From Acetivibrio thermocellus ATCC 27405 (GTDB lineage Bacteria; Bacillota; Clostridia; Acetivibrionales; Acetivibrionaceae), in NCBI RefSeq assembly GCF_000015865.1, contig NC_009012.1, forward strand, positions 1,674,001 through 1,738,000: DNA of 64,000 nt, read 5' to 3'. A model generated the notes under the pieces. That model did no database searches and was not told the DNA's origin. It saw only the letters and a program-made list of their open reading frames with translations. This document shows positions 1-64,000 of this stretch, in pieces; the stretch's first letter is position 1; each line of letters starts with the position of its first letter. The position numbers and the translations under genes were made by a program.

Positions 1-2972
1 ATCTCTCTTACAAGGTTCCCTGCCCGATCATACTCATAACTTATGCTCCTCGACTTTGTATTTAAAAGGGCACAATACGCACTGCCGCTCAGTTTCACAC
101 CGTTCTGCGGTTGATACAATATACTCTTTATCCTACGGTTTGCATCATCGTATTTAAATACAGTCAAATACCCTTCAGGAGAAATCACCTCTATAAGATT
201 GCCGTTTGGGTCGTAATTGTATATTGTCTCCGCCAAAACCTTATCTTCACTGTATCCTGAAAGGTCTTCTCCGTCCAATTCACGTATTACTCTCGTTAAT
301 TTTCCCACTCCATTATATTCATATCTGATTACTCTTTGCTTCCTGTCGTTTATTTTCATTCTCTCCAGTGTTCTCTTGCCAAAGCAGTCATATTCATAGG
401 TTATCACTGCTCCAAGGCTGTCGGTTACCTCTATCAGATTTCCGTTGGGATCATATTTATAGTTTATTATGTTCCATTTCTTTGGATATCCTGTCCTGGT
501 CACATATTCCGGAGATCTTTTCTCCTGTACTACCCTTCCGTTTCTGTCATACACATATTCTATTATGTTGTAATATATTTCACCATTTTTCTGCTGTAAC
601 GGTGTCCTCTTCTCAACAAGCCATCCGGCAAGGTTGTATTTATATATTGTCCCCCAACGTTCTTCATCGTTATCTGCACTGCTATATCCTTTTGCATCTA
701 TTTCTTTCACGATTCTTCCGTCTTCATCGTATATGTATTTCTTTATCACATTCCCTTCCGGGTCTATTATTTGCGTAAGCCTGTTCATTTCATCATAGGT
801 ATACTCCATCCCCGGCCCGTCATCCAAATCCTTGTTATAATCCTTCCAGGATATTGTCTTTATTATATTGCCTTCCGCGTCATACTTTATCCTTGACATG
901 CTTCCGTCCGGGAATATTGTGTTTATCCTGCGGTGGTTGGTGTCATATTTGTATTCTATTCCTATACCGTCATCTTTCTCAGAACTATAGTAGTTCGGGT
1001 TGATCTCTTTTATCTTGTTGCCGTTCTCATCGTATTTTACCGCAAAAACATTGCCCAACGGGTCAATTGTCCTTATAAGTTTGTCCATTGCATTATATTC
1101 AAATGCATATCCCGCCCCGTTTTCGCCTTTCTCCGCATACTGCTTCGGCGCTATAACCTTTGTCATGTTTCCTGCTTTGTCATAGCAGATTCTTGTTGTG
1201 TTCCCTTCTGTATCGGTTATGTGGGTTATCCGGTCACATTCGTTGTACTTCATTCTTACTGTTCCGTAATGTGTGGTTGTGGCCACTACCCGACCCACTT
1301 TGTCAAATTCATATTTAAATATGTTCCCTACCGCATCTTTTATCAATGTCGGTTTGTTTACATCTTCTTCTCCATACTCAAAGGTCTTCGTGTTGTTTTC
1401 CGCATCTTTTGATGTTGTCATTCTTCCATATTGATCATAGGTATACGCCCACTCCGAATAACTTCTGCTTCCGGTCTTTACAATGCGTTTTAAAAGGTTT
1501 CCCCTTTCGTCATATTCAAAAGACACTTCTCCTCCGCCAGGCGACACTACCTTTATCAGTCTGCCTTCCTCATTATAGCTGTATTTTGTTTTGTAGCAGA
1601 AAGGCTCCGGTGAGATTACTTCTATTAAATTGCCCTTGTCATCATACTTTTTATATGTTGTGTTGCCATTTCTGTCAGTTTCACTGTTTCTGTTGAGATT
1701 TTCATCATAGGTATACTTTTGCACGCTTCCGTCATCATACCTTATTTCAGTAAGAAGCATGTCTGTATTGTATTTATATACACGGGTTATGCCGCTCTTT
1801 ATCCATTTGAAGGTGTTTTCACGATTTTCTTCGTCATATTCTATAATCAATTCATTGTTCTCATGGTCAAGCTGCCTTACTACTCTGCCCTTTTCATCAT
1901 AGGTGTTTTGGACATAGGTGTTGCCGTTCTGGTCGGTTATTGAAATCAGTCCTATGTTATCGTACGCATAGGTAATCTTCCCTCCGTCAGGGTATACTAC
2001 CTGTGTCAGATTTCCTTTTTCATCATATTTATATTTCAAATTCCTTCCCGTATGGTCGGTTATACTGACAATCCTGCCACCTTCATAGGAAAACATCAAA
2101 AGTTTTCCTCCCGGTGACATTACTGAAGACAGCAATCCCTCCCGGTTGTATTTAAACTGTATCTCATTGCTGTTCGAATCGGAAATTGATATAAGGTTTC
2201 CTGCCTGGTCATATTTGTAAGTAATTCCTTTTTGAACTTTTAATATGTATGTACCGTCCTCTGTTTTTAAAAGAGTGTCATATACTCCCTTTGGAGATTT
2301 GAAACTCCCTGTATCGGTATACTCAAATACTCTTATATTCCCATCCGGATATGCCACTATTATGTCTTCACTGTCTTCCTTTTTCTTCAGGCACGTTTCA
2401 TAATCTATTTTCCAGCCTTTGCCGAATATTCCTTCCGTATTATCCATTGAGTTATAATATCTGGTTATTTCAAGAGCCATACCTCTTGAAGGTATGGTTA
2501 TATCTCTCCTTTTTAAATAAAAATTTCCCGACACCACGTTTACAGGGTCTCCGGCAAACGTGTTCGGACAGTTTGCAGTTCCCGGGCCTATCAACCGGTT
2601 CCATAACGAATAACCCGCTACTATGGCTGATGCAATACCGTTACCAGTCAGTATTGCTGAAGCAATTCTGCTTATAAAATCTGCAGTTTTCATCTTTCTT
2701 GCCGCAGCCGATGCTTTATTGTCAGCCTCTATCATTTGGTCCCTTGCCTCTATAAGGTCCTGTGACATTTCTTTTAATCCGGTTGCTATATTTATTGCAG
2801 CTGCACGAGCCAACGACGCTTTTTGATCTACTCCCTCTCTGCTTCTAAGTTCCCAGTCAATAGAACTTATTATCCTTTTTATATCCTGTGCCATATCATC
2901 AAACTTGTCTGATAATTGCCTTATTCTCTCAGCTACCCTTGTCATCTCTTCGGGAGTTATTTTTATCTGCAT
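1..2972 (-). CDS. RHS/YD-repeat protein, C-terminal part beyond window
   Basis: The reading frame is open from an ATG at 2972 to the window edge, about 990 residues, with GGGGGG and AAAGG just upstream as ribosome site. The first ~90 residues are helical and start MQIKITPEEM, with a W in SSIDWEL, resembling WXG100/LXG-type secretion domains. A DUF6531-like segment follows (GDPVNVVSGNFYLKRRD, then ITRYYNS). From about residue 200 onward there are dozens of YD repeats of the pattern Y-x-Y-D-x-x-G-N-L/R-I (for example YKYDEKGNLTQVVYPDG, YEYDCFGKRTL). RHS proteins of this shape form a cage-like shell around a variable C-terminal toxin or enzyme in polymorphic toxin and contact-dependent systems. 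The C-terminus, which would carry the effector, lies outside the window, so the toxin role is inference. It is co-directional with the secreted protein upstream. Confidence 0.88.
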   Translation of the reverse strand, partial: MQIKITPEEMTRVAERIRQLSDKFDDMAQDIKRIISSIDWELRSREGVDQKASLARAAAINIATGLKEMSQDLIEARDQMIEADNKASAAARKMKTADFISRIASAILTGNGIASAIVAGYSLWNRLIGPGTANCPNTFAGDPVNVVSGNFYLKRRDITIPSRGMALEITRYYNSMDNTEGIFGKGWKIDYETCLKKKEDSEDIIVAYPDGNIRVFEYTDTGSFKSPKGVYDTLLKTEDGTYILKVQKGITYKYDQAGNLISISDSNSNEIQFKYNREGLLSSVMSPGGKLLMFSYEGGRIVSITDHTGRNLKYKYDEKGNLTQVVYPDGGKITYAYDNIGLISITDQNGNTYVQNTYDEKGRVVRQLDHENNELIIEYDEENRENTFKWIKSGITRVYKYNTDMLLTEIRYDDGSVQKYTYDENLNRNSETDRNGNTTYKKYDDKGNLIEVISPEPFCYKTKYSYNEEGRLIKVVSPGGGEVSFEYDERGNLLKRIVKTGSRSYSEWAYTYDQYGRMTTSKDAENNTKTFEYGEEDVNKPTLIKDAVGNIFKYEFDKVGRVVATTTHYGTVRMKYNECDRITHITDTEGNTTRICYDKAGNMTKVIAPKQYAEKGENGAGYAFEYNAMDKLIRTIDPLGNVFAVKYDENGNKIKEINPNYYSSEKDDGIGIEYKYDTNHRRINTIFPDGSMSRIKYDAEGNIIKTISWKDYNKDLDDGPGMEYTYDEMNRLTQIIDPEGNVIKKYIYDEDGRIVKEIDAKGYSSADNDEERWGTIYKYNLAGWLVEKRTPLQQKNGEIYYNIIEYVYDRNGRVVQEKRSPEYVTRTGYPKKWNIINYKYDPNGNLIEVTDSLGAVITYEYDCFGKRTLERMKINDRKQRVIRYEYNGVGKLTRVIRELDGEDLSGYSEDKVLAETIYNYDPNGNLIEVISPEGYLTVFKYDDANRRIKSILYQPQNGVKLSGSAYCALLNTKSRSISYEYDRAGNLVRE

Positions 2973-3114
2973 ATCTACCTTTGCCCCCCTCTTGCAAAAC
3001 GAATATGATGTCATTTATGAAAATTATACCATTAGTTACTTTTGAATTCAATAAAGCTTTTCGCTTTGTCTCTTTCTGTCATCCAACTTTCTCCTCAGAA
3101 TTTGCTCTGATGTC

Positions 3115-3927
3115 TTAAAAAGGTTTGTCTCCTTTTCTGTATATATATAGGGTAATTGTTGAACCTCTGATCGGCCATGACTTAGGCATGTACATATACT
3201 GATCTGCTTTTTTGTCATAAAAGTATCTTGCCTCAATAACATCCGTATCTTTTACTTTTGACCTTACAACACTCATTATTTCTTTTACTGTCTCTTCACT
3301 AAATTTTTGTAACAATATTTTCTCCATATCATCTTTCTGCTTTTCAACATCCTTTTTTAAAAAACCTATTGTGAACACCACCTCATAGCTAGTATCATCT
3401 TTTGAAGCGGCAACCATTAAATCCGTATCCTTTGGTACAATAAACCCGGCTACTTCCCTTGTATCGTCCTCATCTTCAACTTTATCTGTCTTGTTTGCAT
3501 CTATGTACACAGTTTTAATCTCATCCTTCCACCTGACAGTTGCACCAAATGCCTCCGCCACATAGCGGGCCGGTACAAATGTCCTTCCATTTATCAATAA
3601 TGCTTCCGTATCCATTTGCTTCTTTTGACCGTTTAACTGATATTCTCTCTCCCCAATAAACAACTCCAATGTCGTTCCATCCATTTTAAATACTGCTTTC
3701 TTAGCATTTGCATCCCAAGTTACTGTAGCTCCCAAAGCTTCTCCAATAAACCTTGCCGGTGTCTGCGTCCTTCCATTTGCATCGATGAACGGCTTTTCGT
3801 CCGGAAAATACAGCTCTTCTCCATTTACAAGCACACGCAGCGGTATATTAATCGCAAAAGTGATATTTGAAAAAAGTATAGTTAAAGCAAATACTGTCAA
3901 CATTGATGTTGTCAACCTCTTCATCAT
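3115..3927 (-). CDS. Secreted protein with copper-amine-oxidase N-terminal (stalk) domains
   Basis: The 270-residue protein begins with a signal peptide (residues 1-25, MMKRLTTSML then a hydrophobic core). Residues ~30-140 hold two copies of the CuAO-N1 fold repeat: L-V-N-G-E ... PFIDANGRTQTPARFIGEALGATVTWD and LLINGRTFVPARYVAEAFGATVRW. The remaining ~120 residues are charged and have no motif I recognise. CuAO-N1 repeats are common in clostridial wall or surface proteins and do not imply amine oxidase activity. The start has a purine-rich ribosome site (AGGTAGGGG); a second ATG follows immediately. The gene lies upstream of the RHS gene in the same direction with a 142-bp gap, so it could be an accessory surface protein, but that link is only positional. 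Confidence 0.75.
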   Translation of the reverse strand: MMKRLTTSMLTVFALTILFSNITFAINIPLRVLVNGEELYFPDEKPFIDANGRTQTPARFIGEALGATVTWDANAKKAVFKMDGTTLELFIGEREYQLNGQKKQMDTEALLINGRTFVPARYVAEAFGATVRWKDEIKTVYIDANKTDKVEDEDDTREVAGFIVPKDTDLMVAASKDDTSYEVVFTIGFLKKDVEKQKDDMEKILLQKFSEETVKEIMSVVRSKVKDTDVIEARYFYDKKADQYMYMPKSWPIRGSTITLYIYRKGDKPF

Positions 3928-4135
3928 AACCCCTACCTTTTTTCGGTTTTTACCAACATAAAAACTGCTTTACTTAATAAAACAGTTCTATTCCTCTTTA
4001 TCCTTTTCTTTAAAAAAATACTTAATTTCATCAGCAAAACTATACACAAAAAATTGATATTTCACATGTAAACAAACTTAGTAATAAACATTATAGTATA
4101 AAATAACAAATATGCCAATATAATTTCAAACAAAT

Positions 4136-4166
4136 TAAAAAGGACTGCGACTTTAAGTCACAGTCC
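4136..4166 (-). terminator. Rho-independent terminator after aspartokinase
   Basis: A 12-bp stem with one mismatch (GGACTGTGACTT / AAGTCGCAGTCC on the minus strand) is followed by TTTTTAATTT. It sits 22 bp after the aspartokinase stop codon. Confidence 0.8.
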
Positions 4167-4187
4167 CTTAAAACCCGACAGTACAGT

Positions 4188-5537
4188 TTAGCTGAAAAAC
4201 TCATCATACAAAGCCTTTACCGCCTTGACATTATCTTCAGCCTTTACACCAAACATCATGCTTACTTCCGATGAACCCTGATTTATCATCTCTATGTTTA
4301 CATTTGCTTTTGCCAAAGCAGTACAAGCTCTTGCAGCAATTCCCACCGTGCTCATCATGCCTTCTCCTACAATCATAACCAGCGCACGGTCATATTCTAT
4401 CTTTATGTCATCAACATTCAATTCATCCTTTATCCTTCTTACCACTCTCTCTTCCTTAGCTTTGTCGAGCTGCTTTTGCTCAATTATAATGGACATGTTG
4501 TCAATCCCTGAAGGAATATGCTCATAGGACAGCCCTTCATCTTCCAAAATACTAAGCACCTTTCTTCCAAAACCAATTTCCCTGTTCATCATGTACTTGC
4601 TTATATAAATGCAGCAGAATCCGGTACCGCTTGCTATGCCGATAACAGGGCCGTTGTCCAGTTTCCTTTTCGGCACAATTGTAGTTCCGGGAGCAGACGG
4701 ATTGTTGGTGTTTTTAATACATACAGGAATTTCCATTCTGTAAACCGGTTCAAGAGTTTCCTCATGCAGCACTGAAAAACCTGAATAAGAAAGCTCCCTC
4801 ATTTCCCTGTATGTAAAAGTCGCAATCGGTTTCGGGTTTTCGATAATGTTGGGATTTGCGGCAAAAACCGAGTCAACGTCGGTAAAGTTTTCATACACAT
4901 CAGCTTTTACCGCAGCTGCAAGTATGGCTCCCGTTATGTCGGAACCTCCCCTCGGGAATGTAACAACATCCCCCTTCTTTGAATATCCGAAAAAGCCGGG
5001 GAAAATCATTATTTTATCCCTTTCACGCAGGCGTTTCAAATTCTCATATGATTCCGGCAGCACCCTTGCATTTCCGTATTCCTCACTAAGCAAAAGTCCC
5101 GCATCTTTTGGATTTACATACTCGGCATCAATTCCCCTGCTTACCAGATAAGCTGCAACCACTTTTGCATTGTTATCCTCTCCGGCAGCCTTTATGGTGT
5201 CCATAAACTTATCCTTGTTGCCGTTATTGCATTCAAGCCTTTTTTTCAAATCATCTGCAACCATTTGTGTAATATCGGGCGAAAGCTCAAGGCCTTTTAC
5301 AATATCATCAAATCTATCAATAACAGCCTGAAGTTCGGCATCCGCTTTTCCTTCCTTATAATATTTTTCTCCTAAAGCAATTAAAAGGTCCGTAACCTTT
5401 GTATCTTCCTTACAGCGTTTACCCGGAGCGGAAACGACAATCAGCTTTCTGTCCTTGTCACTTAAAATAATATCACAAACTTTTCTTATTTGATTCGCAT
5501 CCGCCAGTGACGAACCTCCAAATTTTGCAACTTTCAT
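4188..5537 (-). CDS. lysC: Aspartate kinase
   Basis: This enzyme phosphorylates aspartate to aspartyl phosphate, the first step of lysine, threonine and methionine synthesis. The 449-residue protein starts MKVAKFGGSSLADANQIRK, which contains the KFGGSS nucleotide-binding motif of the family, and has the kinase core motifs GRGGSD-like FPRGGSDITGA and YENFTDVDSV. The C-terminal ~150 residues form paired ACT domains (ALVMIVGEGMMSTVGIAARACTALAKANVNIEMINQGSSE), the usual site of feedback inhibition. The longest frame starts at 5588, but the ATG at 5537 has GGAGG nine bases upstream and matches the family N-terminus, so it is preferred. It lies 130 bp downstream of homoserine dehydrogenase in the same direction and ends at a terminator. 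No riboswitch is apparent in that gap. Confidence 0.95.
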   Translation of the reverse strand: MKVAKFGGSSLADANQIRKVCDIILSDKDRKLIVVSAPGKRCKEDTKVTDLLIALGEKYYKEGKADAELQAVIDRFDDIVKGLELSPDITQMVADDLKKRLECNNGNKDKFMDTIKAAGEDNNAKVVAAYLVSRGIDAEYVNPKDAGLLLSEEYGNARVLPESYENLKRLRERDKIMIFPGFFGYSKKGDVVTFPRGGSDITGAILAAAVKADVYENFTDVDSVFAANPNIIENPKPIATFTYREMRELSYSGFSVLHEETLEPVYRMEIPVCIKNTNNPSAPGTTIVPKRKLDNGPVIGIASGTGFCCIYISKYMMNREIGFGRKVLSILEDEGLSYEHIPSGIDNMSIIIEQKQLDKAKEERVVRRIKDELNVDDIKIEYDRALVMIVGEGMMSTVGIAARACTALAKANVNIEMINQGSSEVSMMFGVKAEDNVKAVKALYDEFFS

Positions 5538-5667
5538 AATTAAAACCTCCAAATTCAGATTTATACAACAACTATGGCAAAAACACATAAAATAATTGTT
5601 CCTAATACATTATAATTATCTGACTTTGCTTATGTTAATATGCAGCAAAAACAAATTGAACCTAAGA

Positions 5668-6915
5668 TTAGTCCAGGACTCTTATGGCATTTACCACATC
5701 TTTTACAGCTTTGCTGCCTTTAAGTTGTTGAAGAGAATTGCAATAGTCTTTCTCCAAAACGCAGGAAGTAACAAATGCCAATTCATCCTGTACACTTGCA
5801 TCATACGCTTTTACCCATTCAACATTTCCAAAAGCATTCTCCACCGCTTTTTTAGCTTCAGCTTCATTCTCCACTTTCAGTCTCACAAAATACCTTGTCC
5901 TGGTTTCTTTCAAATCAATGACGTTGCCGCCGTCTTTTACAACCCAGTTATAGCTGCCGCAGGTACCCCAATGCTTCACAATTTCAATTACATCCGCCAC
6001 AACGGCGCTTGCCGTGGGGAGCTTGCCCGCTCCCGGGCCGTAAAACATCACTTCTCCAATTGCATCTCCTCTCACAACAATAGCATTAAAAACATCTTCA
6101 ACACTGTAAAGCGGACTTTTGCTGCTTACTATCGCAGGAGCAACCCTTGCCATAATACCGTCACCGATTTTTTCGCTTATGGCGACAAGCTTGATGGTTG
6201 AATCCATGCTTTCGGCATATTTCATATCCGCAAGGCTTATTTTTTTTATGCCTTCCGTATGTATCTTTTTGTAATCAACAAATTCATTGTACGCAATGGA
6301 TGAGAGTATTGCAATTTTTCTGCATGCATCATGCCCTTCTATGTCCGCGGTTGGATCCGCTTCCGCATATCCTTTCTGCTGTGCCTCTTTCAAAGCCTCG
6401 TCAAAATCTTTTCCCTGCCTTTTCATCTGTGTTAATATGTAGTTCGTAGTTCCGTTGAGTATTCCTATGATGCTGTGTATTTCATTTGCGGCAAGGCAGC
6501 GGTTCAAAGGCCTGATAATGGGAATTCCACCGCCGACACTTGCTTCAAACAGATAGTTTACTCCATTTTCCTTTGCAAGCTTCAAAAGTTCAGGTCCATG
6601 GGTTGCAACCAGCTCCTTGTTCGAGGTTACAACATTCTTTCCTTTGCTCAAAGCCTTCTTTGTAAATTCGTACGCAGCACCTATTCCGCCTATGGTCTCA
6701 ACAACTATTCCTATTGACGGGTCATCAAAAATTTCATCAGGATTCTTTGTAAACAAATCCCGTTCAGGACTGTCCGGAAAATCCCTGATATCCAGTATTT
6801 TTTTTACGCGAATCTCCTGACCCGCTTTCTTTGATATGCTGACACTGTTTTTTCTTATAACTTCAACAACTCCGGAGCCGACCACTCCGTATCCCATCAC
6901 TGCTATATTAACCAT
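5668..6915 (-). CDS. hom: Homoserine dehydrogenase
   Basis: It reduces aspartate semialdehyde to homoserine with NAD(P)H, at the branch to threonine and methionine. The 415-residue protein has the N-terminal Rossmann motif GYGVVGSGVV, the central catalytic region (NGTTNYILTQM, AEADPTADIEGHDACRKIAILSSIAY) and a C-terminal ACT domain (RYFVRLKVENEAEAKKAVENAF) of the feedback-regulated Gram-positive type. The ATG at 6915 has AGAGGGGG before it; the frame continues to 6939 without a better start. It follows the ACT-domain protein by 10 bp, so the two are clearly one transcript, with aspartokinase after them. Confidence 0.95.
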   Translation of the reverse strand: MVNIAVMGYGVVGSGVVEVIRKNSVSISKKAGQEIRVKKILDIRDFPDSPERDLFTKNPDEIFDDPSIGIVVETIGGIGAAYEFTKKALSKGKNVVTSNKELVATHGPELLKLAKENGVNYLFEASVGGGIPIIRPLNRCLAANEIHSIIGILNGTTNYILTQMKRQGKDFDEALKEAQQKGYAEADPTADIEGHDACRKIAILSSIAYNEFVDYKKIHTEGIKKISLADMKYAESMDSTIKLVAISEKIGDGIMARVAPAIVSSKSPLYSVEDVFNAIVVRGDAIGEVMFYGPGAGKLPTASAVVADVIEIVKHWGTCGSYNWVVKDGGNVIDLKETRTRYFVRLKVENEAEAKKAVENAFGNVEWVKAYDASVQDELAFVTSCVLEKDYCNSLQQLKGSKAVKDVVNAIRVLD

Positions 6916-6925
6916 AAAACCCCCT

Positions 6926-7369
6926 CTATTCTCTTGCAAGTATCTCTTGTCTTTTTACACCTTCTATGCTGCTTATGTCATCCAGCAAATCCTTTATATC
7001 CCTTGTCATCTGGCCAGTCTCAATTGTAATGGTGACATCCGCCAAACCGTTTATAGGTATGTTTTGATTAATCGTTATAATGTTTGCTTTTGAATCGGCA
7101 ATTCTGTTTATAATGCTCGACAGAATCCCGGCATAATCTTCCACAGTAAAAAAAAGAGTTATTACCTTTCCCTGTGAAGTTTCATAAAAAGGAAATATAT
7201 GGTCTTTGTACTTATAATAGGCACTTCTGCTGATACCTACTTTACGGACAGCTTCATTTACATTTTTAATTGCTCCGCTGGCCAATATTCTCTTTGCTTC
7301 AACAACCTTTATGAAAACCTTTGGCAAAACCGAAGCATCCACCAAATAATATTTTGATGTATTTCTCAT
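6926..7369 (-). CDS. pheB: ACT domain protein, PheB/UPF0735 family
   Basis: The 147-residue protein has an N-terminal helical segment that looks like a small helix-turn-helix (NVNEAVRKVGISRSAYYKYKDHIFPF) and a C-terminal ACT domain (VITLFFTVEDYAGILSSIINRIADSKANIITINQN). The family often lies beside homoserine dehydrogenase or prephenate dehydratase genes and is thought to sense an amino acid, though its molecular role is poorly defined. The start at 7369 has GGAGGG eight bases upstream; the frame from 7399 has none. It is the first gene of the ACT - hom - aspartokinase cluster, so an amino-acid-responsive regulator of this pathway is a reasonable inference. Confidence 0.85.
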   Translation of the reverse strand: MRNTSKYYLVDASVLPKVFIKVVEAKRILASGAIKNVNEAVRKVGISRSAYYKYKDHIFPFYETSQGKVITLFFTVEDYAGILSSIINRIADSKANIITINQNIPINGLADVTITIETGQMTRDIKDLLDDISSIEGVKRQEILARE

Positions 7370-7474
7370 ACTCCCTCCGTGTCCACGTACCGTGAACAAG
7401 TGTATTTATACTGTGTAATAGTATCATAATCAAAAAGTAAATTCAAGAGGTTTGTTAAAAATTTAATAAACAAA

Positions 7475-7500
7475 AAAACACTCTATCATCAGAGTGTTTT
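7475..7500 (-). terminator. Terminator after the HD-GYP gene
   Basis: Perfect 10-bp stem (AAAACACTCT / AGAGTGTTTT) with a 6-base loop, continued by a T run on the minus strand, 45 bp after the stop codon of the HD-GYP gene. Confidence 0.8.
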
Positions 7501-7545
7501 CTAACTTTAATATTAATACTCCAAATGATTTTTTCAACCCTTTGT

Positions 7546-9066
7546 TCACCAAATACAGCTCTCTTTTGTTTTAAAAGTGTACTCAATCTCTTTCTGCATG
7601 GTGTCGTAGTCTTCCAAAAGCACCAAAAAACTTTTCACCACTTCCGCATCAAACTGGGTTCCTGAGTTTGTTATCATTTGATTTTTCGCCTCTTCCAAAC
7701 ACAGCTTCGACCTGTACTGCCTGTCGGAAGTCATCGCGTCAAAGGCATCAGCCACGGATATGATTCTCGCAAGGAAAGGTATCTCATCACCCTTAAGTCC
7801 GAATGGGTAGCCTCGTCCGTCTATCCTTTCATGATGGTACTTTACCAAAGGAACAATATCTTTGAACATGGAAACTGCCGATAATATATGTGCTCCTTTT
7901 ATAGGATGCTTTTTAATCTCTTCATATTCGCTTTCAGTCAGCTTGTCGGTTTTAAACAAAATGTCATCGGCAATGCCTATTTTCCCTATGTCGTGGAAAA
8001 TACCTGCCGTTTTGAGCTTTTCCAGCGACTCTTCGTCCAGATTAAAGCTTTTGCCTATTTTTACCGCATAATACGCTACCCTGTCCGAATGTCCCCTTGT
8101 ATATACATCTTTTGCGTCAACTGTAAGACGCAAAACCTGTATGGCATCCAGATACCTTTGTTTCAACTCATTGTATGTTCTGTCAAGCTCATCATTTTTG
8201 ATACTGACTATGGAATGAAGGTATATATTGCTTATCGACGTTGCCGCCTGAGTTATATATATCTTAAGCAGTTCCATTTCAACAGGAATATGAGTGGTCT
8301 CAAGGTAAATAACTCCCAAAGTCTGGATAGTGTCACTCATAAGAGGAAGAATAATTCCTTTTTCAACATAAGCAATCTGTTTTAAAGTCCTGGTACGTCC
8401 CATTTCCTCCAAAAAAGCCGGTTCCAGCATGTCTATAAACTTGTCCGGACTCACGTCATAAATTCCCATTCCTTTAAACAAACTTTCATTTTTGTCGTCC
8501 CCTATGAGATTGTCAATAATAATAAATGCATCTTTACAATTAACAAAGGCCATAATATGGCGAAGAATTTCTTCAAGCAGTTCCTCAATCGATTTAAGCC
8601 GGTATATATCCGGCACGGTAAGAAGAATTTTATTCAAACCGTCCCTAAAATTTCTGATTGTTCTTTTCTGATAGATGGATTTGACTGCAGACTCTATTAA
8701 AAGTATCAATTGGTCAAAATTGTCCGCTTTCTCACAATATCCTTGAATATCAAGAGATTTTATTGCCTTAAGCGGAGGTGCTGCATCTTTGTAACCGGTT
8801 AAGAGCAGAATATATATGTCTTTATTAAATTTCCTAATCTCTTCGACCACTTTGTCTCCCAATATAGGCTGCATCAAAAAATCCAGTATCATAAGGTCAA
8901 ATTCTTCTTCCCGGACCCTTTCAATCGCTTCAAGAGGGTTGTTCACTCCCGTATACTGATAACCCAAACGCTTTATTATTACCGACAACGAATCCAGTAT
9001 TCCTTTTTCATCATCAACAACAATTATTTTAATGTCCGAGGACTTCCCCTGCCTGTTTTTTCTCAC
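7546..9066 (-). CDS. Response regulator with GAF-like and HD-GYP domains
   Basis: The 506-residue protein has a receiver domain (VVDDEKG, phosphoacceptor D in LMILDFLMQP, T in LLLTGYKD, K in YCEKAD), a middle ~150-residue region resembling GAF, and a C-terminal HD-GYP domain (RGHSDRVAYYA, IFHDIGKIGI, YHHERIDGRGYP). HD-GYP domains hydrolyse cyclic-di-GMP, and the HD and GYP motifs are intact, so it probably links phosphorylation to c-di-GMP breakdown. The longest frame starts at 9144, but a GTG at 9066 is preceded by AAGGAGGG with six bases of spacing, which decides the start. No cognate kinase is adjacent, and it is apparently a single-gene transcript. Confidence 0.9.
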   Translation of the reverse strand: MRKNRQGKSSDIKIIVVDDEKGILDSLSVIIKRLGYQYTGVNNPLEAIERVREEEFDLMILDFLMQPILGDKVVEEIRKFNKDIYILLLTGYKDAAPPLKAIKSLDIQGYCEKADNFDQLILLIESAVKSIYQKRTIRNFRDGLNKILLTVPDIYRLKSIEELLEEILRHIMAFVNCKDAFIIIDNLIGDDKNESLFKGMGIYDVSPDKFIDMLEPAFLEEMGRTRTLKQIAYVEKGIILPLMSDTIQTLGVIYLETTHIPVEMELLKIYITQAATSISNIYLHSIVSIKNDELDRTYNELKQRYLDAIQVLRLTVDAKDVYTRGHSDRVAYYAVKIGKSFNLDEESLEKLKTAGIFHDIGKIGIADDILFKTDKLTESEYEEIKKHPIKGAHILSAVSMFKDIVPLVKYHHERIDGRGYPFGLKGDEIPFLARIISVADAFDAMTSDRQYRSKLCLEEAKNQMITNSGTQFDAEVVKSFLVLLEDYDTMQKEIEYTFKTKESCIW

Positions 9067-9368
9067 CTTATACCCTCCCTTAAAGGCCAAATCCAAAGCT
9101 ACGAGAACTCTATCATGAAGTAAAACCAAATAATCCAAATTCAACGCGATTATATAATTTACATAATATTACAACTATATAAATTGCGGAAATTTGCATT
9201 ATTTAATATGTATATCGACTTTTTTGCAGGATTTATAAAGAATAATATAAACACACCTCTTGAATAAATGAAGCCTATAGCCGAAACAATATAATCAAGG
9301 TGCCAGGGCACTGAAGTAAAAAGCAAATCAAAAATGAACGAGGAAAACTACACGGAGGAAGATGGCAA

Positions 9369-10457
9369 ATGAAAAAAATTCGTCTTGCTGTAATAGGTAC
9401 GGGAATGGCCTGGGAAAGACTTCATTATCCTGCCATTAAAGAACTTGAAGACAAATATGAAATAGTTGCGTTGTGCAATCGGACCCGCAAGGATGCCGAA
9501 GAATTTGCGAAAAAAATAAACTTAAGCATGGACAGGGTTTACGATGATTACAATGAAATGCTCAAAAGACAGGATATAGATGCAGTAGATATCCTTGTGC
9601 CTATTGAATCCAACTATACGGTTTCGGAAGCCGTTGCAAAAGCCGGCAAGGACTTTATTTGTGAAAAACCTCTTGCTGCAAACAGGGAAGAGGCAAAAAA
9701 ATATCTGGAACTTTCAAAAAAATACAATGTAAGAATCATGATAGCCGAAAACTACAGATACAGCGACGAGTACAACAAAATCAGGGATATAGTAAACAGC
9801 GGAAAAATCGGGGATGTGGTATACTTTATAAAAAACAACATATCCTGCTTCCCCTGTGAAATGACAAAAGATACCTTCGCCGCCACCGAATGGAGACAGC
9901 ATCCCAAATTCTACGGAGGTGCTTTTTTGGACGCAGCAGTGCATGATATTGCGGCAATGAGGCATATTTTCGGTGCGGTTGAATGTGTACAGGCTTTTGG
10001 AAAACCACAGGCAGAAGATTTCAATCCGTATGTGTCAGTAAACGCTCATATTCTCTTTAAAAACGGAGTCATAGGGTATTATACGTACTATCCTTCGGGC
10101 ATTGAAACTCAAAAGCCGGCGGTAGGCTTTAGAATCTTCGGCACCAAAGGCGAAATATATCTTGAAGACAAGACATGCGGAATAATAAACGTGTCATATC
10201 ATGACGGTACTTCGGAACTTGTAAACTTTATTCCCGAACGGGGCTTTTACAACGAACTTTTAAATTACTACAACGCCATAAACGGTACGGAACAAATATC
10301 TGTAACCCCTGAGATGGAATATGGGGATGTCAAAATGGTTTTTGACATTTTGGACTCTGTATCCTTCCGGGAAATCATATATGTGGATGAAGAAGAACCA
10401 AAAAGGCGGCTGGAAATTGCCGATGATGAAGCAAAAATACATCCTTTCCTTCAGTAA
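9369..10457 (+). CDS. Gfo/Idh/MocA family oxidoreductase
   Basis: The 362-residue protein begins KIRLAVIGTGMAWERLHYPA, the N-terminal NAD(P)-binding Rossmann motif, and contains CEKPLAANREEAKKY, the EKP motif of the Gfo/Idh/MocA family, followed by the C-terminal alpha/beta substrate domain (GGAFLDAAVHDIAAMRHIFG). Members oxidise or reduce sugars, inositols or related compounds, and the substrate cannot be read from sequence. The ribosome site is GGAGG ten bases before ATG. It is the only + strand gene between convergent and divergent minus-strand genes and ends at a strong bidirectional terminator, so it is monocistronic. A TATAAT box at 9290-9295 lacks a convincing -35. Confidence 0.88.
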   Translation: MKKIRLAVIGTGMAWERLHYPAIKELEDKYEIVALCNRTRKDAEEFAKKINLSMDRVYDDYNEMLKRQDIDAVDILVPIESNYTVSEAVAKAGKDFICEKPLAANREEAKKYLELSKKYNVRIMIAENYRYSDEYNKIRDIVNSGKIGDVVYFIKNNISCFPCEMTKDTFAATEWRQHPKFYGGAFLDAAVHDIAAMRHIFGAVECVQAFGKPQAEDFNPYVSVNAHILFKNGVIGYYTYYPSGIETQKPAVGFRIFGTKGEIYLEDKTCGIINVSYHDGTSELVNFIPERGFYNELLNYYNAINGTEQISVTPEMEYGDVKMVFDILDSVSFREIIYVDEEEPKRRLEIADDEAKIHPFLQ

Positions 10458-10480
10458 ATTTAAAATGGAATGAATTTAAA

Positions 10481-10515
10481 ACGGGCGCATTTTTTCCGTC
10501 TGTAAATGCGCCCGT
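10481..10515. terminator. Bidirectional terminator
   Basis: Perfect 12-bp stem ACGGGCGCATTT / AAATGCGCCCGT with T-rich sequence on both sides (ATATTTTTAT on +, TTTTAAATTC on -). It separates the convergent Gfo/Idh and CheY genes. Confidence 0.85.
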
Positions 10516-10528
10516 ATATTTTTATCCT

Positions 10529-10903
10529 TCACTCTATGTATGCATTGCATTGCCTAAGACCGTTTTCCACATCCTTTCGGCTGAAAGGCTTTGGAATGTA
10601 AGCCACTGCGCCGTTTTTCATAGCCTGTTGTATAACTTTTTCAGATGTCACCGCTGATACCATTATTATTTTACTGTCGCAGCTCACCTGTAAAATCTTC
10701 TTGATTGCCTCAAGCCCGTCCATACCGGGCATTGAAACATCAAGAGTTACAACCTCGGGCTGTATTTCCCTGGCTTTGTCAACGGCTTCATAACCATCCT
10801 GGGCAAATACAATATTGCTGTATCCAATATCTTTCAGAGTATTGCCCAAAAGTTTCCTCATAAAGAGGGCATCATCAACAACCAGTATTTTTGTCTTATC
10901 CAT
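10529..10903 (-). CDS. CheY-like single-domain response regulator
   Basis: The 124-residue protein consists only of a receiver domain: acidic pair in ILVVDDALFMRKLL, phosphoacceptor D in LDVSMPGMDG, T/S position in MVSAVTSE and conserved K in YIPKPFS. This layout matches chemotaxis CheY and stand-alone regulators; with no che genes nearby, the target could be the flagellar switch or another partner. The start is the ATG at 10903 with AGAGGGG nine bases upstream; a TTG three codons earlier is less likely. Confidence 0.9.
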   Translation of the reverse strand: MDKTKILVVDDALFMRKLLGNTLKDIGYSNIVFAQDGYEAVDKAREIQPEVVTLDVSMPGMDGLEAIKKILQVSCDSKIIMVSAVTSEKVIQQAMKNGAVAYIPKPFSRKDVENGLRQCNAYIE

Positions 10904-11104
10904 CCTGCACAACCCCTCTGTTTCTATTTAAGATAATATATATGTTTATATATTTATTTAAAAACAACTTTTTTCATTCTGAATATTAATTTTATGAAAA
11001 TGAAGACATAATTGACTGAAATTTTAGAAACAAATTGTGAAATCAAATGACGAAATGCCGTACTACGAATACCTTACGATACAAGTGCAATTTAAGATTG
11101 GACC

Positions 11105-11132
11105 CGGGTTTCACTTTTTTAAGTGAAACCCG
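11105..11132. terminator. Hairpin after threonine synthase, possible terminator
   Basis: Perfect 12-bp stem CGGGTTTCACTT / AAGTGAAACCCG with a 4-base loop, 15 bp after the thrC stop. No good T run follows on the minus strand, so terminator function is uncertain; it could be an mRNA-end stabiliser. Confidence 0.5.
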
Positions 11133-11146
11133 AAATTTAATCAGTT

Positions 11147-12646
11147 TTACAGACCAAGAATACTTTCAACCTGCTGTTTCATATCAAATTTACTGCAAAC
11201 CTGTTTGTGAAGCACAGGCTTTTTGTCAAGATCTTTCAAACCTTCCGGTATTTTAAGCCTGCACTCTTTTGCCAAAACCTCAAGAAGTTCAAATTCCGTC
11301 CTTCCTTTTAACGCTTCATTTCCCAAAACTGCTTTTACCACACTTTCATTAAATTTGAAAGGACTTGCCGTTGACGCAATGACCGTCTTTGTCACGTCAC
11401 CGGTGGAAATTACATATTTGTCATACACATCAACACCTACAGCAGTATGGGTATCAATGACATATCCGTATTCCTTGTATATAGCCTCTATCGTCTTTAA
11501 AGTTTCAGCCTCGTTTGAATATCCGCCCCAGAATATTTCCGATATCTTTTTCTTCATTGTATTGTCAACAGTATATTTTCCGGTTTCTTTCAAACTGCTC
11601 ATCCAATTGTTCACCGGCAAAGGATCATGTCCGGTAAGTTCAAAGAGGAGTCTTTCAAGGTTGCTTGAAATCAATATGTCCATAGACGGCGAAATGGTCC
11701 TCTTAAACTCCCTGTTTTTGTCATATACTCCTGTATTGATAAAATCGGTTAAAACATTATTGTCATTGGACGCACAAATGAGCCTGTTTACAGGAAGCCC
11801 CATTTGCATTGCATAGAAAGCCGCAAGAATATTTCCGAAATTTCCTGTGGGGACAACAAAGTTAATCTTGTCTCCCTCTTTTATTTCACCGTTCTTCAGC
11901 ATATCAGCATATGCCGAAAAATAATAGACTATCTGAGGTACAAGTCTCCCCCAGTTAATGGAATTCGCCGATGAAAATTTGAAATTGCCTTTGTCCATTT
12001 TCTGCTTAAGTTCTTCATCGGTAAAAATTGCTTTTACTCCGCTTTGTGCGTCGTCAAAATTTCCTTCCACTCCTATGGTGTAAACATTTTTTCCTTCCTG
12101 GGTGACCATTTGCATTTTCTGAACCTGGCTTACGCCATCCTGGGGATAGAACACAATTATTCTTGTGCCCTCAACATCCTTAAAACCTTCCAAAGCAGCT
12201 TTTCCGGTATCTCCTGAAGTTGCAACCAAAATTACGATTTCACCGGTTTCGCCGGTTTTTCTCACTGCCTTTACAAGGAAATGAGGCAATATTTGAAGTG
12301 CCATGTCTTTGAATGCACATGTTGGTCCGTGCCACAATTCCAGGATATTGACATTTTCATTCAGCTGAACCAAGGGAGCAATTCTTTTGTCGTCGAACTT
12401 TTCATCGGTATAGGCATTGTAAACACAGTCCGCTATTTCTTCATCGCTATAATCCGTAAGATAGTGCTTTAATATATATAACGCCCTTTCCTGATAACTC
12501 ATATCAGCCATGGCGCTAATTTCACTACCGGTAAAACTTACTTTATTCTCCGGGACAAACAATCCACCGTCCGGCGCTATACCCCTTTTTATAGCTTCAG
12601 CAGATGATACAGATTTTAATCCCCCTCGTGTACTTTCATAATACAT
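11147..12646 (-). CDS. thrC: Threonine synthase
   Basis: This PLP enzyme converts O-phosphohomoserine to threonine. The 499-residue protein begins MYYESTRGG, the typical start of the longer threonine synthase class, with the PLP lysine in HGPTCAFKDMALQ, phosphate-cup motifs ATSGDTGKAAL and VPTGNFGN, and a C-terminal SPFKFNESV segment. The start at 12646 has GGGAGGAA seven bases upstream; the frame continues to 12832 without a usable site. It completes the threonine branch begun by aspartokinase and homoserine dehydrogenase at 4-7 kb but is transcribed separately. The ~280-bp region upstream shows no T-box motif. Confidence 0.95.
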   Translation of the reverse strand: MYYESTRGGLKSVSSAEAIKRGIAPDGGLFVPENKVSFTGSEISAMADMSYQERALYILKHYLTDYSDEEIADCVYNAYTDEKFDDKRIAPLVQLNENVNILELWHGPTCAFKDMALQILPHFLVKAVRKTGETGEIVILVATSGDTGKAALEGFKDVEGTRIIVFYPQDGVSQVQKMQMVTQEGKNVYTIGVEGNFDDAQSGVKAIFTDEELKQKMDKGNFKFSSANSINWGRLVPQIVYYFSAYADMLKNGEIKEGDKINFVVPTGNFGNILAAFYAMQMGLPVNRLICASNDNNVLTDFINTGVYDKNREFKRTISPSMDILISSNLERLLFELTGHDPLPVNNWMSSLKETGKYTVDNTMKKKISEIFWGGYSNEAETLKTIEAIYKEYGYVIDTHTAVGVDVYDKYVISTGDVTKTVIASTASPFKFNESVVKAVLGNEALKGRTEFELLEVLAKECRLKIPEGLKDLDKKPVLHKQVCSKFDMKQQVESILGL

Positions 12647-12929
12647 TTCGTTTCCTCCCATATATCGTAAATCGCATATGTTCCAAATTGCAAAATGCAA
12701 TTCTATCATTGTAGTTACAAATTCACGTACGTTTGGAAGTACAATGCAAATGACAATCAAATCGACAACGTTTTTACAAACTACAGGACATAATGCACAA
12801 AAATTCAGTTCAACAGATTGTTCACCAATCATTCATCAATTTTAATAATATAATAAATTTCAAAAAAAATAAAGAATATTTTGTATAAATCTATAAATTA
12901 TAAGCAATTGTACAAACCCAAAATTCTTC

Positions 12930-14054
12930 TTAAAAATAAAAAGCAGCATATCTTTGGATATATTTTCTCCGGTAAACTTTTCTTAAGGTGCAAAGCGCAG
13001 CTATTCTTCCCGAATCAATCAGAAATTTTTTGTCCTTCTCGCTCAGTTCAAAATCCAGAAAAGAAATATCCCCGGTATATATTCTTACAAGATAACTATT
13101 CTTGTAATGCTTTATGTTCGGGATGCCGAAATCATGCACGGCGGATACAAGGCCTTTCAGGATGTTAAGAGGCGTCATAATACTAAACAGTTTATCCCTT
13201 CCCTTTAGCTCGCAGACAATAAGCGGAATTGCCATTGAAGGTTGAATAAGCCATACGGGCAAATTATCCAATACACCGCCGTCAACCAGGTAATGCTTCT
13301 TTACACTGCCTCCGTCCTTTTTCAAGACTTCCACTGGCTTAAAAGCAAAAGGAACACTGGTACTCATCCTCACTGCTTTTGCAACCTCAAGCCGATCCGG
13401 ATCAATGCCGTAATAGGAAATATCGTCCGGAAGAACCACTATTCTTCCGCGATTTGCATCAACAGCCGTCATTCTGACTTTGTATCCATTTGGATTTGTC
13501 CGGTCTGTTCTGCCCCCTCTTAAATCCGCAAAGGTCTTTATACCTTTTCTTTTTAAAGTTTTATACACCCATTCTTCAAGATAGTCTCCGTCAAAAAGGC
13601 ATCCTTCTTTACTGTAAGTTACAATATTCTTCAGAAGGTTTCTTCTGTATCCGGTAAACTCCTCATCCACTTCAACAAACTCGCCATTGTTTTCAGAACT
13701 GTAATGTTTTCCCCGGTCCATAACAGGCATATTCAGAAAATCTTTAAAACTTTTATTCCCCCGAAATGCACTGCTTAAGCTATATTCCATATATTTTTTT
13801 ACCACCGGTATTTCCCGGGAAATATCCGAAAGTTTCATTTTATTAAAATCAAACTCGTCCAAAATTCTTTTTAATTCACAGGAATTGTATCCGGCACCTA
13901 TAAAAGCCCCTACCAGAGCACCTGCCGACACTCCTGCTATATTTTTAAAATAGAATCCTCTTTCCTCTGCCACTTCAAGCATTCCTATATATGCAATTCC
14001 TAATACTCCTCCGCCTCCCAACACGAGATTTGCAAGCTTTATGTCTCTGTCCAT
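12930..14054 (-). CDS. Patatin-like phospholipase
   Basis: The 374-residue protein has all patatin catalytic elements: oxyanion hole NLVLGGGGVLGIAY, nucleophile serine in GVSAGALVGA and catalytic aspartate in VDGGVLDNLP. Patatins are serine-aspartate dyad lipid acyl hydrolases acting on membrane phospholipids. There is no signal peptide, so it is probably cytosolic or membrane-peripheral. The ATG at 14054 has GAAAGG upstream and is chosen over a GTG at 14072. It follows the TPR membrane protein gene by 88 bp in the same direction and could share its transcript. The biological role in this organism is unknown. Confidence 0.87.
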   Translation of the reverse strand: MDRDIKLANLVLGGGGVLGIAYIGMLEVAEERGFYFKNIAGVSAGALVGAFIGAGYNSCELKRILDEFDFNKMKLSDISREIPVVKKYMEYSLSSAFRGNKSFKDFLNMPVMDRGKHYSSENNGEFVEVDEEFTGYRRNLLKNIVTYSKEGCLFDGDYLEEWVYKTLKRKGIKTFADLRGGRTDRTNPNGYKVRMTAVDANRGRIVVLPDDISYYGIDPDRLEVAKAVRMSTSVPFAFKPVEVLKKDGGSVKKHYLVDGGVLDNLPVWLIQPSMAIPLIVCELKGRDKLFSIMTPLNILKGLVSAVHDFGIPNIKHYKNSYLVRIYTGDISFLDFELSEKDKKFLIDSGRIAALCTLRKVYRRKYIQRYAAFYF

Positions 14055-14142
14055 GCCGGATTTGCCTTTCACAGGATTGTAACTATGTTATATATATTAT
14101 TTAAAATCAACAAATATTAATATTAAATCGGACTTTTCCGCC

Positions 14143-15300
14143 TCATTGCTGGCTGCCTCGTATATAGTTTATACGTTCCCTTGAGTATCCGGCATAGGAA
14201 GTGTTCGGATATTTATTTACAACCTCTTCAAATATCTCCAAAGCCTTGGTGGTGTTGTTGAGTTCCTGATAGCATACTCCCAGATAATAGAGATTATTTA
14301 CCGCATACCTCCAATTGTCACTGTAAGAGCGGGATCTTTCAAATCTCTCCACGGCTTCCTGGTAATTTTTTCTGTTGTACAATTCTCTTCCTTTATTATA
14401 TTCTTCCTGCGCAGCTTTAGGCATGACATCCTGGGATAATTTGTCAAACTTTTCTTTTTCCACTCCGGTAAATGCGGTGTTTTTCAATAACAATAATAAA
14501 TCGGCCGCTTCACGATACTGGTTCTGGGAAGCATATTTCTCAATTTGAAGAAGTTTTGAAGCATTCAAATAATAGTCAACCTGCTTTTTCACTTCTTCAA
14601 ACGTGTCGTTTAATCCCTGATATTTCTCGTTCAGTTCATCATACTTTTTCTGAATCTCATTTTTTTCTCCAATAAGAGTGTTATTTTCCTCTGTTAACTG
14701 CTCCAATTGCTCATTATTCTCTTCTCTGAAATAATAATTATAACTTAAGAGGAAAACCAGAAGAGCACCAATTACAAATCCCAAAAACAGTCTTGCCGTG
14801 TCCATGGGCTTGTATTCCCATATTTTTATCAGCTTCTTAAAGGAAAAAGAGGCACTGCTTTTTACCGTCACCTGGTTTGAAAGCTGAGCTGCCCCTCTGT
14901 TTCTTTCTTTCTTCTTCCTGGATTTTTTATCCTTTTCCTGTTTATTTCCGACAGGATCATACCCGGAATCAATTTCTTTTAAATATCTCATCGCCATTAC
15001 GCTGTTTTTTTCCGCATCCACAACTTTTTGGAAAACTTCTGCAGCTTTATCGTTCTCTCCTATATACATATAGAAGATACCTAACAAATTCATTGCCTCA
15101 TGAAAATCCGGATTCAGGGAAATGGCTTTTTTAAGCTCAATTATGGCTATATCCTCGCTTTTTGCGCGAAAATCCTCCAAAGCTTTATTGTAAAGCACAA
15201 TTGAATTTTTTATATTGTCAGGTATGTTCGGGTTCGCCTGGGACAACTTATCCAAATCAATCATTGGATAATTTTGAAGCTCATTTTTAAAATCTATCAT
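14143..15300 (-). CDS. TPR-repeat membrane protein with coiled coil
   Basis: The 385-residue protein has N-terminal tetratricopeptide units (residues ~40-115: AIIELKKAISLNPDFHEAMNLLG and IGENDKAAEVFQKVV), a basic linker (KKSRKKKERNR), one membrane segment (~167-190, LFLGFVIGALLVFLLSYNYYF), a coiled coil (~193-255, rich in E, L, N and Q) and C-terminal TPRs (YNRKNYQEAVERFERS, LNNTTKALEIFEEVVNKYPN). This arrangement fits a scaffold with TPRs on both sides of the membrane. I cannot assign a named family. It starts at ATG with GGGGG upstream and lies downstream of folC in the same direction with a 112-bp gap. Confidence 0.75.
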   Translation of the reverse strand: MIDFKNELQNYPMIDLDKLSQANPNIPDNIKNSIVLYNKALEDFRAKSEDIAIIELKKAISLNPDFHEAMNLLGIFYMYIGENDKAAEVFQKVVDAEKNSVMAMRYLKEIDSGYDPVGNKQEKDKKSRKKKERNRGAAQLSNQVTVKSSASFSFKKLIKIWEYKPMDTARLFLGFVIGALLVFLLSYNYYFREENNEQLEQLTEENNTLIGEKNEIQKKYDELNEKYQGLNDTFEEVKKQVDYYLNASKLLQIEKYASQNQYREAADLLLLLKNTAFTGVEKEKFDKLSQDVMPKAAQEEYNKGRELYNRKNYQEAVERFERSRSYSDNWRYAVNNLYYLGVCYQELNNTTKALEIFEEVVNKYPNTSYAGYSRERINYIRGSQQ

Positions 15301-15411
15301 AGAATTAACCCCCGCCTCATTATTATACCTTGATTATACCTTGTAAGCAAACAACTTTGCACAAAACTCCTTAAATACTGCTTTCCAAATTCATTACTTA
15401 CAATTCATTTA

Positions 15412-16698
15412 TCATTTATGATTCATCAGCACACTTCGTATCTCACCAATATAATACAGCGAACCAAAGGCACAAATCACTCCGTCCTTTGGAGCAATCT
15501 TAAGACTTTTTTCCACCGCATTTACAATTGTATCACTTATTGATACATTTTTACAATAGTTTTCGAGATTCTGCGCCAGTGTCTCAGCCGGCAAAGCTCT
15601 GTCGCTGTTTGGTGTCACAGTAATTATATCCTCCGCAAGGGGTGCACATACCTCAATCATTGACTTAAAATCTTTATCTTTTAAAACACCTATAATAAAT
15701 ACTATTTTTTTGCCGGGAAAATATGTTTTTAAAAACTCGGAAAGAGTTTTTGCACCTTCAGCATTGTGAGCACCGTCTATCAAAAATATCGGTTCTTTTT
15801 TAAGAATTTCAAGTCTTCCGGGCCATTTTGCATCAGCCAGTCCTTTTCTTACAGAACTTTCGCAAATTCTGTCATAACCCTTACGTGCCAAAATCAAAGC
15901 CGTTTCAAGAGCCACCACCGCATTTTTTACCTGATGCTCTCCCAAAAGTCCTATTTTTAAAGATTTAAACTCGCCATAATCAAATTCCTGCCCGTCTGGT
16001 GAAAATTTTTTTATGTTAATGGAATGAAAAGACAATTTGTGAAGTCGGGCACCTTTTTCATGACATACCTCTTCAAAAACCTTGTCTGCTTCCCGGGTCT
16101 GGGGATACAACACCACATCGGTGCCTCTCTTTATGATTCCCGCCTTTTCAAAAGCTATTTTATCCAAAGTGTCTCCCAGCTGTGCCATATGGTCGTAACT
16201 TATAGTGGTTATAACCGCAGCCAAAGGGGAATCTATCACATTGGTGGAATCAAACCTGCCTCCAAGTCCCACCTCCAGCACAACAATGTCGCAATCCTTT
16301 TCATAAAAATATTGAAAAGCGATTGCCGTTACTATTTCAAATTCCGTAGGATGATTTTCTCCCTGTGAAATCATCAGTTCAACTTTTCCTTTTACATACT
16401 CGGTAATTCTTGCTAAATCTTCTTTTGAAATTTCATCATTGTTGATTTTAATTCTTTCGGTAAAACGTTCAATGTACGGCGAGGTGTATATACCAACTTT
16501 GTAGCCGGATTCTTTCAGTATACTGCTTATAAACGCAACCGTTGAGCCTTTTCCGTTCGTTCCGGCAACATGTACGTATTTCAGTTTCCTGTGGGGATTG
16601 TCCATGAATTCAAGAAGTTTTCGAATATTGTCAAGGCCAAGCTTTATTCCGAATTTATGGGTACCGTGTATATATTCCAACGCCTGTTCATAATTCAC
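15412..16698 (-). CDS. folC: Folylpolyglutamate synthase / dihydrofolate synthase
   Basis: It adds glutamates to folates and, in bifunctional members, joins dihydropteroate to glutamate. The 428-residue protein carries the P-loop VAGTNGKGST, the TSPYIERFTERI segment, VLEVGLGGRFDSTN and IDGAHNAEG of the Mur-ligase-like FolC family. The start is a GTG at 16698 with GGGGGAGG eight bases upstream. It lies 95 bp downstream of secA in the same direction. Confidence 0.94.
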   Translation of the reverse strand: MNYEQALEYIHGTHKFGIKLGLDNIRKLLEFMDNPHRKLKYVHVAGTNGKGSTVAFISSILKESGYKVGIYTSPYIERFTERIKINNDEISKEDLARITEYVKGKVELMISQGENHPTEFEIVTAIAFQYFYEKDCDIVVLEVGLGGRFDSTNVIDSPLAAVITTISYDHMAQLGDTLDKIAFEKAGIIKRGTDVVLYPQTREADKVFEEVCHEKGARLHKLSFHSINIKKFSPDGQEFDYGEFKSLKIGLLGEHQVKNAVVALETALILARKGYDRICESSVRKGLADAKWPGRLEILKKEPIFLIDGAHNAEGAKTLSEFLKTYFPGKKIVFIIGVLKDKDFKSMIEVCAPLAEDIITVTPNSDRALPAETLAQNLENYCKNVSISDTIVNAVEKSLKIAPKDGVICAFGSLYYIGEIRSVLMNHK

Positions 16699-16793
16699 AA
16701 CTTATACCTCCCCCGACCAAGCTTTGCAAAAATGGGGTTATGCCTTTTTTGCAAACCCCCTTTTTGCTTTGCTTCTCATAAATAAACTAAAAC

Positions 16794-19526
16794 TTATTCA
16801 TCAATTCCGCAACATTTTTTATATTTCTTGCCGCTGCCGCACGGGCAAAGTTCATTTCGTCCCACCTTGTTTCTTTTTACCACAGGTTTTCTGACTTCTT
16901 CTCCGTGGGAGGCAGTAACCGGTTCAGCCACTTTTTGGCGCTGTGGCATACGGTTGCGGTCAATATGTGTATTGAGTATTATCCTTACTACATCTGACTG
17001 GATATTTCTGTTCATTTCTTCAAACATTTCAAAGCTTTCAAACTTGTACTCTATAACAGGGTCCTTGTGTCCGTAAGCTCTAAGCCTTACACCATGCTGC
17101 AGCTGATCCATGTCGTCGATATGATCCATCCATTTTTGGTCCACAACTCTTAAAAGAACAACTCTCTCCAGCTCCCTCATAAGCTCGGAACCAAATTCTT
17201 TTTCCTTTTCCTCATATCTTTTGAGCATGCTGTCAAGTATTATTTGTCTGAGCTTTTCTTTGTTAAGATCCTCCATCTGCTCTTTGGAAAAATCCAGGGT
17301 TCCTTCCGGAACATAAGCCTTTTCAGTATAAGACCTTATGCCTTCCCAGTCCCAGAAATCCGGGTGCGGATTTTCACTGCAGAACAGATTTACAATATAG
17401 TCCGCAATGTTCTCCATCATTTTTACGATGTTTTCTTTGAGATTCTCGCCATTTAACACCTTTCTTCTTTGAGCGTAGATAACTTCTCTTTGCTTGTTCA
17501 TAACATCATCGTATTCAAGGACGCTTTTTCTTATGGCAAAGTTCCTGCTCTCCACTCTCTTTTGGGCATTTTCAATGGCGTTTGACAGCATCTTATGCTC
17601 AATAGGCTGGTCTTCTTCAAGGCCCAGTGCCTCAACCATTCCCATGAGTCTGTCCGAACCGAAAAGACGCATAAGATCATCTTCCAGGGATATATAAAAT
17701 CTTGACTCTCCCGGGTCTCCCTGACGTCCCGCACGTCCTCTGAGCTGATTGTCTATACGTCTCGACTCGTGTCTTTCAGTACCTATGATAAACAGTCCTC
17801 CGGCTGCAACAACCTTTTCCCTCTCAGCATCGGTAATTTTTTTGAATCCCTCATAAAGCTCGCGGTACACTTTTCTCGCTTCAAGAATCTCCGGATCATT
17901 GGTATCATTGAATCCCGTGGCTTGATTGATAACATCTTCCCTGAAGCCTCTTTTTCTCATTTCCTGCTTGGCCATAAATTCAGGGTTTCCGCCCAAAAGA
18001 ATATCCGTACCGCGACCTGCCATGTTGGTTGCAATGGTGACGGCGCCAAGTTTTCCGGCCTGGGCAATTATTTCGGCTTCTTTTTCATGGTATTTGGCAT
18101 TTAACACTTGATGCGGAATACCGTGTCTTTTAAGCATTGAACTCAAAAGCTCCGATTTTTCAATAGATATGGTGCCTATCAATACAGGCTGGCCTTTTTT
18201 GTGGCACTCAATCACCTGATTTATAACAGCATTAAACTTGCCTCTTTCATTCTTGTACACGCTGTCGGGATGGTCCACCCTGATTACCGGCATGTTTGTA
18301 GGTATTACAACAACATCCAGGTTGTAGATGCTCCTGAATTCCTGTTCCTCGGTCTGGGCCGTACCTGTCATACCGGACAATTTCCTGTACATTCTGAAAT
18401 AATTCTGGAATGTAATGCTCGCCAAGGTTTTGCTTTCTCTTTCAACCTTTACCCCTTCTTTTGCCTCTATAGCCTGATGAAGGCCGTTGCTGTACCTTCT
18501 TCCGTACATAAGACGGCCGGTGAACTCATCCACAATAATTACCTGATCATCTTTTACCACATAATCCCTGTCCCTCTTCATAAGTCCGTGGGCTCTCAGC
18601 GCCTGGTTTATATGGTGGGATATGGTCATATTGTCCGGATCCGAAAGGTTTTGAATACCGAAAAACTCTTCCGCCTTTTTCACTCCGCTGGCCGTCAAAG
18701 TTGCTGTATTTGCCTTTTCATCCACAATATAATCGGCCTCAATGTCATCGGTTTGCTCTTTGTCGTCAAGTTCGGTAAATACTTTTACTTTAAGTCTTCT
18801 TACAAAAGCATCAGCTCTAGTGTAAAGATCCGTGGATTTATCCCCGACACCGGAAATAATAAGCGGTGTCCTGGCCTCATCTATAAGAATACTGTCAACC
18901 TCATCCACGATGGCAAAGTGAAGGTCCCTTTGAACCATGTCCTCTTTGTAAATAACCATGTTATCCCTAAGGTAATCAAAACCAAACTCATTGTTGGTTC
19001 CATAAGTTATATCACAGCTGTAGGCTTTCTTTCTCTCTTCATTGGTAAGCCCGTGAACAATAAGTCCCACGCTCAGTCCAAGAAAATTATACAATTTCCC
19101 CATCCATTCACTGTCGCGGGTTGCCAGATAGTCATTTACGGTAACAACATGGACCCCTTTGCCTTCAAGAGCATTCAGATACACCGGCAAAGTTGCAACC
19201 AGGGTCTTACCTTCACCAGTTTTCATTTCCGCTATTCTTCCCTGGTGAAGGACAACTCCTCCAATAAGCTGAACTCTGAAATGCCTCATTCCCAAAACTC
19301 TCCTTGAAGCTTCCCTTACCACAGCAAAAGCTTCCGGAAGAAGATCATCCAAAGTTTCTCCCTGGCTGAGCCTCCTCTTAAACTCAGGTGTCTTGGCTTT
19401 GAGCTGTTCATCGCTCAATGCCTGCATTTCCGGTTCCAAAGCCTCTATTCTGTCAATAATGGGTTTAATCCTCTTAACCTCTCTATCACTATAACTTCCA
19501 AATATTTTTTCGAATACTTTAAGCAT
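16794..19526 (-). CDS. secA: Preprotein translocase ATPase SecA
   Basis: SecA drives protein export through SecYEG. The 910-residue protein shows Walker [15 protein letters not shown]-type [12 protein letters not shown], the preprotein cross-linking region, helicase motif [25 protein letters not shown], and a C-terminal zinc finger [13 protein letters not shown] (residues ~895-907). Full length and intact for the family. Start ATG has GGAGG nine bases upstream. It is followed by folC; upstream lies a DUF5317-like membrane protein gene whose start is at 20145, 20 bp from secA, so the membrane protein gene is the first of the pair. Confidence 0.97.
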
Positions 19527-19545
19527 ATAAAAACCTCCAGATATA

Positions 19546-20145
19546 TTATTTTACATTTTCCTTTTTTAATGCTTTTAATGCCGTCATGGGATGTGTAAAC
19601 AACTCAAAGACGAATACAAACAATCCCAATGCCACAACCAAATCTCCAATACTTACCACACCCATTCCCTGTCCGATAAAACCGGGCAAATGTATAATAT
19701 CAGCTAAAAATTTAAGCTTTGTGGTGCTGCTTATAACAGCATGCTTGTTGTCAGCGCCGGACATTATCATCTCCGTTACTTCTTTGATTCCGGCCTTTTG
19801 CATTGCCTCAAGGCTTACCGGCATCCTTCCTCCGTTTACAAGCATCACCAGAGCATTCAGTGAAGCCCCAAGTCCGACAAACCACAAACCGATATATTCT
19901 CTGTTGAACCAAAAGCAGAAAAGTAATAAAACAAATACTACAGCCTGAATTAAAAAGCTGAATTTTACGGCACTTTCAACCCCTCTGATTCCTAAAATCC
20001 TTGTAACGGTCTGAAGGACAAAAGCGACTATAGCCAGCCACATCTTGCGAAGCCTGATACCGGAAAAATCACAGGGTTTTCCTTTCATCCCTTGGACTGC
20101 CAGCGCCAAAACAAAGGCAATAAGCATGACGGTCAGATAAAGCAA
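19546..20145 (-). CDS. DUF5317-like integral membrane protein
   Basis: The 199-residue protein has about five hydrophobic segments and the sequence [19 protein letters not shown], which I associate with the DUF5317 family of unknown function. The start is a TTG at 20145 with GAGGTGG four or five bases upstream; the next ATG, at 20127, is too far from that site. It sits 20 bp upstream of secA in the same direction, so the two are probably co-transcribed. No function can be assigned. Confidence 0.65.
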
Positions 20146-20226
20146 GCTACCACCTCACCCAGCAAACACTATTAAAATGTTTCCTTCAAAATTGCAGGAA
20201 AATGCCCGTATCAAATGACAGGATTT

Positions 20227-20622
20227 CTAAATACAAGGAGGAGACAAATCCGACATATACAGACTTATATCCCGGCTTGCATAAAAAAGAGACCCGTTTT
20301 CCCCAATCCATTGTACGGGGAACTTATACAAAAAGGCATTATAATTGTATTTATTGTTAAAAAGTTTAAAGCCGCAGCTTCTTTTATCATCGTCTTTTGA
20401 CTTCTCAGCACAAATTATGCAGTAAGCATCCGCGGAAAGCAACTCGCTATCCTCAGCATTTTCACAAACAGCTTCTTTGAACAAATTGCCATCCAATACA
20501 ACAAGATCCGGTTCTAAACCGTCGTATCGATAAAGATCAATCAAGTAACCGGCTATATTTACAGTTCCGTCCGAAGTCAACGTCGACAAAATCAGCAAGC
20601 TGATAAAAAGCCTTCTGAACAT
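20227..20622 (-). CDS. Small secreted or membrane-anchored hypothetical protein
   Basis: The 131-residue product has a short basic-hydrophobic N-terminus (MFRRLFISLLILSTLTS) resembling a signal peptide or anchor and four cysteines in the rest (VCENAED, YCIICAEK, SCGFKL). It is preceded by AAAGGAAGG at a good distance from ATG, which supports a real gene. I recognise no family. It lies between the YerC-like gene and the DUF5317-like gene, all in the same direction. Confidence 0.55.
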   Translation of the reverse strand: MFRRLFISLLILSTLTSDGTVNIAGYLIDLYRYDGLEPDLVVLDGNLFKEAVCENAEDSELLSADAYCIICAEKSKDDDKRSCGFKLFNNKYNYNAFLYKFPVQWIGENGSLFYASRDISLYMSDLSPPCI

Positions 20623-20634
20623 TTTTACCTTCCT

Positions 20635-20672
20635 TTAAATTTACTCTGTTTATCTAAATTTACTCTGTTTAT
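20635..20672. repeat. Short tandem duplication
   Basis: The 19-base unit TAAATTTACTCTGTTTATC is present twice back to back, followed by a degenerate related stretch up to about 20700, between the YerC-like gene and the small secreted protein gene. Confidence 0.8.
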
Positions 20673-20713
20673 CACAACTTTAAGAGTTCCGTTTATCGTA
20701 ACTTAAGAGTGTC

Positions 20714-21007
20714 TTATTTTTTGTTGTACATCCTGTCAAGAATCTTTTTATAACCATCAGCACCGTAATTTAAAGCGCGGTTTATTCTGCTTATTGTTGC
20801 GGTACTTGCCCCGGTTCTCTCACTTATTTCAGTATACGTTTTGCCCTCTCTCAGCATCCTTGCAACTTCAAGCCTCTGGGCCATGGCCTTTATTTCCGAA
20901 ATAGTGCATATATCCTCAAAAAAATCATAACACTCCTCTATATTGTCAAGGAGAAGGATGGCCTCAAAAAGCTTATCCGTCAATTCATCCCTGATTTTTG
21001 AGTTCAT
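20714..21007 (-). CDS. YerC/YecD family TrpR-like DNA-binding protein
   Basis: The 97-residue protein is almost all helix with a TrpR-type helix-turn-helix: EIKAMAQRLEVARMLREGKTYTEISERTGASTATISRINRAL. It matches the YerC/YecD family of TrpR-related proteins, found across Firmicutes and of poorly known targets. The ATG at 21007 is chosen because GGGAG lies upstream, while the ATG at 21025 has no ribosome site. Confidence 0.88.
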   Translation of the reverse strand: MNSKIRDELTDKLFEAILLLDNIEECYDFFEDICTISEIKAMAQRLEVARMLREGKTYTEISERTGASTATISRINRALNYGADGYKKILDRMYNKK

Positions 21008-21215
21008 AACCGTCTCAACTCCCATTAAATACTAAAGCAAAACAATCCCTTTGAAATTACAATATCAGCTTTTTCAAAAACAGTCAAGAACCTAGGTAAA
21101 ACGTTAACATTTTGTTTTTTATATTTTTTTAATATAAATTTAATAATTTTGTAACACAAATGAAAAAAACTATAGAATTTAGTCGTTACATGTGCTATAA
21201 TGAAGATGAGATTCT

Positions 21216-21407
21216 TTATACTCTTATTTCCTCATAATATAAATGAGGTTTTTTTTTGCAGGGTCTTTTTGTTCTGCCATAAGTACGCTCCTTTGTCAGA
21301 CTGTTCTTTGCAACATCTTGCTGTTCCACAATCATGTACAGCATAATGATAAAAATTATAATTATAATGCTTGGTACTATAATTTTGCGACTTTTTTCGA
21401 TATTCAA
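21216..21407 (-). CDS. Doubtful 63-residue membrane peptide
   Basis: A TTG-started frame encodes one strongly hydrophobic segment (VPSIIIIIFIIMLYMIV) flanked by basic residues. It has no good ribosome site and the hydrophobic run comes from a simple ATTATA stretch, so it may not be a gene. Confidence 0.2.
   Translation of the reverse strand: MNIEKSRKIIVPSIIIIIFIIMLYMIVEQQDVAKNSLTKERTYGRTKRPCKKKPHLYYEEIRV
21224..21280 (-). CDS. Possible 18-residue small ORF
   Basis: ATG at 21280 is preceded by AAAGGAG with seven bases of spacing and encodes MAEQKDPAKKNLIYIMRK. The strong ribosome site is the only support; the A9 run in this frame is the complement of the T run of the + strand hairpin. It could be a leader peptide for the downstream YerC-like gene. 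Confidence 0.25.
   Translation of the reverse strand: MAEQKDPAKKNLIYIMRK
21230..21257 (+). terminator. Possible + strand terminator 1
   Basis: Six-bp stem CCTCAT / ATGAGG followed by nine T residues on the + strand, about 30 bp after an extended -10 box. It may end a very short transcript, or be a by-product of coding on the other strand. Confidence 0.45.
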
Positions 21408-21641
21408 AGCAAACTTTTTCTTACCGGGTTAATACATTTGATTAATATTGTATCCAATCGTATCCTTTTAGGACCCAAAAAATCAACTATCTGTGACGTT
21501 TCCTAAATTTACATAACTCAGTTTGATGCTTTTTGATAAATATTTTGTCGAATTTTGTGATATTCACACGTTATCTTTCATATTTTATTAATTTGATGTA
21601 TATTGAATATAGTAATTTTACTAAAAGTTACTCCCCTAAAA

Positions 21642-21689
21642 CCCGTTGCATTCTCCCTTCTCTCATTGGAATGCACGGGGTCTTTTTTT
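21642..21689 (+). terminator. Possible + strand terminator 2
   Basis: Stem CCCGTTGCATTC / GAATGCACGGG (one mismatch) followed by TCTTTTTTT on the + strand. No coding region lies just upstream, so it may end an untranslated RNA. Confidence 0.6.
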
Positions 21690-21904
21690 ATTTACCGGAG
21701 AAAATAACTCAGTATAAAAGTTCTTAGTCAACTGTTTTTGTTTATGTTTTCTGTAAAAATATTTATGTATTTTTCAATGTCCAAAATTAATAATAAGATG
21801 AGTAATGAAAAAAATCCTCGCAAAATATAAAATATATAATATAATTATCAAAATAATTACCAAACAATTATCGCATACAAGTTTTTTACATGGGGAGAAA
21901 AGCA

Positions 21905-23233
21905 ATGAAAGGCAAAATAGAAATCAATATGCCCAAAGATGTGTCATATATTATCGATACTCTTAACAATAGAGGTTTTAAAGCTTATATAGTGGGAGGC
22001 TGCATACGGGATGCCATTTTAGGAAAAGTTCCTGCCGACTGGGATGTCGCCACCGATGCACAGCCTGAAGACGTAAAGCTCATCTTTGACAAAATCGTTG
22101 AGACCGGAATTAAACATGGAACGGTTACTGCCGTTATAAACGGCTGTAATTATGAAATTACCACTTTCAGAGCACCGTCGTCAGCTAAAATTCCCACTAT
22201 CAAGGATGATTTGGGGTTAAGGGATTTTACAATAAACGCAATGGCCTATCATCCTGAAGAAGGTATAATTGATCCATTTTTGGGCATGCAGGACATGGAA
22301 AAGTCCGTCATCCGCGCAGTAGGCTCCCCCGAAGACCGCTTTCATGAAGATCCTTTAAGAATGCTGAGAGCTGTTCGTTTAAGCTCCACTTTAGGGTTTG
22401 AAATCGACAGGTCGGTCCTTTCGGCCATAAAAGAAAACTGCAAACTGATAGAAAAAGTAAGTCCGGAAAGAATCCGGGATGAGCTGTCAAAAATATTGAT
22501 TTCGGACAGGCCAAAAAATTTTCTTGTCTTGAGAGAAACAGGCCTTCTGAAATATGTGCTTCCGGAGTTTGACATATGTTTTGATACCGGCCAGAACCAT
22601 CCTTATCATGTTTACAATGTCGGAATGCATACTTTGGAAACTGTGTCGAATATTGAAAGCAACCTTGTCCTGAGATGGACCATGCTCTTGCACGATATAG
22701 GAAAACCAGTTGTCAAAACCACTGATCAAAACGGAACAGATCATTTTTACGGTCATCCTGAAGAAAGCGTTAATATCGCGGATAAAATTATGAAAAGGCT
22801 CAGGTTTGACAACAAAACCACAAACAAAGTGCTAAGGCTTATTAAGCATCATGACCGGCGTATAGAACCGAACCAAAAATCAGTGCGAAAAGCTGTAAGC
22901 ATCATCGGAAAAGACATTTTTCCAGACCTTTTAAAGGTTCAGGAAGCGGACAAAAAAGGCCAAAATCCTCAGTACCTGGATGAAAGGCTTAAAGTCCTTG
23001 ATGAAATAAAGGACATCTTTTTTAATCTGGAAAAGGAAGGACAGATCCTAAACTTAAAAGACCTTGCATTAAACGGAAACGACCTTCTTGCAATGGGTTT
23101 TGAACAGAGCCGGGAAATAGGTATAATTCTAAGAGAACTTTACAATATTGTTCTTGACAACCCTGAAATGAACACAAAAGAAAAGTTGACTGAAATTGTC
23201 GAAAATATAAGAAAAAAAAGTTTTAAAACATAG
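21905..23233 (+). CDS. cca: CCA-adding tRNA nucleotidyltransferase with HD domain
   Basis: It builds or repairs the 3' CCA of tRNAs, or in related enzymes adds A residues. The 442-residue protein has the class II polymerase motif YIVGGCIRDAILGKVPADWDVATDA, the FTINAMAYHPEEGIIDPF block and ERIRDELSKIL, then an HD domain (MLLHDIGKP, HHDRRIEP). The ATG at 21905 has GGGGAG seven bases upstream and is chosen over 21890. It is followed 24 bp later by a hydrolase gene in the same direction. Confidence 0.93.
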   Translation: MKGKIEINMPKDVSYIIDTLNNRGFKAYIVGGCIRDAILGKVPADWDVATDAQPEDVKLIFDKIVETGIKHGTVTAVINGCNYEITTFRAPSSAKIPTIKDDLGLRDFTINAMAYHPEEGIIDPFLGMQDMEKSVIRAVGSPEDRFHEDPLRMLRAVRLSSTLGFEIDRSVLSAIKENCKLIEKVSPERIRDELSKILISDRPKNFLVLRETGLLKYVLPEFDICFDTGQNHPYHVYNVGMHTLETVSNIESNLVLRWTMLLHDIGKPVVKTTDQNGTDHFYGHPEESVNIADKIMKRLRFDNKTTNKVLRLIKHHDRRIEPNQKSVRKAVSIIGKDIFPDLLKVQEADKKGQNPQYLDERLKVLDEIKDIFFNLEKEGQILNLKDLALNGNDLLAMGFEQSREIGIILRELYNIVLDNPEMNTKEKLTEIVENIRKKSFKT

Positions 23234-23257
23234 AAAAATCTCAAGCGAGGTATACTC

Positions 23258-24190
23258 ATGATTGCTCAAACCTTTACCTTTAAAGCCAAGGACAAAACAG
23301 AAATTTTCGTTTATAAATGGATGCCTGAAAAAGGTATCAAAGGTATTGTGCAAATTGCCCACGGTATTGGAGAACACGGGGGAAGATACGAAAATTTTGC
23401 AAGGGATCTTTCAAACTCCGGGTACATGGTTTATGCCAACGACCACAGGGAACATGGAAAAACTGCCAAAACCGCATCTCAGCATAATTTACAAAAAAGA
23501 CGCATCTGGAACCTGATGGTTGAAGACTTGCGGCAGCTTACAGAGATTATCCGAAATGAAAATCCCAACGTCCCTGTGTTTTTCTTTGGGCACAGCATGG
23601 GAAGCTTTCTGTTAAGGCAGTATCTGTATAAATATCCCAACAGTATTGACGGTGCCATTCTGACCGGAACCGGAATTTATGAAAAACTCCTTGTTGATGC
23701 CGGGATTCTTATAATAAAAAGGCTTATAAGCAAAGGAGCGGATAAAAAGAAAAGTTACTACATAATAAACAAAATACTATTCAGAGGTTTTAACAGCAAA
23801 ATTGACAACCCAAAAACCAATTTTGACTGGCTGTCCAGAGACGTTAAAGTGGTTCTGGATTTTATAAATGACCCTTTTTGCACCATTCCCCGCTCAGTTG
23901 ATTTCTTCCTTGAGTTTTTGTACGGTATTAAAGAAGTACACAAGAAAGAAAACATTGAAAAAATCCCCAAAAACACACCCATTTTTATCATCTCCGGCGA
24001 CAAGGACCCTGTGGGCCACTGGGGAAGTGACATTCCGACTCTTGCACGGCTTTATGGAAAAACCGGTATAAAGGATGTTACATACAAGCTCTACAAAGAC
24101 GCAAGACATGAACTTGTCAATGAACTCAACCGGGACGAAGTGATAAATGATATAATAATGTGGATGAATAAAAGAAATCCTTCCGCTTAA
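23258..24190 (+). CDS. Alpha/beta hydrolase, monoacylglycerol lipase/lysophospholipase type
   Basis: The 310-residue protein has the family sequence IAHGIGEHGGRYENFA near the N-terminus, nucleophile serine in FFGHSMGSF, aspartate in ISGDKDPVG and histidine in KDARHELVNE, a complete catalytic triad. There is no signal peptide. It is similar to bacterial lysophospholipases of the monoacylglycerol lipase group that deacylate lipids. Ribosome site GCGAGG. It is co-transcribed with cca and closes at a strong terminator. Confidence 0.88.
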   Translation: MIAQTFTFKAKDKTEIFVYKWMPEKGIKGIVQIAHGIGEHGGRYENFARDLSNSGYMVYANDHREHGKTAKTASQHNLQKRRIWNLMVEDLRQLTEIIRNENPNVPVFFFGHSMGSFLLRQYLYKYPNSIDGAILTGTGIYEKLLVDAGILIIKRLISKGADKKKSYYIINKILFRGFNSKIDNPKTNFDWLSRDVKVVLDFINDPFCTIPRSVDFFLEFLYGIKEVHKKENIEKIPKNTPIFIISGDKDPVGHWGSDIPTLARLYGKTGIKDVTYKLYKDARHELVNELNRDEVINDIIMWMNKRNPSA

Positions 24191-24207
24191 AAATAAAAAT
24201 TAAAATA

Positions 24208-24258
24208 CAGCCTTCATATCATTGTTACCTTTAAGGAACACAGACGATATGAAGGCTG
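24208..24258 (+). terminator. Terminator after the hydrolase gene
   Basis: Perfect 13-bp stem CAGCCTTCATATC / GATATGAAGGCTG followed by ATTTTA. It lies between the convergent hydrolase gene and leuA. Confidence 0.75.
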
Positions 24259-24327
24259 ATTTTACGTCCTAAAAAGTATTTACCTTTGCTTTAGTAGATT
24301 GCATTTTAATTTTTGTACTCTCTACTA

Positions 24328-25863
24328 TTAATTTTTTTGTGCTCTCGCATTTGCTGCAATAGCTTTATTAATTGCATCAATATAGGCTATGGCACTTGAA
24401 GTAATTATGTCGGTATGTGTACCTATGCCCGTATATAATTTTTCCTTTTCCCTGAGAGTCACAGAAACTTCACCCAATGACTCCATTTCTTCCGTTACGG
24501 CGGACACACTGTATTTGTATAACGTAAGATTTTCCGTCTCTTTAATAACAGAATTTATAGCTTTAAAAACAGCATCCACCGGTCCGTTTCCTGTCTGCTC
24601 GGCTTCGAGCAAATTGCCCTTTGAATCTTTAATCACAACTTTTGCGGAAGGCGTCTCAATATTGCCGCTTACAACTCTTATCTTTTCAAGCACATATGCC
24701 TCTTCCACGGCTTTTGCGGCGGATTCAATTATAAGAGATTCCAAGTCCGCCGTAGTCACATTCTTTTTAACGTCGGTAAGCTTTTTAAAATCATTAAACA
24801 GCTTGTTGAGACGTTCCTCATCCAAGTCATATCCGAGTTTTTCAGCTTCCACTTTAAGAGCATGCCTTCCCGAGTGCTTTCCAAGGAGAATAACACTGTC
24901 ATCCCTGCCGACAAGCCTTGGATCTATTACTTCATAAGTTGATCTTTCCTTCAGGACACCGTCCTGATGTATTCCCGACTCATGAGTAAACACATTTTTA
25001 CCAACTATAGGTTTGTTTACCGGTATGGGTATTCCCATGTATCTGCTGACAATTTTACTGGTTTTATACAACTGTGAAAGATCTATTCCCGTTTCAAATC
25101 CCAGATAATCTTTCCTTGCCGCAATGTGGGTAACAACTTCCTCCAAAGCTGCATTTCCTGCCCTTTCACCCACGCCGTTGATAGTACACTCTATCTGCTG
25201 GGCGCCATTCATAGCAGCAACAATGGAGTTGGCCACAGCCATGCCCAGGTCGTTGTGACAATGGACACTTATTATAGCCTTGTCAATATTTCTTACATTC
25301 TTTCTGATTTTTTGTATGAGTTCTCCGAACTCAATGGGAGTTGCATATCCAACGGTGTCCGGAATGTTTATGACTGTGGCACCGTTGTCTATTGCCGCTT
25401 CAATAACTTCATAAAGGAACTCGAGCCTTGTTCTCGATGCATCCATCGGCGAGTATTCTACCTCGTCGGTATACTGCTTTGCATGATATACAGTGCTTTT
25501 TACAATTTCAAGAACGTCTTTTTCCGTTTTCCCCAACTGGTGCTTTATTTGTATGTCGGAGCTGGATATAAAAATATGGAAACATTTCTTCTGAGCATCT
25601 TTTATAGCTTTCCAGGTCTCATCAATATCTCTTATAATTGCTCTTGAAAAGCCGCATATATAAGGCCCCTCAACCTCTCTGGCAATTCTCTGCACAGCTT
25701 CAAAATCTCCCGGTGATGTCAGCGGGAATCCCGGTTCGATAACATCCACTCCAAGACGTGCCAATTGTTTTGCAATATCCACTTTTTCCTGTATATTAAG
25801 ATTTACCCCCGGTGTTTGTTCTCCGTCTCTTAAAGTTGTATCAAAAATTCTTATTCTCCTCAT
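24328..25863 (-). CDS. leuA: 2-isopropylmalate synthase
   Basis: It condenses acetyl-CoA with 2-oxoisovalerate, the committed step of leucine synthesis. The 511-residue protein begins MRRIRIFDTTLRDGEQTPG and has the metal-binding HCHNDLGMAVAN, the GERAGNAALEEV motif and a C-terminal regulatory domain (from about residue 390) typical of leucine-inhibited enzymes. Start ATG with AAGGAGG nine bases upstream. It is preceded by two tandem T-box leaders and a consensus promoter; an IS30 element lies just upstream of that promoter. Confidence 0.95.
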   Translation of the reverse strand: MRRIRIFDTTLRDGEQTPGVNLNIQEKVDIAKQLARLGVDVIEPGFPLTSPGDFEAVQRIAREVEGPYICGFSRAIIRDIDETWKAIKDAQKKCFHIFISSSDIQIKHQLGKTEKDVLEIVKSTVYHAKQYTDEVEYSPMDASRTRLEFLYEVIEAAIDNGATVINIPDTVGYATPIEFGELIQKIRKNVRNIDKAIISVHCHNDLGMAVANSIVAAMNGAQQIECTINGVGERAGNAALEEVVTHIAARKDYLGFETGIDLSQLYKTSKIVSRYMGIPIPVNKPIVGKNVFTHESGIHQDGVLKERSTYEVIDPRLVGRDDSVILLGKHSGRHALKVEAEKLGYDLDEERLNKLFNDFKKLTDVKKNVTTADLESLIIESAAKAVEEAYVLEKIRVVSGNIETPSAKVVIKDSKGNLLEAEQTGNGPVDAVFKAINSVIKETENLTLYKYSVSAVTEEMESLGEVSVTLREKEKLYTGIGTHTDIITSSAIAYIDAINKAIAANARAQKN

Positions 25864-25951
25864 TTTTATTGACCTCCTTTATAACATGCAGATTTTTCTG
25901 ATTTTTCCTATCATTTTACTTATGAAACGGCTAATATCATTTTTCCCTAAC

Positions 25952-26225
25952 AAAAAACCCTCCGCACCTGCAAAGTATGCAGGGGCGAAGGGTATCTCTT
26001 CGCGGTACCACCCTGATTCGGCATGATTACAACACAAAAGTAATCACGCCCTCATTTTAGGTACTTGTTCGTACCAAACCGTAACGTGGTTAGCGTCAAT
26101 CCCTACTTATATTTCAGGATTGAAACTCCGGGACGAGCTATATATGTACTCTAATGTATCGGTTCTCACCAACCCCGACTCTCTGTGACAATCAAGTACA
26201 TTTTTTTCCCTTCATCGTCTTTATC
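25952..26225 (-). promoter_or_regulatory. Leucine T-box leader, gene-proximal copy
   Basis: On the minus strand it contains the T-box core AGGGTGGTACCGCGAAG and a terminator (stem 25958-25993, then TTTTTT). Upstream are the stem I features GAGTCGGGGTTGGTG and GAACCG. The likely specifier in stem I is CUC (Leu) in AGCUCGUCCC, consistent with control of leuA. Uncharged tRNA-Leu would stabilise the antiterminator and permit transcription. Confidence 0.9.
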
Positions 26226-26293
26226 ATTATTATTTTTTACATCAACAAATAGAAAGATTAATTTCAGTTCCGGAACTGTTTCTTTCGTATATC

Positions 26294-26565
26294 AAAAAAC
26301 CCTTCACTCCTGCAAACATACGCAGGGGTGAAGGGTTAAACTCCACGGTACCACCCTGATTCGGCATGATTACAATACAAAAGTAACCATACCCTCATTT
26401 TAGGTACTTGTTCGTACCAAACCGTAACGTGGTTAGCGTCAATCCCTACTTATGTTTCAGGATTGAAACTCCGGGACGAGCTATATATGTACTCTAATGT
26501 ATCGGTTCTCACCAACCCCGACTCTCTGTGACAATCAAGTACATTTTTTTCCCTTCATTGTCTTT
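26294..26565 (-). promoter_or_regulatory. Leucine T-box leader, promoter-proximal copy
   Basis: A second full T-box with its own terminator (stem 26300-26335, then TTTTTT) and core GGGTGGTACCGTGGAG. It is nearly identical to the proximal copy from the core motif through stem I, including the same putative CUC specifier, and differs mainly in the terminator stem and in a few loop bases. Both copies precede leuA in one transcript. Confidence 0.9.
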
Positions 26566-26591
26566 ATCATATTTTGATATACTTATTTAAA

Positions 26592-26620
26592 ATCATAAAT
26601 CATTTTTGGCTAATTGTCAA
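26592..26620 (-). promoter_or_regulatory. Promoter for the leuA leader
   Basis: Minus-strand TTGACA (26615-26620), 17-bp spacer and TATGAT (26592-26597), a near-consensus housekeeping promoter. Transcription would start near 26585, at the beginning of the first T-box. Confidence 0.8.
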
Positions 26621-26735
26621 TACATTTTTTTGTAGCTTATTAAATTTCCTGTTCATGTAAATTGCAATATTAAATGCAACACCTATAGTGGAAATCATCC
26701 ATAATTTTAGGTGTTAAAGTACAACATCATCTTTT

Positions 26736-26857
26736 AGCCCTTCTTAACTACTATCTTGAGCGAGTGCAGAGGGTAGTCAAGGGTTATCGATAGATAAGAC
26801 AAAGTCTTTACCCTTGACTACCCTCAAATGAGCTTTAAAATATCTTGGATGAAGGGC

Positions 26858-26858
<1 letters not shown>
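26736..26858. repeat. Nested inverted repeat inside the IS element
   Basis: Outer arms AGCCCTTC (26736) and GAAGGGCT (~26857) enclose a 15-bp perfect stem AGGGTAGTCAAGGGT / ACCCTTGACTACCCT (about 26769-26824). It directly follows the transposase stop codon and could act as a terminator or shield against outside transcription. Confidence 0.7.
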
Positions 26859-27967
<1,109 letters not shown>

Positions 27968-28078
27968 TCATACATGATTTCTCACTATGGTTGTCAATTT
28001 TTTATTTCATTTTACTGTTGCATTTAATTTTACAACGAACCAATTTCCTGTTCATCTTGTTGCATTTTGCTTTTACAC

Positions 28079-29848
28079 TTACGGTTGGCACGGAATTTTT
28101 ACAATAAATTCGGTGCCTTCCCCCACAACAGAATTTACCTTTATTTCTCCGTTATAAAGGTTTACAATGTGCTTTACTATTGAAAGACCCAGACCGGTAC
28201 CTCCCATTCCCCTTGACCTTCCCTTGTCCACCCTGTAAAAGCGCTCAAAAATTCTCGGTATATGGGCCGAAGGAATTCCTATTCCCGTATCTTTTACGGA
28301 AATGACAACCTTTCCGTCCTCCCTGTACCCGTCAACCGATACCGAGCCGTTTTGAACATTATATTTTATTCCGTTGTCCACTAAATTCATTATCAACTGT
28401 TTCATGCGGTTTATGTTTGCTTTCATCAACACTTCATCCCGCACATTGTTGTTCAGGCTGATCTTCTTCTCCTTTGCAATGTTTTGCATAACTTTAAAAA
28501 CATCATCCACCATGGATTTTAAATCGAAGATTTCCAAGTTGGTATCTTTTAACTTTGTCTCAATTTCCGACAGCAGCAAAATGTCGTTAATCAATTCGTG
28601 AAGACGCTCAGCTTCGATATCAATGATTTCCAAAAATCTTTCCGCCACAACAGGATTATTCATAGCACCGTTTTTCAATGTCTCAATGAATCCTCGGATC
28701 GGTGTTATCGGTGTTTTTAGTTCATGGGTGACATTGGAAACAAATTCAGTTCGAATCTGCTCCAGCTTTCTTACCTTTGTTATGTCCTGAATAAATACAA
28801 TTCCTCCCGAATTATCAATATCGCTGTCTTTGGGTCTTATAGGTGAAGCGTTTACCAAAAGCACCCGGCCGTCAATTGCAACTTCAGCCTCCAACGGCTT
28901 ATTTTTCTGTATTGCATCTTTTAAAAGAGAATTTATCTGACTGTTTTTAATATGGTTTTCAATATCATCTCCCAAAATTTCGGCATCGGCATCCAAATTA
29001 AAAACAGTGAAAGCAGCAGGATTTATCAGTATAACCTTGTTATTGCCGTCCACTGCAACAATTCCGTTTGTTATACTCTCCACAATAGATTCAAGCTCAA
29101 TTTTCTTTGTATTCAAATCAGATATGGTTCTTTCAAGCTTTGAAGCCATTTTGTTAAAATGGACGGCAAGCTGTCCCAGCTCATCTTTTGATTTTAACTT
29201 GATTCTCCTGGAATAGTTGCCGTTGGTTATTTCCTTTGATACCGAAATAATATCATTCAACGGACGAATTACAAGTCCTGCTATCCTCAAAGACACAATT
29301 ACCGTTATTATAAGTGCCATAATAAAAATTAAAATTGAATAGAGCCAAATCAATCTGTTAATTTTTTTTATTTGAACAAGGGGAACAGAAACTCTGGCAA
29401 TTACATTCAATTCCTCCACAGGAATTGCCATATAAAGCAAATCCAACTTCAAAGTCTTACTGCTGCGGATGTCTTTACCGACATTCCCTTTGAGTGCATC
29501 CTGAATCTCTTTTCTGCTCAAGTGATTTTCCATTTGATTAAAATTTGCATCCGAATCACCCAACACTTTTCCGTCATAACTGATAAAGGTAATTCTTAGA
29601 CTCTCACCCTGAAAGGTGGAATTTTGGTTGTACTTTGCGGCATAATCCTTTGCGATAAAGTCAAAATCAATTTCGCCGTTCTTTGCTTCATTCAACAAAT
29701 AGTACTCAATTGAAAAAGCTATTCCCTCAAGTTTGTTTTCCACCTCTTGAGTGTAGAACTTTCTTGAGACCTTTGGGATAAATATGACTGTCACAGATAG
29801 GATTATAAGAATCAAAAGCAAATAATATTTAAAAATTTTCTTTTTCAT
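28079..29848 (-). CDS. phoR: PhoR-type sensor histidine kinase
   Basis: The 589-residue protein has a first membrane segment (residues ~8-25), an extracytoplasmic domain to ~165, a second membrane segment (~168-190), HAMP (~190-245), a PAS domain (~250-350), the phosphoacceptor histidine in SNVTHELKTPITP and ATPase boxes NLVDNGIKYN, VKDTGIGIP and GGTGLGLSIVK. This is the PhoR architecture for phosphate sensing. The ATG has GGGAGT overlapping the end of the response regulator gene (2-bp gap), so the pair is translationally coupled. A decayed pstB fragment upstream supports the Pho assignment; the ligand is still inference. Confidence 0.9.
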   Translation of the reverse strand: MKKKIFKYYLLLILIILSVTVIFIPKVSRKFYTQEVENKLEGIAFSIEYYLLNEAKNGEIDFDFIAKDYAAKYNQNSTFQGESLRITFISYDGKVLGDSDANFNQMENHLSRKEIQDALKGNVGKDIRSSKTLKLDLLYMAIPVEELNVIARVSVPLVQIKKINRLIWLYSILIFIMALIITVIVSLRIAGLVIRPLNDIISVSKEITNGNYSRRIKLKSKDELGQLAVHFNKMASKLERTISDLNTKKIELESIVESITNGIVAVDGNNKVILINPAAFTVFNLDADAEILGDDIENHIKNSQINSLLKDAIQKNKPLEAEVAIDGRVLLVNASPIRPKDSDIDNSGGIVFIQDITKVRKLEQIRTEFVSNVTHELKTPITPIRGFIETLKNGAMNNPVVAERFLEIIDIEAERLHELINDILLLSEIETKLKDTNLEIFDLKSMVDDVFKVMQNIAKEKKISLNNNVRDEVLMKANINRMKQLIMNLVDNGIKYNVQNGSVSVDGYREDGKVVISVKDTGIGIPSAHIPRIFERFYRVDKGRSRGMGGTGLGLSIVKHIVNLYNGEIKVNSVVGEGTEFIVKIPCQP

Positions 29849-29850
29849 AA

Positions 29851-30570
29851 TTACTCCCGAACCTCTTTATCACTAAACCGATAACCTATACATCTTACGG
29901 TTTCAATATATACGGGATTGTTGTCGTCATCTTCAATTTTTTGTCTCAAATATCTTATGTGCACATCCACGGTCCTTGTTTCTCCAAAAAAGTCAAATCC
30001 CCAGATTTTCTGAAGCAGCATGTCCCGCGAAAGAACTTTGCCTCTGTTCATAATCAACAGTTTTAAAAGCTCAAACTCCTTAAAGGTCATTTCAATTATC
30101 TGATTGTCCTTGTAAACCTCGCGCCTTTCAAAATCTATGGTTATTCTTCCGACATTAACTCTTTTAGGACTGTTTTCAAAAGAATCCGCCTGCCTTCTGA
30201 AGGCAACCTTTACCCTTGCTACAAATTCCCGGACACTAAAGGGTTTTGAAATATAATCGTCCGCGCCAAGCTCAAGCCCCAAAACCCTGTCAAGCTCATC
30301 ATTTTTGGCAGTAAGCATAATTATGGGTATTTTCTTTAAGTCATAATTCTCCTTGATTTTTTTGCAAATTTCAAACCCGTCCACACCCGGAAGCATTATA
30401 TCCAGAACGAAGAGGTCCGGCTTTTTCCTCTCCACAACCTCAAACATGGTCTCACCGTCTTCAAAGCACTCCACCTCATAGCCGTTCTCCTCAAGATTAA
30501 ACCTTAGCAATTCCTGAATATGCTTTTCGTCTTCCACTATATAAATTAACTTTTTGGCCATGTCATACAC
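29851..30570 (-). CDS. phoB: PhoB-type OmpR-family response regulator
   Basis: The 239-residue protein has a receiver domain (YIVEDEKHIQ, phosphoacceptor D in LFVLDIMLPGVDG, K in YISKPFSVREF) and a C-terminal winged helix (MTFKEFELLKLLIMNRGKVLSRDMLLQKIWG, TRTVDVHIRYLRQKIE). It pairs with the kinase immediately downstream. Start is either the GTG at 30570, close behind AGGAAGG, or the ATG at 30561. It probably controls phosphate-starvation genes. Confidence 0.92.
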   Translation of the reverse strand: MYDMAKKLIYIVEDEKHIQELLRFNLEENGYEVECFEDGETMFEVVERKKPDLFVLDIMLPGVDGFEICKKIKENYDLKKIPIIMLTAKNDELDRVLGLELGADDYISKPFSVREFVARVKVAFRRQADSFENSPKRVNVGRITIDFERREVYKDNQIIEMTFKEFELLKLLIMNRGKVLSRDMLLQKIWGFDFFGETRTVDVHIRYLRQKIEDDDNNPVYIETVRCIGYRFSDKEVRE

Positions 30571-30624
30571 TGCACCTTCCTGTAGTTTACGCTCTCCGCT
30601 TTTGTTTGCGGCGCAACCGTCAGT

Positions 30625-30835
30625 TTAAATATATTTTACAATAACTTGTATCTTACAACAACTTGCCATCTGGATTTCCATCGGGAAAGGATTGGGTTTT
30701 TGAAACACCATTCCCACCCGTTTTCTCAATTCCACTATATCATACTCCTTATATACGTTCAAACTGTGAAAATAAACTTTTTCAGTGGTTTTCGCGTCGT
30801 TCAGAAGGTCGTTCATTCCGTTCAGTTAATTCAGG
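30625..30835 (-). pseudogene. pstB: Remnant of pstB, phosphate ABC transporter ATPase
   Basis: A short frame on the minus strand reads LNGMNDLLNDA, then DIVELRKRVGMVFQKPNPFPM, which is the region between Walker A and the signature of PstB (LNRMNDL ... VELRRRVGMVFQKPNPFP). It lacks the Walker A, signature and Walker B segments: a stop lies just before the match, and the frame ends 14 residues after it in unrelated sequence. It lies directly upstream of phoB, where an intact pst operon is common. It is a deletion remnant and cannot encode a functional ATPase. Confidence 0.8.
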
Positions 30836-30900
30836 TTAATATTATTGAAACAAAATTAACGGCCAATTAACTTCATGTTAAATTTTTGTTAATTTGAAAT

Positions 30901-32445
30901 CTACATAAGAGGGGCAAAGACACGCAGGAGGGTACCAATCAGGGTTTTATACCATTTTGTCTTTTTAATCATATCCATTGTTATTTCCGTACACACGTCA
31001 AGGGTGCTTAGGAAATCTTCTTTTATGTCAAGCACACTTTTGCTCTTGTATGTCCAGACACCACACTCAAAATGCAGATAGAAACTTCTGTAATCCATGT
31101 TTATCGTGCCCACAACCGCATATTCGTCATCGGAAACCAAGGTTTTGGAATGAATAAATCCCGGTGTGTATTCATAGATTTTTACGCCGCTTTCAACCAG
31201 AAAGCGGTAATTTGACCTTGTAACGGCATGGACATACCATTTATCCTCTATATGGGGAGTTATAATCCGGACATCTATTCCGGATTTCGCTGCCGAAGCC
31301 AATGCCTGTGTCATTTTGTAGTCAATAACAAGATAGGGTGTTGTAATATAAACATATCTTTTTGCTTTGTTCAAAAGGTTTAAATATACTGTCTCACCAA
31401 CAGTCTCATCATCGAAAGGACTGTCTGAAAACGGCTGAAAATATCCGTCCTCAATTTCACTTTCTTTTTTAAACTTATAGCGGAACTTTTCAAAATCTTC
31501 CTCAATCCCCCTAAGATAATCCCACATAGACAAAAACATTACCGTCATGTTCCATACGGCTTCCCCTTTTATCATTATGGCAGTATCTTTCCAGTGTCCG
31601 TGCTTTTTAATCTCATTGATGTATTCGTCTGCAAGGTTGATGCCGCCGGTAAAAGCCGTATGCCCGTCAATTATCGCTATTTTCCGGTGATCCCGGTTGT
31701 TTATTTTGGCAGACAATATCGGAGACACAGGGTTAAAAACACAACACTTGATTCCCATACTTTCAAGCTTTTTGTTGTAATTTCGCGGCAAAAACAGCAA
31801 ACACCCCATATCATCGTAGATAAGACGAACATCTACCCCATTTTTTGCTTTCTCCACCAGTATCTCCAATATACTGTTCCACATAATTCCTTCCTGAATG
31901 ATAAAATACTCCATAAATATAAAATGCTTTGCTTTTTTAAGTTCCTCCTTAAGCTTTTCATACTTTTTTTCTCCGATGGAAAGGTATTCCGCCGTGGAAT
32001 TTTTATGGGGAGGATAGTGGGCTACATTTTGAATATACCTTGACTGAACGGCCGCGCCGTCGTCATGCAGCATTATTTCACTTAAAACCTCCGGCTGCAG
32101 CACCAAAGCATTCTCCACCTTCATACCAATGGATTTCAGCTTTCTTCTCTCGCGCCTGCTAAGCTTCTTTCCTCCGAAAAAAATATAGAACAATCCGCCA
32201 AAAATAGGAAACAAAAGTATCGGAATAATCCATGCAATTTTGTAGGAGGGATTGCTTTTTCCGTTCAAAATCAAAAATACTGCAATCATGCTTATAATCA
32301 GGCATGCCCAATAGAAGAACACAAAATAGTCGTTAAACTTCAATACAACACTTACAAGAGCAATCAACTGTATAAGTATTGCCAAAGATATTAAAACAAC
32401 TCTGTGATACAAAAATTTTACAATAGATTTTATCCTTGACCACAT
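30901..32445 (-). CDS. cls: Cardiolipin synthase
   Basis: The 514-residue protein has two N-terminal membrane segments (ISLAILIQLIALVSVVLKF and FYWACLIISMIAVFLIL), a third short one, and two phospholipase D HKD motifs: HRKIAIIDGHTAFTGGINLADEYI and HSKTLVSDDEYAVVGTINMDYRS. It joins two phosphatidylglycerols to cardiolipin in the membrane. The ATG at 32445 has AAGGGG about eleven bases upstream; a TTG at 32472 lacks a site. It follows the GT8 gene closely. Confidence 0.92.
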   Translation of the reverse strand: MWSRIKSIVKFLYHRVVLISLAILIQLIALVSVVLKFNDYFVFFYWACLIISMIAVFLILNGKSNPSYKIAWIIPILLFPIFGGLFYIFFGGKKLSRRERRKLKSIGMKVENALVLQPEVLSEIMLHDDGAAVQSRYIQNVAHYPPHKNSTAEYLSIGEKKYEKLKEELKKAKHFIFMEYFIIQEGIMWNSILEILVEKAKNGVDVRLIYDDMGCLLFLPRNYNKKLESMGIKCCVFNPVSPILSAKINNRDHRKIAIIDGHTAFTGGINLADEYINEIKKHGHWKDTAIMIKGEAVWNMTVMFLSMWDYLRGIEEDFEKFRYKFKKESEIEDGYFQPFSDSPFDDETVGETVYLNLLNKAKRYVYITTPYLVIDYKMTQALASAAKSGIDVRIITPHIEDKWYVHAVTRSNYRFLVESGVKIYEYTPGFIHSKTLVSDDEYAVVGTINMDYRSFYLHFECGVWTYKSKSVLDIKEDFLSTLDVCTEITMDMIKKTKWYKTLIGTLLRVFAPLM

Positions 32446-32484
32446 TAAGGATTCAGCCCCTTGATTTGTCAATAGTAACCAGAT

Positions 32485-33303
32485 TTAATACTTCGTATTC
32501 ATTGCCAATTTTTCGTAGTGTTTGTACAAAGAATGAAACTTGCCACTGTAAGATTTTTTCCATGGTTTTTTCTTTCCGCAAAAATGAATAAACACCGTGT
32601 TGTTTATTACGTAATCCATGTCGCACTTGCCGTTGCTTGTAATTTTATAATAACTGTAATATCTTGCGTCATAATTATATAATTTTTCATCAATACTCTT
32701 TATCTTTTTAGAATACAAAGAATTTATAATATCCTGATCCGGCATAATAAGTTTTGAGCGGTTATTTTTTACAAAATCAAAAATTTCCTCCTCTGAAATC
32801 GTTTCCCGCTGAAGTTTCAGATTCATCAGTAAAACACCGGAATTATAGTATTCTTTTATATCATACGCATTGAGCCTTATCCTGTTGATTCTTTTTATTG
32901 TTATTATGTTGTGATACGCCGCAGCGTACAAATAGTTGTCAATATCCATGTTGTAAAGCTCATCAATCGGATTTATAACTAAGATATCCGGGTCCAGATA
33001 CAATATACGGTCCAATTCCTCCGGCAAAAATTTAAATGCCAAAAGCCTGTAGTACATTGCCTTCGTGTAGTGAAGAAGTGTCGGGGCATCTTCAAAATAA
33101 CTGTCGTTTATTTGTACAATTTTCAATCTGCCGCCCTCTGCCTCGATGAACCTGTCCAAGTCCTCAAGTTCTTCTTCTTTTATGCTGGAATGCATCAAAT
33201 ATATGTCAAACTCTTCGTTTGGATTATTGATAAAGAGCGATTTTAGCATTACTTTTAAAGGCTTTAAATAATTGGAATCCAATGTAACAAGTATGCTCTT
33301 CAT
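32485..33303 (-). CDS. Glycosyltransferase family 8
   Basis: The 272-residue protein begins MKSILVTLDSNYLKPL and has the metal- and sugar-nucleotide-binding DxD motif in ILYLDPDILVINPIDELY, the GVLLMNL segment and a late HFCGKKKPWK (GT8 motif). GT8 enzymes transfer galactose or glucose from UDP-sugars, often onto lipopolysaccharide or teichoic-acid-like glycans. The start at 33303 has GGGAGTGG upstream. It overlaps the upstream region of cls and may be co-transcribed with it, suggesting cell-envelope work. Confidence 0.88.
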   Translation of the reverse strand: MKSILVTLDSNYLKPLKVMLKSLFINNPNEEFDIYLMHSSIKEEELEDLDRFIEAEGGRLKIVQINDSYFEDAPTLLHYTKAMYYRLLAFKFLPEELDRILYLDPDILVINPIDELYNMDIDNYLYAAAYHNIITIKRINRIRLNAYDIKEYYNSGVLLMNLKLQRETISEEEIFDFVKNNRSKLIMPDQDIINSLYSKKIKSIDEKLYNYDARYYSYYKITSNGKCDMDYVINNTVFIHFCGKKKPWKKSYSGKFHSLYKHYEKLAMNTKY

Positions 33304-33463
33304 TATTATCCACTCCCGATCCCAAATCTTATGCAACATTGAGAACATTTTTTACAGGCATTCTATTATTAACTTTATTCTCCTTTCAATTCACAATAAC
33401 AATAATAACACATAAAAAATATTTTTTCTAAGCTTATATAAAGCCCTTTAAAGCAAATAAAAA

Positions 33464-33489
33464 AACCCTGCAGAAAACTTTGCAGGGTT
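33464..33489 (-). terminator. Terminator after the GH74 gene
   Basis: Stem AACCCTGCA / TGCAGGGTT with T-rich tail (TTTTTTTATTT) on the minus strand, about 50 bp after the GH74 stop codon. Confidence 0.85.
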
Positions 33490-33537
33490 AACACGATATT
33501 TTAAATTTATCATTGTTCGTGAGAGACTAAGTTTTCA

Positions 33538-36066
33538 CTATTTTTTCGGCAGCTCCGGAATGGCTTGAAGCAGATACTTCTTTAGGTATGTATAGTCTGT
33601 GGAATTTATTTTGCCGTCGCCGTTTATGTCCGCCGCCCATAAATCATCTTCGACAGGTAAATCTTCTATCGATTTAAGGATATATCTCTTCATAAGAGTA
33701 AGGTCTGTTGAATTTATTCGATTGTCACCGTTCAAGTCGCCCACCAGGCCTTTGTCAACCTGCGGAGGAGTGGGTACAGGCTCATCTGAAGCAGGTTCGC
33801 CGTAAACAATACCTCTTCCGTTGGTGGCAATATATACACGTCCGTATACTCTCGGGTCACCTGTTATTGCAGTATCAACAGCGCCATATCCGTGCTCGTC
33901 GTCGTTGATACGCACCCATGTCTTGCCGGCATCATCGGAACGGAAGAATCCTAAAACATTGTCAATTTTACCGGTAATGTAAATCGCCATGTAATCCTGT
34001 CCCGGTGCTGCCTTTCCGAAGCCTACCACATGAGCTGTGTCAACATTGGAGAGTTTCTCAAACGTATATCCACCGTCAGTGGACCTCCACAATCCGCCTT
34101 CTCTTGCAGCAAGCCATACATGTCCTTCCTTGCCCGGTACGGCTTTTATCTTGTTAACCGACTTGGGAAGCTGCGGTGCCTTTGTATCGGTAAAGGTTAA
34201 TCCACCGTCCGTGCTTATATAGAATTTGCCGTTATAGAATGCGTAGAATTTTTTACCGTTCACACGGTCGGATGCCACCACCGCACCCATACCAAGATTT
34301 GTACAAACTTTCCATGAGTTTCCGTTGTCCGTTGTAACTGCAGGACTTGCATTTTCCGGTGTCCAAATAACTGATTTTGCATCGGCTGCAACGGCAACCG
34401 AACCGCCGCCTACCGAGTTTGGTGCTTCATTAGGTGGCTGGAACCAATTCCTTCCTCCGTCATAAGAGAAAGAAATCTTCTTTACATCATACAAATCAGC
34501 CTTTGCAACCAATGCCATAAAGTTCGGAACAAGCTCCGCATAATCAATTCCCGTACCTGAAGAATAAGAAGGAACGTGCATTTTTTTCGGACCAACTTTC
34601 AGGTCATCATGAACAAAACCGACAAGGTCGCCAACTGCACTTACAAGCGGTGCACCCTCCGGCGGGCTTACCAGGTCTAATACCGCACATTCTTCTATTC
34701 CGGTAGCTTTTACCTCGATTTTTACTTTGCCGCCTCTGTCCCAGTCAGTAAGATTGTCACAACCATAGATAGTTGCACCGGTAACATACATCATGCGGTC
34801 GGAATTAAACGGGTCAATCTCTATGTCACCTATCATCCATCCCAGTTTCGGATTGATTTCCGGCAGCTGTTTCTCAGTTCCCCAATCCAGCCACGGTGCT
34901 GCGGAAATATCTATTTCATAATGCAGTATACGTTCAGGATACATTCCCCATTCCCAGATATTCTTCCATGTAGCTCCGCCGTCAGTACTGCGGAAAATAT
35001 ATTCATCCGGCCACCACGCGTTCATGGAAGTTACCATTATAATGTCAGGATTCTGCCTGTCCACTGCAAGTCCTGCAAAGCAGAAACGATTGTCACTGCT
35101 TGAATAAGGTATCGGGGTGATATCTATCCATTCCCCTGTACGTGTATTGAACTTCCAAACCTGACCTTTTCCGTTGCCGTCATAAGGACCGCAGGTATCA
35201 CCATAAGTTATATACAACATTCCGTTGGATGCCAAAACCCCGTGGTGAGGAAGTAGTCCCTTAGGTTGTCCGGGAACTGCTTTCCAGGTGACACCCCCGT
35301 CCGTACTGCGGTAAATACTTTCGTTTTTATCAGCCACACCAACATATATAGTCTTGGTAGGGTTGCCCGGTGTACTGCTGCTCTTGTCAAAAACAACCCA
35401 GACTACTCCAATAATGTCTTTGGTATAATCAAAATTCGGGTCATAAATGTAAGTTCCGGGATTTGGGAAACTTTCAACCTTGGACCATGTTACACCGTAG
35501 TCGGTACTTCTCCAAAGTCCGTTTCCGCATCGTGTTCCAAGATAAAGAATCCTGTTGTCATTCGGGTCGATCGCAAGACGTTCTCCCATGGATCTTCCCG
35601 GCATGTTTCCGCCCATCTTGAAAGGCAGTATGGTTTTTTCCCATGTTTCTCCCCTGTCCGTTGAGCGAAGAATTGCTCCCATATTAGGAAGCCAATCGTT
35701 GGTATACATACCTGCAGCTATGTAAACACGGTTCGGATCCACAGGGTCGGTTGCAATACTTTCCACTCCGTAATAACTGTACTCATCCATTTGGAAATGG
35801 TCCAGCAACGGAATCCATGTCTCGGTCGAAGGATCCCACCGGTACGCTCCTCCGATATCGGCACGTGCATAAATCAAATCCTTTTCCGTTTCATTAAAAA
35901 CTATACCCGGCATAAATCCTCCGCCTCCGCCGATTACCACGTTGTCCCATTTGTAAGGCACGCTGGTTACAGCCTGGCTGGAAATCGCGGGGCCAAATAT
36001 TGCCGTTGCAGCAACTACAGCCGCAAAAACAGCAGCCTTAATTTTACTTGTAAACTTTTTAACCAT
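33538..36066 (-). CDS. xgh74A: Cellulosomal xyloglucanase, GH74 with dockerin
   Basis: It hydrolyses xyloglucan in the plant cell wall. The 842-residue protein has a signal peptide (residues 1-32, ending SSQA), a double beta-propeller GH74 module with many Asp-box repeats (STDRGETW, STDGGVTW, STDGGATW, STDGGYTF, SDDAGKTW) and a C-terminal type I dockerin from about residue 775, with the paired calcium loops GDLNGDNRINSTDL and ADINGDGKINSTDY. The dockerin anchors it to a scaffoldin cohesin. Length and layout match the characterised Xgh74A of C. thermocellum. Ribosome site AAGGGAGGAG. The ~350-bp upstream region contains only a terminator for the next gene and no clear housekeeping promoter. 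Confidence 0.95.
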   Translation of the reverse strand: MVKKFTSKIKAAVFAAVVAATAIFGPAISSQAVTSVPYKWDNVVIGGGGGFMPGIVFNETEKDLIYARADIGGAYRWDPSTETWIPLLDHFQMDEYSYYGVESIATDPVDPNRVYIAAGMYTNDWLPNMGAILRSTDRGETWEKTILPFKMGGNMPGRSMGERLAIDPNDNRILYLGTRCGNGLWRSTDYGVTWSKVESFPNPGTYIYDPNFDYTKDIIGVVWVVFDKSSSTPGNPTKTIYVGVADKNESIYRSTDGGVTWKAVPGQPKGLLPHHGVLASNGMLYITYGDTCGPYDGNGKGQVWKFNTRTGEWIDITPIPYSSSDNRFCFAGLAVDRQNPDIIMVTSMNAWWPDEYIFRSTDGGATWKNIWEWGMYPERILHYEIDISAAPWLDWGTEKQLPEINPKLGWMIGDIEIDPFNSDRMMYVTGATIYGCDNLTDWDRGGKVKIEVKATGIEECAVLDLVSPPEGAPLVSAVGDLVGFVHDDLKVGPKKMHVPSYSSGTGIDYAELVPNFMALVAKADLYDVKKISFSYDGGRNWFQPPNEAPNSVGGGSVAVAADAKSVIWTPENASPAVTTDNGNSWKVCTNLGMGAVVASDRVNGKKFYAFYNGKFYISTDGGLTFTDTKAPQLPKSVNKIKAVPGKEGHVWLAAREGGLWRSTDGGYTFEKLSNVDTAHVVGFGKAAPGQDYMAIYITGKIDNVLGFFRSDDAGKTWVRINDDEHGYGAVDTAITGDPRVYGRVYIATNGRGIVYGEPASDEPVPTPPQVDKGLVGDLNGDNRINSTDLTLMKRYILKSIEDLPVEDDLWAADINGDGKINSTDYTYLKKYLLQAIPELPKK

Positions 36067-36285
36067 TAAGCGCTCCTCCCTTAAAAACTGATTAAAAATT
36101 TTCTCTCAAACCTGCCTGTTTACAACCGCTTTTTATAAAACAACCTCCCTCCCATTGGTATTTAAACAAACAGGTGCCTTGTCTATATTAAAAAGATTAA
36201 TTATGTCCCTCTTCGCTATATAAATTCGGACCTGTACTTTCCTTTGATGTACCCGTAATTTTATTAATTTTTTATTTTAAAAATC

Positions 36286-36322
36286 AAAAAAGAAAGACGG
36301 CAAAAACCAATCTTTCTTTTTT
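36286..36322. terminator. A/U-rich hairpin terminator
   Basis: Stem AAAAAAGAAAGA / TCTTTCTTTTTT of 12 bp, about 90 bp after the C_GCAxxG gene stop; its T-rich arm serves either strand. Confidence 0.6.
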
Positions 36323-36414
36323 TGACTCTTCTTTCGTTACTTATTGATTTTTATTAATTTGGTTAATTATTTTTGTTAATTAATAAACTTGTAATAAAAT
36401 ACCATTGATGCAAA

Positions 36415-36861
36415 TTACGTTTTTAACAACTCATCAACAATTTCAGCCGCACTTCTTACTATTTCCGCACATGGCCGCTTTTTATAATAACCCTCCGTCC
36501 TTTTCTCAGGTTCAGGTTTGTCATGAACCACATTGAGTCCCAAAAGCTCTCTGCATATTATAGAACCGTTCTCTTCCTTAAACCTTTCCACAAGTTTTTG
36601 GACCAACTCATAATGCTCCTTTTTTGCATTCATGTCCTTCGGGTCCACATACCCGTACTTTAATCCGGCAATCATAAACATGGCCGAGGCAGCTCCGCAA
36701 ACCTCTCTGAGTCTTCCGATACCGCCTCCAAAGGGAGAAGCAATCATTAATGCAGTTTTCATGTCAATTCCAACATCTTCGCAATATGCCGCAAGAACCG
36801 CCTGGGAACAATTGTATCCTTCCTTAAACAACTCAACAGCCCGTTCGGATTTACCGTTCAA
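36415..36861 (-). CDS. C_GCAxxG_C_C family putative redox protein
   Basis: The 148-residue protein holds the family cysteine pattern: C in YNCSQAV, GCAxxG-like CGAASAM in REVCGAASAMFMIAGLKYG, C in SIICRELLG and C in KKRPCAEIV. The function of these proteins is unknown; the cysteines suggest redox or metal binding. The longest frame starts at 36945, but a TTG at 36861 preceded by GGAGGG at six bases is the probable start. A TATAAT box at 36910-36915 (minus strand) fits a transcript beginning just before it. It lies between two dockerin-bearing hydrolase genes. Confidence 0.8.
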   Translation of the reverse strand: MNGKSERAVELFKEGYNCSQAVLAAYCEDVGIDMKTALMIASPFGGGIGRLREVCGAASAMFMIAGLKYGYVDPKDMNAKKEHYELVQKLVERFKEENGSIICRELLGLNVVHDKPEPEKRTEGYYKKRPCAEIVRSAAEIVDELLKT

Positions 36862-36972
36862 AAATATCCCTCCGTTTTGACCCCTGTCCTCTAATTGCTC
36901 CATACTACTATTATATACCAATGAGCATAACAATACCAGTCCCACGGATACCGGTATGTCAATATATTATTT

Positions 36973-38220
36973 CTATTTTACAGGAAGTGATGGTATGGCA
37001 TTGAGTAAATATCTTTTTAGCACAGTATAATCAGTCGAATTGATACGACCGTCCAAATTCAGGTCCGCAGCCTTAATTCCCCTTTCATAAGGGAAAGTTT
37101 GTATAGCGCCAAGCAAATATCTCTTCAGCAAAGTGTAGTCCGTGGAATTCACGCGTCCGTCACCGTTCAAATCTCCATAAATAAGATTATCCGGTGTATC
37201 GGAGGTCAAAAACGCATCCAGCGCAATTGTGGGTTTTCCGGATAAATCAAAGGCTCCTTTATTATAATACTGCCAGTTATAACATTGAGGCTCCCAGTAG
37301 AATACTCCAAGGCCTTTATTATCGGGCAGGGATTTTGTCTTTTGAATTATATCGGTAATAAAGTCTTTGCAAGCCTGCGCCTCCCAGTAATCCATTCCAA
37401 TCTCACATATCATTATTTCTTTTCCGTATCTTGATATCATGTCTTTCATATTGTTTAGACACTGGTTTGTCAATTGTGGCCAGTCAGACGCCGTAGGATA
37501 CAGCGACATACCTATTACGTCAAATCTTGCACCGTTTGCGGTAATTCCATCAAATATCCATCTGTACAATGCATTGTCATATCCATTTGCAATATGAACT
37601 ATAACTTTAGTTTCAGGACTTACCGCTTTTACGGCATCATAACCGCAGTTGATGAGCCATGCAAAATTCCTCATGCTGTTCGTTGCCTTGCCGTCTTCCC
37701 ACAGCATGCCGTTATTGGTTTCATTTCCAACCTGAACCCACTCGGGAGTTATGCCGTTGGCTTTCAAAGCGCTCATGACATCATATGTATAGTCATATAC
37801 AGCTTTCATCAAGCCGTTAAAATCATATTTGGCCCATGCTGCCGGTTTTGTTTGTTTCCCCGGGTCGGCCCATGAGTCACTGTAATGAAAGTTTATCATT
37901 ATTCTGAATCCCATTTTTTTAGCTCTTAATGCCATCTTAATTGTCTCTTCTTTGTTGCAGTAACCGTTTGGAGGATTGACCCATACCCTGAGTCTGATTG
38001 AGTCTATCCCATGGTCTTTTAAAATTTGAAGACAATCCTGCTCAATCCCGTCGTCATTATAAAATTTGTAGCCGTTTGCCTCCATCTCCGGCAGCCAGCT
38101 TACATCAGCCCCCTTTGCAAAAGTTGGAGCCGCTTGTGTGTAAGTTTTGGGCATTGAAAGAAATGTGACAGACAGGATGAGGATAAAGATAACAGTAAGT
38201 TTTGTAATTTTCGATAACAT
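36973..38220 (-). CDS. Cellulosomal arabinogalactan endo-beta-1,4-galactanase, GH53 with dockerin
   Basis: It cleaves beta-1,4-galactan side chains of pectin. The 415-residue protein has a signal peptide (residues 1-31), a GH53 barrel (GADVSWLPEMEANGYKFYNDDG near the start), acid/base glutamate in QVGNETNNGML and nucleophile glutamate in MICEIGMDYW, and a C-terminal type I dockerin with loops GDLNGDGRVNSTDY and ADLNLDGRINSTDY. The dockerin directs it to the cellulosome. Ribosome site GGGGGG. Its start is only 31 bp from the CRISPR leader side, facing away from the array. Confidence 0.94.
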   Translation of the reverse strand: MLSKITKLTVIFILILSVTFLSMPKTYTQAAPTFAKGADVSWLPEMEANGYKFYNDDGIEQDCLQILKDHGIDSIRLRVWVNPPNGYCNKEETIKMALRAKKMGFRIMINFHYSDSWADPGKQTKPAAWAKYDFNGLMKAVYDYTYDVMSALKANGITPEWVQVGNETNNGMLWEDGKATNSMRNFAWLINCGYDAVKAVSPETKVIVHIANGYDNALYRWIFDGITANGARFDVIGMSLYPTASDWPQLTNQCLNNMKDMISRYGKEIMICEIGMDYWEAQACKDFITDIIQKTKSLPDNKGLGVFYWEPQCYNWQYYNKGAFDLSGKPTIALDAFLTSDTPDNLIYGDLNGDGRVNSTDYTLLKRYLLGAIQTFPYERGIKAADLNLDGRINSTDYTVLKRYLLNAIPSLPVK

Positions 38221-38608
38221 AGAGCCCCCCTATATTTACATCTTTTGATTTTTGGATTATCATATGTACAAATTTATTGTATCATAAATTGGAGGTTCTA
38301 TAAATTGTATGTAATATAAACAAAAGAAATAATTATTTGATTGTGTGACTGTATTTAGATGCTGTTGGCTCATAAGTTCCTATTGATATCAAGTATTCAA
38401 ACTTTCTGCCTGGAGATTTTGCTGTTGTACATGGTTTTTATGTTCGTCGATGTGGAGTAGTGCAAAAAAGCCGGGGGATCGACAAAATTTATTAATGTGC
38501 CTCAAATGCTGATTTATAGGTCTCTTGAGAGAGTTTTTTTGTTCTGATTGTTGATTTTTGTTTTATATAGAGTTAAAATATAAAGCAGAAGTTTAGCGAG
38601 TTCTATGG
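38221..38608 (+). promoter_or_regulatory. CRISPR leader
   Basis: A+T-rich non-coding 388-bp stretch between the GH53 start codon and repeat 1. It carries the array promoter near its end and a short hairpin with seven T residues at about 38520-38540. Confidence 0.75.
38551..38579 (+). promoter_or_regulatory. Promoter for pre-crRNA
   Basis: TTGATT (38551-38556), exactly 17 bp, then TAAAAT (38574-38579) on the + strand. Transcription would begin near 38586, about 23 bp before repeat 1. Confidence 0.7.
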
Positions 38609-41600
38609 GTTTTTATCGTACCTATGAGGAATTGAAACCTACATTGAAACTGGCAATGCTACAGAAGCAGCAGTTTTTATCGTACCTATGAGGAATTGAA
38701 ACCTATCTTTGTCAAACAGCAACCACATGAAAGCGTCGGCAAGTTTTTATCGTACCTATGAGGAATTGAAACAATCTACTATAAGTCAGTATGAAACATG
38801 CAAAAGAGAACGTTTTTATCGTACCTATGAGGAATTGAAACGGCGGTGTTGGTGCACATACAAAACTTCCAAGCACAGTTTTTATCGTACCTATGAGGAA
38901 TTGAAACCACCTCATATGTTCAGGCATACATTTGTTTATATGGCAGTTTTTATCGTACCTATGAGGAATTGAAACTCTTCTTAGCCTGCCACTGCTCCCA
39001 TCTGAAACCTTGTTTTTATCGTACCTATGAGGAATTGAAACTAAAAATATCTTCGGTAATTGCATCCGTTTTAATTTCGTTTTTATCGTACCTATGAGGA
39101 ATTGAAACATTTTAAAAAACCCATATTATATCCTCCTTTAGTTTTCGTTTTTATCGTACCTATGAGGAATTGAAACTACTTTGCTTAAGTTTTTCATAAT
39201 TATCAGATTTATCGTTTTTATCGTACCTATGAGGAATTGAAACTTGTAACCGAGAATGTCCCTCCAATGTTCTAACTTTGTTTTTATCGTACCTATGAGG
39301 AATTGAAACGTGATTGCAGACCCTGTTATTATTCAAGCCGCTGAAAGTTTTTATCGTACCTATGAGGAATTGAAACAAGCCGGATTTAGTGAGGCTTTTG
39401 GTGAGTCTAATGTCGTTTTTATCGTACCTATGAGGAATTGAAACATAAACCTCAGACATATGTCACAGCAAAAGGCGTTTCCTGTTTTTATCGTACCTAT
39501 GAGGAATTGAAACGCCCAAAAGGTAGCTGTAGCTGTTGCTGGCGCAATTGTTTTTATCGTACCTATGAGGAATTGAAACTTTTCCCCAGGTGACTAATTT
39601 CAGGAACTTTTGTTAATGGTTTTTATCGTACCTATGAGGAATTGAAACTCTTGATAAAATAAACAATTTTTCTGTTGTAGATAGTTTTTATCGTACCTAT
39701 GAGGAATTGAAACTGATGTGACTGTTGTGGTTCTCTACTGCTGCGCCTTGTTTTTATCGTACCTATGAGGAATTGAAACATTCAAGTCTCTTTTTTTTGG
39801 TGTTGTGCTTGCGAGCGTTTTTATCGTACCTATGAGGAATTGAAACTTCTATGGTCGGAGTGACTGGATTTGAACCAGCGACCTCGTTTTTATCGTACCT
39901 ATGAGGAATTGAAACAAGGCGAAATAGGTTATAGAAAAATAAGTAATATAACGTTTTTATCGTACCTATGAGGAATTGAAACAACAGGAGCAGGAAGACA
40001 ATGAAGCCATGCGCCAGGGCGTTTTTATCGTACCTATGAGGAATTGAAACCCATATCACCAAGTAAATTTGTTTCAACTCCGGCACCGTTTTTATCGTAC
40101 CTATGAGGAATTGAAACAGAGAAGGGTTTGTAGAAGACGACTTTTTTACTGTCAGTTTTTATCGTACCTATGAGGAATTGAAACCCGACGCTGACTTTGC
40201 CGAGTGTGAAGAATGGCTGAGTTTTTATCGTACCTATGAGGAATTGAAACCTTCACGGGAAAGGTTCTTGCTGTAATATTCGGCCATAGTTTTTATCGTA
40301 CCTATGAGGAATTGAAACAGGAACAGGACTTCATACAACGTCACCGTTGAAGTGGTTTTTATCGTACCTATGAGGAATTGAAACTAAGCCATCGGGCATG
40401 ACGAACCATTATCGCATAAACGTTTTTATCGTACCTATGAGGAATTGAAACATCTCCAATCCACCTCCGGTATGCGGCTGCGTCTGCGTTTTTATCGTAC
40501 CTATGAGGAATTGAAACTAAAGCTCTGGTCGGTAAATGTGCGGATTGGTCGCTCTGCGTTTTTATCGTACCTATGAGGAATTGAAACAACTCACCTTCTC
40601 CCCATTTACCGGACAAACTAACCGGTTTTTATCGTACCTATGAGGAATTGAAACGGTCTAGCTGTGTACCAGAAATACTGGCACAGCTTTTCGTTTTTAT
40701 CGTACCTATGAGGAATTGAAACGGACTGGCTGCAACCTTGAACATAAACTTGAGTATGGTTTTTATCGTACCTATGAGGAATTGAAACGAGAGGCCTTTT
40801 GGCCGGAGGAAGTTGTGGAGGTGGTTTTTATCGTACCTATGAGGAATTGAAACTCGCCATATCTACCACATAACCAGCGGTTGTTGCCAATGTTTTTATC
40901 GTACCTATGAGGAATTGAAACATAGCATTTCTTGAAAAAAACCGTAAAGAGTGGGGATGTTTTTATCGTACCTATGAGGAATTGAAACTTTTTTTTGCAA
41001 TTCCTTGTAACCCTGCTTTGCTACTCAGTTTTTATCGTACCTATGAGGAATTGAAACTACCTTTATTAGTCGATACAACACTTAAAGTCTATGACAAGTT
41101 TTTATCGTACCTATGAGGAATTGAAACCATACAGCGATGGTAGAAAGGTGAATATTGCTTCCTGTTTTTATCGTACCTATGAGGAATTGAAACTTGCCGC
41201 ACTGCCCAAAACCAGCCCAATTTTTGAACCCAGTTTTTATCGTACCTATGAGGAATTGAAACTTCGACGTAGAAAATGCAATATCTATCGGGGAATGGTA
41301 CTTGTTTTTATCGTACCTATGAGGAATTGAAACCCGAACATTTTATGCTCGTAGGGTACATCTTCGCAGAGTTTTTATCGTACCTATGAGGAATTGAAAC
41401 CACGGCAGCACAACCAGCCGCACGTCTGCTTTGGCTTGTTTTTATCGTACCTATGAGGAATTGAAACCCGTTTCCCACATCTGATTGAGTTGTTTGTTGA
41501 TAGTTTTTATCGTACCTATGAGGAATTGAAACTGCAATGATTTCGAATTCTTTGTAACATTGACTTTGGGTTTTTATCGTACCTATGAGGAATTGAAACA

Positions 41601-44600
41601 ACCATAAAAAAGTAAACTGAACCATAAATGATACAGTTTTTATCGTACCTATGAGGAATTGAAACTGCCCCATTCTTTTCTTCGCTCTCCTTCGCCCATT
41701 AGGTTTTTATCGTACCTATGAGGAATTGAAACACTTTTTGTCTTCACCTACCATGTCCATATTCGTCATAAGTTTTTATCGTACCTATGAGGAATTGAAA
41801 CCTTTTATAAATTGAAAAGGAGGATAAGTATGTCAAACAGTTTTTATCGTACCTATGAGGAATTGAAACTACCATCTGAGGGCTATTTTGAAAGGTTCGT
41901 CAGTGGTTTTTATCGTACCTATGAGGAATTGAAACTCGGTATGCACAAAGAAGTACATACCGCAATATCTCTCGTTTTTATCGTACCTATGAGGAATTGA
42001 AACGCTGCCATTTTGACAATGGTGTTCTGCTGATCTGCGTTTTTATCGTACCTATGAGGAATTGAAACTCTCGCTCGAATAAAATTGGTACATCATATTT
42101 TTCGTTTTTATCGTACCTATGAGGAATTGAAACAATAAAAAATTTAGCATACTTTATATTGACCTTGAAGCGGTTTTTATCGTACCTATGAGGAATTGAA
42201 ACTAGACATGGATTATGTGAACGTTGTGGCAGACCGGGAAAGGTTTTTATCGTACCTATGAGGAATTGAAACGACTAAGTCCTGCATCAGATGGCAATGT
42301 CGGTTCAGGTTTTTATCGTACCTATGAGGAATTGAAACAAGAAAACTGACAATGCAGAAGCACAAAGAGAAAAGGTTTTTATCGTACCTATGAGGAATTG
42401 AAACTTCACCTCCTTTTTTCATGAACTTTGGTCCTCCAAGGTTTTTATCGTACCTATGAGGAATTGAAACATCATATATGATTCATGCAATGGATGTCAA
42501 TATGGATGGTTTTTATCGTACCTATGAGGAATTGAAACGGTTTATAGGCTTTTAGTTCTCCGCTGTGTATCGCTCGTTTTTATCGTACCTATGAGGAATT
42601 GAAACCCGGCTTCACCTATCATCGCGAGAGTCGGAGCGTCTACGTTTTTATCGTACCTATGAGGAATTGAAACCCTGAAAATCTTCATTCAATGCGGCTA
42701 TGCCACTGCGTTTTTATCGTACCTATGAGGAATTGAAACAATAAATTTTCCTTTTCCATTTATTTACCTCCTTTTGTTTTTATCGTACCTATGAGGAATT
42801 GAAACTCAAGCATTTCTTTCGGTAATGGTTCGCCGAAATCAATCGTTTTTATCGTACCTATGAGGAATTGAAACATTTTCCTCCTTTATATGTATAAAAG
42901 ACCTTTATAAGTTTTTATCGTACCTATGAGGAATTGAAACGCCATATATACACCCCCTACAGGTAGCTTGGGGCAAACTCGTTTTTATCGTACCTATGAG
43001 GAATTGAAACATCTAAACGAAGAACAATTGCAAAAGCTAAATGACTGTTTTTATCGTACCTATGAGGAATTGAAACCATTGAAACCGAATGGGTTGAAGA
43101 AGGCGGTTTCTTTAGAGTTTTTATCGTACCTATGAGGAATTGAAACTACTATCTGTAAAATACTTGTAGCCTTGTCTTTTAATTGTTTTTATCGTACCTA
43201 TGAGGAATTGAAACCCAATCCATTCTTTCCGCATCTTGTACTGCTGATACCGTTTTTATCGTACCTATGAGGAATTGAAACTTTGTATAAAGTGAGGTAA
43301 ATAGTAAATATATATGCGTTTTTATCGTACCTATGAGGAATTGAAACAAATCAAAGAATCGGCAAAAGGAAAGACATACGAAATTGGTTTTTATCGTACC
43401 TATGAGGAATTGAAACTGCCTGCAATGTTCTCGATGGCATTGTCGAAGATGAGGTTTTTATCGTACCTATGAGGAATTGAAACTCCTCCCCTTGCCATGT
43501 TATGGTTTCGCCCACTCTTTGTTTTTATCGTACCTATGAGGAATTGAAACTCACCGTTAGGAAAGTTGATAGTGAACACGCTGTTAGTTTTTATCGTACC
43601 TATGAGGAATTGAAACTACAATATACACAAGCAGAATTCTTACAAATAATAAGTTTTTATCGTACCTATGAGGAATTGAAACCAAAAAGGAGGAGTAGTT
43701 CGTTTTGAGGAAATAGACGCGTTTTTATCGTACCTATGAGGAATTGAAACAGTGTTCTATATGTATTTGCTTTTCCTAAGCTTTTTGGTTTTTATCGTAC
43801 CTATGAGAAATTGAAACTTTGTATAAAGTGAGGTAAATAGTAAATATATATGCGTTTTTATCGTACCTATGAGGAATTGAAACCGCTTTTTGCTACTTTG
43901 ATTTACGCCATTTATTATTCAATGTTTTTATCGTACCTATGAGGAATTGAAACTGAACTGCACCTATCCGCCAGTTTCCAGTCATACTGGATGTTTTTAT
44001 CGTACCTATGAGGAATTGAAACTGATTTTTAATGTATTGTAATATTTCCATTTCCTTTTTGTTTTTATCGTACCTATGAGGAATTGAAACTGATTTTTAA
44101 TGTATTGTAATATTTCCATTTCCTTTTTGTTTTTATCGTACCTATGAGGAATTGAAACGAGCCGGACGTGTGAAAAACTATATCCCGGAAGATCGTTTTT
44201 ATCGTACCTATGAGGAATTGAAACTAATTAATTAGCTTAAATAAGCTATAATTAATATTGAGTTTTTATCGTACCTATGAGGAATTGAAACAAATAAAAT
44301 TGTAAGAATGAGTTAAGGGGTTCAAAAGTTTTTATCGTACCTATGAGGAATTGAAACTTTCCAGGCTCAAAAATAAACCTAATCATTGTTAAAACCGTTT
44401 TTATCGTACCTATGAGGAATTGAAACTACGGACTTGCAACCGTCTATAACTTGTTGTTATAGGTTTTTATCGTACCTATGAGGAATTGAAACAATCAATT
44501 TTGCTTTTAAATAGAGTTTAATGTATACGTTTTTATCGTACCTATGAGGAATTGAAACGCATGTTTTAAACTGTCAAGTATTTTTACTTTACAGAGTTTT

Positions 44601-45089
44601 TATCGTACCTATGAGGAATTGAAACCGGTGGATTAAATGAGCTTTATAATCTGCTGGATAAGTTTTTATCGTACCTATGAGGAATTGAAACATCAAACCC
44701 TGATAAATAGACGGCTAGATGCCATTTGTTTTTATCGTACCTATGAGGAATTGAAACTACTTGAGTCTGTCCTTGAAGGCATGGCTGAATACTGTTTTTA
44801 TCGTACCTATGAGGAATTGAAACTATAGCAAAGGACAACGAAGTAAAAGAAAACTGGAAGTTTTTATCGTACCTATGAGGAATTGAAACTCAAAAAACAC
44901 TGCGTAACTCATTATGCATAACTCCGTTTTTATCGTACCTATGAGGAATTGAAACGCATCTGTCAATTTATCACGGATTGCAGTATCGATTTGTTTTTAT
45001 CGTACCTATGAGGAATTGAAACGTGAATTCCGATGCTGTTTCCCTTTCGGGTAAGTTTTGTTTTTATCGTGCCTATGAGGAATTAAAAC
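38609..45089 (+). CRISPR. CRISPR array, 97 repeats and 96 spacers, type I-B-like repeat
   Basis: By hand count there are 97 copies of a 30-base repeat starting GTTTTTATCG and ending GGAATTGAAAC, separated by 96 spacers of 34-41 bases. The ATTGAAAC end matches the 8-base 5' handle of type I-B crRNAs, so the array reads on the + strand with the leader at 38.2-38.6 kb. Ninety-five repeats are identical; the one at 43788-43817 has one G-to-A change and the terminal one at 45060-45089 has two changes, the usual sign of the old (distal) end. Spacer 70 equals spacer 78, and 81 equals 82. No cas gene lies within the window, so the array must be served in trans. Small ORFs inside it, with FYRTYEELK or SIPHRYDKN peptides, are translated repeats. 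Confidence 0.98.
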
Positions 45090-45124
45090 ACAATAGATAC
45101 CGTCCCCGTGCTAATTTCATCATA

Positions 45125-45155
45125 GTTTTGTTGTGCCTATAATATAAATTGAAAT
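45125..45155 (+). repeat. Eroded CRISPR repeat beyond the array end
   Basis: GTTTTGTTGTGCCTATAA followed by TATAAATTGAAATT keeps the start, the CCTAT core and the ATTGAAA end of the repeat. It lies 35 bases after the last good repeat, a normal spacer length. Confidence 0.75.
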
Positions 45156-45189
45156 TAATGCAAATATTGACATATCCTATAACTATTTA

Positions 45190-45220
45190 TTTTTTCATGC
45201 CTATAAACTAAATCAATAAC
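45190..45220 (+). repeat. Possible second eroded CRISPR repeat
   Basis: TTTTTTCATGCCTATAA then AATCAATAAC aligns with the repeat (T run, CCTAT core and AAC end) with a one-base shift, again about 35 bases after the previous eroded copy. Confidence 0.45.
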
Positions 45221-45247
45221 ATTATAGGTACTCCGAAAAAAAATCTA

Positions 45248-45276
45248 TTGACTTTTTGATATCCCAATGTTATCCT
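45248..45276 (+). promoter_or_regulatory. Promoter for the PII-like gene
   Basis: TTGACT (45248-45253), 17-bp spacer, TATCCT (45271-45276) on the + strand, just beyond the eroded CRISPR repeats and ~40 bp before the gene. Confidence 0.6.
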
Positions 45277-45316
45277 CACATTAGCCCAAAAAATCTTTGA
45301 AAGAAGGTGCTCCAAC

Positions 45317-45667
45317 ATTTACGCTCTTTTTATAGTGTTAAACGAAGTTGATTATCTTGATGATATTCTGGCCAAATTTGTTGACGTGGGAGTAAGCGGT
45401 GCAACAATTTTGCACAGCCAGGGAATGGCAAGCGCCATCGTCAACAGTGAAAATAACAAAATCTCACTCTTTAGCGCTTTAAAAAGCATTATAGAAAATA
45501 TTCGTCCATATAACAAAACCATCTTTACAGTTTTGGAAAGCGAAGAATTGGTGGAAAAAGCCGTATCCGCCGTTCAAAGTGTGATAGGAAAGGCGCCCAC
45601 ATCCGGAGTAGGTTTTATGTTTACTGTCCCCATTGGAAAAATATATCCCATGGGCTTGCAGGAATAA
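45317..45667 (+). CDS. PII-like (GlnB-fold) protein, possible ATT start
   Basis: The frame encodes IYALFIVLNEVDYLDDILAKFVDVGVSGATIL, later VSAVQSVIGKAPTSGVGFMFTVPIGKIYPMG, the ferredoxin-like fold of PII signal proteins with a very short T-loop that lacks the uridylylation tyrosine. No ATG exists. A GTG at 45335 would remove the first conserved strand and has no ribosome site, whereas ATT at 45317 has GAAGGTG seven bases upstream, so ATT initiation is preferred (116 residues). The role is unknown; small PII-like proteins often sense metabolites or nucleotides. It has its own promoter and lies alone between the CRISPR array and a convergent repressor gene. Confidence 0.75.
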   Translation: MYALFIVLNEVDYLDDILAKFVDVGVSGATILHSQGMASAIVNSENNKISLFSALKSIIENIRPYNKTIFTVLESEELVEKAVSAVQSVIGKAPTSGVGFMFTVPIGKIYPMGLQE

Positions 45668-45691
45668 AACCAGAATAAAAAGAAATCAGCC

Positions 45692-45720
45692 GCAAAGTAT
45701 TATTTCTTTGCTTTTTTATT
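45692..45720 (+). terminator. Terminator of the PII-like gene
   Basis: Stem GCAAAG / CTTTGC followed by TTTTTTATTTTT on the + strand; it overlaps the last codons of the convergent repressor gene. Confidence 0.65.
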
Positions 45721-46179
45721 TTTATATCGCCGGAATTTTTCCAAAATTTCAGGATACTCTTCAAAAAAGCTGTTCAGCTCATCAATACTTCTTAAAGTGT
45801 CAACACTGAGATTATGTTCAATAAGCTCCGTTTCTATCAAAAGGTTGTCACTGATTCCGATACTTCTTAAAAATTTTTCAATTATATTGTGCCTTTTCAG
45901 AAGAAACTCGCCCAGTGCTTTTCCTTTTTCTGTAAGAGTAATAATACCATACCTCTTATACTCTACAAATCCTTTTTCAGAAAGTTTTTGAACCATTTTA
46001 GTTGCCGATGAAGGCCTTACATTCAACATCTCCGCCAACGTATTGATGCGCATATATCCTTCCTTTTTTATATTTCTGAAAATCATTTCAAGATAATCCT
46101 CCATGGCAGATGTCAGAAGTTTTTTCTCCTGTTCGATAAGCTGATATCCTCTGACCGTGTGAAATTCGCTGTTTTCCAT
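45700..46179 (-). CDS. DtxR/MntR-family metal-dependent repressor
   Basis: The 159-residue protein has the N-terminal winged helix of the family (LTSAMEDYLEMIFRNIKKEGYMRINTLAEMLNVRPSSATKMVQKLSEKGFVEYKRYGIITLTEKG) and a metal-binding dimerisation domain with KRHNIIEKFL and ETELIEHNLS, holding the His and Glu ligands. It lacks the SH3-like third domain, like MntR. The ATG at 46179 has GGTGG five bases upstream. It is divergent from feoAB, which it most likely controls in response to Fe(II) or Mn(II). Confidence 0.9.
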   Translation of the reverse strand: MENSEFHTVRGYQLIEQEKKLLTSAMEDYLEMIFRNIKKEGYMRINTLAEMLNVRPSSATKMVQKLSEKGFVEYKRYGIITLTEKGKALGEFLLKRHNIIEKFLRSIGISDNLLIETELIEHNLSVDTLRSIDELNSFFEEYPEILEKFRRYKNKKAKK

Positions 46180-46265
46180 TTTTACCACCGTTCCCGCTTG
46201 AATGAATATTTTTTAATTAATTTATATTCGTAACACTGTCATTTTATATTTCATATATTAGTCTT

Positions 46266-46282
46266 GAGAAACAAAATTTCTC
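46266..46282. promoter_or_regulatory. Inverted repeat between dtxR-type gene and feoA
   Basis: Palindrome GAGAAA-CAAAA-TTTCTC lies in the divergent intergenic region, 11 bp upstream of TTGACA (46293-46298). It may be an operator, but it is not a textbook DtxR or Fur box. Confidence 0.4.
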
Positions 46283-46338
46283 TCCGCTTATTTTGACAAT
46301 ATAACAAATAAACATAATACGTTTCGGAGGTAGTTGTT

Positions 46339-46578
46339 ATGGCCGGAAAACAAATTACATTAGCTTCCTTGCCCATAGGAAAAAAAGCAAGAGTAAAATC
46401 CCTTACCCTGGATGGAACAATACGCAGGAGAATAATGGATCTCGGACTGGTTTCAGATACTATTGTGGAGGCTTTGCAAAAAAGTCCTTCCGGTGACCCT
46501 ACCGCTTATCATATTCGTGGTGCGGTAATTGCCCTTCGTTCCGAAGAAGCGAGTAAAATCATGGTCGAAGTAAATTAA
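46339..46578 (+). CDS. feoA: Ferrous iron transport protein A
   Basis: The 79-residue protein is an SH3-like FeoA domain (LASLPIGKKARVKSL, RRRIMDLGLVSDTIVEAL). FeoA supports FeoB-dependent Fe(II) uptake. Ribosome site GGAGG ahead of ATG. feoB follows 82 bp later with a hairpin between. Confidence 0.93.
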   Translation: MAGKQITLASLPIGKKARVKSLTLDGTIRRRIMDLGLVSDTIVEALQKSPSGDPTAYHIRGAVIALRSEEASKIMVEVN

Positions 46579-46603
46579 CAATCCAATAAATCTGGTCCAA
46601 CAG

Positions 46604-46636
46604 GGAGTTCTCCTCAAGTTTGGCAGAACTCCCTAA
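46604..46636 (+). other. Hairpin between feoA and feoB
   Basis: AGGGAGTTCT / AGAACTCCCT, a 10-bp stem, lies between the two genes and is followed by A-rich sequence rather than a T run. It could set mRNA stability or relative expression rather than terminate. Confidence 0.6.
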
Positions 46637-46660
46637 AATAAATATTCAGGAGGTTTAAAA

Positions 46661-48811
46661 ATGGGGCTTACGAGTCAATCCACAGGAGCAGGTGTTCTGG
46701 AAAACAAACTTACCATTGTAAAAAGCACGCCTGTTGACAAAGTCATAGCACTTGCCGGAAACCCCAACGTTGGTAAAAGCACGGTATTCAACAGTCTTAC
46801 GGGATTGAACCAACACACGGGAAACTGGCCGGGCAAGACTGTCACCAACGCCCAGGGAAGATACAAACATAAAGATAAAAACTTTATCATGGTTGATATA
46901 CCGGGTACATATTCTCTCATGGCCAACTCAGTGGAAGAAGAAGTGGCAAGGGATTTTGTATGCTTTGGCCAGCCTGACGCCACCGTTGTTGTAACTGACG
47001 CCACATGCCTTGAGAGAAATTTGAACCTGGTGCTCCAAACCCTTGAAATCACAAACAAAGTTGTCGTTTGCGTTAACTTAATCGATGAAGCAGAAAGAAA
47101 AAAAATAAAAATTGACTACAACAAACTTTCAAAGCATCTGGGGGTTCCTGTCATTCCTACAAATGCCAGAAGCAACAAAGGACTTGACAAACTAATGGAT
47201 GCAGTTTATGAAATTTCAACCAAAGAAACAACATCCCATCCTATAAAAATTACCTATGATGACATTGTGGAAGAGGCAATTAAAATGATTCAGCCAAAAA
47301 TTGAAACGATAGCCGGAGAAAAAATTAACAGCCGTTGGGTGGCACTTAAGCTTTTGGACAATGACGGTGCTTTGCTGGAGTCATTGAACAATTTCCTCGG
47401 TTTTAATCTTCTGGATGATAACGAACTTGCAGAACTTGTAGACATGGCAAAAAAACACCTTTTGAATAACGGTATCGGGCAAAATCAGCTTAGAGATAAA
47501 ATTGTTACACGGCTGGTGAAAATTGCAGAAGAAATCTGCCAAAGCGTAATTACCTTTGAGAACAAACAATACGACCATTTAGACAGGAAAATAGACAAAA
47601 TCCTGACATCAAGGGTTTTCGGAATACCCGTCATGCTTGCCATGCTTGGGGTAATTTTCTGGATTACAATCACAGGAGCAAACTATCCTTCACAAATGCT
47701 TTCAACTTTATTTTTCTGGATAGAGGAAAGACTAACCGACTTTTTTGTATGGGCAAAAGCTCCCAAATGGCTTCATGGATTGTTGGTGACGGGAGCCTAC
47801 AGAACTTTGGCATGGGTTGTATCGGTTATGTTGCCTCCGATGGCCATATTCTTCCCATTGTTTACTCTGCTCGAAGACCTGGGGTATCTTCCCAGAGTTG
47901 CTTTTAACCTTGACAATTTCTTTAAGAAAGCTTGCGCTCACGGCAAACAATCTCTGACCATGTGCATGGGTTTTGGCTGCAATGCCGCCGGAGTCATTGG
48001 ATGCCGAATAATCGACTCACCGCGCGAAAGGCTGATAGCCACAATTACCAACAATTTTGTACCCTGCAACGGTCGTTTCCCAACTCTGATTGCAATAATA
48101 ACCATGTTCTTTGTGGGAAATTTTGCAGGTTTTTCTCAATCGGTGCTTTCAACGCTCTTTTTGACCGGAGTAATCCTTTTGGGTATTGTGATGACGTTGC
48201 TTGTTTCAAAACTTCTGTCCAAAACAATATTAAAAGGACTTCCTTCTTCCTTCGCCCTGGAACTTCCGCCGTACCGGAAGCCCCAAATAGGCAGAATTAT
48301 CGTAAGGTCCATATTTGACAGAACTTTGTTCGTGCTTGGCAGGGCTGTTTCAGTAGCCATTCCCGCAGGGTTTGTAATATGGATTATGGCAAACATTTAT
48401 GTTGGAGAACAAAGCCTGTTATCCCTTTGCGCAGGTTTCCTCGATCCCTTTGCCAGATTAATCGGACTGGACGGCTACATCCTAATGGCTTTCATTCTCG
48501 GTTTTCCTGCCAATGAAATCGTGGTTCCGATAATTATAATGAGCTATATGTCATCTGAAAGCATGATGGAACTTGAAAACTTAAACCAGCTAAAACAGCT
48601 GCTTGTGGACAACGGCTGGACTTGGGTCACGGCACTGTGTGTCATGCTGTTCTCCCTGATGCACTGGCCTTGCAGCACCACCTGTCTGACCATTAGAAAA
48701 GAAACACAGAGCTGGAAATGGACTTTAGTATCATTTTTAGTTCCAACTCTGTCAGGTATTGTAATTTGTTTTATAGTTGCGAATTTGGCAAGACTTCTCG
48801 CACTGGTTTAG
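46661..48811 (+). CDS. feoB: Ferrous iron transport protein B
   Basis: The 716-residue inner-membrane Fe(II) transporter has a cytosolic G domain (G1 AGNPNVGKST, G3 DIPGTYSL, G4 NLIDE), a helical GDI-like segment (~185-300) and a membrane domain with two Gate regions (ALPSSFALELPPYR, LGFPANEIVVPIIIM). Full length for the family. Ribosome site AGGAGG seven bases before ATG. A consecutive feoAB transcript under the divergent DtxR-type repressor gives a standard iron-uptake unit. Confidence 0.96.
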   Translation: MGLTSQSTGAGVLENKLTIVKSTPVDKVIALAGNPNVGKSTVFNSLTGLNQHTGNWPGKTVTNAQGRYKHKDKNFIMVDIPGTYSLMANSVEEEVARDFVCFGQPDATVVVTDATCLERNLNLVLQTLEITNKVVVCVNLIDEAERKKIKIDYNKLSKHLGVPVIPTNARSNKGLDKLMDAVYEISTKETTSHPIKITYDDIVEEAIKMIQPKIETIAGEKINSRWVALKLLDNDGALLESLNNFLGFNLLDDNELAELVDMAKKHLLNNGIGQNQLRDKIVTRLVKIAEEICQSVITFENKQYDHLDRKIDKILTSRVFGIPVMLAMLGVIFWITITGANYPSQMLSTLFFWIEERLTDFFVWAKAPKWLHGLLVTGAYRTLAWVVSVMLPPMAIFFPLFTLLEDLGYLPRVAFNLDNFFKKACAHGKQSLTMCMGFGCNAAGVIGCRIIDSPRERLIATITNNFVPCNGRFPTLIAIITMFFVGNFAGFSQSVLSTLFLTGVILLGIVMTLLVSKLLSKTILKGLPSSFALELPPYRKPQIGRIIVRSIFDRTLFVLGRAVSVAIPAGFVIWIMANIYVGEQSLLSLCAGFLDPFARLIGLDGYILMAFILGFPANEIVVPIIIMSYMSSESMMELENLNQLKQLLVDNGWTWVTALCVMLFSLMHWPCSTTCLTIRKETQSWKWTLVSFLVPTLSGIVICFIVANLARLLALV

Positions 48812-48821
48812 AAACAAATAT

Positions 48822-48843
48822 TTAAGGAGAGTATACACTCTCC
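48822..48843. terminator. Hairpin between feoB and cotH-type gene
   Basis: AGGAGAGT-ATAC-ACTCTCCT is a perfect inverted repeat between convergent genes, overlapping the stop of the minus-strand gene. T tracts are weak on both sides. Confidence 0.5.
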
Positions 48844-50972
48844 TATGCTCTATATTTTCTTCTTTTAAATTTTGCAACAAATATCAATCCCGGAATAAGT
48901 GCGGCAACCGACAATATTAAAACTGTACTTTGAGTTTCGGATTGTTGGTTGTCGCGAAACATTTCCATGCCACCACGGAACCGCATATTGCCAGGTGGCT
49001 GCATACCGTTCGGCATTTGCATTCCATTTGGCATCTGCATTCCGTTCGGCATCTGTCCACCATCCGGCATTTGCATACCATCCGGTATCTGCATTCCGTC
49101 CGGCATTCGCATACCACCCGGTATCTGCATTCCGTCCGGCATTTGCATATCATCCGGCATCTGTATTCCGTTCGGCATTCGCATATCACCCGGTATCTGC
49201 ATTCCGTCCGGTATCTGCATGTTACGGGGCGGCTGCATGCCTCCTCTCATACCGCCCATGCCTCCCATATCCGACAGATTCAACGTCGTTTCTATGCTGC
49301 CATATGAGGTCGAAGGCTGGCTTCCTTCAAGTTGAGCCAAAATACTTTTTGCCCTGTCCTTTCCAAAGGTCAGAATCGCCTGTACACCCTTCTGATATTC
49401 CTCAAACGTATAAAACGCAGTTGCATCATTCTTTACATAATCACTGATAAGCGCATTTATTCTGTTTATGGAATTTTCATATACACCACTATAAATATAC
49501 TTTTCCACAATCTCTCTTAAATAACCATGATAACGTTCCTTGTATTCAGGCACCTCCAAGAGCTTGCCTATGAGCGGAGCGTTCTCTAAATTTCCCGTTA
49601 CAGGATTATCTATCGGAAAATTCACCGCACGAGAAGCATCATTTATTCCAAAACCGGCAAATGACAGGTTGAAATCCCAGGGCAAAATTGAAAACACCCC
49701 GTTCTCTTCATAAAGATAATAATTGTGATACATACCTCCACTGTAACCATCCAGATTGACCAGGAATGTATTCACCGCCCAGAATCTCAGTATTTCATCC
49801 ACATCAAGATATTTCTCAAGGTCGGTCCCCTCATTGAGTTTCTTAATCATCTCAATCACTTTTTTAAAGTCTGCATCCGTAGTGGTTCTGAAAACCGCAT
49901 TGTTTCTTATGGCCCAATAACTGGACGGAGAATCATCTATATATTTTAGGTCGGCACCGCCTCTTGCTCCCATTCTGCCAAATCCGCCTATAAAACCGCC
50001 AAATCTCCCCTGAGCCCCGAATCCATTCGGTATTTGCTGCATCCCGGATTCATTTGAGTTTTGCTCTTTTGTTTCTTGATTTTGAATCTGCTTTGTTCCG
50101 TCCCTATTTGATATCTCCTCTCTTCCCGGTCTGTCTGGCATCTGTTCTCTTTCGATTCCACCCGGCATTTGCCGCATTCCAAATTGATTTGGCACTTGTT
50201 CTCTCCCGGCTTCATTTTGCCTCTGTTCCGCTCCGGGGGCATTTTGCATCTGTTCTCTGCGGCCCCTCATAAACGGCATTGCATTGGGGCCGCCGTTTTG
50301 CTGTCCACCTCGCTCTTCTCCGCGGTCTCCTCCAATCTCCATAGCCTCAGGTTTATACAAATTGCCGTTTACGCTTCCAAAATGCCTTTCAATATAGCTT
50401 TCATCAATTACTTCAACCGCAAGATACAATCCCCAGTCCTTACCGTTTATTCTGATGTTGGAATACGCACATGCCGACGAAGGTACCCCCATAAAATCAA
50501 ACAGCTTATAGGAAAGATATTCTTTCATATACGTCTTATCCGACATAATGTTGTTTAAAACTATTTTCTCCGCCCCGTAATATGTCTGTCCGTCGATATA
50601 TTCACTAAAATCAAGCTTGAAACTAAAACGCTTCGAATCACTTCTCGCAATCTGTGAAAGACTGGAATTTCCCTTTGGCCTGATACCCACATTATAAAAG
50701 GTCTCACCGTTAATTGTTATATTGCAGCTTCTATATTCCTCCAAAGTGGCATTTTCCAACAGCCATTCGAAATCATTCTCATCCATTTCAATGTTTATTT
50801 CGTTTACCACATTGTCGTTAAATATCTTGTATATATAATCCGGCTGCGCATCAGCTTCTGCTGCATTTGGAAAAGCTTTTGGAACAAGAGCCATACCGGT
50901 TATAAGGAGAGCTATGCATAGTATCGTTACCACTATCTTGAAAACCATTTTTGGATTTACATTTTCATCCAA
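48843..50972 (-). CDS. CotH-kinase-family protein with repeat stalk and C-terminal anchor
   Basis: The 709-residue protein has an N-terminal membrane segment (~10-30), then a CotH kinase domain (IRPKGNSSLSQI, LYLAVEVIDESYIERHFG, NLDGYSGGMYHNYYLY, FSILPWDFNLSF) holding the conserved aspartates of these atypical extracellular kinases. A ~110-residue Q/G/P/M-rich segment interrupts it at ~220-330. Near the C-terminus (~590-680) are tandem six-residue repeats of the type PDGMQM/PDGMQI, then a membrane segment (VLILSVAALIPGLIFVAKF) with a basic tail. A TTG at 50972 with GGAGAGGTG six bases upstream is the likely start. Third gene of a VTC - DUF4956 - CotH operon. CotH proteins phosphorylate spore coat proteins in Bacillus; here a surface or wall target is inference. 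Confidence 0.85.
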   Translation of the reverse strand: MDENVNPKMVFKIVVTILCIALLITGMALVPKAFPNAAEADAQPDYIYKIFNDNVVNEINIEMDENDFEWLLENATLEEYRSCNITINGETFYNVGIRPKGNSSLSQIARSDSKRFSFKLDFSEYIDGQTYYGAEKIVLNNIMSDKTYMKEYLSYKLFDFMGVPSSACAYSNIRINGKDWGLYLAVEVIDESYIERHFGSVNGNLYKPEAMEIGGDRGEERGGQQNGGPNAMPFMRGRREQMQNAPGAEQRQNEAGREQVPNQFGMRQMPGGIEREQMPDRPGREEISNRDGTKQIQNQETKEQNSNESGMQQIPNGFGAQGRFGGFIGGFGRMGARGGADLKYIDDSPSSYWAIRNNAVFRTTTDADFKKVIEMIKKLNEGTDLEKYLDVDEILRFWAVNTFLVNLDGYSGGMYHNYYLYEENGVFSILPWDFNLSFAGFGINDASRAVNFPIDNPVTGNLENAPLIGKLLEVPEYKERYHGYLREIVEKYIYSGVYENSINRINALISDYVKNDATAFYTFEEYQKGVQAILTFGKDRAKSILAQLEGSQPSTSYGSIETTLNLSDMGGMGGMRGGMQPPRNMQIPDGMQIPGDMRMPNGIQMPDDMQMPDGMQIPGGMRMPDGMQIPDGMQMPDGGQMPNGMQMPNGMQMPNGMQPPGNMRFRGGMEMFRDNQQSETQSTVLILSVAALIPGLIFVAKFKRRKYRA
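48996..49225 (-). repeat. Coding tandem repeats in the CotH-type gene
   Basis: About a dozen imperfect 18-base units encode PDGMQM/PNGMQI-type hexapeptides. They give a Met- and Pro-rich stalk ahead of the C-terminal membrane anchor. Confidence 0.8.
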
Positions 50973-51010
50973 ATATATCACCTCTCCTTCATACTGACCG
51001 ACAAGTCATC

Positions 51011-51697
51011 TTAACTCATATAATCTCCGTTATAGCTTACCATAACAGCACTTAAAACCCCATTTTGTCTGCTTATCTCATTTACAAATTCCGTTTCCAT
51101 GCTTTTTAGGCGTACTTCAACCGCAACCTCTATTCCTTTTCCTCCCGTTATGGTCTTTGACTTTACAACATATTTCCTTACTTTATCTTTGATTATATTC
51201 ATCACATTGCTTTCTGCCTTGTCATCTTCGCAGTTTACCACCAAAATATAAGGATTGTCGATACTGTTCCTGTTTACAAACAATACCAGTATTATTCCTA
51301 TAAAGAGTGAACCGAACACAGCCAAAGGTATGAGCCCTGCTCCCAATACTATACCAACTGCTATTGACCAGAAAAGATATGCAATGTCCATAGGGTCCTT
51401 TATAGCTGAACGGAATCTTACAATCGACAGAGCACCAACCATACCGAGGGACAGCACCACATTGGAAGTCACTGCAAGTATCATCAGGGTGGTTATCATT
51501 GTGAGAGCTATCAGTGAAATGCTGAAGGTTCTTGAATACATGACTCCTTTATAAGTTTTCTTGTACACAAAATATATGAACAGGCCGATACAAAACGCCA
51601 ATCCAAAAGCAATAGCAGCATCCAACAGCGAAACACTCGACACCTTCTCCAAAAAGCTTGATTTGAAAATATCATTGAAGTTTATCTGATTTCTCAT
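51011..51697 (-). CDS. DUF4956 membrane protein
   Basis: The 228-residue protein has four membrane segments in the first ~135 residues (AAIAFGLAFCIGLFIYFVY, FSISLIALTMITTLMILAV, IAYLFWSIAVGIVLGAGLI, AVFGSLFIGIILVLFV) with SLGMVGALSIVRFRSAIKDPMDIAY between, and a ~90-residue C-terminal soluble domain (ILVVNCEDDKAESNVMNIIK). It is the DUF4956 family, which commonly sits beside VTC-domain and CotH genes and has no known activity. Ribosome site AAGGAGG. Confidence 0.85.
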   Translation of the reverse strand: MRNQINFNDIFKSSFLEKVSSVSLLDAAIAFGLAFCIGLFIYFVYKKTYKGVMYSRTFSISLIALTMITTLMILAVTSNVVLSLGMVGALSIVRFRSAIKDPMDIAYLFWSIAVGIVLGAGLIPLAVFGSLFIGIILVLFVNRNSIDNPYILVVNCEDDKAESNVMNIIKDKVRKYVVKSKTITGGKGIEVAVEVRLKSMETEFVNEISRQNGVLSAVMVSYNGDYMS

Positions 51698-51726
51698 ACT
51701 TTTCCTCCTTAAAAAATGTTATTTTG

Positions 51727-52413
51727 TTAATAATACATCCTGCAAAGAGCGTATTTTGACACTGAAAGTTTTTGACGGTCACCAATCTGTAGAATATCAT
51801 TTATTATCTCAGGGAGAAATTCATCATACTTTACTTCAAGCAACGCCAGCTGCCGAGGGAGAGTTTCCACCGTGGGAAGTTCCCTGTTAAACAAATCATT
51901 GCTCACAAGCCCCGTCCTTATGGATTTATCAATTGTAACCCTTACATTTCCAGGGTTGTAAACATAGGCTTCCCTGATATAATCCACAATGGTACGCGGC
52001 TTTAGCTGCTGATGCAGCATCTTATGGTATATCTCAACCACTAACGGATCATCTGAGTTTTTCATCCATTCAATATTTCCATTTAATATATCTTTGCATT
52101 GCTCTTTTGTGATATTTGCGCTGAATTTGGCTGTAAGGCCGTTTACCTTTATCTTTTTCTCAAGCTTTATAAACGAATCATCATGATTATACAGACGGAT
52201 ACGGATTTTTTCGCGGTTATCCACTCCGTCAATTTTCTCCATCAGTGCCTTGTCTGCCGGAGTATCAAAATACAAGCTCCGTACAAGGTAAGACCCGTCA
52301 GGTCCCGCATTTGAATCCGTCTTCATGACACATCTTAATTTTCTTCTCAGTAACAGGCAATCCCCCGCATTGATATAATGCTTTATCTCATGGCGGAATT
52401 TTACTTTTTCCAT
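51727..52413 (-). CDS. VTC domain (polyphosphate polymerase-like) protein
   Basis: The 228-residue protein begins KFRHEIKHYINAGD and has the tunnel residues of the VTC catalytic domain: YFDTPADKALMEKIDG, REKIRIRLYN (two Arg), IKLEKKIKV (Lys), VDYIREAYVY and VRVTIDKSI (Arg), and ALLEVKYDEFLPE (Glu). In yeast Vtc4 this fold makes polyphosphate from ATP; in bacteria the substrate is unproved for this group. First gene of a VTC - DUF4956 - CotH operon, start ATG with AGAGGGGTG upstream, and divergent from a two-component system 175 bp away. Confidence 0.88.
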   Translation of the reverse strand: MEKVKFRHEIKHYINAGDCLLLRRKLRCVMKTDSNAGPDGSYLVRSLYFDTPADKALMEKIDGVDNREKIRIRLYNHDDSFIKLEKKIKVNGLTAKFSANITKEQCKDILNGNIEWMKNSDDPLVVEIYHKMLHQQLKPRTIVDYIREAYVYNPGNVRVTIDKSIRTGLVSNDLFNRELPTVETLPRQLALLEVKYDEFLPEIINDILQIGDRQKLSVSKYALCRMYY

Positions 52414-52588
52414 TGAATCACCCCTCTTACCTCAAATCATATAAACAACCCTTTTTATCTACAGAATAATTTTAGCACCTCACACCGATACAAATCTCCG
52501 CAAAAATGTGGCAAATGTATGGCACAAGATTAAAGACCATGATATTTCATTTTGTCCATGATAAAATATATTTTGAGGTGGATTTTAT

Positions 52589-53287
52589 ATGGAAAACAAA
52601 AAACTAATCTATATCGCCGACGATGAGATAAATATCTGCAACATTATAAAGTCCTTTCTTGTTAAAGAAGGATACGACGTTGAAACTTTCACCGACGGGC
52701 GTTCAATACTGGAAGCTTTCAATAAAAAGCCTGCAGATTTACTTGTAATAGATATAATGATGCCAGAAATAGACGGATTTTCCCTTTGTTCAACAATCCG
52801 CCGTCAAAGCTCCGTTCCAATTATAATTGTATCCGCCAAGGATACTGAGCCGGACAAAATAGCAGGCCTCACGCTGGGCAGTGACGATTACCTTACAAAG
52901 CCTTTCAGTCCCATGGAACTCATTGCCAGGATAAAAAGCATATTTAGAAGAATAGAACTGGACAAAATGCATAATGACTCGGTACGGGAAATCAGAATTG
53001 GAGATATTGTCATAAATGTCGATAAAAAACAGGCTGAATTTAACGGGAAAAACATCGGACTTACCGGCACGGAATTCAATCTGCTCTATTACCTTGCCAA
53101 AAACAAAAACAGGGCGGTAAGCCGCAGTGAACTTCTGGACAAGGTATGGGGCTTTGAAAATTATGTGGAAACGAGGGCCACTGACGACACGATAAAAAGA
53201 CTTAGAAAAAAGCTTTCCGACAGCGGTTCTTCTCTTAAAATTGAAACGGTGTGGGGTTTTGGTTTCAAAGTTAATGAAGAAGGATGA
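52589..53287 (+). CDS. OmpR-family response regulator
   Basis: The 232-residue protein has a receiver domain (YIADDEINIC, D in LLVIDIMMPEIDG, K in LTKPFSPME) and a C-terminal winged helix (LTGTEFNLLYYLAKNKNRAVSRSELLDKVWG, TDDTIKRLRKKL). Ribosome site GAGGTGG. It precedes its kinase by four bases. Its divergent position next to the VTC operon suggests it controls that operon, which remains inference. Confidence 0.92.
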   Translation: MENKKLIYIADDEINICNIIKSFLVKEGYDVETFTDGRSILEAFNKKPADLLVIDIMMPEIDGFSLCSTIRRQSSVPIIIVSAKDTEPDKIAGLTLGSDDYLTKPFSPMELIARIKSIFRRIELDKMHNDSVREIRIGDIVINVDKKQAEFNGKNIGLTGTEFNLLYYLAKNKNRAVSRSELLDKVWGFENYVETRATDDTIKRLRKKLSDSGSSLKIETVWGFGFKVNEEG

Positions 53288-53291
53288 TTTT

Positions 53292-54761
53292 ATGAAGAAA
53301 AATACAATTAAATGGAGAATTTTCAAATACAACATTATTGCAATTTCGGTTTTATTGGCATTGACAACTATCGTGTTCAATATTACCATCCAGTCCTATA
53401 TCAAAAACGACATTAAGGAGCAGCTAAGTACAATTGCTCAACGCGTTGAAGACACTGCTTTGTACAGGGGACCCGACTTTTTCCCTCCCCAGGAACCGCA
53501 AAGGCCCCGTCCTTTGCCGGGCAGGCAAAACGGTATGTTTCGGGAAAATAACGATTTATTCAGGTTTTATTTCTTTTTGGACCGTTCCTTAAGAGAACCT
53601 CTTTCGATTTTAAACGCCGATTTTATACTTCTTGACAACAACATGGACATAATCACGCCGCCGGAAGGAGACTTTTTCAAACCTTCCGGTGAAATAGCAA
53701 ATGAAATAATAAGTAAAATAAAAAAATTGGATGGTTCCAAGGTCCAGGAGTATGTTTACTTTAATGTAAACAATACCGATTATATTTCCATTGTCAAACC
53801 CGTTTCCGATAAAAACTCCTTTGGATTGGGCTGGTTGATTATTTACTCGAGCCTTCAAAAAGTCAATCAGCTAAAGCTGGGTATAAATATGATACTTATT
53901 GTCATTGTGCTTTTATCGGCGCTGATTTTTGCCATATTTTCTTCTCTTGCGGCAAAAAAAATATCAGCCCCGTTTTCCTCTTTAAATCAGCATATCAGGG
54001 CCATTGCCGAAAGAAATTTCGGCGTGAAAATCGAAATGCCGGTGGATGCGGAACTTCAAGAGCTGGTAAACAGCATAAATATTATGTCCGAAAAACTGGA
54101 GTCCTATGATAAAGCCCAGAAGACCTTTTTCCAAAATGCCTCCCATGAGTTCAGAACCCCCCTTATGTCCATCCAAAGCTATGCAGAAGGTATAAAATAC
54201 GACGTGGTGGACAAAAATACCGCCGCAGATATTATAATTGACGAAACAAAACGGATGACCCACCTTGTGGAAGATTTGCTGTACCTTTCGCGCCTTGATA
54301 CAATTGAGGAAAATTATCGTTTTGCCGACCTTGACTTCAAGGATTTTATAAATGCCTGCCAGGAACGTATGTATGGCATAGCGTCAAAAAGCGGCATCAA
54401 TCTTGAGGTTGAAAACATAAATGAACCCGTTGTGGTATATGCCGACGAGGAAAAGCTTTTTCGTGCTTTTGCAAATATCATTGGCAACTGCATCCGATAT
54501 GCCAACAATACCGTAAGCATTGTTCCAAAAATTATTGACCGCTCCAAAATTGAAATTGTCATCCGGGATGACGGCCCCGGAATAGATTCCAATGAACTTC
54601 CCAATATTTTTGAAAGGTTTTACAAGGGCAAAAAAGGTAATGTGGGACTGGGTCTTGCCATCAGCAAAAACATAATTGAAAGGCATAACGGAAAAATCAC
54701 GGCCCGAAACTCAGAATCCGGTGCAGTATTTACCATTGTGCTTCCTGTCAAACAATCCTAA
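53292..54761 (+). CDS. Sensor histidine kinase
   Basis: The 489-residue kinase has two membrane segments (residues ~12-33 and ~205-228), an extracytoplasmic sensor with a proline- and arginine-rich stretch (PPQEPQRPRPLPGRQ), HAMP, the histidine box NASHEFRTPLMSIQSY and ATPase boxes NIIGNCIRYA, IRDDGPGIDS and KGNVGLGLAISK. The ATG at 53292 with AAGGATG upstream lies 4 bp after the regulator stop, so they are translationally coupled; the longer frame from 53241 overlaps the regulator and lacks a site. The sensor ligand is unknown. Confidence 0.92.
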   Translation: MKKNTIKWRIFKYNIIAISVLLALTTIVFNITIQSYIKNDIKEQLSTIAQRVEDTALYRGPDFFPPQEPQRPRPLPGRQNGMFRENNDLFRFYFFLDRSLREPLSILNADFILLDNNMDIITPPEGDFFKPSGEIANEIISKIKKLDGSKVQEYVYFNVNNTDYISIVKPVSDKNSFGLGWLIIYSSLQKVNQLKLGINMILIVIVLLSALIFAIFSSLAAKKISAPFSSLNQHIRAIAERNFGVKIEMPVDAELQELVNSINIMSEKLESYDKAQKTFFQNASHEFRTPLMSIQSYAEGIKYDVVDKNTAADIIIDETKRMTHLVEDLLYLSRLDTIEENYRFADLDFKDFINACQERMYGIASKSGINLEVENINEPVVVYADEEKLFRAFANIIGNCIRYANNTVSIVPKIIDRSKIEIVIRDDGPGIDSNELPNIFERFYKGKKGNVGLGLAISKNIIERHNGKITARNSESGAVFTIVLPVKQS

Positions 54762-54802
54762 AAGTTTCAGGCAAACATAAATTCTTGTTTCATACGGCTT
54801 AC

Positions 54803-55753
54803 TTATTTATCGTCGTTACAACAATCCTCTTTTTTCTCTTCAACAGGATCCATATGAACGACTATGTCAATTCCGAGCTCATTTTTTATTCTTTGCTCGA
54901 TTTCATCAATTATTGAATGTATTTCAACTATGTCTGCCCCTTCAGGCACTTCGGCATGAATAGACGCGCTTATTCTGCCGGGACCGTAATCATGAACTTT
55001 CAAGTCATGAGTGCCCTTTATTTTTTCTCCGACCAAAAAATATGAATTTATGCTCTCGATGAGCTCAGAGTTAGGACACAGGCCCAGAAGCAGGTCCACC
55101 GAATCTTTCGCAATACCAAATCCTGTATACATAATCAGTGCGGATATGATTAAACCCATAATTCCATCCAGGGGAAAAGAAACAAACCTTCCAATTAGAG
55201 TTCCTGCAAGCACTGCGGTTGTGGCAATGGCATCGTTCAGACTATCCTGGGCTGTCGCTTTGTTAATTCCCGAATTGATTATTTTTCCTATATATCTATT
55301 GTATGAAAACATCCACAATTTTACAGCCACTGAGATAACGAGCAATAATATCGATATTGTACTCAATGTCACTTCTTCAGGTTTGATTATTTTCCAAAAA
55401 GAATTTCTCAAAAGTTCAAGGCCAACACCAAATATAATAAACGACACCACAAGAGATGATATATACTCATACCTTCCATGGCCATGAGGATGTTCCTCGT
55501 CCGGAGGCCTGTTGCTAAGCTTGACACCGAGTATTCCAACCAATGACGAACCTAAATCGCTTAAATTGTTGAAAGCGTCAGAAATTACTGCAATACTGTT
55601 CATGACCAGTCCCACAGTTATTTTTACAATAAACAAAAATACGTTGCAAATAATGCCTGTTACTCCCGACAATACTCCGTAAGCTTCCCTTACCTTTTTG
55701 TTATCCACATTTTGATAATCCTTGATAAACCACCTGATTAAAAGTTTAATCAA
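54803..55753 (-). CDS. Cation diffusion facilitator (metal efflux) protein
   Basis: The 316-residue protein has six membrane segments with metal-site sequences SIAVISDAFNNLSDLGS and TAQDSLNDAIATT, a His-rich loop (PPDEEHPHGHGRYEY) and a cytosolic domain with HDLKVHDYGPGRISASIHAEVP and VHMDP. Family members export Zn, Mn, Fe or Co with proton exchange. A C-terminal CCNDDK is an unusual tail. The start is a TTG at 55753 with GGAGG seven bases upstream; the frame running to 55852 begins in the previous gene's terminator region. It lies after the trpBA terminator. Confidence 0.88.
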   Translation of the reverse strand: MIKLLIRWFIKDYQNVDNKKVREAYGVLSGVTGIICNVFLFIVKITVGLVMNSIAVISDAFNNLSDLGSSLVGILGVKLSNRPPDEEHPHGHGRYEYISSLVVSFIIFGVGLELLRNSFWKIIKPEEVTLSTISILLLVISVAVKLWMFSYNRYIGKIINSGINKATAQDSLNDAIATTAVLAGTLIGRFVSFPLDGIMGLIISALIMYTGFGIAKDSVDLLLGLCPNSELIESINSYFLVGEKIKGTHDLKVHDYGPGRISASIHAEVPEGADIVEIHSIIDEIEQRIKNELGIDIVVHMDPVEEKKEDCCNDDK

Positions 55754-55828
55754 CGCAAGGCCTCCATTCCAAACACTACCGTATTCATCAAAATTGTTTC
55801 CCACATTTAGTATATTCAACAGGGTGCA

Positions 55829-55868
55829 AAAAACACATCTGCGGAATGACACTTACCCACAGATGTGC
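55829..55868 (-). terminator. Terminator after trpA
   Basis: Minus-strand stem CACATCTG / CAGATGTG with a TTTTTT tail, about 11 bp after the trpA stop codon. Confidence 0.8.
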
Positions 55869-55878
55869 TTGAACACAT

Positions 55879-56649
55879 TTATTTTATTGCGTTTTTCATT
55901 TTACGCACATATTCTTCAACGTACGGTATGCATTCGGCACCGTATTGGGCTATAATCTTTACAATTGCACTTCCTACAATCACTCCGTCGGAGAAACCGG
56001 CCATCTGAGCAGCCTGCTCCGGAGTGGAAATACCAAATCCAACGGCACACGGAATGTCTCTGACCTCTTTTACAATTTTTATCATTTCTTTGGCATCATC
56101 ACCGATTTTCTCTCTGACACCGGTAACACCCATGGACGACACACAGTAAATAAAGCCTTCCGCTTCCCTGGCAATCATTCTGATGCGCTCTTTTGACGTG
56201 GGTGCTATCATTGAGATAAATCTGACATCATATTCTTTGCAGAAAGGAGCCAGTTCTTCCTTTTCCTCAAAAGGAATATCGGGAACAATAAGGGCATCAA
56301 TTCCTGTTTCGCCGCATCTTTTCAAAAACTTTTCACTTCCGTAAGTAAATATCGGATTGGCATATGTCATAAAAGCAATAGGTATATCGCAGGATTTACG
56401 TATGCGTCCCACCATGTCAAAAATCTTGTCCGTTGTAGTACCCGCCGAAAGGGCACGGTAATCTGCCTCCTGAATAACAGGTCCCTCCGCCACCGGATCG
56501 GAAAACGGTATGCCGAGCTCAATTAAATCCGCCCCGGCTTCAGCCATTCTATACACCAACTGTTCGGTTATCTCCAGTGACGGATCGCCCGCCGTAATGA
56601 ACGGAATAAATGCCTTTCCGTTGCTAAACGCCCGTTCTAATTTATTCAT
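55879..56649 (-). CDS. trpA: Tryptophan synthase alpha subunit
   Basis: It splits indole-3-glycerol phosphate and passes indole to TrpB. The 256-residue protein has the catalytic glutamate in [18 protein letters not shown] and the later phosphate-binding [11 protein letters not shown]. Its ATG overlaps the trpB stop by 8 bases (translational coupling), with GGGGGG upstream. Terminated 11 bp after the stop. Confidence 0.96.
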
Positions 56650-57826
56650 AGATTTGAACCCCCCTGTAACGCGCTATCGCCGCAACATCTTTATCGCCTC
56701 TTCCCGAAAGGCAAATTACAATTATCTGATCTTTGCTCATCGTCGGAGCAAGTTTCATTGCATATGCAACCGCATGGGAACTCTCAATTGCCGGAATTAT
56801 ACCTTCTGTTCGGGAAAGGTATTCAAACGCCTCAACGGCCTCATCATCGGTAACGGCTACGTATTGAGCCCTTCCAATATCCTTCAGATACGCATGTTCC
56901 GGGCCCACTCCTGGGTAGTCCAGACCTGCGGAAATAGAATAAACCGGTGCAATCTGTCCATACTCATCCTGGCAGAAATAAGACTTCATGCCGTGGAAAA
57001 TTCCCAATGTACCTTTTGACATTGTTGCCGCATGCTTGTCAGTGTCCAATCCCTTTCCGGCAGCCTCACATCCTATAAGCCGAACACTTGAATCACCAAT
57101 AAACTCATAAAACGCTCCGATTGCATTGCTGCCTCCGCCCACACAGGCCATAACAACGTCAGGAAGTTTTCCTTCCTTCTCCATAATCTGCTTTTTAATT
57201 TCCCGGCCGATTACGCTCTGAAAATCCCTTACAATGGTAGGAAACGGGTGTGGTCCCATGACAGAACCCAGCACATAATGAGTGTCATGAACCCTTCTCG
57301 ACCACTCTCTCAAAGTCTCATTTACCGCATCTTTAAGTGTCTGTGTTCCGCTTGTCACCGCATGAACTTTCGCGCCCAAAAGCTCCATCCTAAATACATT
57401 CAACGCCTGACGCTCGGTATCCTCCTTGCCCATGAAAATTTCACATTCCAATCCCATAAGCGCCGCAGCGGTTGCCGTCGCAACACCATGCTGTCCGGCG
57501 CCGGTCTCGGCAATTACGCGTTTTTTACCCATACGTTTTGCAAGAAGCACCTGGCCCAAAACATTGTTTATTTTATGCGAACCTGTATGGTTGAGATCCT
57601 CACGTTTCAGATAAATTTTTGCTCCGTTCAGGTCTTTTGTCATCTTTTCCGCATAATAAAGCAAAGACGGACGTCCTGCATAATTTTTCAACAGGTCGTC
57701 AAGTTCCGCCAAAAAGTCGGGGTCGTTTTTAAAGTGGTTATATGCCTCTTCCAGCTCAATCACGGCGTTCATCAATGTTTCCGGAATGTATTGTCCGCCG
57801 TGGATTCCAAATCTTCCTTTCGACAT
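56642..57826 (-). CDS. trpB: Tryptophan synthase beta subunit
   Basis: It condenses indole with serine using PLP. The 394-residue protein begins [19 protein letters not shown], has the Schiff-base lysine in [20 protein letters not shown], and the phosphate-binding [10 protein letters not shown]. The ATG at 57826 has AGAAGGAGGG upstream; the longer frame to 57994 runs through the T-box leader and is spurious. With trpA it makes a two-gene operon behind a Trp T-box, separate from the rest of the pathway, which is not in the window. Confidence 0.96.
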
Positions 57827-57864
57827 ATACGTCACCCTCCTTCTGAAAAATAAACTATATAAAT

Positions 57865-58150
57865 AAAAAACGCCTTTATCCCTCGACAGGGACAAAAGCT
57901 GTTCACTTCTGCGGTGCCACCCACATTGGCGAATAAATCGCCCACTCATTTTTGTATACCAACATATACACCCTGCTGATAACGGGAAGGGCACCCGTAA
58001 GCGCCTACTCTTTTTTCCAATTTCGGGCTTCCCTCACAAGTCCATTCAGAATAACCTTTGCAACTGCCTTCCCACCAACCGGCAGCTCTCTTTGTGCAAG
58101 CCGTTATTCCTACTACTCTTGCTCATAGGTTTATTTATATATACTATTAC
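57865..58150 (-). promoter_or_regulatory. Tryptophan T-box leader
   Basis: On the minus strand the core GGGTGGCACCGCAGAAGTG is followed by a terminator (GCTTTTGTCCCT / AGGGATAAAGGC and TTTTTT). The likely specifier in stem I is UGG in CUGAAUGGACUUG, matching control of trpBA by uncharged tRNA-Trp. Confidence 0.9.
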
Positions 58151-58155
58151 AGTTT

Positions 58156-58185
58156 AGTATATCACTAAATAACTGTTTTTGTCAA
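58156..58185 (-). promoter_or_regulatory. Promoter for the trpBA leader
   Basis: Minus-strand TTGACA (58180-58185), 18-bp spacer, TATACT (58156-58161) with TG-like upstream bases. Confidence 0.75.
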
Positions 58186-58207
58186 CAGCAAAATTTGACC
58201 CCTATTT

Positions 58208-60124
58208 TCAGGTTTCTATATCATAATATCCAATATTTTTATCATTTAACAAATCAGTATACCTGATACGCTTTCCCTCAATACTGATCTGATCAGTATA
58301 AACAGAATCTATTTTATTGACGGTTTCATCTTCTTCCTTATACACACTAAGCCTGTTAAGAGTATCTATGTAATAAATATCCCCGTTATGATAAACGGCA
58401 CTTCTTTCTTTCACATCCAATGCCAATACTGTTTCTGAATTTGTATTTCTGTCAATTCTAACCAGTCTTTTGCCTTGCAGATAATATATATAATTCGCAT
58501 TGAGAAAAAAATAATCAACTGACGGCAGACTAGTTTGATCCTGTCTTCTATCGAAAAATGCTCCAAAAAAATTTTTATCATTCTCTTGGATACCATTATA
58601 AATCAATTCCTCTTTAAAATCTTTTAAATCAATACCATATATTTGAAATCCATCAGTTTGCAATATTTCTTTTAAATAATAGCACCATCCGTCTCTTACA
58701 AATATCGACCTTATTCTGTATCCTCGTTTTAATGATCTGTCTTCAGTTTCATATATATCCTGTCTGAAAGGATCCTTTGGCAAAACAATTTGCTCTCCTT
58801 TATCAAGATTCTCCGCAGTTATTATATTTTTTTCCGGATCCAAAGATATTACATACTCATCAGTTTTTACACATCTCCATTCTTCCGAAGCATTGAAAGT
58901 GAAATTATCTTTTTCACTCATTTCTGTCCGGCAACCTGTAAGAATTAAAAGCAGAATGGTTAACACACATAAAGCACATGAGAACTTACGTATTTTATTA
59001 CCGAAATTATTTAGGCGAAAAGTATGCCTTGAATATTTCACAATGCAAGTCAAAAAAAGAAATACAATTTCAATTACAAACATTAACATCAATAAAGTAA
59101 TCATATTTTTACTAATTTTTTGAAATAATATTATTCTATCCACTCCTTCTTCAGTAATAGCCGAAAGATAATTATCTCCCCACAAATACCCTGCTCCGAC
59201 AAGAAGCCCTGACGGCAGTGGAAGATAATATAATGTAGTTGTTCCTCCATATACTATATACGGTAAAAACACCAATGTACTGCAAGTAAACAAAGCAACA
59301 ATTGTTTTTTTACTTATTACACTTACAACTGAAATAAAAGCTGTAAACAGCACCGCACCAACTATGCGAAATAATACGATTATGACAAAAGCTTGTCTTA
59401 AAGAAACATACCAGTCACTATATTCAAAAAATTTCAAACTTTGCAATGGAAATGTACTATTATCAAGTCCCACCATAAAATCCACGCAAATATATTCTGC
59501 TACTGAAAACAAAATCACTATGCCAGCACTTAAAACAAATGCGCTCAGTAGCTTTACGATTGCAACCTTGTACTTTCCCCTAACACTGGATACAAGCAAT
59601 GAATACATGCCACTTTCATATTCATTGCAAAACAATGGTACCATAACAATTAGCAAGCACACTATAAGCAATACATCCGGCGCGTCATGGCTCAGAAGTG
59701 TCTGCCAGCCCCTCCAATCAATAATATATCTGACATCCGGAGCTTCTTTCGCGTAGTAATATTGATTATATACCAAATTAAAAACATCTGCGTTTTTTAA
59801 GCATTCATAATACTTTTTAGATTTTTCTTCATACTCCTTAAAACCAATCTCTCCATTTCTTTTTTTGTGAGACAAGTCTTCTAGGTAAGCCTGTGCATTT
59901 GTTACACTATCATATTCAGCTTTAATGGACTTTTCTTTTTCCTCCGTAAGTTTACCTTGATAGAGGTTTATATAGTATTTATAACCTTCTTCGTTGCTAT
60001 TGATAATGCTGTTAGAATCATATCCCTGGTAAAATAACAGGGCAATTTTGAGAAGAAACATAATACCTATACAAAGCAATCCTTTTTGTTTTATCAGGAC
60101 TTTCTTCCATTCAAAAACTATCAT
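58208..60124 (-). CDS. ABC-2 permease fused to a lipoprotein-like beta-propeller
   Basis: The 638-residue protein has an N-terminal permease of about 390 residues: one membrane segment near the start, an external domain to ~155 and further segments (VLLIVCLLIVMVPLF, VILFSVAEYICV, VLFTAFISVVSVI, FVIEIVFLFLTCIV). At ~392-415 comes a basic patch, a hydrophobic run and a lipobox-like LLILTGC, after which ~230 residues look like an extracytoplasmic propeller (YDIDLKDFKEEL-type and RLVRIDRNTNSETV motifs). It overlaps the second permease by its spacing of 1 bp. Likely one of two permeases of an exporter, with a sensor-like or substrate-binding tail. Such a fusion is unusual. Start ATG at 60124; the product is otherwise unassigned. 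Confidence 0.72.
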   Translation of the reverse strand: MIVFEWKKVLIKQKGLLCIGIMFLLKIALLFYQGYDSNSIINSNEEGYKYYINLYQGKLTEEKEKSIKAEYDSVTNAQAYLEDLSHKKRNGEIGFKEYEEKSKKYYECLKNADVFNLVYNQYYYAKEAPDVRYIIDWRGWQTLLSHDAPDVLLIVCLLIVMVPLFCNEYESGMYSLLVSSVRGKYKVAIVKLLSAFVLSAGIVILFSVAEYICVDFMVGLDNSTFPLQSLKFFEYSDWYVSLRQAFVIIVLFRIVGAVLFTAFISVVSVISKKTIVALFTCSTLVFLPYIVYGGTTTLYYLPLPSGLLVGAGYLWGDNYLSAITEEGVDRIILFQKISKNMITLLMLMFVIEIVFLFLTCIVKYSRHTFRLNNFGNKIRKFSCALCVLTILLLILTGCRTEMSEKDNFTFNASEEWRCVKTDEYVISLDPEKNIITAENLDKGEQIVLPKDPFRQDIYETEDRSLKRGYRIRSIFVRDGWCYYLKEILQTDGFQIYGIDLKDFKEELIYNGIQENDKNFFGAFFDRRQDQTSLPSVDYFFLNANYIYYLQGKRLVRIDRNTNSETVLALDVKERSAVYHNGDIYYIDTLNRLSVYKEEDETVNKIDSVYTDQISIEGKRIRYTDLLNDKNIGYYDIET

Positions 60125-60125
60125 C

Positions 60126-61379
60126 CTATGAACTTTCCCTTGTAATTAATTTTTTTATCACTCTTAAATCTCTGATAGAGACTATCATATAAATAAGAAT
60201 AAATATCATTAACACAATGAAAATTTGAACAATTAATGCTACATGTGCCCTTAAATAAAAAGTATCCCTTATGTTTATTCCCAGCAATTCATTAAACAAC
60301 TTATTTGCTCTCAATAATGTAAACGGACTCATAAGCGCCCATATTGTTTTTGAGGTTTCGACAGAAGCCACATACCCACTGGCATAAATCCCGAGAACTA
60401 CACTCAAAGTACTTATCGCATAAGGATAGACAACTCGTTGAAACAAAGCAGAAAGGAGGCAAATCCAAGTCGCAAACACAAACAACCCCACCACTTTCAA
60501 TAGTGTTTGTAAAACATAAAACATTCCCACAGAACAATTAAGAGGCGTATATTGGTAAGCCTCTACCGCATATATGGGCATTTGAATCCCTGAAAGTCCA
60601 TATAAAAATTTACATACTAAAAAGTTAATACCGGAAAAAACAATTACTAAAAATGCTGTGTACAAAAATATCGAAAATACTTTTACAAAAGTCATACTAA
60701 ATTTTCCTTTTATACTTGAAAGTATAAGCTTGTCCATATTTGTATTTTTCTCATTTACAAACATAGGTGCAACCCCTAAAAGTAAAAGTAAAACTATTAG
60801 CAAATCCGAAAAATCATATTCAAACAGTAATCCCCAAAACTTACCATTATGAAAAACATCTATTTTCCTTCCACTATAATGTTTTACAATAAATTCATTT
60901 TTGGATTTGTCAAAATTATTGCCACATTGGCTGTAAAATTCAATGTTGGCCTTTGCATTCTCAATTACCTGTTTAATCGCAGATTCATACGTTGAAACAT
61001 ACTTCATGGGTCTATAAAAATACTTGGTTATAAAAACATAATCTCCCCAAATGTATCCTGTATATGTTCCTTCCTGTTTCTCTCTGCTATAAGTGCCGTC
61101 CGCGACCATTGCATCAAGCCGTCTGTACTCACTAACCACAAATCTTGCCTTGTCAGCCGTTAATTTTCCCGACACTTTATCATACATTTCCTGATAAGAC
61201 TGCCACCATTTCTGATATTCCGCAGTATGCGGCAAAAAATATCCATACAAATCGTTAGGGCCATATAAATAATCTTTATAAATTATAAGTATATTTATTA
61301 ACAAAAAAGACAAAAGAGCTATTACAACATAACTTCTTAAATAATTTTTTCTTATCTCAAAGTAAACAATCCTTATCAT
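60126..61379 (-). CDS. ABC-2 type permease
   Basis: The 417-residue protein has one membrane segment near the start (VVIALLSFLLINILIIY), a ~150-residue external domain rich in Y and W, and six segments in its second half (LIVLLLLLGVAPMFV, VFSIFLYTAFLVIVFSGINFLV, VVGLFVFATWICLLSALF, VVLGIYASGYV, FIVLMIFILIYMIV). Its layout parallels the downstream permease, with which it probably forms a heterodimer around the ATPase encoded 17 bp upstream. The substrate is not identifiable; similar pairs export peptides or lipids. Confidence 0.78.
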   Translation of the reverse strand: MIRIVYFEIRKNYLRSYVVIALLSFLLINILIIYKDYLYGPNDLYGYFLPHTAEYQKWWQSYQEMYDKVSGKLTADKARFVVSEYRRLDAMVADGTYSREKQEGTYTGYIWGDYVFITKYFYRPMKYVSTYESAIKQVIENAKANIEFYSQCGNNFDKSKNEFIVKHYSGRKIDVFHNGKFWGLLFEYDFSDLLIVLLLLLGVAPMFVNEKNTNMDKLILSSIKGKFSMTFVKVFSIFLYTAFLVIVFSGINFLVCKFLYGLSGIQMPIYAVEAYQYTPLNCSVGMFYVLQTLLKVVGLFVFATWICLLSALFQRVVYPYAISTLSVVLGIYASGYVASVETSKTIWALMSPFTLLRANKLFNELLGINIRDTFYLRAHVALIVQIFIVLMIFILIYMIVSIRDLRVIKKLITRESS

Positions 61380-61396
61380 AAAACCAAACTCCTGAT

Positions 61397-62257
61397 TTAT
61401 TGTTCCATTATCGATAAAAAAACATCTTCCAAAGAAGGTGCCACAGCTTCGGCAATCCCATCCGGCCTGCTTTCGGAAACAATGCGCAGTTGTAATTTGT
61501 CTTCCAATCGTTTGATATTTGCAATCAAATACTTATGCATATATTTTTCTACATCTGTCTCTGACACAGTCACATTCCATATTTTGCCTTCCACAGTTCT
61601 TTCTAATTCTTTTGTAGTACCTTTTTTCACTAACTTACCTTTTTTCAGAATTAATACTTCTTTTGCAATATATTCAACATCTGAAACAATGTGTGTGGCC
61701 AAAAGCACAATCCTGTCTTTGGAAAGCTTTGAAATAATATTTCGAAAACGTATTCTCTCACCGGGATCCAAGCCTGCAGTCGGTTCATCCAAAATCAGGA
61801 TATCCGGTCTGTTAAGAATTGCTTGTCCAATTCCCAGTCTTTGTCTCATTCCTCCTGACAAAGCACCTACTTTTTTCTTATATGAGTCGGTAAGATTTAC
61901 TAATTCCAGCACCTCTTCTATCCTGCTATCTACATGTTTTGACGGGATACCCTTAATTGCGCACATATATTTCAAAAACTCATCCACTCGGAAATTTTTA
62001 TAAAAAGTCGGTTCCTGAGGTAAATATCCAACTTTATCCAGATATTTTGTGCCCATTTTTTTTACGTCAGACCCATCCAGTAAAATTGCTCCTTTACTGG
62101 CCTCCAAAACCCCAATAATTATATTTATCAGCGTAGTTTTTCCCGCCCCGTTGGGTCCCAGCAATCCATATATGCCTTCCGTAAAAACACCATTAAAATT
62201 ATCCAATGCGCACTGTTTTCCATAAAACTTGGTTATATTTTCAAGCTTAAGTTCCAT
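61397..62257 (-). CDS. ABC transporter ATPase
   Basis: The 286-residue protein has Walker A LLGPNGAGKTT, Q-loop, signature GALSGGMRQRLGIGQ, Walker B ILILDEPTAGLDPGE and H-loop LLATHIVSD. It drives the two downstream permeases (ABC-2 exporter). Four genes run in order: propeller-like gene(s), ATPase, permease, permease-propeller, with almost no spacing. Confidence 0.93.
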   Translation of the reverse strand: MELKLENITKFYGKQCALDNFNGVFTEGIYGLLGPNGAGKTTLINIIIGVLEASKGAILLDGSDVKKMGTKYLDKVGYLPQEPTFYKNFRVDEFLKYMCAIKGIPSKHVDSRIEEVLELVNLTDSYKKKVGALSGGMRQRLGIGQAILNRPDILILDEPTAGLDPGERIRFRNIISKLSKDRIVLLATHIVSDVEYIAKEVLILKKGKLVKKGTTKELERTVEGKIWNVTVSETDVEKYMHKYLIANIKRLEDKLQLRIVSESRPDGIAEAVAPSLEDVFLSIMEQ

Positions 62258-62258
62258 T

Positions 62259-63729
62259 TCACTCTTCCTTACAATTATATTTACAAGAAATGACTTCTCC
62301 GTTGTCTTTCTGAAACAGAATTATACATGTTGACGGTTCATCTCTGGTATATATCTCTATAGGTATGCCCATTTCAGGAGCCACAATTTCTTCATGGACA
62401 ATTTTATCGCTTTTTAATTTATACTGCCGTATGCAATGGCTTCCATCAGAATTTGACTTGATTGCAATCAGGTATTTTCCGTCATTTGTAGCTATCGCCA
62501 TATTATTTTCTTCTCCATCCAACTGCATTTTAAAATTTTTCTTTGTCTGCAAATCAATACCCAGTAATCTGCCACTGGAGCTTTTCATTGGGTTTCTGTC
62601 TTCTTCAAATACAACATACTTTTTCAAATACAACATACTTTTGTGAAACTCTCATTCTTACGCAATTAAAATTCTTCTCAGCAAAAACATTCATCTTTTT
62701 GCTTTGAGGTTCAAACGCTCCATAATAAAAAGTACCTTCTTCATTCACCCGTATGCCGTAAAAAACAATATCATCTCCGGCAAACAGCACACTTGAAAAA
62801 CATATATTATTACTGGTTTCATTAAGAATCTCGCTTGTTTTGCCTGTCTCTACATCATACATATATAGTTTGGGCGAAGACTCCGCCCATATAATTTTTT
62901 TACCATCCCGCGAAACAGTCATTTTTGAAACAATCGTTTGATGATAATTGTTTTTTTGTGGAAATATATCCACAAAGTCAATTTCCTTTTGTAAATTTAA
63001 GTTTTTATCATAAATTTTGACAAGCCTTCGTTTTACATCCTGAGGAAAATCTATAAATTTAAAACCGGATTCTTCTGTAAGTTCCACAGGCCTGTCAGCA
63101 TAAGCTGTGACAATAATATAACCCTTATCAAATTCAAGTGCCTTTTCAATAAAACTGTTTTTTTCAATGGTAATCTGCTTTACCGGTGAAGATTTTCCAT
63201 TTTCCATCAATAGCATATAACCTGATTCATAGTCAACATCAAGGTATCTCGAATAATCCTTGTCCTGAGCAAGAGTACCGGATTTACTTAAATCCAAATA
63301 GTTTTTGTGAGCGCTGTTTTTATTACCTTGAGATTGTGTGCTACTTTTCAAATCATTCACTAAAAGAATGGAATTCGTTTTTATTGGAAAGTATATGTCT
63401 GCAAAATAGCCTTTTCCTGATGGATTTGATATTGCATATATGGTATTTAATCTTTCATAATCACTAATATCCAGCTCCAAATCAAAAGTACACATTTTTC
63501 CTTTTTCAATTTTAGCTGCTAAATAGTCTGAATTCATAATCCGTACAGGTTTATGGTTAACAAAAATAGTAGTGTTGTATTCTATTTCAGGTCCACCATA
63601 TATACGAAATTTAAACTTAACTTTTCCATTTTTAGCATAAATAACATTCTTACTTTTATCGTCATAAATTATTTCCGTCCTGGTCATTGTGTCTATGTCA
63701 TCGAATGCATTTTGCTTCAGACCCGACAT
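62259..63729 (-). pseudogene. Beta-propeller-like protein gene, split by a 19-bp tandem duplication
   Basis: Two frames cover this gene: residues to VSQKYVVFEKVCCI (63729-62605) and a restart at KKYVVFEEDRNPMKSSSG (62636-62259). The join carries AAGTATGTTGTATTTGAA in tandem; removing one 19-bp copy restores VSQKYVVFEEDRNP and one frame of about 483 residues. It has propeller-type motifs (SRDGKKIIWAESSPKLYMYDVETGKTSEIL, GRLLGIDLQTKK, ATNDGKYLIAIKSNSDG). Start ATG at 63729 overlaps the previous frame by 32 bp. It was probably the first or second gene of the ABC exporter operon; the disruption could be recent and reversible. Confidence 0.8.
62603..62640. repeat. Perfect-type 19-bp tandem duplication
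   Basis: Copies CTTCAAATACAACATACTT (62603-62621) and TTTCAAATACAACATACTT (62622-62640) differ only in the first base. Length 19 shifts the reading frame by one. Confidence 0.95.
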
Positions 63730-64000
63730 TACTTTTCAGTTCTTCAGGAATATCCTCAAGCACGTATTTGGAATATCCACGCAGTTCTTTCTCATTAACA
63801 AATTCAGATTTAAAATATATTTCACTTGGCTTGTTCGCGGCTAGCGAATGATATACACCATACACAGGTCTGTTTTCATCCTCCGGTATAAAGTCAGGTT
63901 TTAAAATGGTTGCCGAAATGACACCAATCCTATCTCCTTTTTTCCCTGCAACAGGTGTAAATACAACATCAAATTCTTCTCTTTCATTATATCCCAAAGA
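63698..64000 (-). CDS. Partial reading frame, C-terminal part of an unassigned protein
   Basis: The frame runs from the window edge to 63698 (about 100 residues in view) and reads YNEREEFDVVFTPVAGKKGDRIGVISATIL..., ending KCIR. Its start is outside the window. No domain is recognised. It overlaps the next frame by 32 bp, and joining the two by a frameshift would give EELKSN-SGLKQNAFDD, so both may be pieces of one gene. Confidence 0.55.
   Translation of the reverse strand, partial: SLGYNEREEFDVVFTPVAGKKGDRIGVISATILKPDFIPEDENRPVYGVYHSLAANKPSEIYFKSEFVNEKELRGYSKYVLEDIPEELKSNVGSEAKCIR

Follow-up and report, generated by a model that had tools for sequence, protein, structure and literature searches.

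The attP cores of tyrosine-recombinase systems of the Islander type lie at tRNA 3′-ends. In an insertion at a tRNA 3′-end, the core is followed after CCA by the element flank, in attP and then in attL, whereas attB and attR carry the host flank. Spacer 19 of a CRISPR array in Acetivibrio thermocellus ATCC 27405 is similar to such a core, as it is identical to a tRNA gene 3′-end, the identity breaking at the CCA, and the same tRNA half stands alone beside an integrase in two viral contigs. It differs from these cores in sitting in a CRISPR array, while the element, the integrase and the other core edge are not seen. It resembles the usual type I-B spacers directed at phages and other mobile elements in repeat and length class, and spacers 25 and 26, its neighbors in the array, have protospacers with PAM TTA on a contig of a relative; however, most of its protospacer is common to an essential host gene. 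Self-targeting spacers likewise have a long identity to an own gene (here 34 nt), but spacer 19 is mismatched at positions 3–5 and finds no reported PAM at its own site. A mobile-element origin of a spacer is an already known kind; spacers from tRNA-type attachment cores were not found in a partial literature library, including the available portions of PMC12044746, PMC8482600, PMC5071653, PMC6972569, and PMC8371274.

The window, that is, the whole 64,000-nt stretch of DNA analyzed, covers positions 1,674,001–1,738,000 within a single 3,843,301-base contig. The array and the make-up of spacer 19 are as follows (window positions).

38609..45089, + strand: CRISPR array, 97 repeats of 30 nt and 96 spacers, the last repeat degenerate
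39817..39846, + strand: repeat preceding spacer 19
39847..39885, + strand: spacer 19 of 96 (39 nt)
39847..39851, + strand: TTCTA, 5 nt outside the tRNA at the PAM-proximal spacer end (host flank TTTAG)
39852..39885, − strand: last 34 nt of tRNA-Pro(GGG), identical to host C1:818604-818637 (tRNA-Pro ggg by ARAGORN)
39885-39880, − strand: variable loop GAGGTC, within spacer 19
39879-39863, − strand: T-arm GCTGG-TTCAAAT-CCAGT, within spacer 19
39862-39856, − strand: acceptor strand CACTCCG, within spacer 19
39855, − strand: discriminator A, within spacer 19
39854-39852, − strand: terminal CCA, within spacer 19
39886..39915, + strand: repeat following spacer 19

The leader side of the array was assumed to be the AT-rich side at 38609, and this orientation agrees with a PAM located 5′ of the mapped protospacers. 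The three host arrays hold 96, 168, and 50 spacers (97, 169, and 51 repeats, respectively), which fit the sizes of 51, 96, 169, 78, and 42 given for Clostridium thermocellum ATCC 27405 in PMC4860712.

The initial annotation had taken spacer 19 for a tRNA 3′-end, probably of tRNA-Pro, and both points were confirmed. Read in reverse complement, the spacer runs through the 34-nt tRNA end, in the layout of variable loop, T-arm, acceptor strand, discriminator and CCA, and then through TAGAA, the 5 nt beyond; the host gene with the same 34 nt (C1:818604-818681, minus strand) was identified by ARAGORN as tRNA-Pro with anticodon GGG. When the whole host genome was searched with the 34-nt tRNA part, only two places were obtained even at ≤3 mismatches, namely, this gene (C1:818604-818637) and spacer 19, both exact, so a chance resemblance to a tRNA is ruled out. 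Over the full 39 nt, the spacer matches the host site at 36/39, and the three mismatches (spacer positions 3, 4, and 5) all fall in the 5-nt flank, where TTCTA of the spacer stands against TTTAG of the host; the identity thus ends at the gene end, the CCA. No tRNA genes were found within the window. The host tRNA-Pro site is empty, since no second copy of the tRNA end exists except spacer 19, and the next ORF (189 aa) has the same place in G009 with 63% identity. No integrase was found near the gene but one 13 kb off, of a kind present near the gene in most relatives.

The array had been ascribed to a local type I-B system; such a system is indicated in the genome, but to call it local is inexact. 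Cas genes of I-B type, with Cas1b, Cas4b, and Cas3b as the best PADLOC models, and the common repeat occur in the host genome; these genes are ~1.02 Mb away and adjoin the 169-repeat array, in which 51/169 repeat copies are identical to the window repeat and 115/169 differ by one base. A PADLOC scan of 25 out of the 65 window ORFs (at least 120 aa) revealed no convincing cas gene next to the window array; the weak matches included short Cas3-helicase matches at E 1e-4 and matches to CasR/Csa3, the latter from an ORF that Pfam assigns as an iron-dependent repressor.

The PAM of type I-B in this species is given as TTN/TNA (Walker et al., 2020, for strain DSM 1313, as quoted in PMC13199841, Table 1, and PMC10328091); this experimental PAM differs from the NCA predicted in 2016 (PMC4860712). 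For protospacer mapping, the 314 spacers of the three arrays were compared with a subset of the loci examined, and 13 family genomes were compared with the first 52 of the 96 spacers in the window. Spacers 25 and 26 matched a 36-kb contig of G013 at 37/38 and 35/36, respectively, and spacer 25 matched G002 too (37/38), all with PAM TTA; one common host stretch was matched with PAM TCA by two spacers, spacer 33 at 27/35 and, from the 169-repeat array, spacer 5 at 33/38. The PAMs mapped for these 4 other spacers, TTA or TCA, agree with TTN/TNA, and a weak match of spacer 8 (27/38, upstream GCC) was disregarded here. Inspection of the bases flanking the host tRNA-Pro, as proposed in the initial annotation, showed GTT in the PAM place, which is without the reported TTN/TNA.

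Several signs show the 3′ half of tRNA-Pro(GGG) to be an attachment core used by mobile elements. A degenerate pattern of the tRNA-Pro end was found in 11 viral contigs: eight carry the whole tRNA-Pro, in one it is cut by the contig end, and two (L152 and L155) have the 3′ half alone, from the anticodon loop to the CCA and without the tRNA 5′ half. In these two, a tyrosine integrase ORF lies on the CCA side, 80 and 84 bp from the match, with other ORFs on both sides; the L152 integrase is just above the Pfam cut-off (27.7 vs. 27.1 bits). Further, G262 has a 45-nt 3′ half alone near a contig end, with the flank TTCTA and beyond it a putative pyruvate:ferredoxin oxidoreductase-like ORF (read by eye), and a whole tRNA-Pro with the flank TTCAA on another contig. 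The TTCAA-side flank equals that of G136, of another genus, over 45 nt, while the tRNA 5′ halves differ, as would be expected of one element present in two hosts. Since only 18 nt remain between the tRNA part of the G262 fragment and the contig end, the fragment may be an assembly artefact, and the 45-nt flank shared with G136 is the firmer sign. A 92% copy of the tRNA half was also found in G001, 1963 bp downstream of the gene, and a 44-nt copy in G004 amid genes for a ParA-like protein, a D12 methylase, and an M78 peptidase; the 20 kb examined there contain no tRNA-Pro. In L152, L155, and G262, the anticodon loop marks the beginning of the core, beyond which the copies of G001 and G004 extend by a few nt. 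Spacer 19 thus spans the outer edge of a core used by elements.

Two other loci were considered and set aside. In L095 (G004 C1), a 93-bp direct repeat (9969-10061 and 19795-19887) flanks a 9.8-kb integrase element inside tRNA-Pro(GGG). This repeat comprises the promoter together with the 5′ portion of the tRNA, its last bases being GAGGT; the 5′-end is thus duplicated and not the 3′-end, and the element was rejected as a source type since its attP would be without the CCA end. L045 was rejected as attachment-site evidence, its tRNA being whole and about 1.8 kb from the contig end.

The comparison with integrases and att pairs that the initial annotation had recommended was made on the viral contigs and the relatives, and it yielded the lone halves beside an integrase but not the exact 39-mer with one; the exact sequence is absent from viral_contigs, and the exact match in genome_contigs is chromosomal. 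In viral_contigs, the tRNA-Pro end with the TTCTA flank gave no match, nor did the flank shared by G262 and G136; 13 viral contigs carry a PAM plus TTCTATGGTCGGAG, none of them continuing as a tRNA, with 24/39 as the best match. In BLAST searches of 1045 phage and 222 plasmid records, none of the matches listed (20 each) was as close as the host site.

An attP that uses a tRNA 3′-end was one of the two origins put forward at the outset, and on balance we regard it as probable, with modest confidence, that spacer 19 came from a mobile-element attP (phage, ICE or integrating plasmid) carrying the tRNA-Pro(GGG) 3′ half. The reading is favored by the 34/34 identity with its break at the CCA, the GTT at the host site, the lone tRNA-Pro halves in viral contigs and relatives, which (L152, L155, G262/G136, G001, and G004) show use of this half by real elements, and the empty host site. 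It is weakened in that no source element was found, that the foreign part beyond the CCA is 5 nt only, that TTCTA fits the chromosomal flanks of the family, that G010 matches at 39/39 and the G262 fragment at 38/39, that whole tRNA-Pro genes of viral contigs reach 36/39, and that the host gene has no integrase close by except the common one 13 kb off. The source element, its PAM, and crRNA production and function are what we infer. In this scheme, a tyrosine integrase would insert the element at the tRNA 3′ half carried by the attP, the tRNA being restored. The protospacer would straddle the core edge, with 34 nt of core common to the host tRNA gene and then 5 nt of the element arm, so placed that the crRNA seed and the PAM would lie on the element side of the edge. 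With the seed and PAM there, the guide is predicted to bind attP of an incoming or circular element and, in a lysogen, attL, where tRNA and element join, but neither the empty attB nor attR.

The alternative that survives best, although we hold it doubtful, is a spacer taken from chromosomal tRNA-Pro(GGG) DNA, either of a related cell (through transformation, conjugation or transduction) or of an ancestor whose flank drifted later so that the present host escapes. With ≤3 mismatches allowed, the 39-mer matched in 12/14 family genomes (own included), and each of the 11 non-host places is a tRNA-Pro(GGG) gene, with variation confined to the 5-nt flank, except one base in G002. The sole exact match in genome_contigs, where records very close to the host genome may be absent, was in G010 (MAG DTU079, LFSC01000040.1; 39/39). 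It is an ordinary tRNA-Pro locus, and no unrelated gene with better identity was met, the case that the initial annotation had named against its tRNA reading. The flank at G010 runs into a terminator-like hairpin and a putative HflK/HflC-like gene pair (read by eye); together with the absence of any further copy of the tRNA 3′-end from the 20 kb downstream, and with the gene itself alone in the 20 kb upstream, this led us to reject G010 as an occupied site.

The flank itself also bears on a chromosomal origin. By the flank profile of 11 family genomes (G010 left out), TTCTA has a probability of 0.037, vs. 0.0017 for random bases, and this resemblance to a chromosomal tRNA-Pro flank counts for such an origin. 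So does the G262 fragment, which matches the spacer at 38/39 with TTCTA on the apparent chromosomal side (PAM place ATT), and archaeal spacers matching chromosomal genes of relatives are on record (PMC3285040). However, chance alone would yield ~0.4 exact flank matches among 11 genomes, so the 39/39 in G010 alone says little. Moreover, the PAM place at G010 is CGT, and TTN/TNA was found at 1/15 aligned tRNA-Pro places of other cellular genomes, the G262 fragment included (G002, TTT, 36/39), while one tRNA gene would presumably be a very small target in chromosomal DNA.

It is unlikely that the source was a whole tRNA-Pro gene borne by a phage rather than an attachment site. Whole genes do prevail among the viral contigs with the tRNA-Pro end (8/11), three of these records (L148, L150, and L045) match spacer 19 at 36/39, and another tRNA-like spacer, number 48 in the array of 51 repeats, is without a host match at ≤3 mismatches over 24 nt and weakly similar to phage tRNA genes. 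On the other hand, no such viral contig has TTCTA beside the tRNA end and none reaches 34/34, and viral tRNA genes would not need to equal those of the host, as att cores do. Finally, a self-targeting spacer that was taken from and acts on the present tRNA-Pro gene of the host, the other origin suggested initially, is most improbable, since despite the 34/34 tRNA part the match to the own genome is 36/39 with the mismatches in the first five positions and GTT in the PAM place, from which no self-attack is predicted and present self-targeting appears unlikely.

Building on the attP origin, we tentatively propose, as a possibility, that spacer 19 is a form of CRISPR memory sensing whether a tRNA attachment site is occupied: it would cut attP on entry and attL in a lysogen but leave the empty tRNA alone, and selection against autoimmunity would keep this register. 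If this register rule is true, surviving tRNA-end spacers should begin outside the tRNA. An attachment-core spacer would name the integration target of an unsequenced element, and immunity could distinguish an essential host gene from the copy carried by an element through the placement of the seed and PAM.

A T-arm scan of the 314 spacers returned, besides spacer 19, one weak match and a spacer from the array of 51 repeats (spacer 48), against 0.455 per shuffled set. Spacer 48 (array at L085:2299-5642, host C1 about 716.8–720.1 kb) has the look of a tRNA 3′-end with a T-arm and acceptor strand, but no encoded CCA. In the host genome, nothing other than itself was found within 3 mismatches over 24 nt, and viral_contigs gave no match; its similarity to phage tRNA genes is weak (best E 0.2), and it is perhaps a phage tRNA gene. 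Spacers 19 and 48 both start outside the tRNA and run inward, as the register rule would want, two cases only that prove nothing.

Several minor observations were made on the arrays. The targets of window spacers 25 and 26 (40251-40354) lie 28.9 kb apart on the G013 contig, which is probably a prophage judging from its ORFs read by eye. The host stretch at C1 about 2,938,530 (L096:18526-18571), which has a tRNA-Arg and its adjoining integrase ~7 kb away, is a diverged self-target for spacers of two arrays. Identical spacers occur within the window array (70 and 78, 81 and 82), within L084 (143 and 148) and within L085 (30 and 34), and spacer 93 of L084 is identical to spacer 3 of L085.
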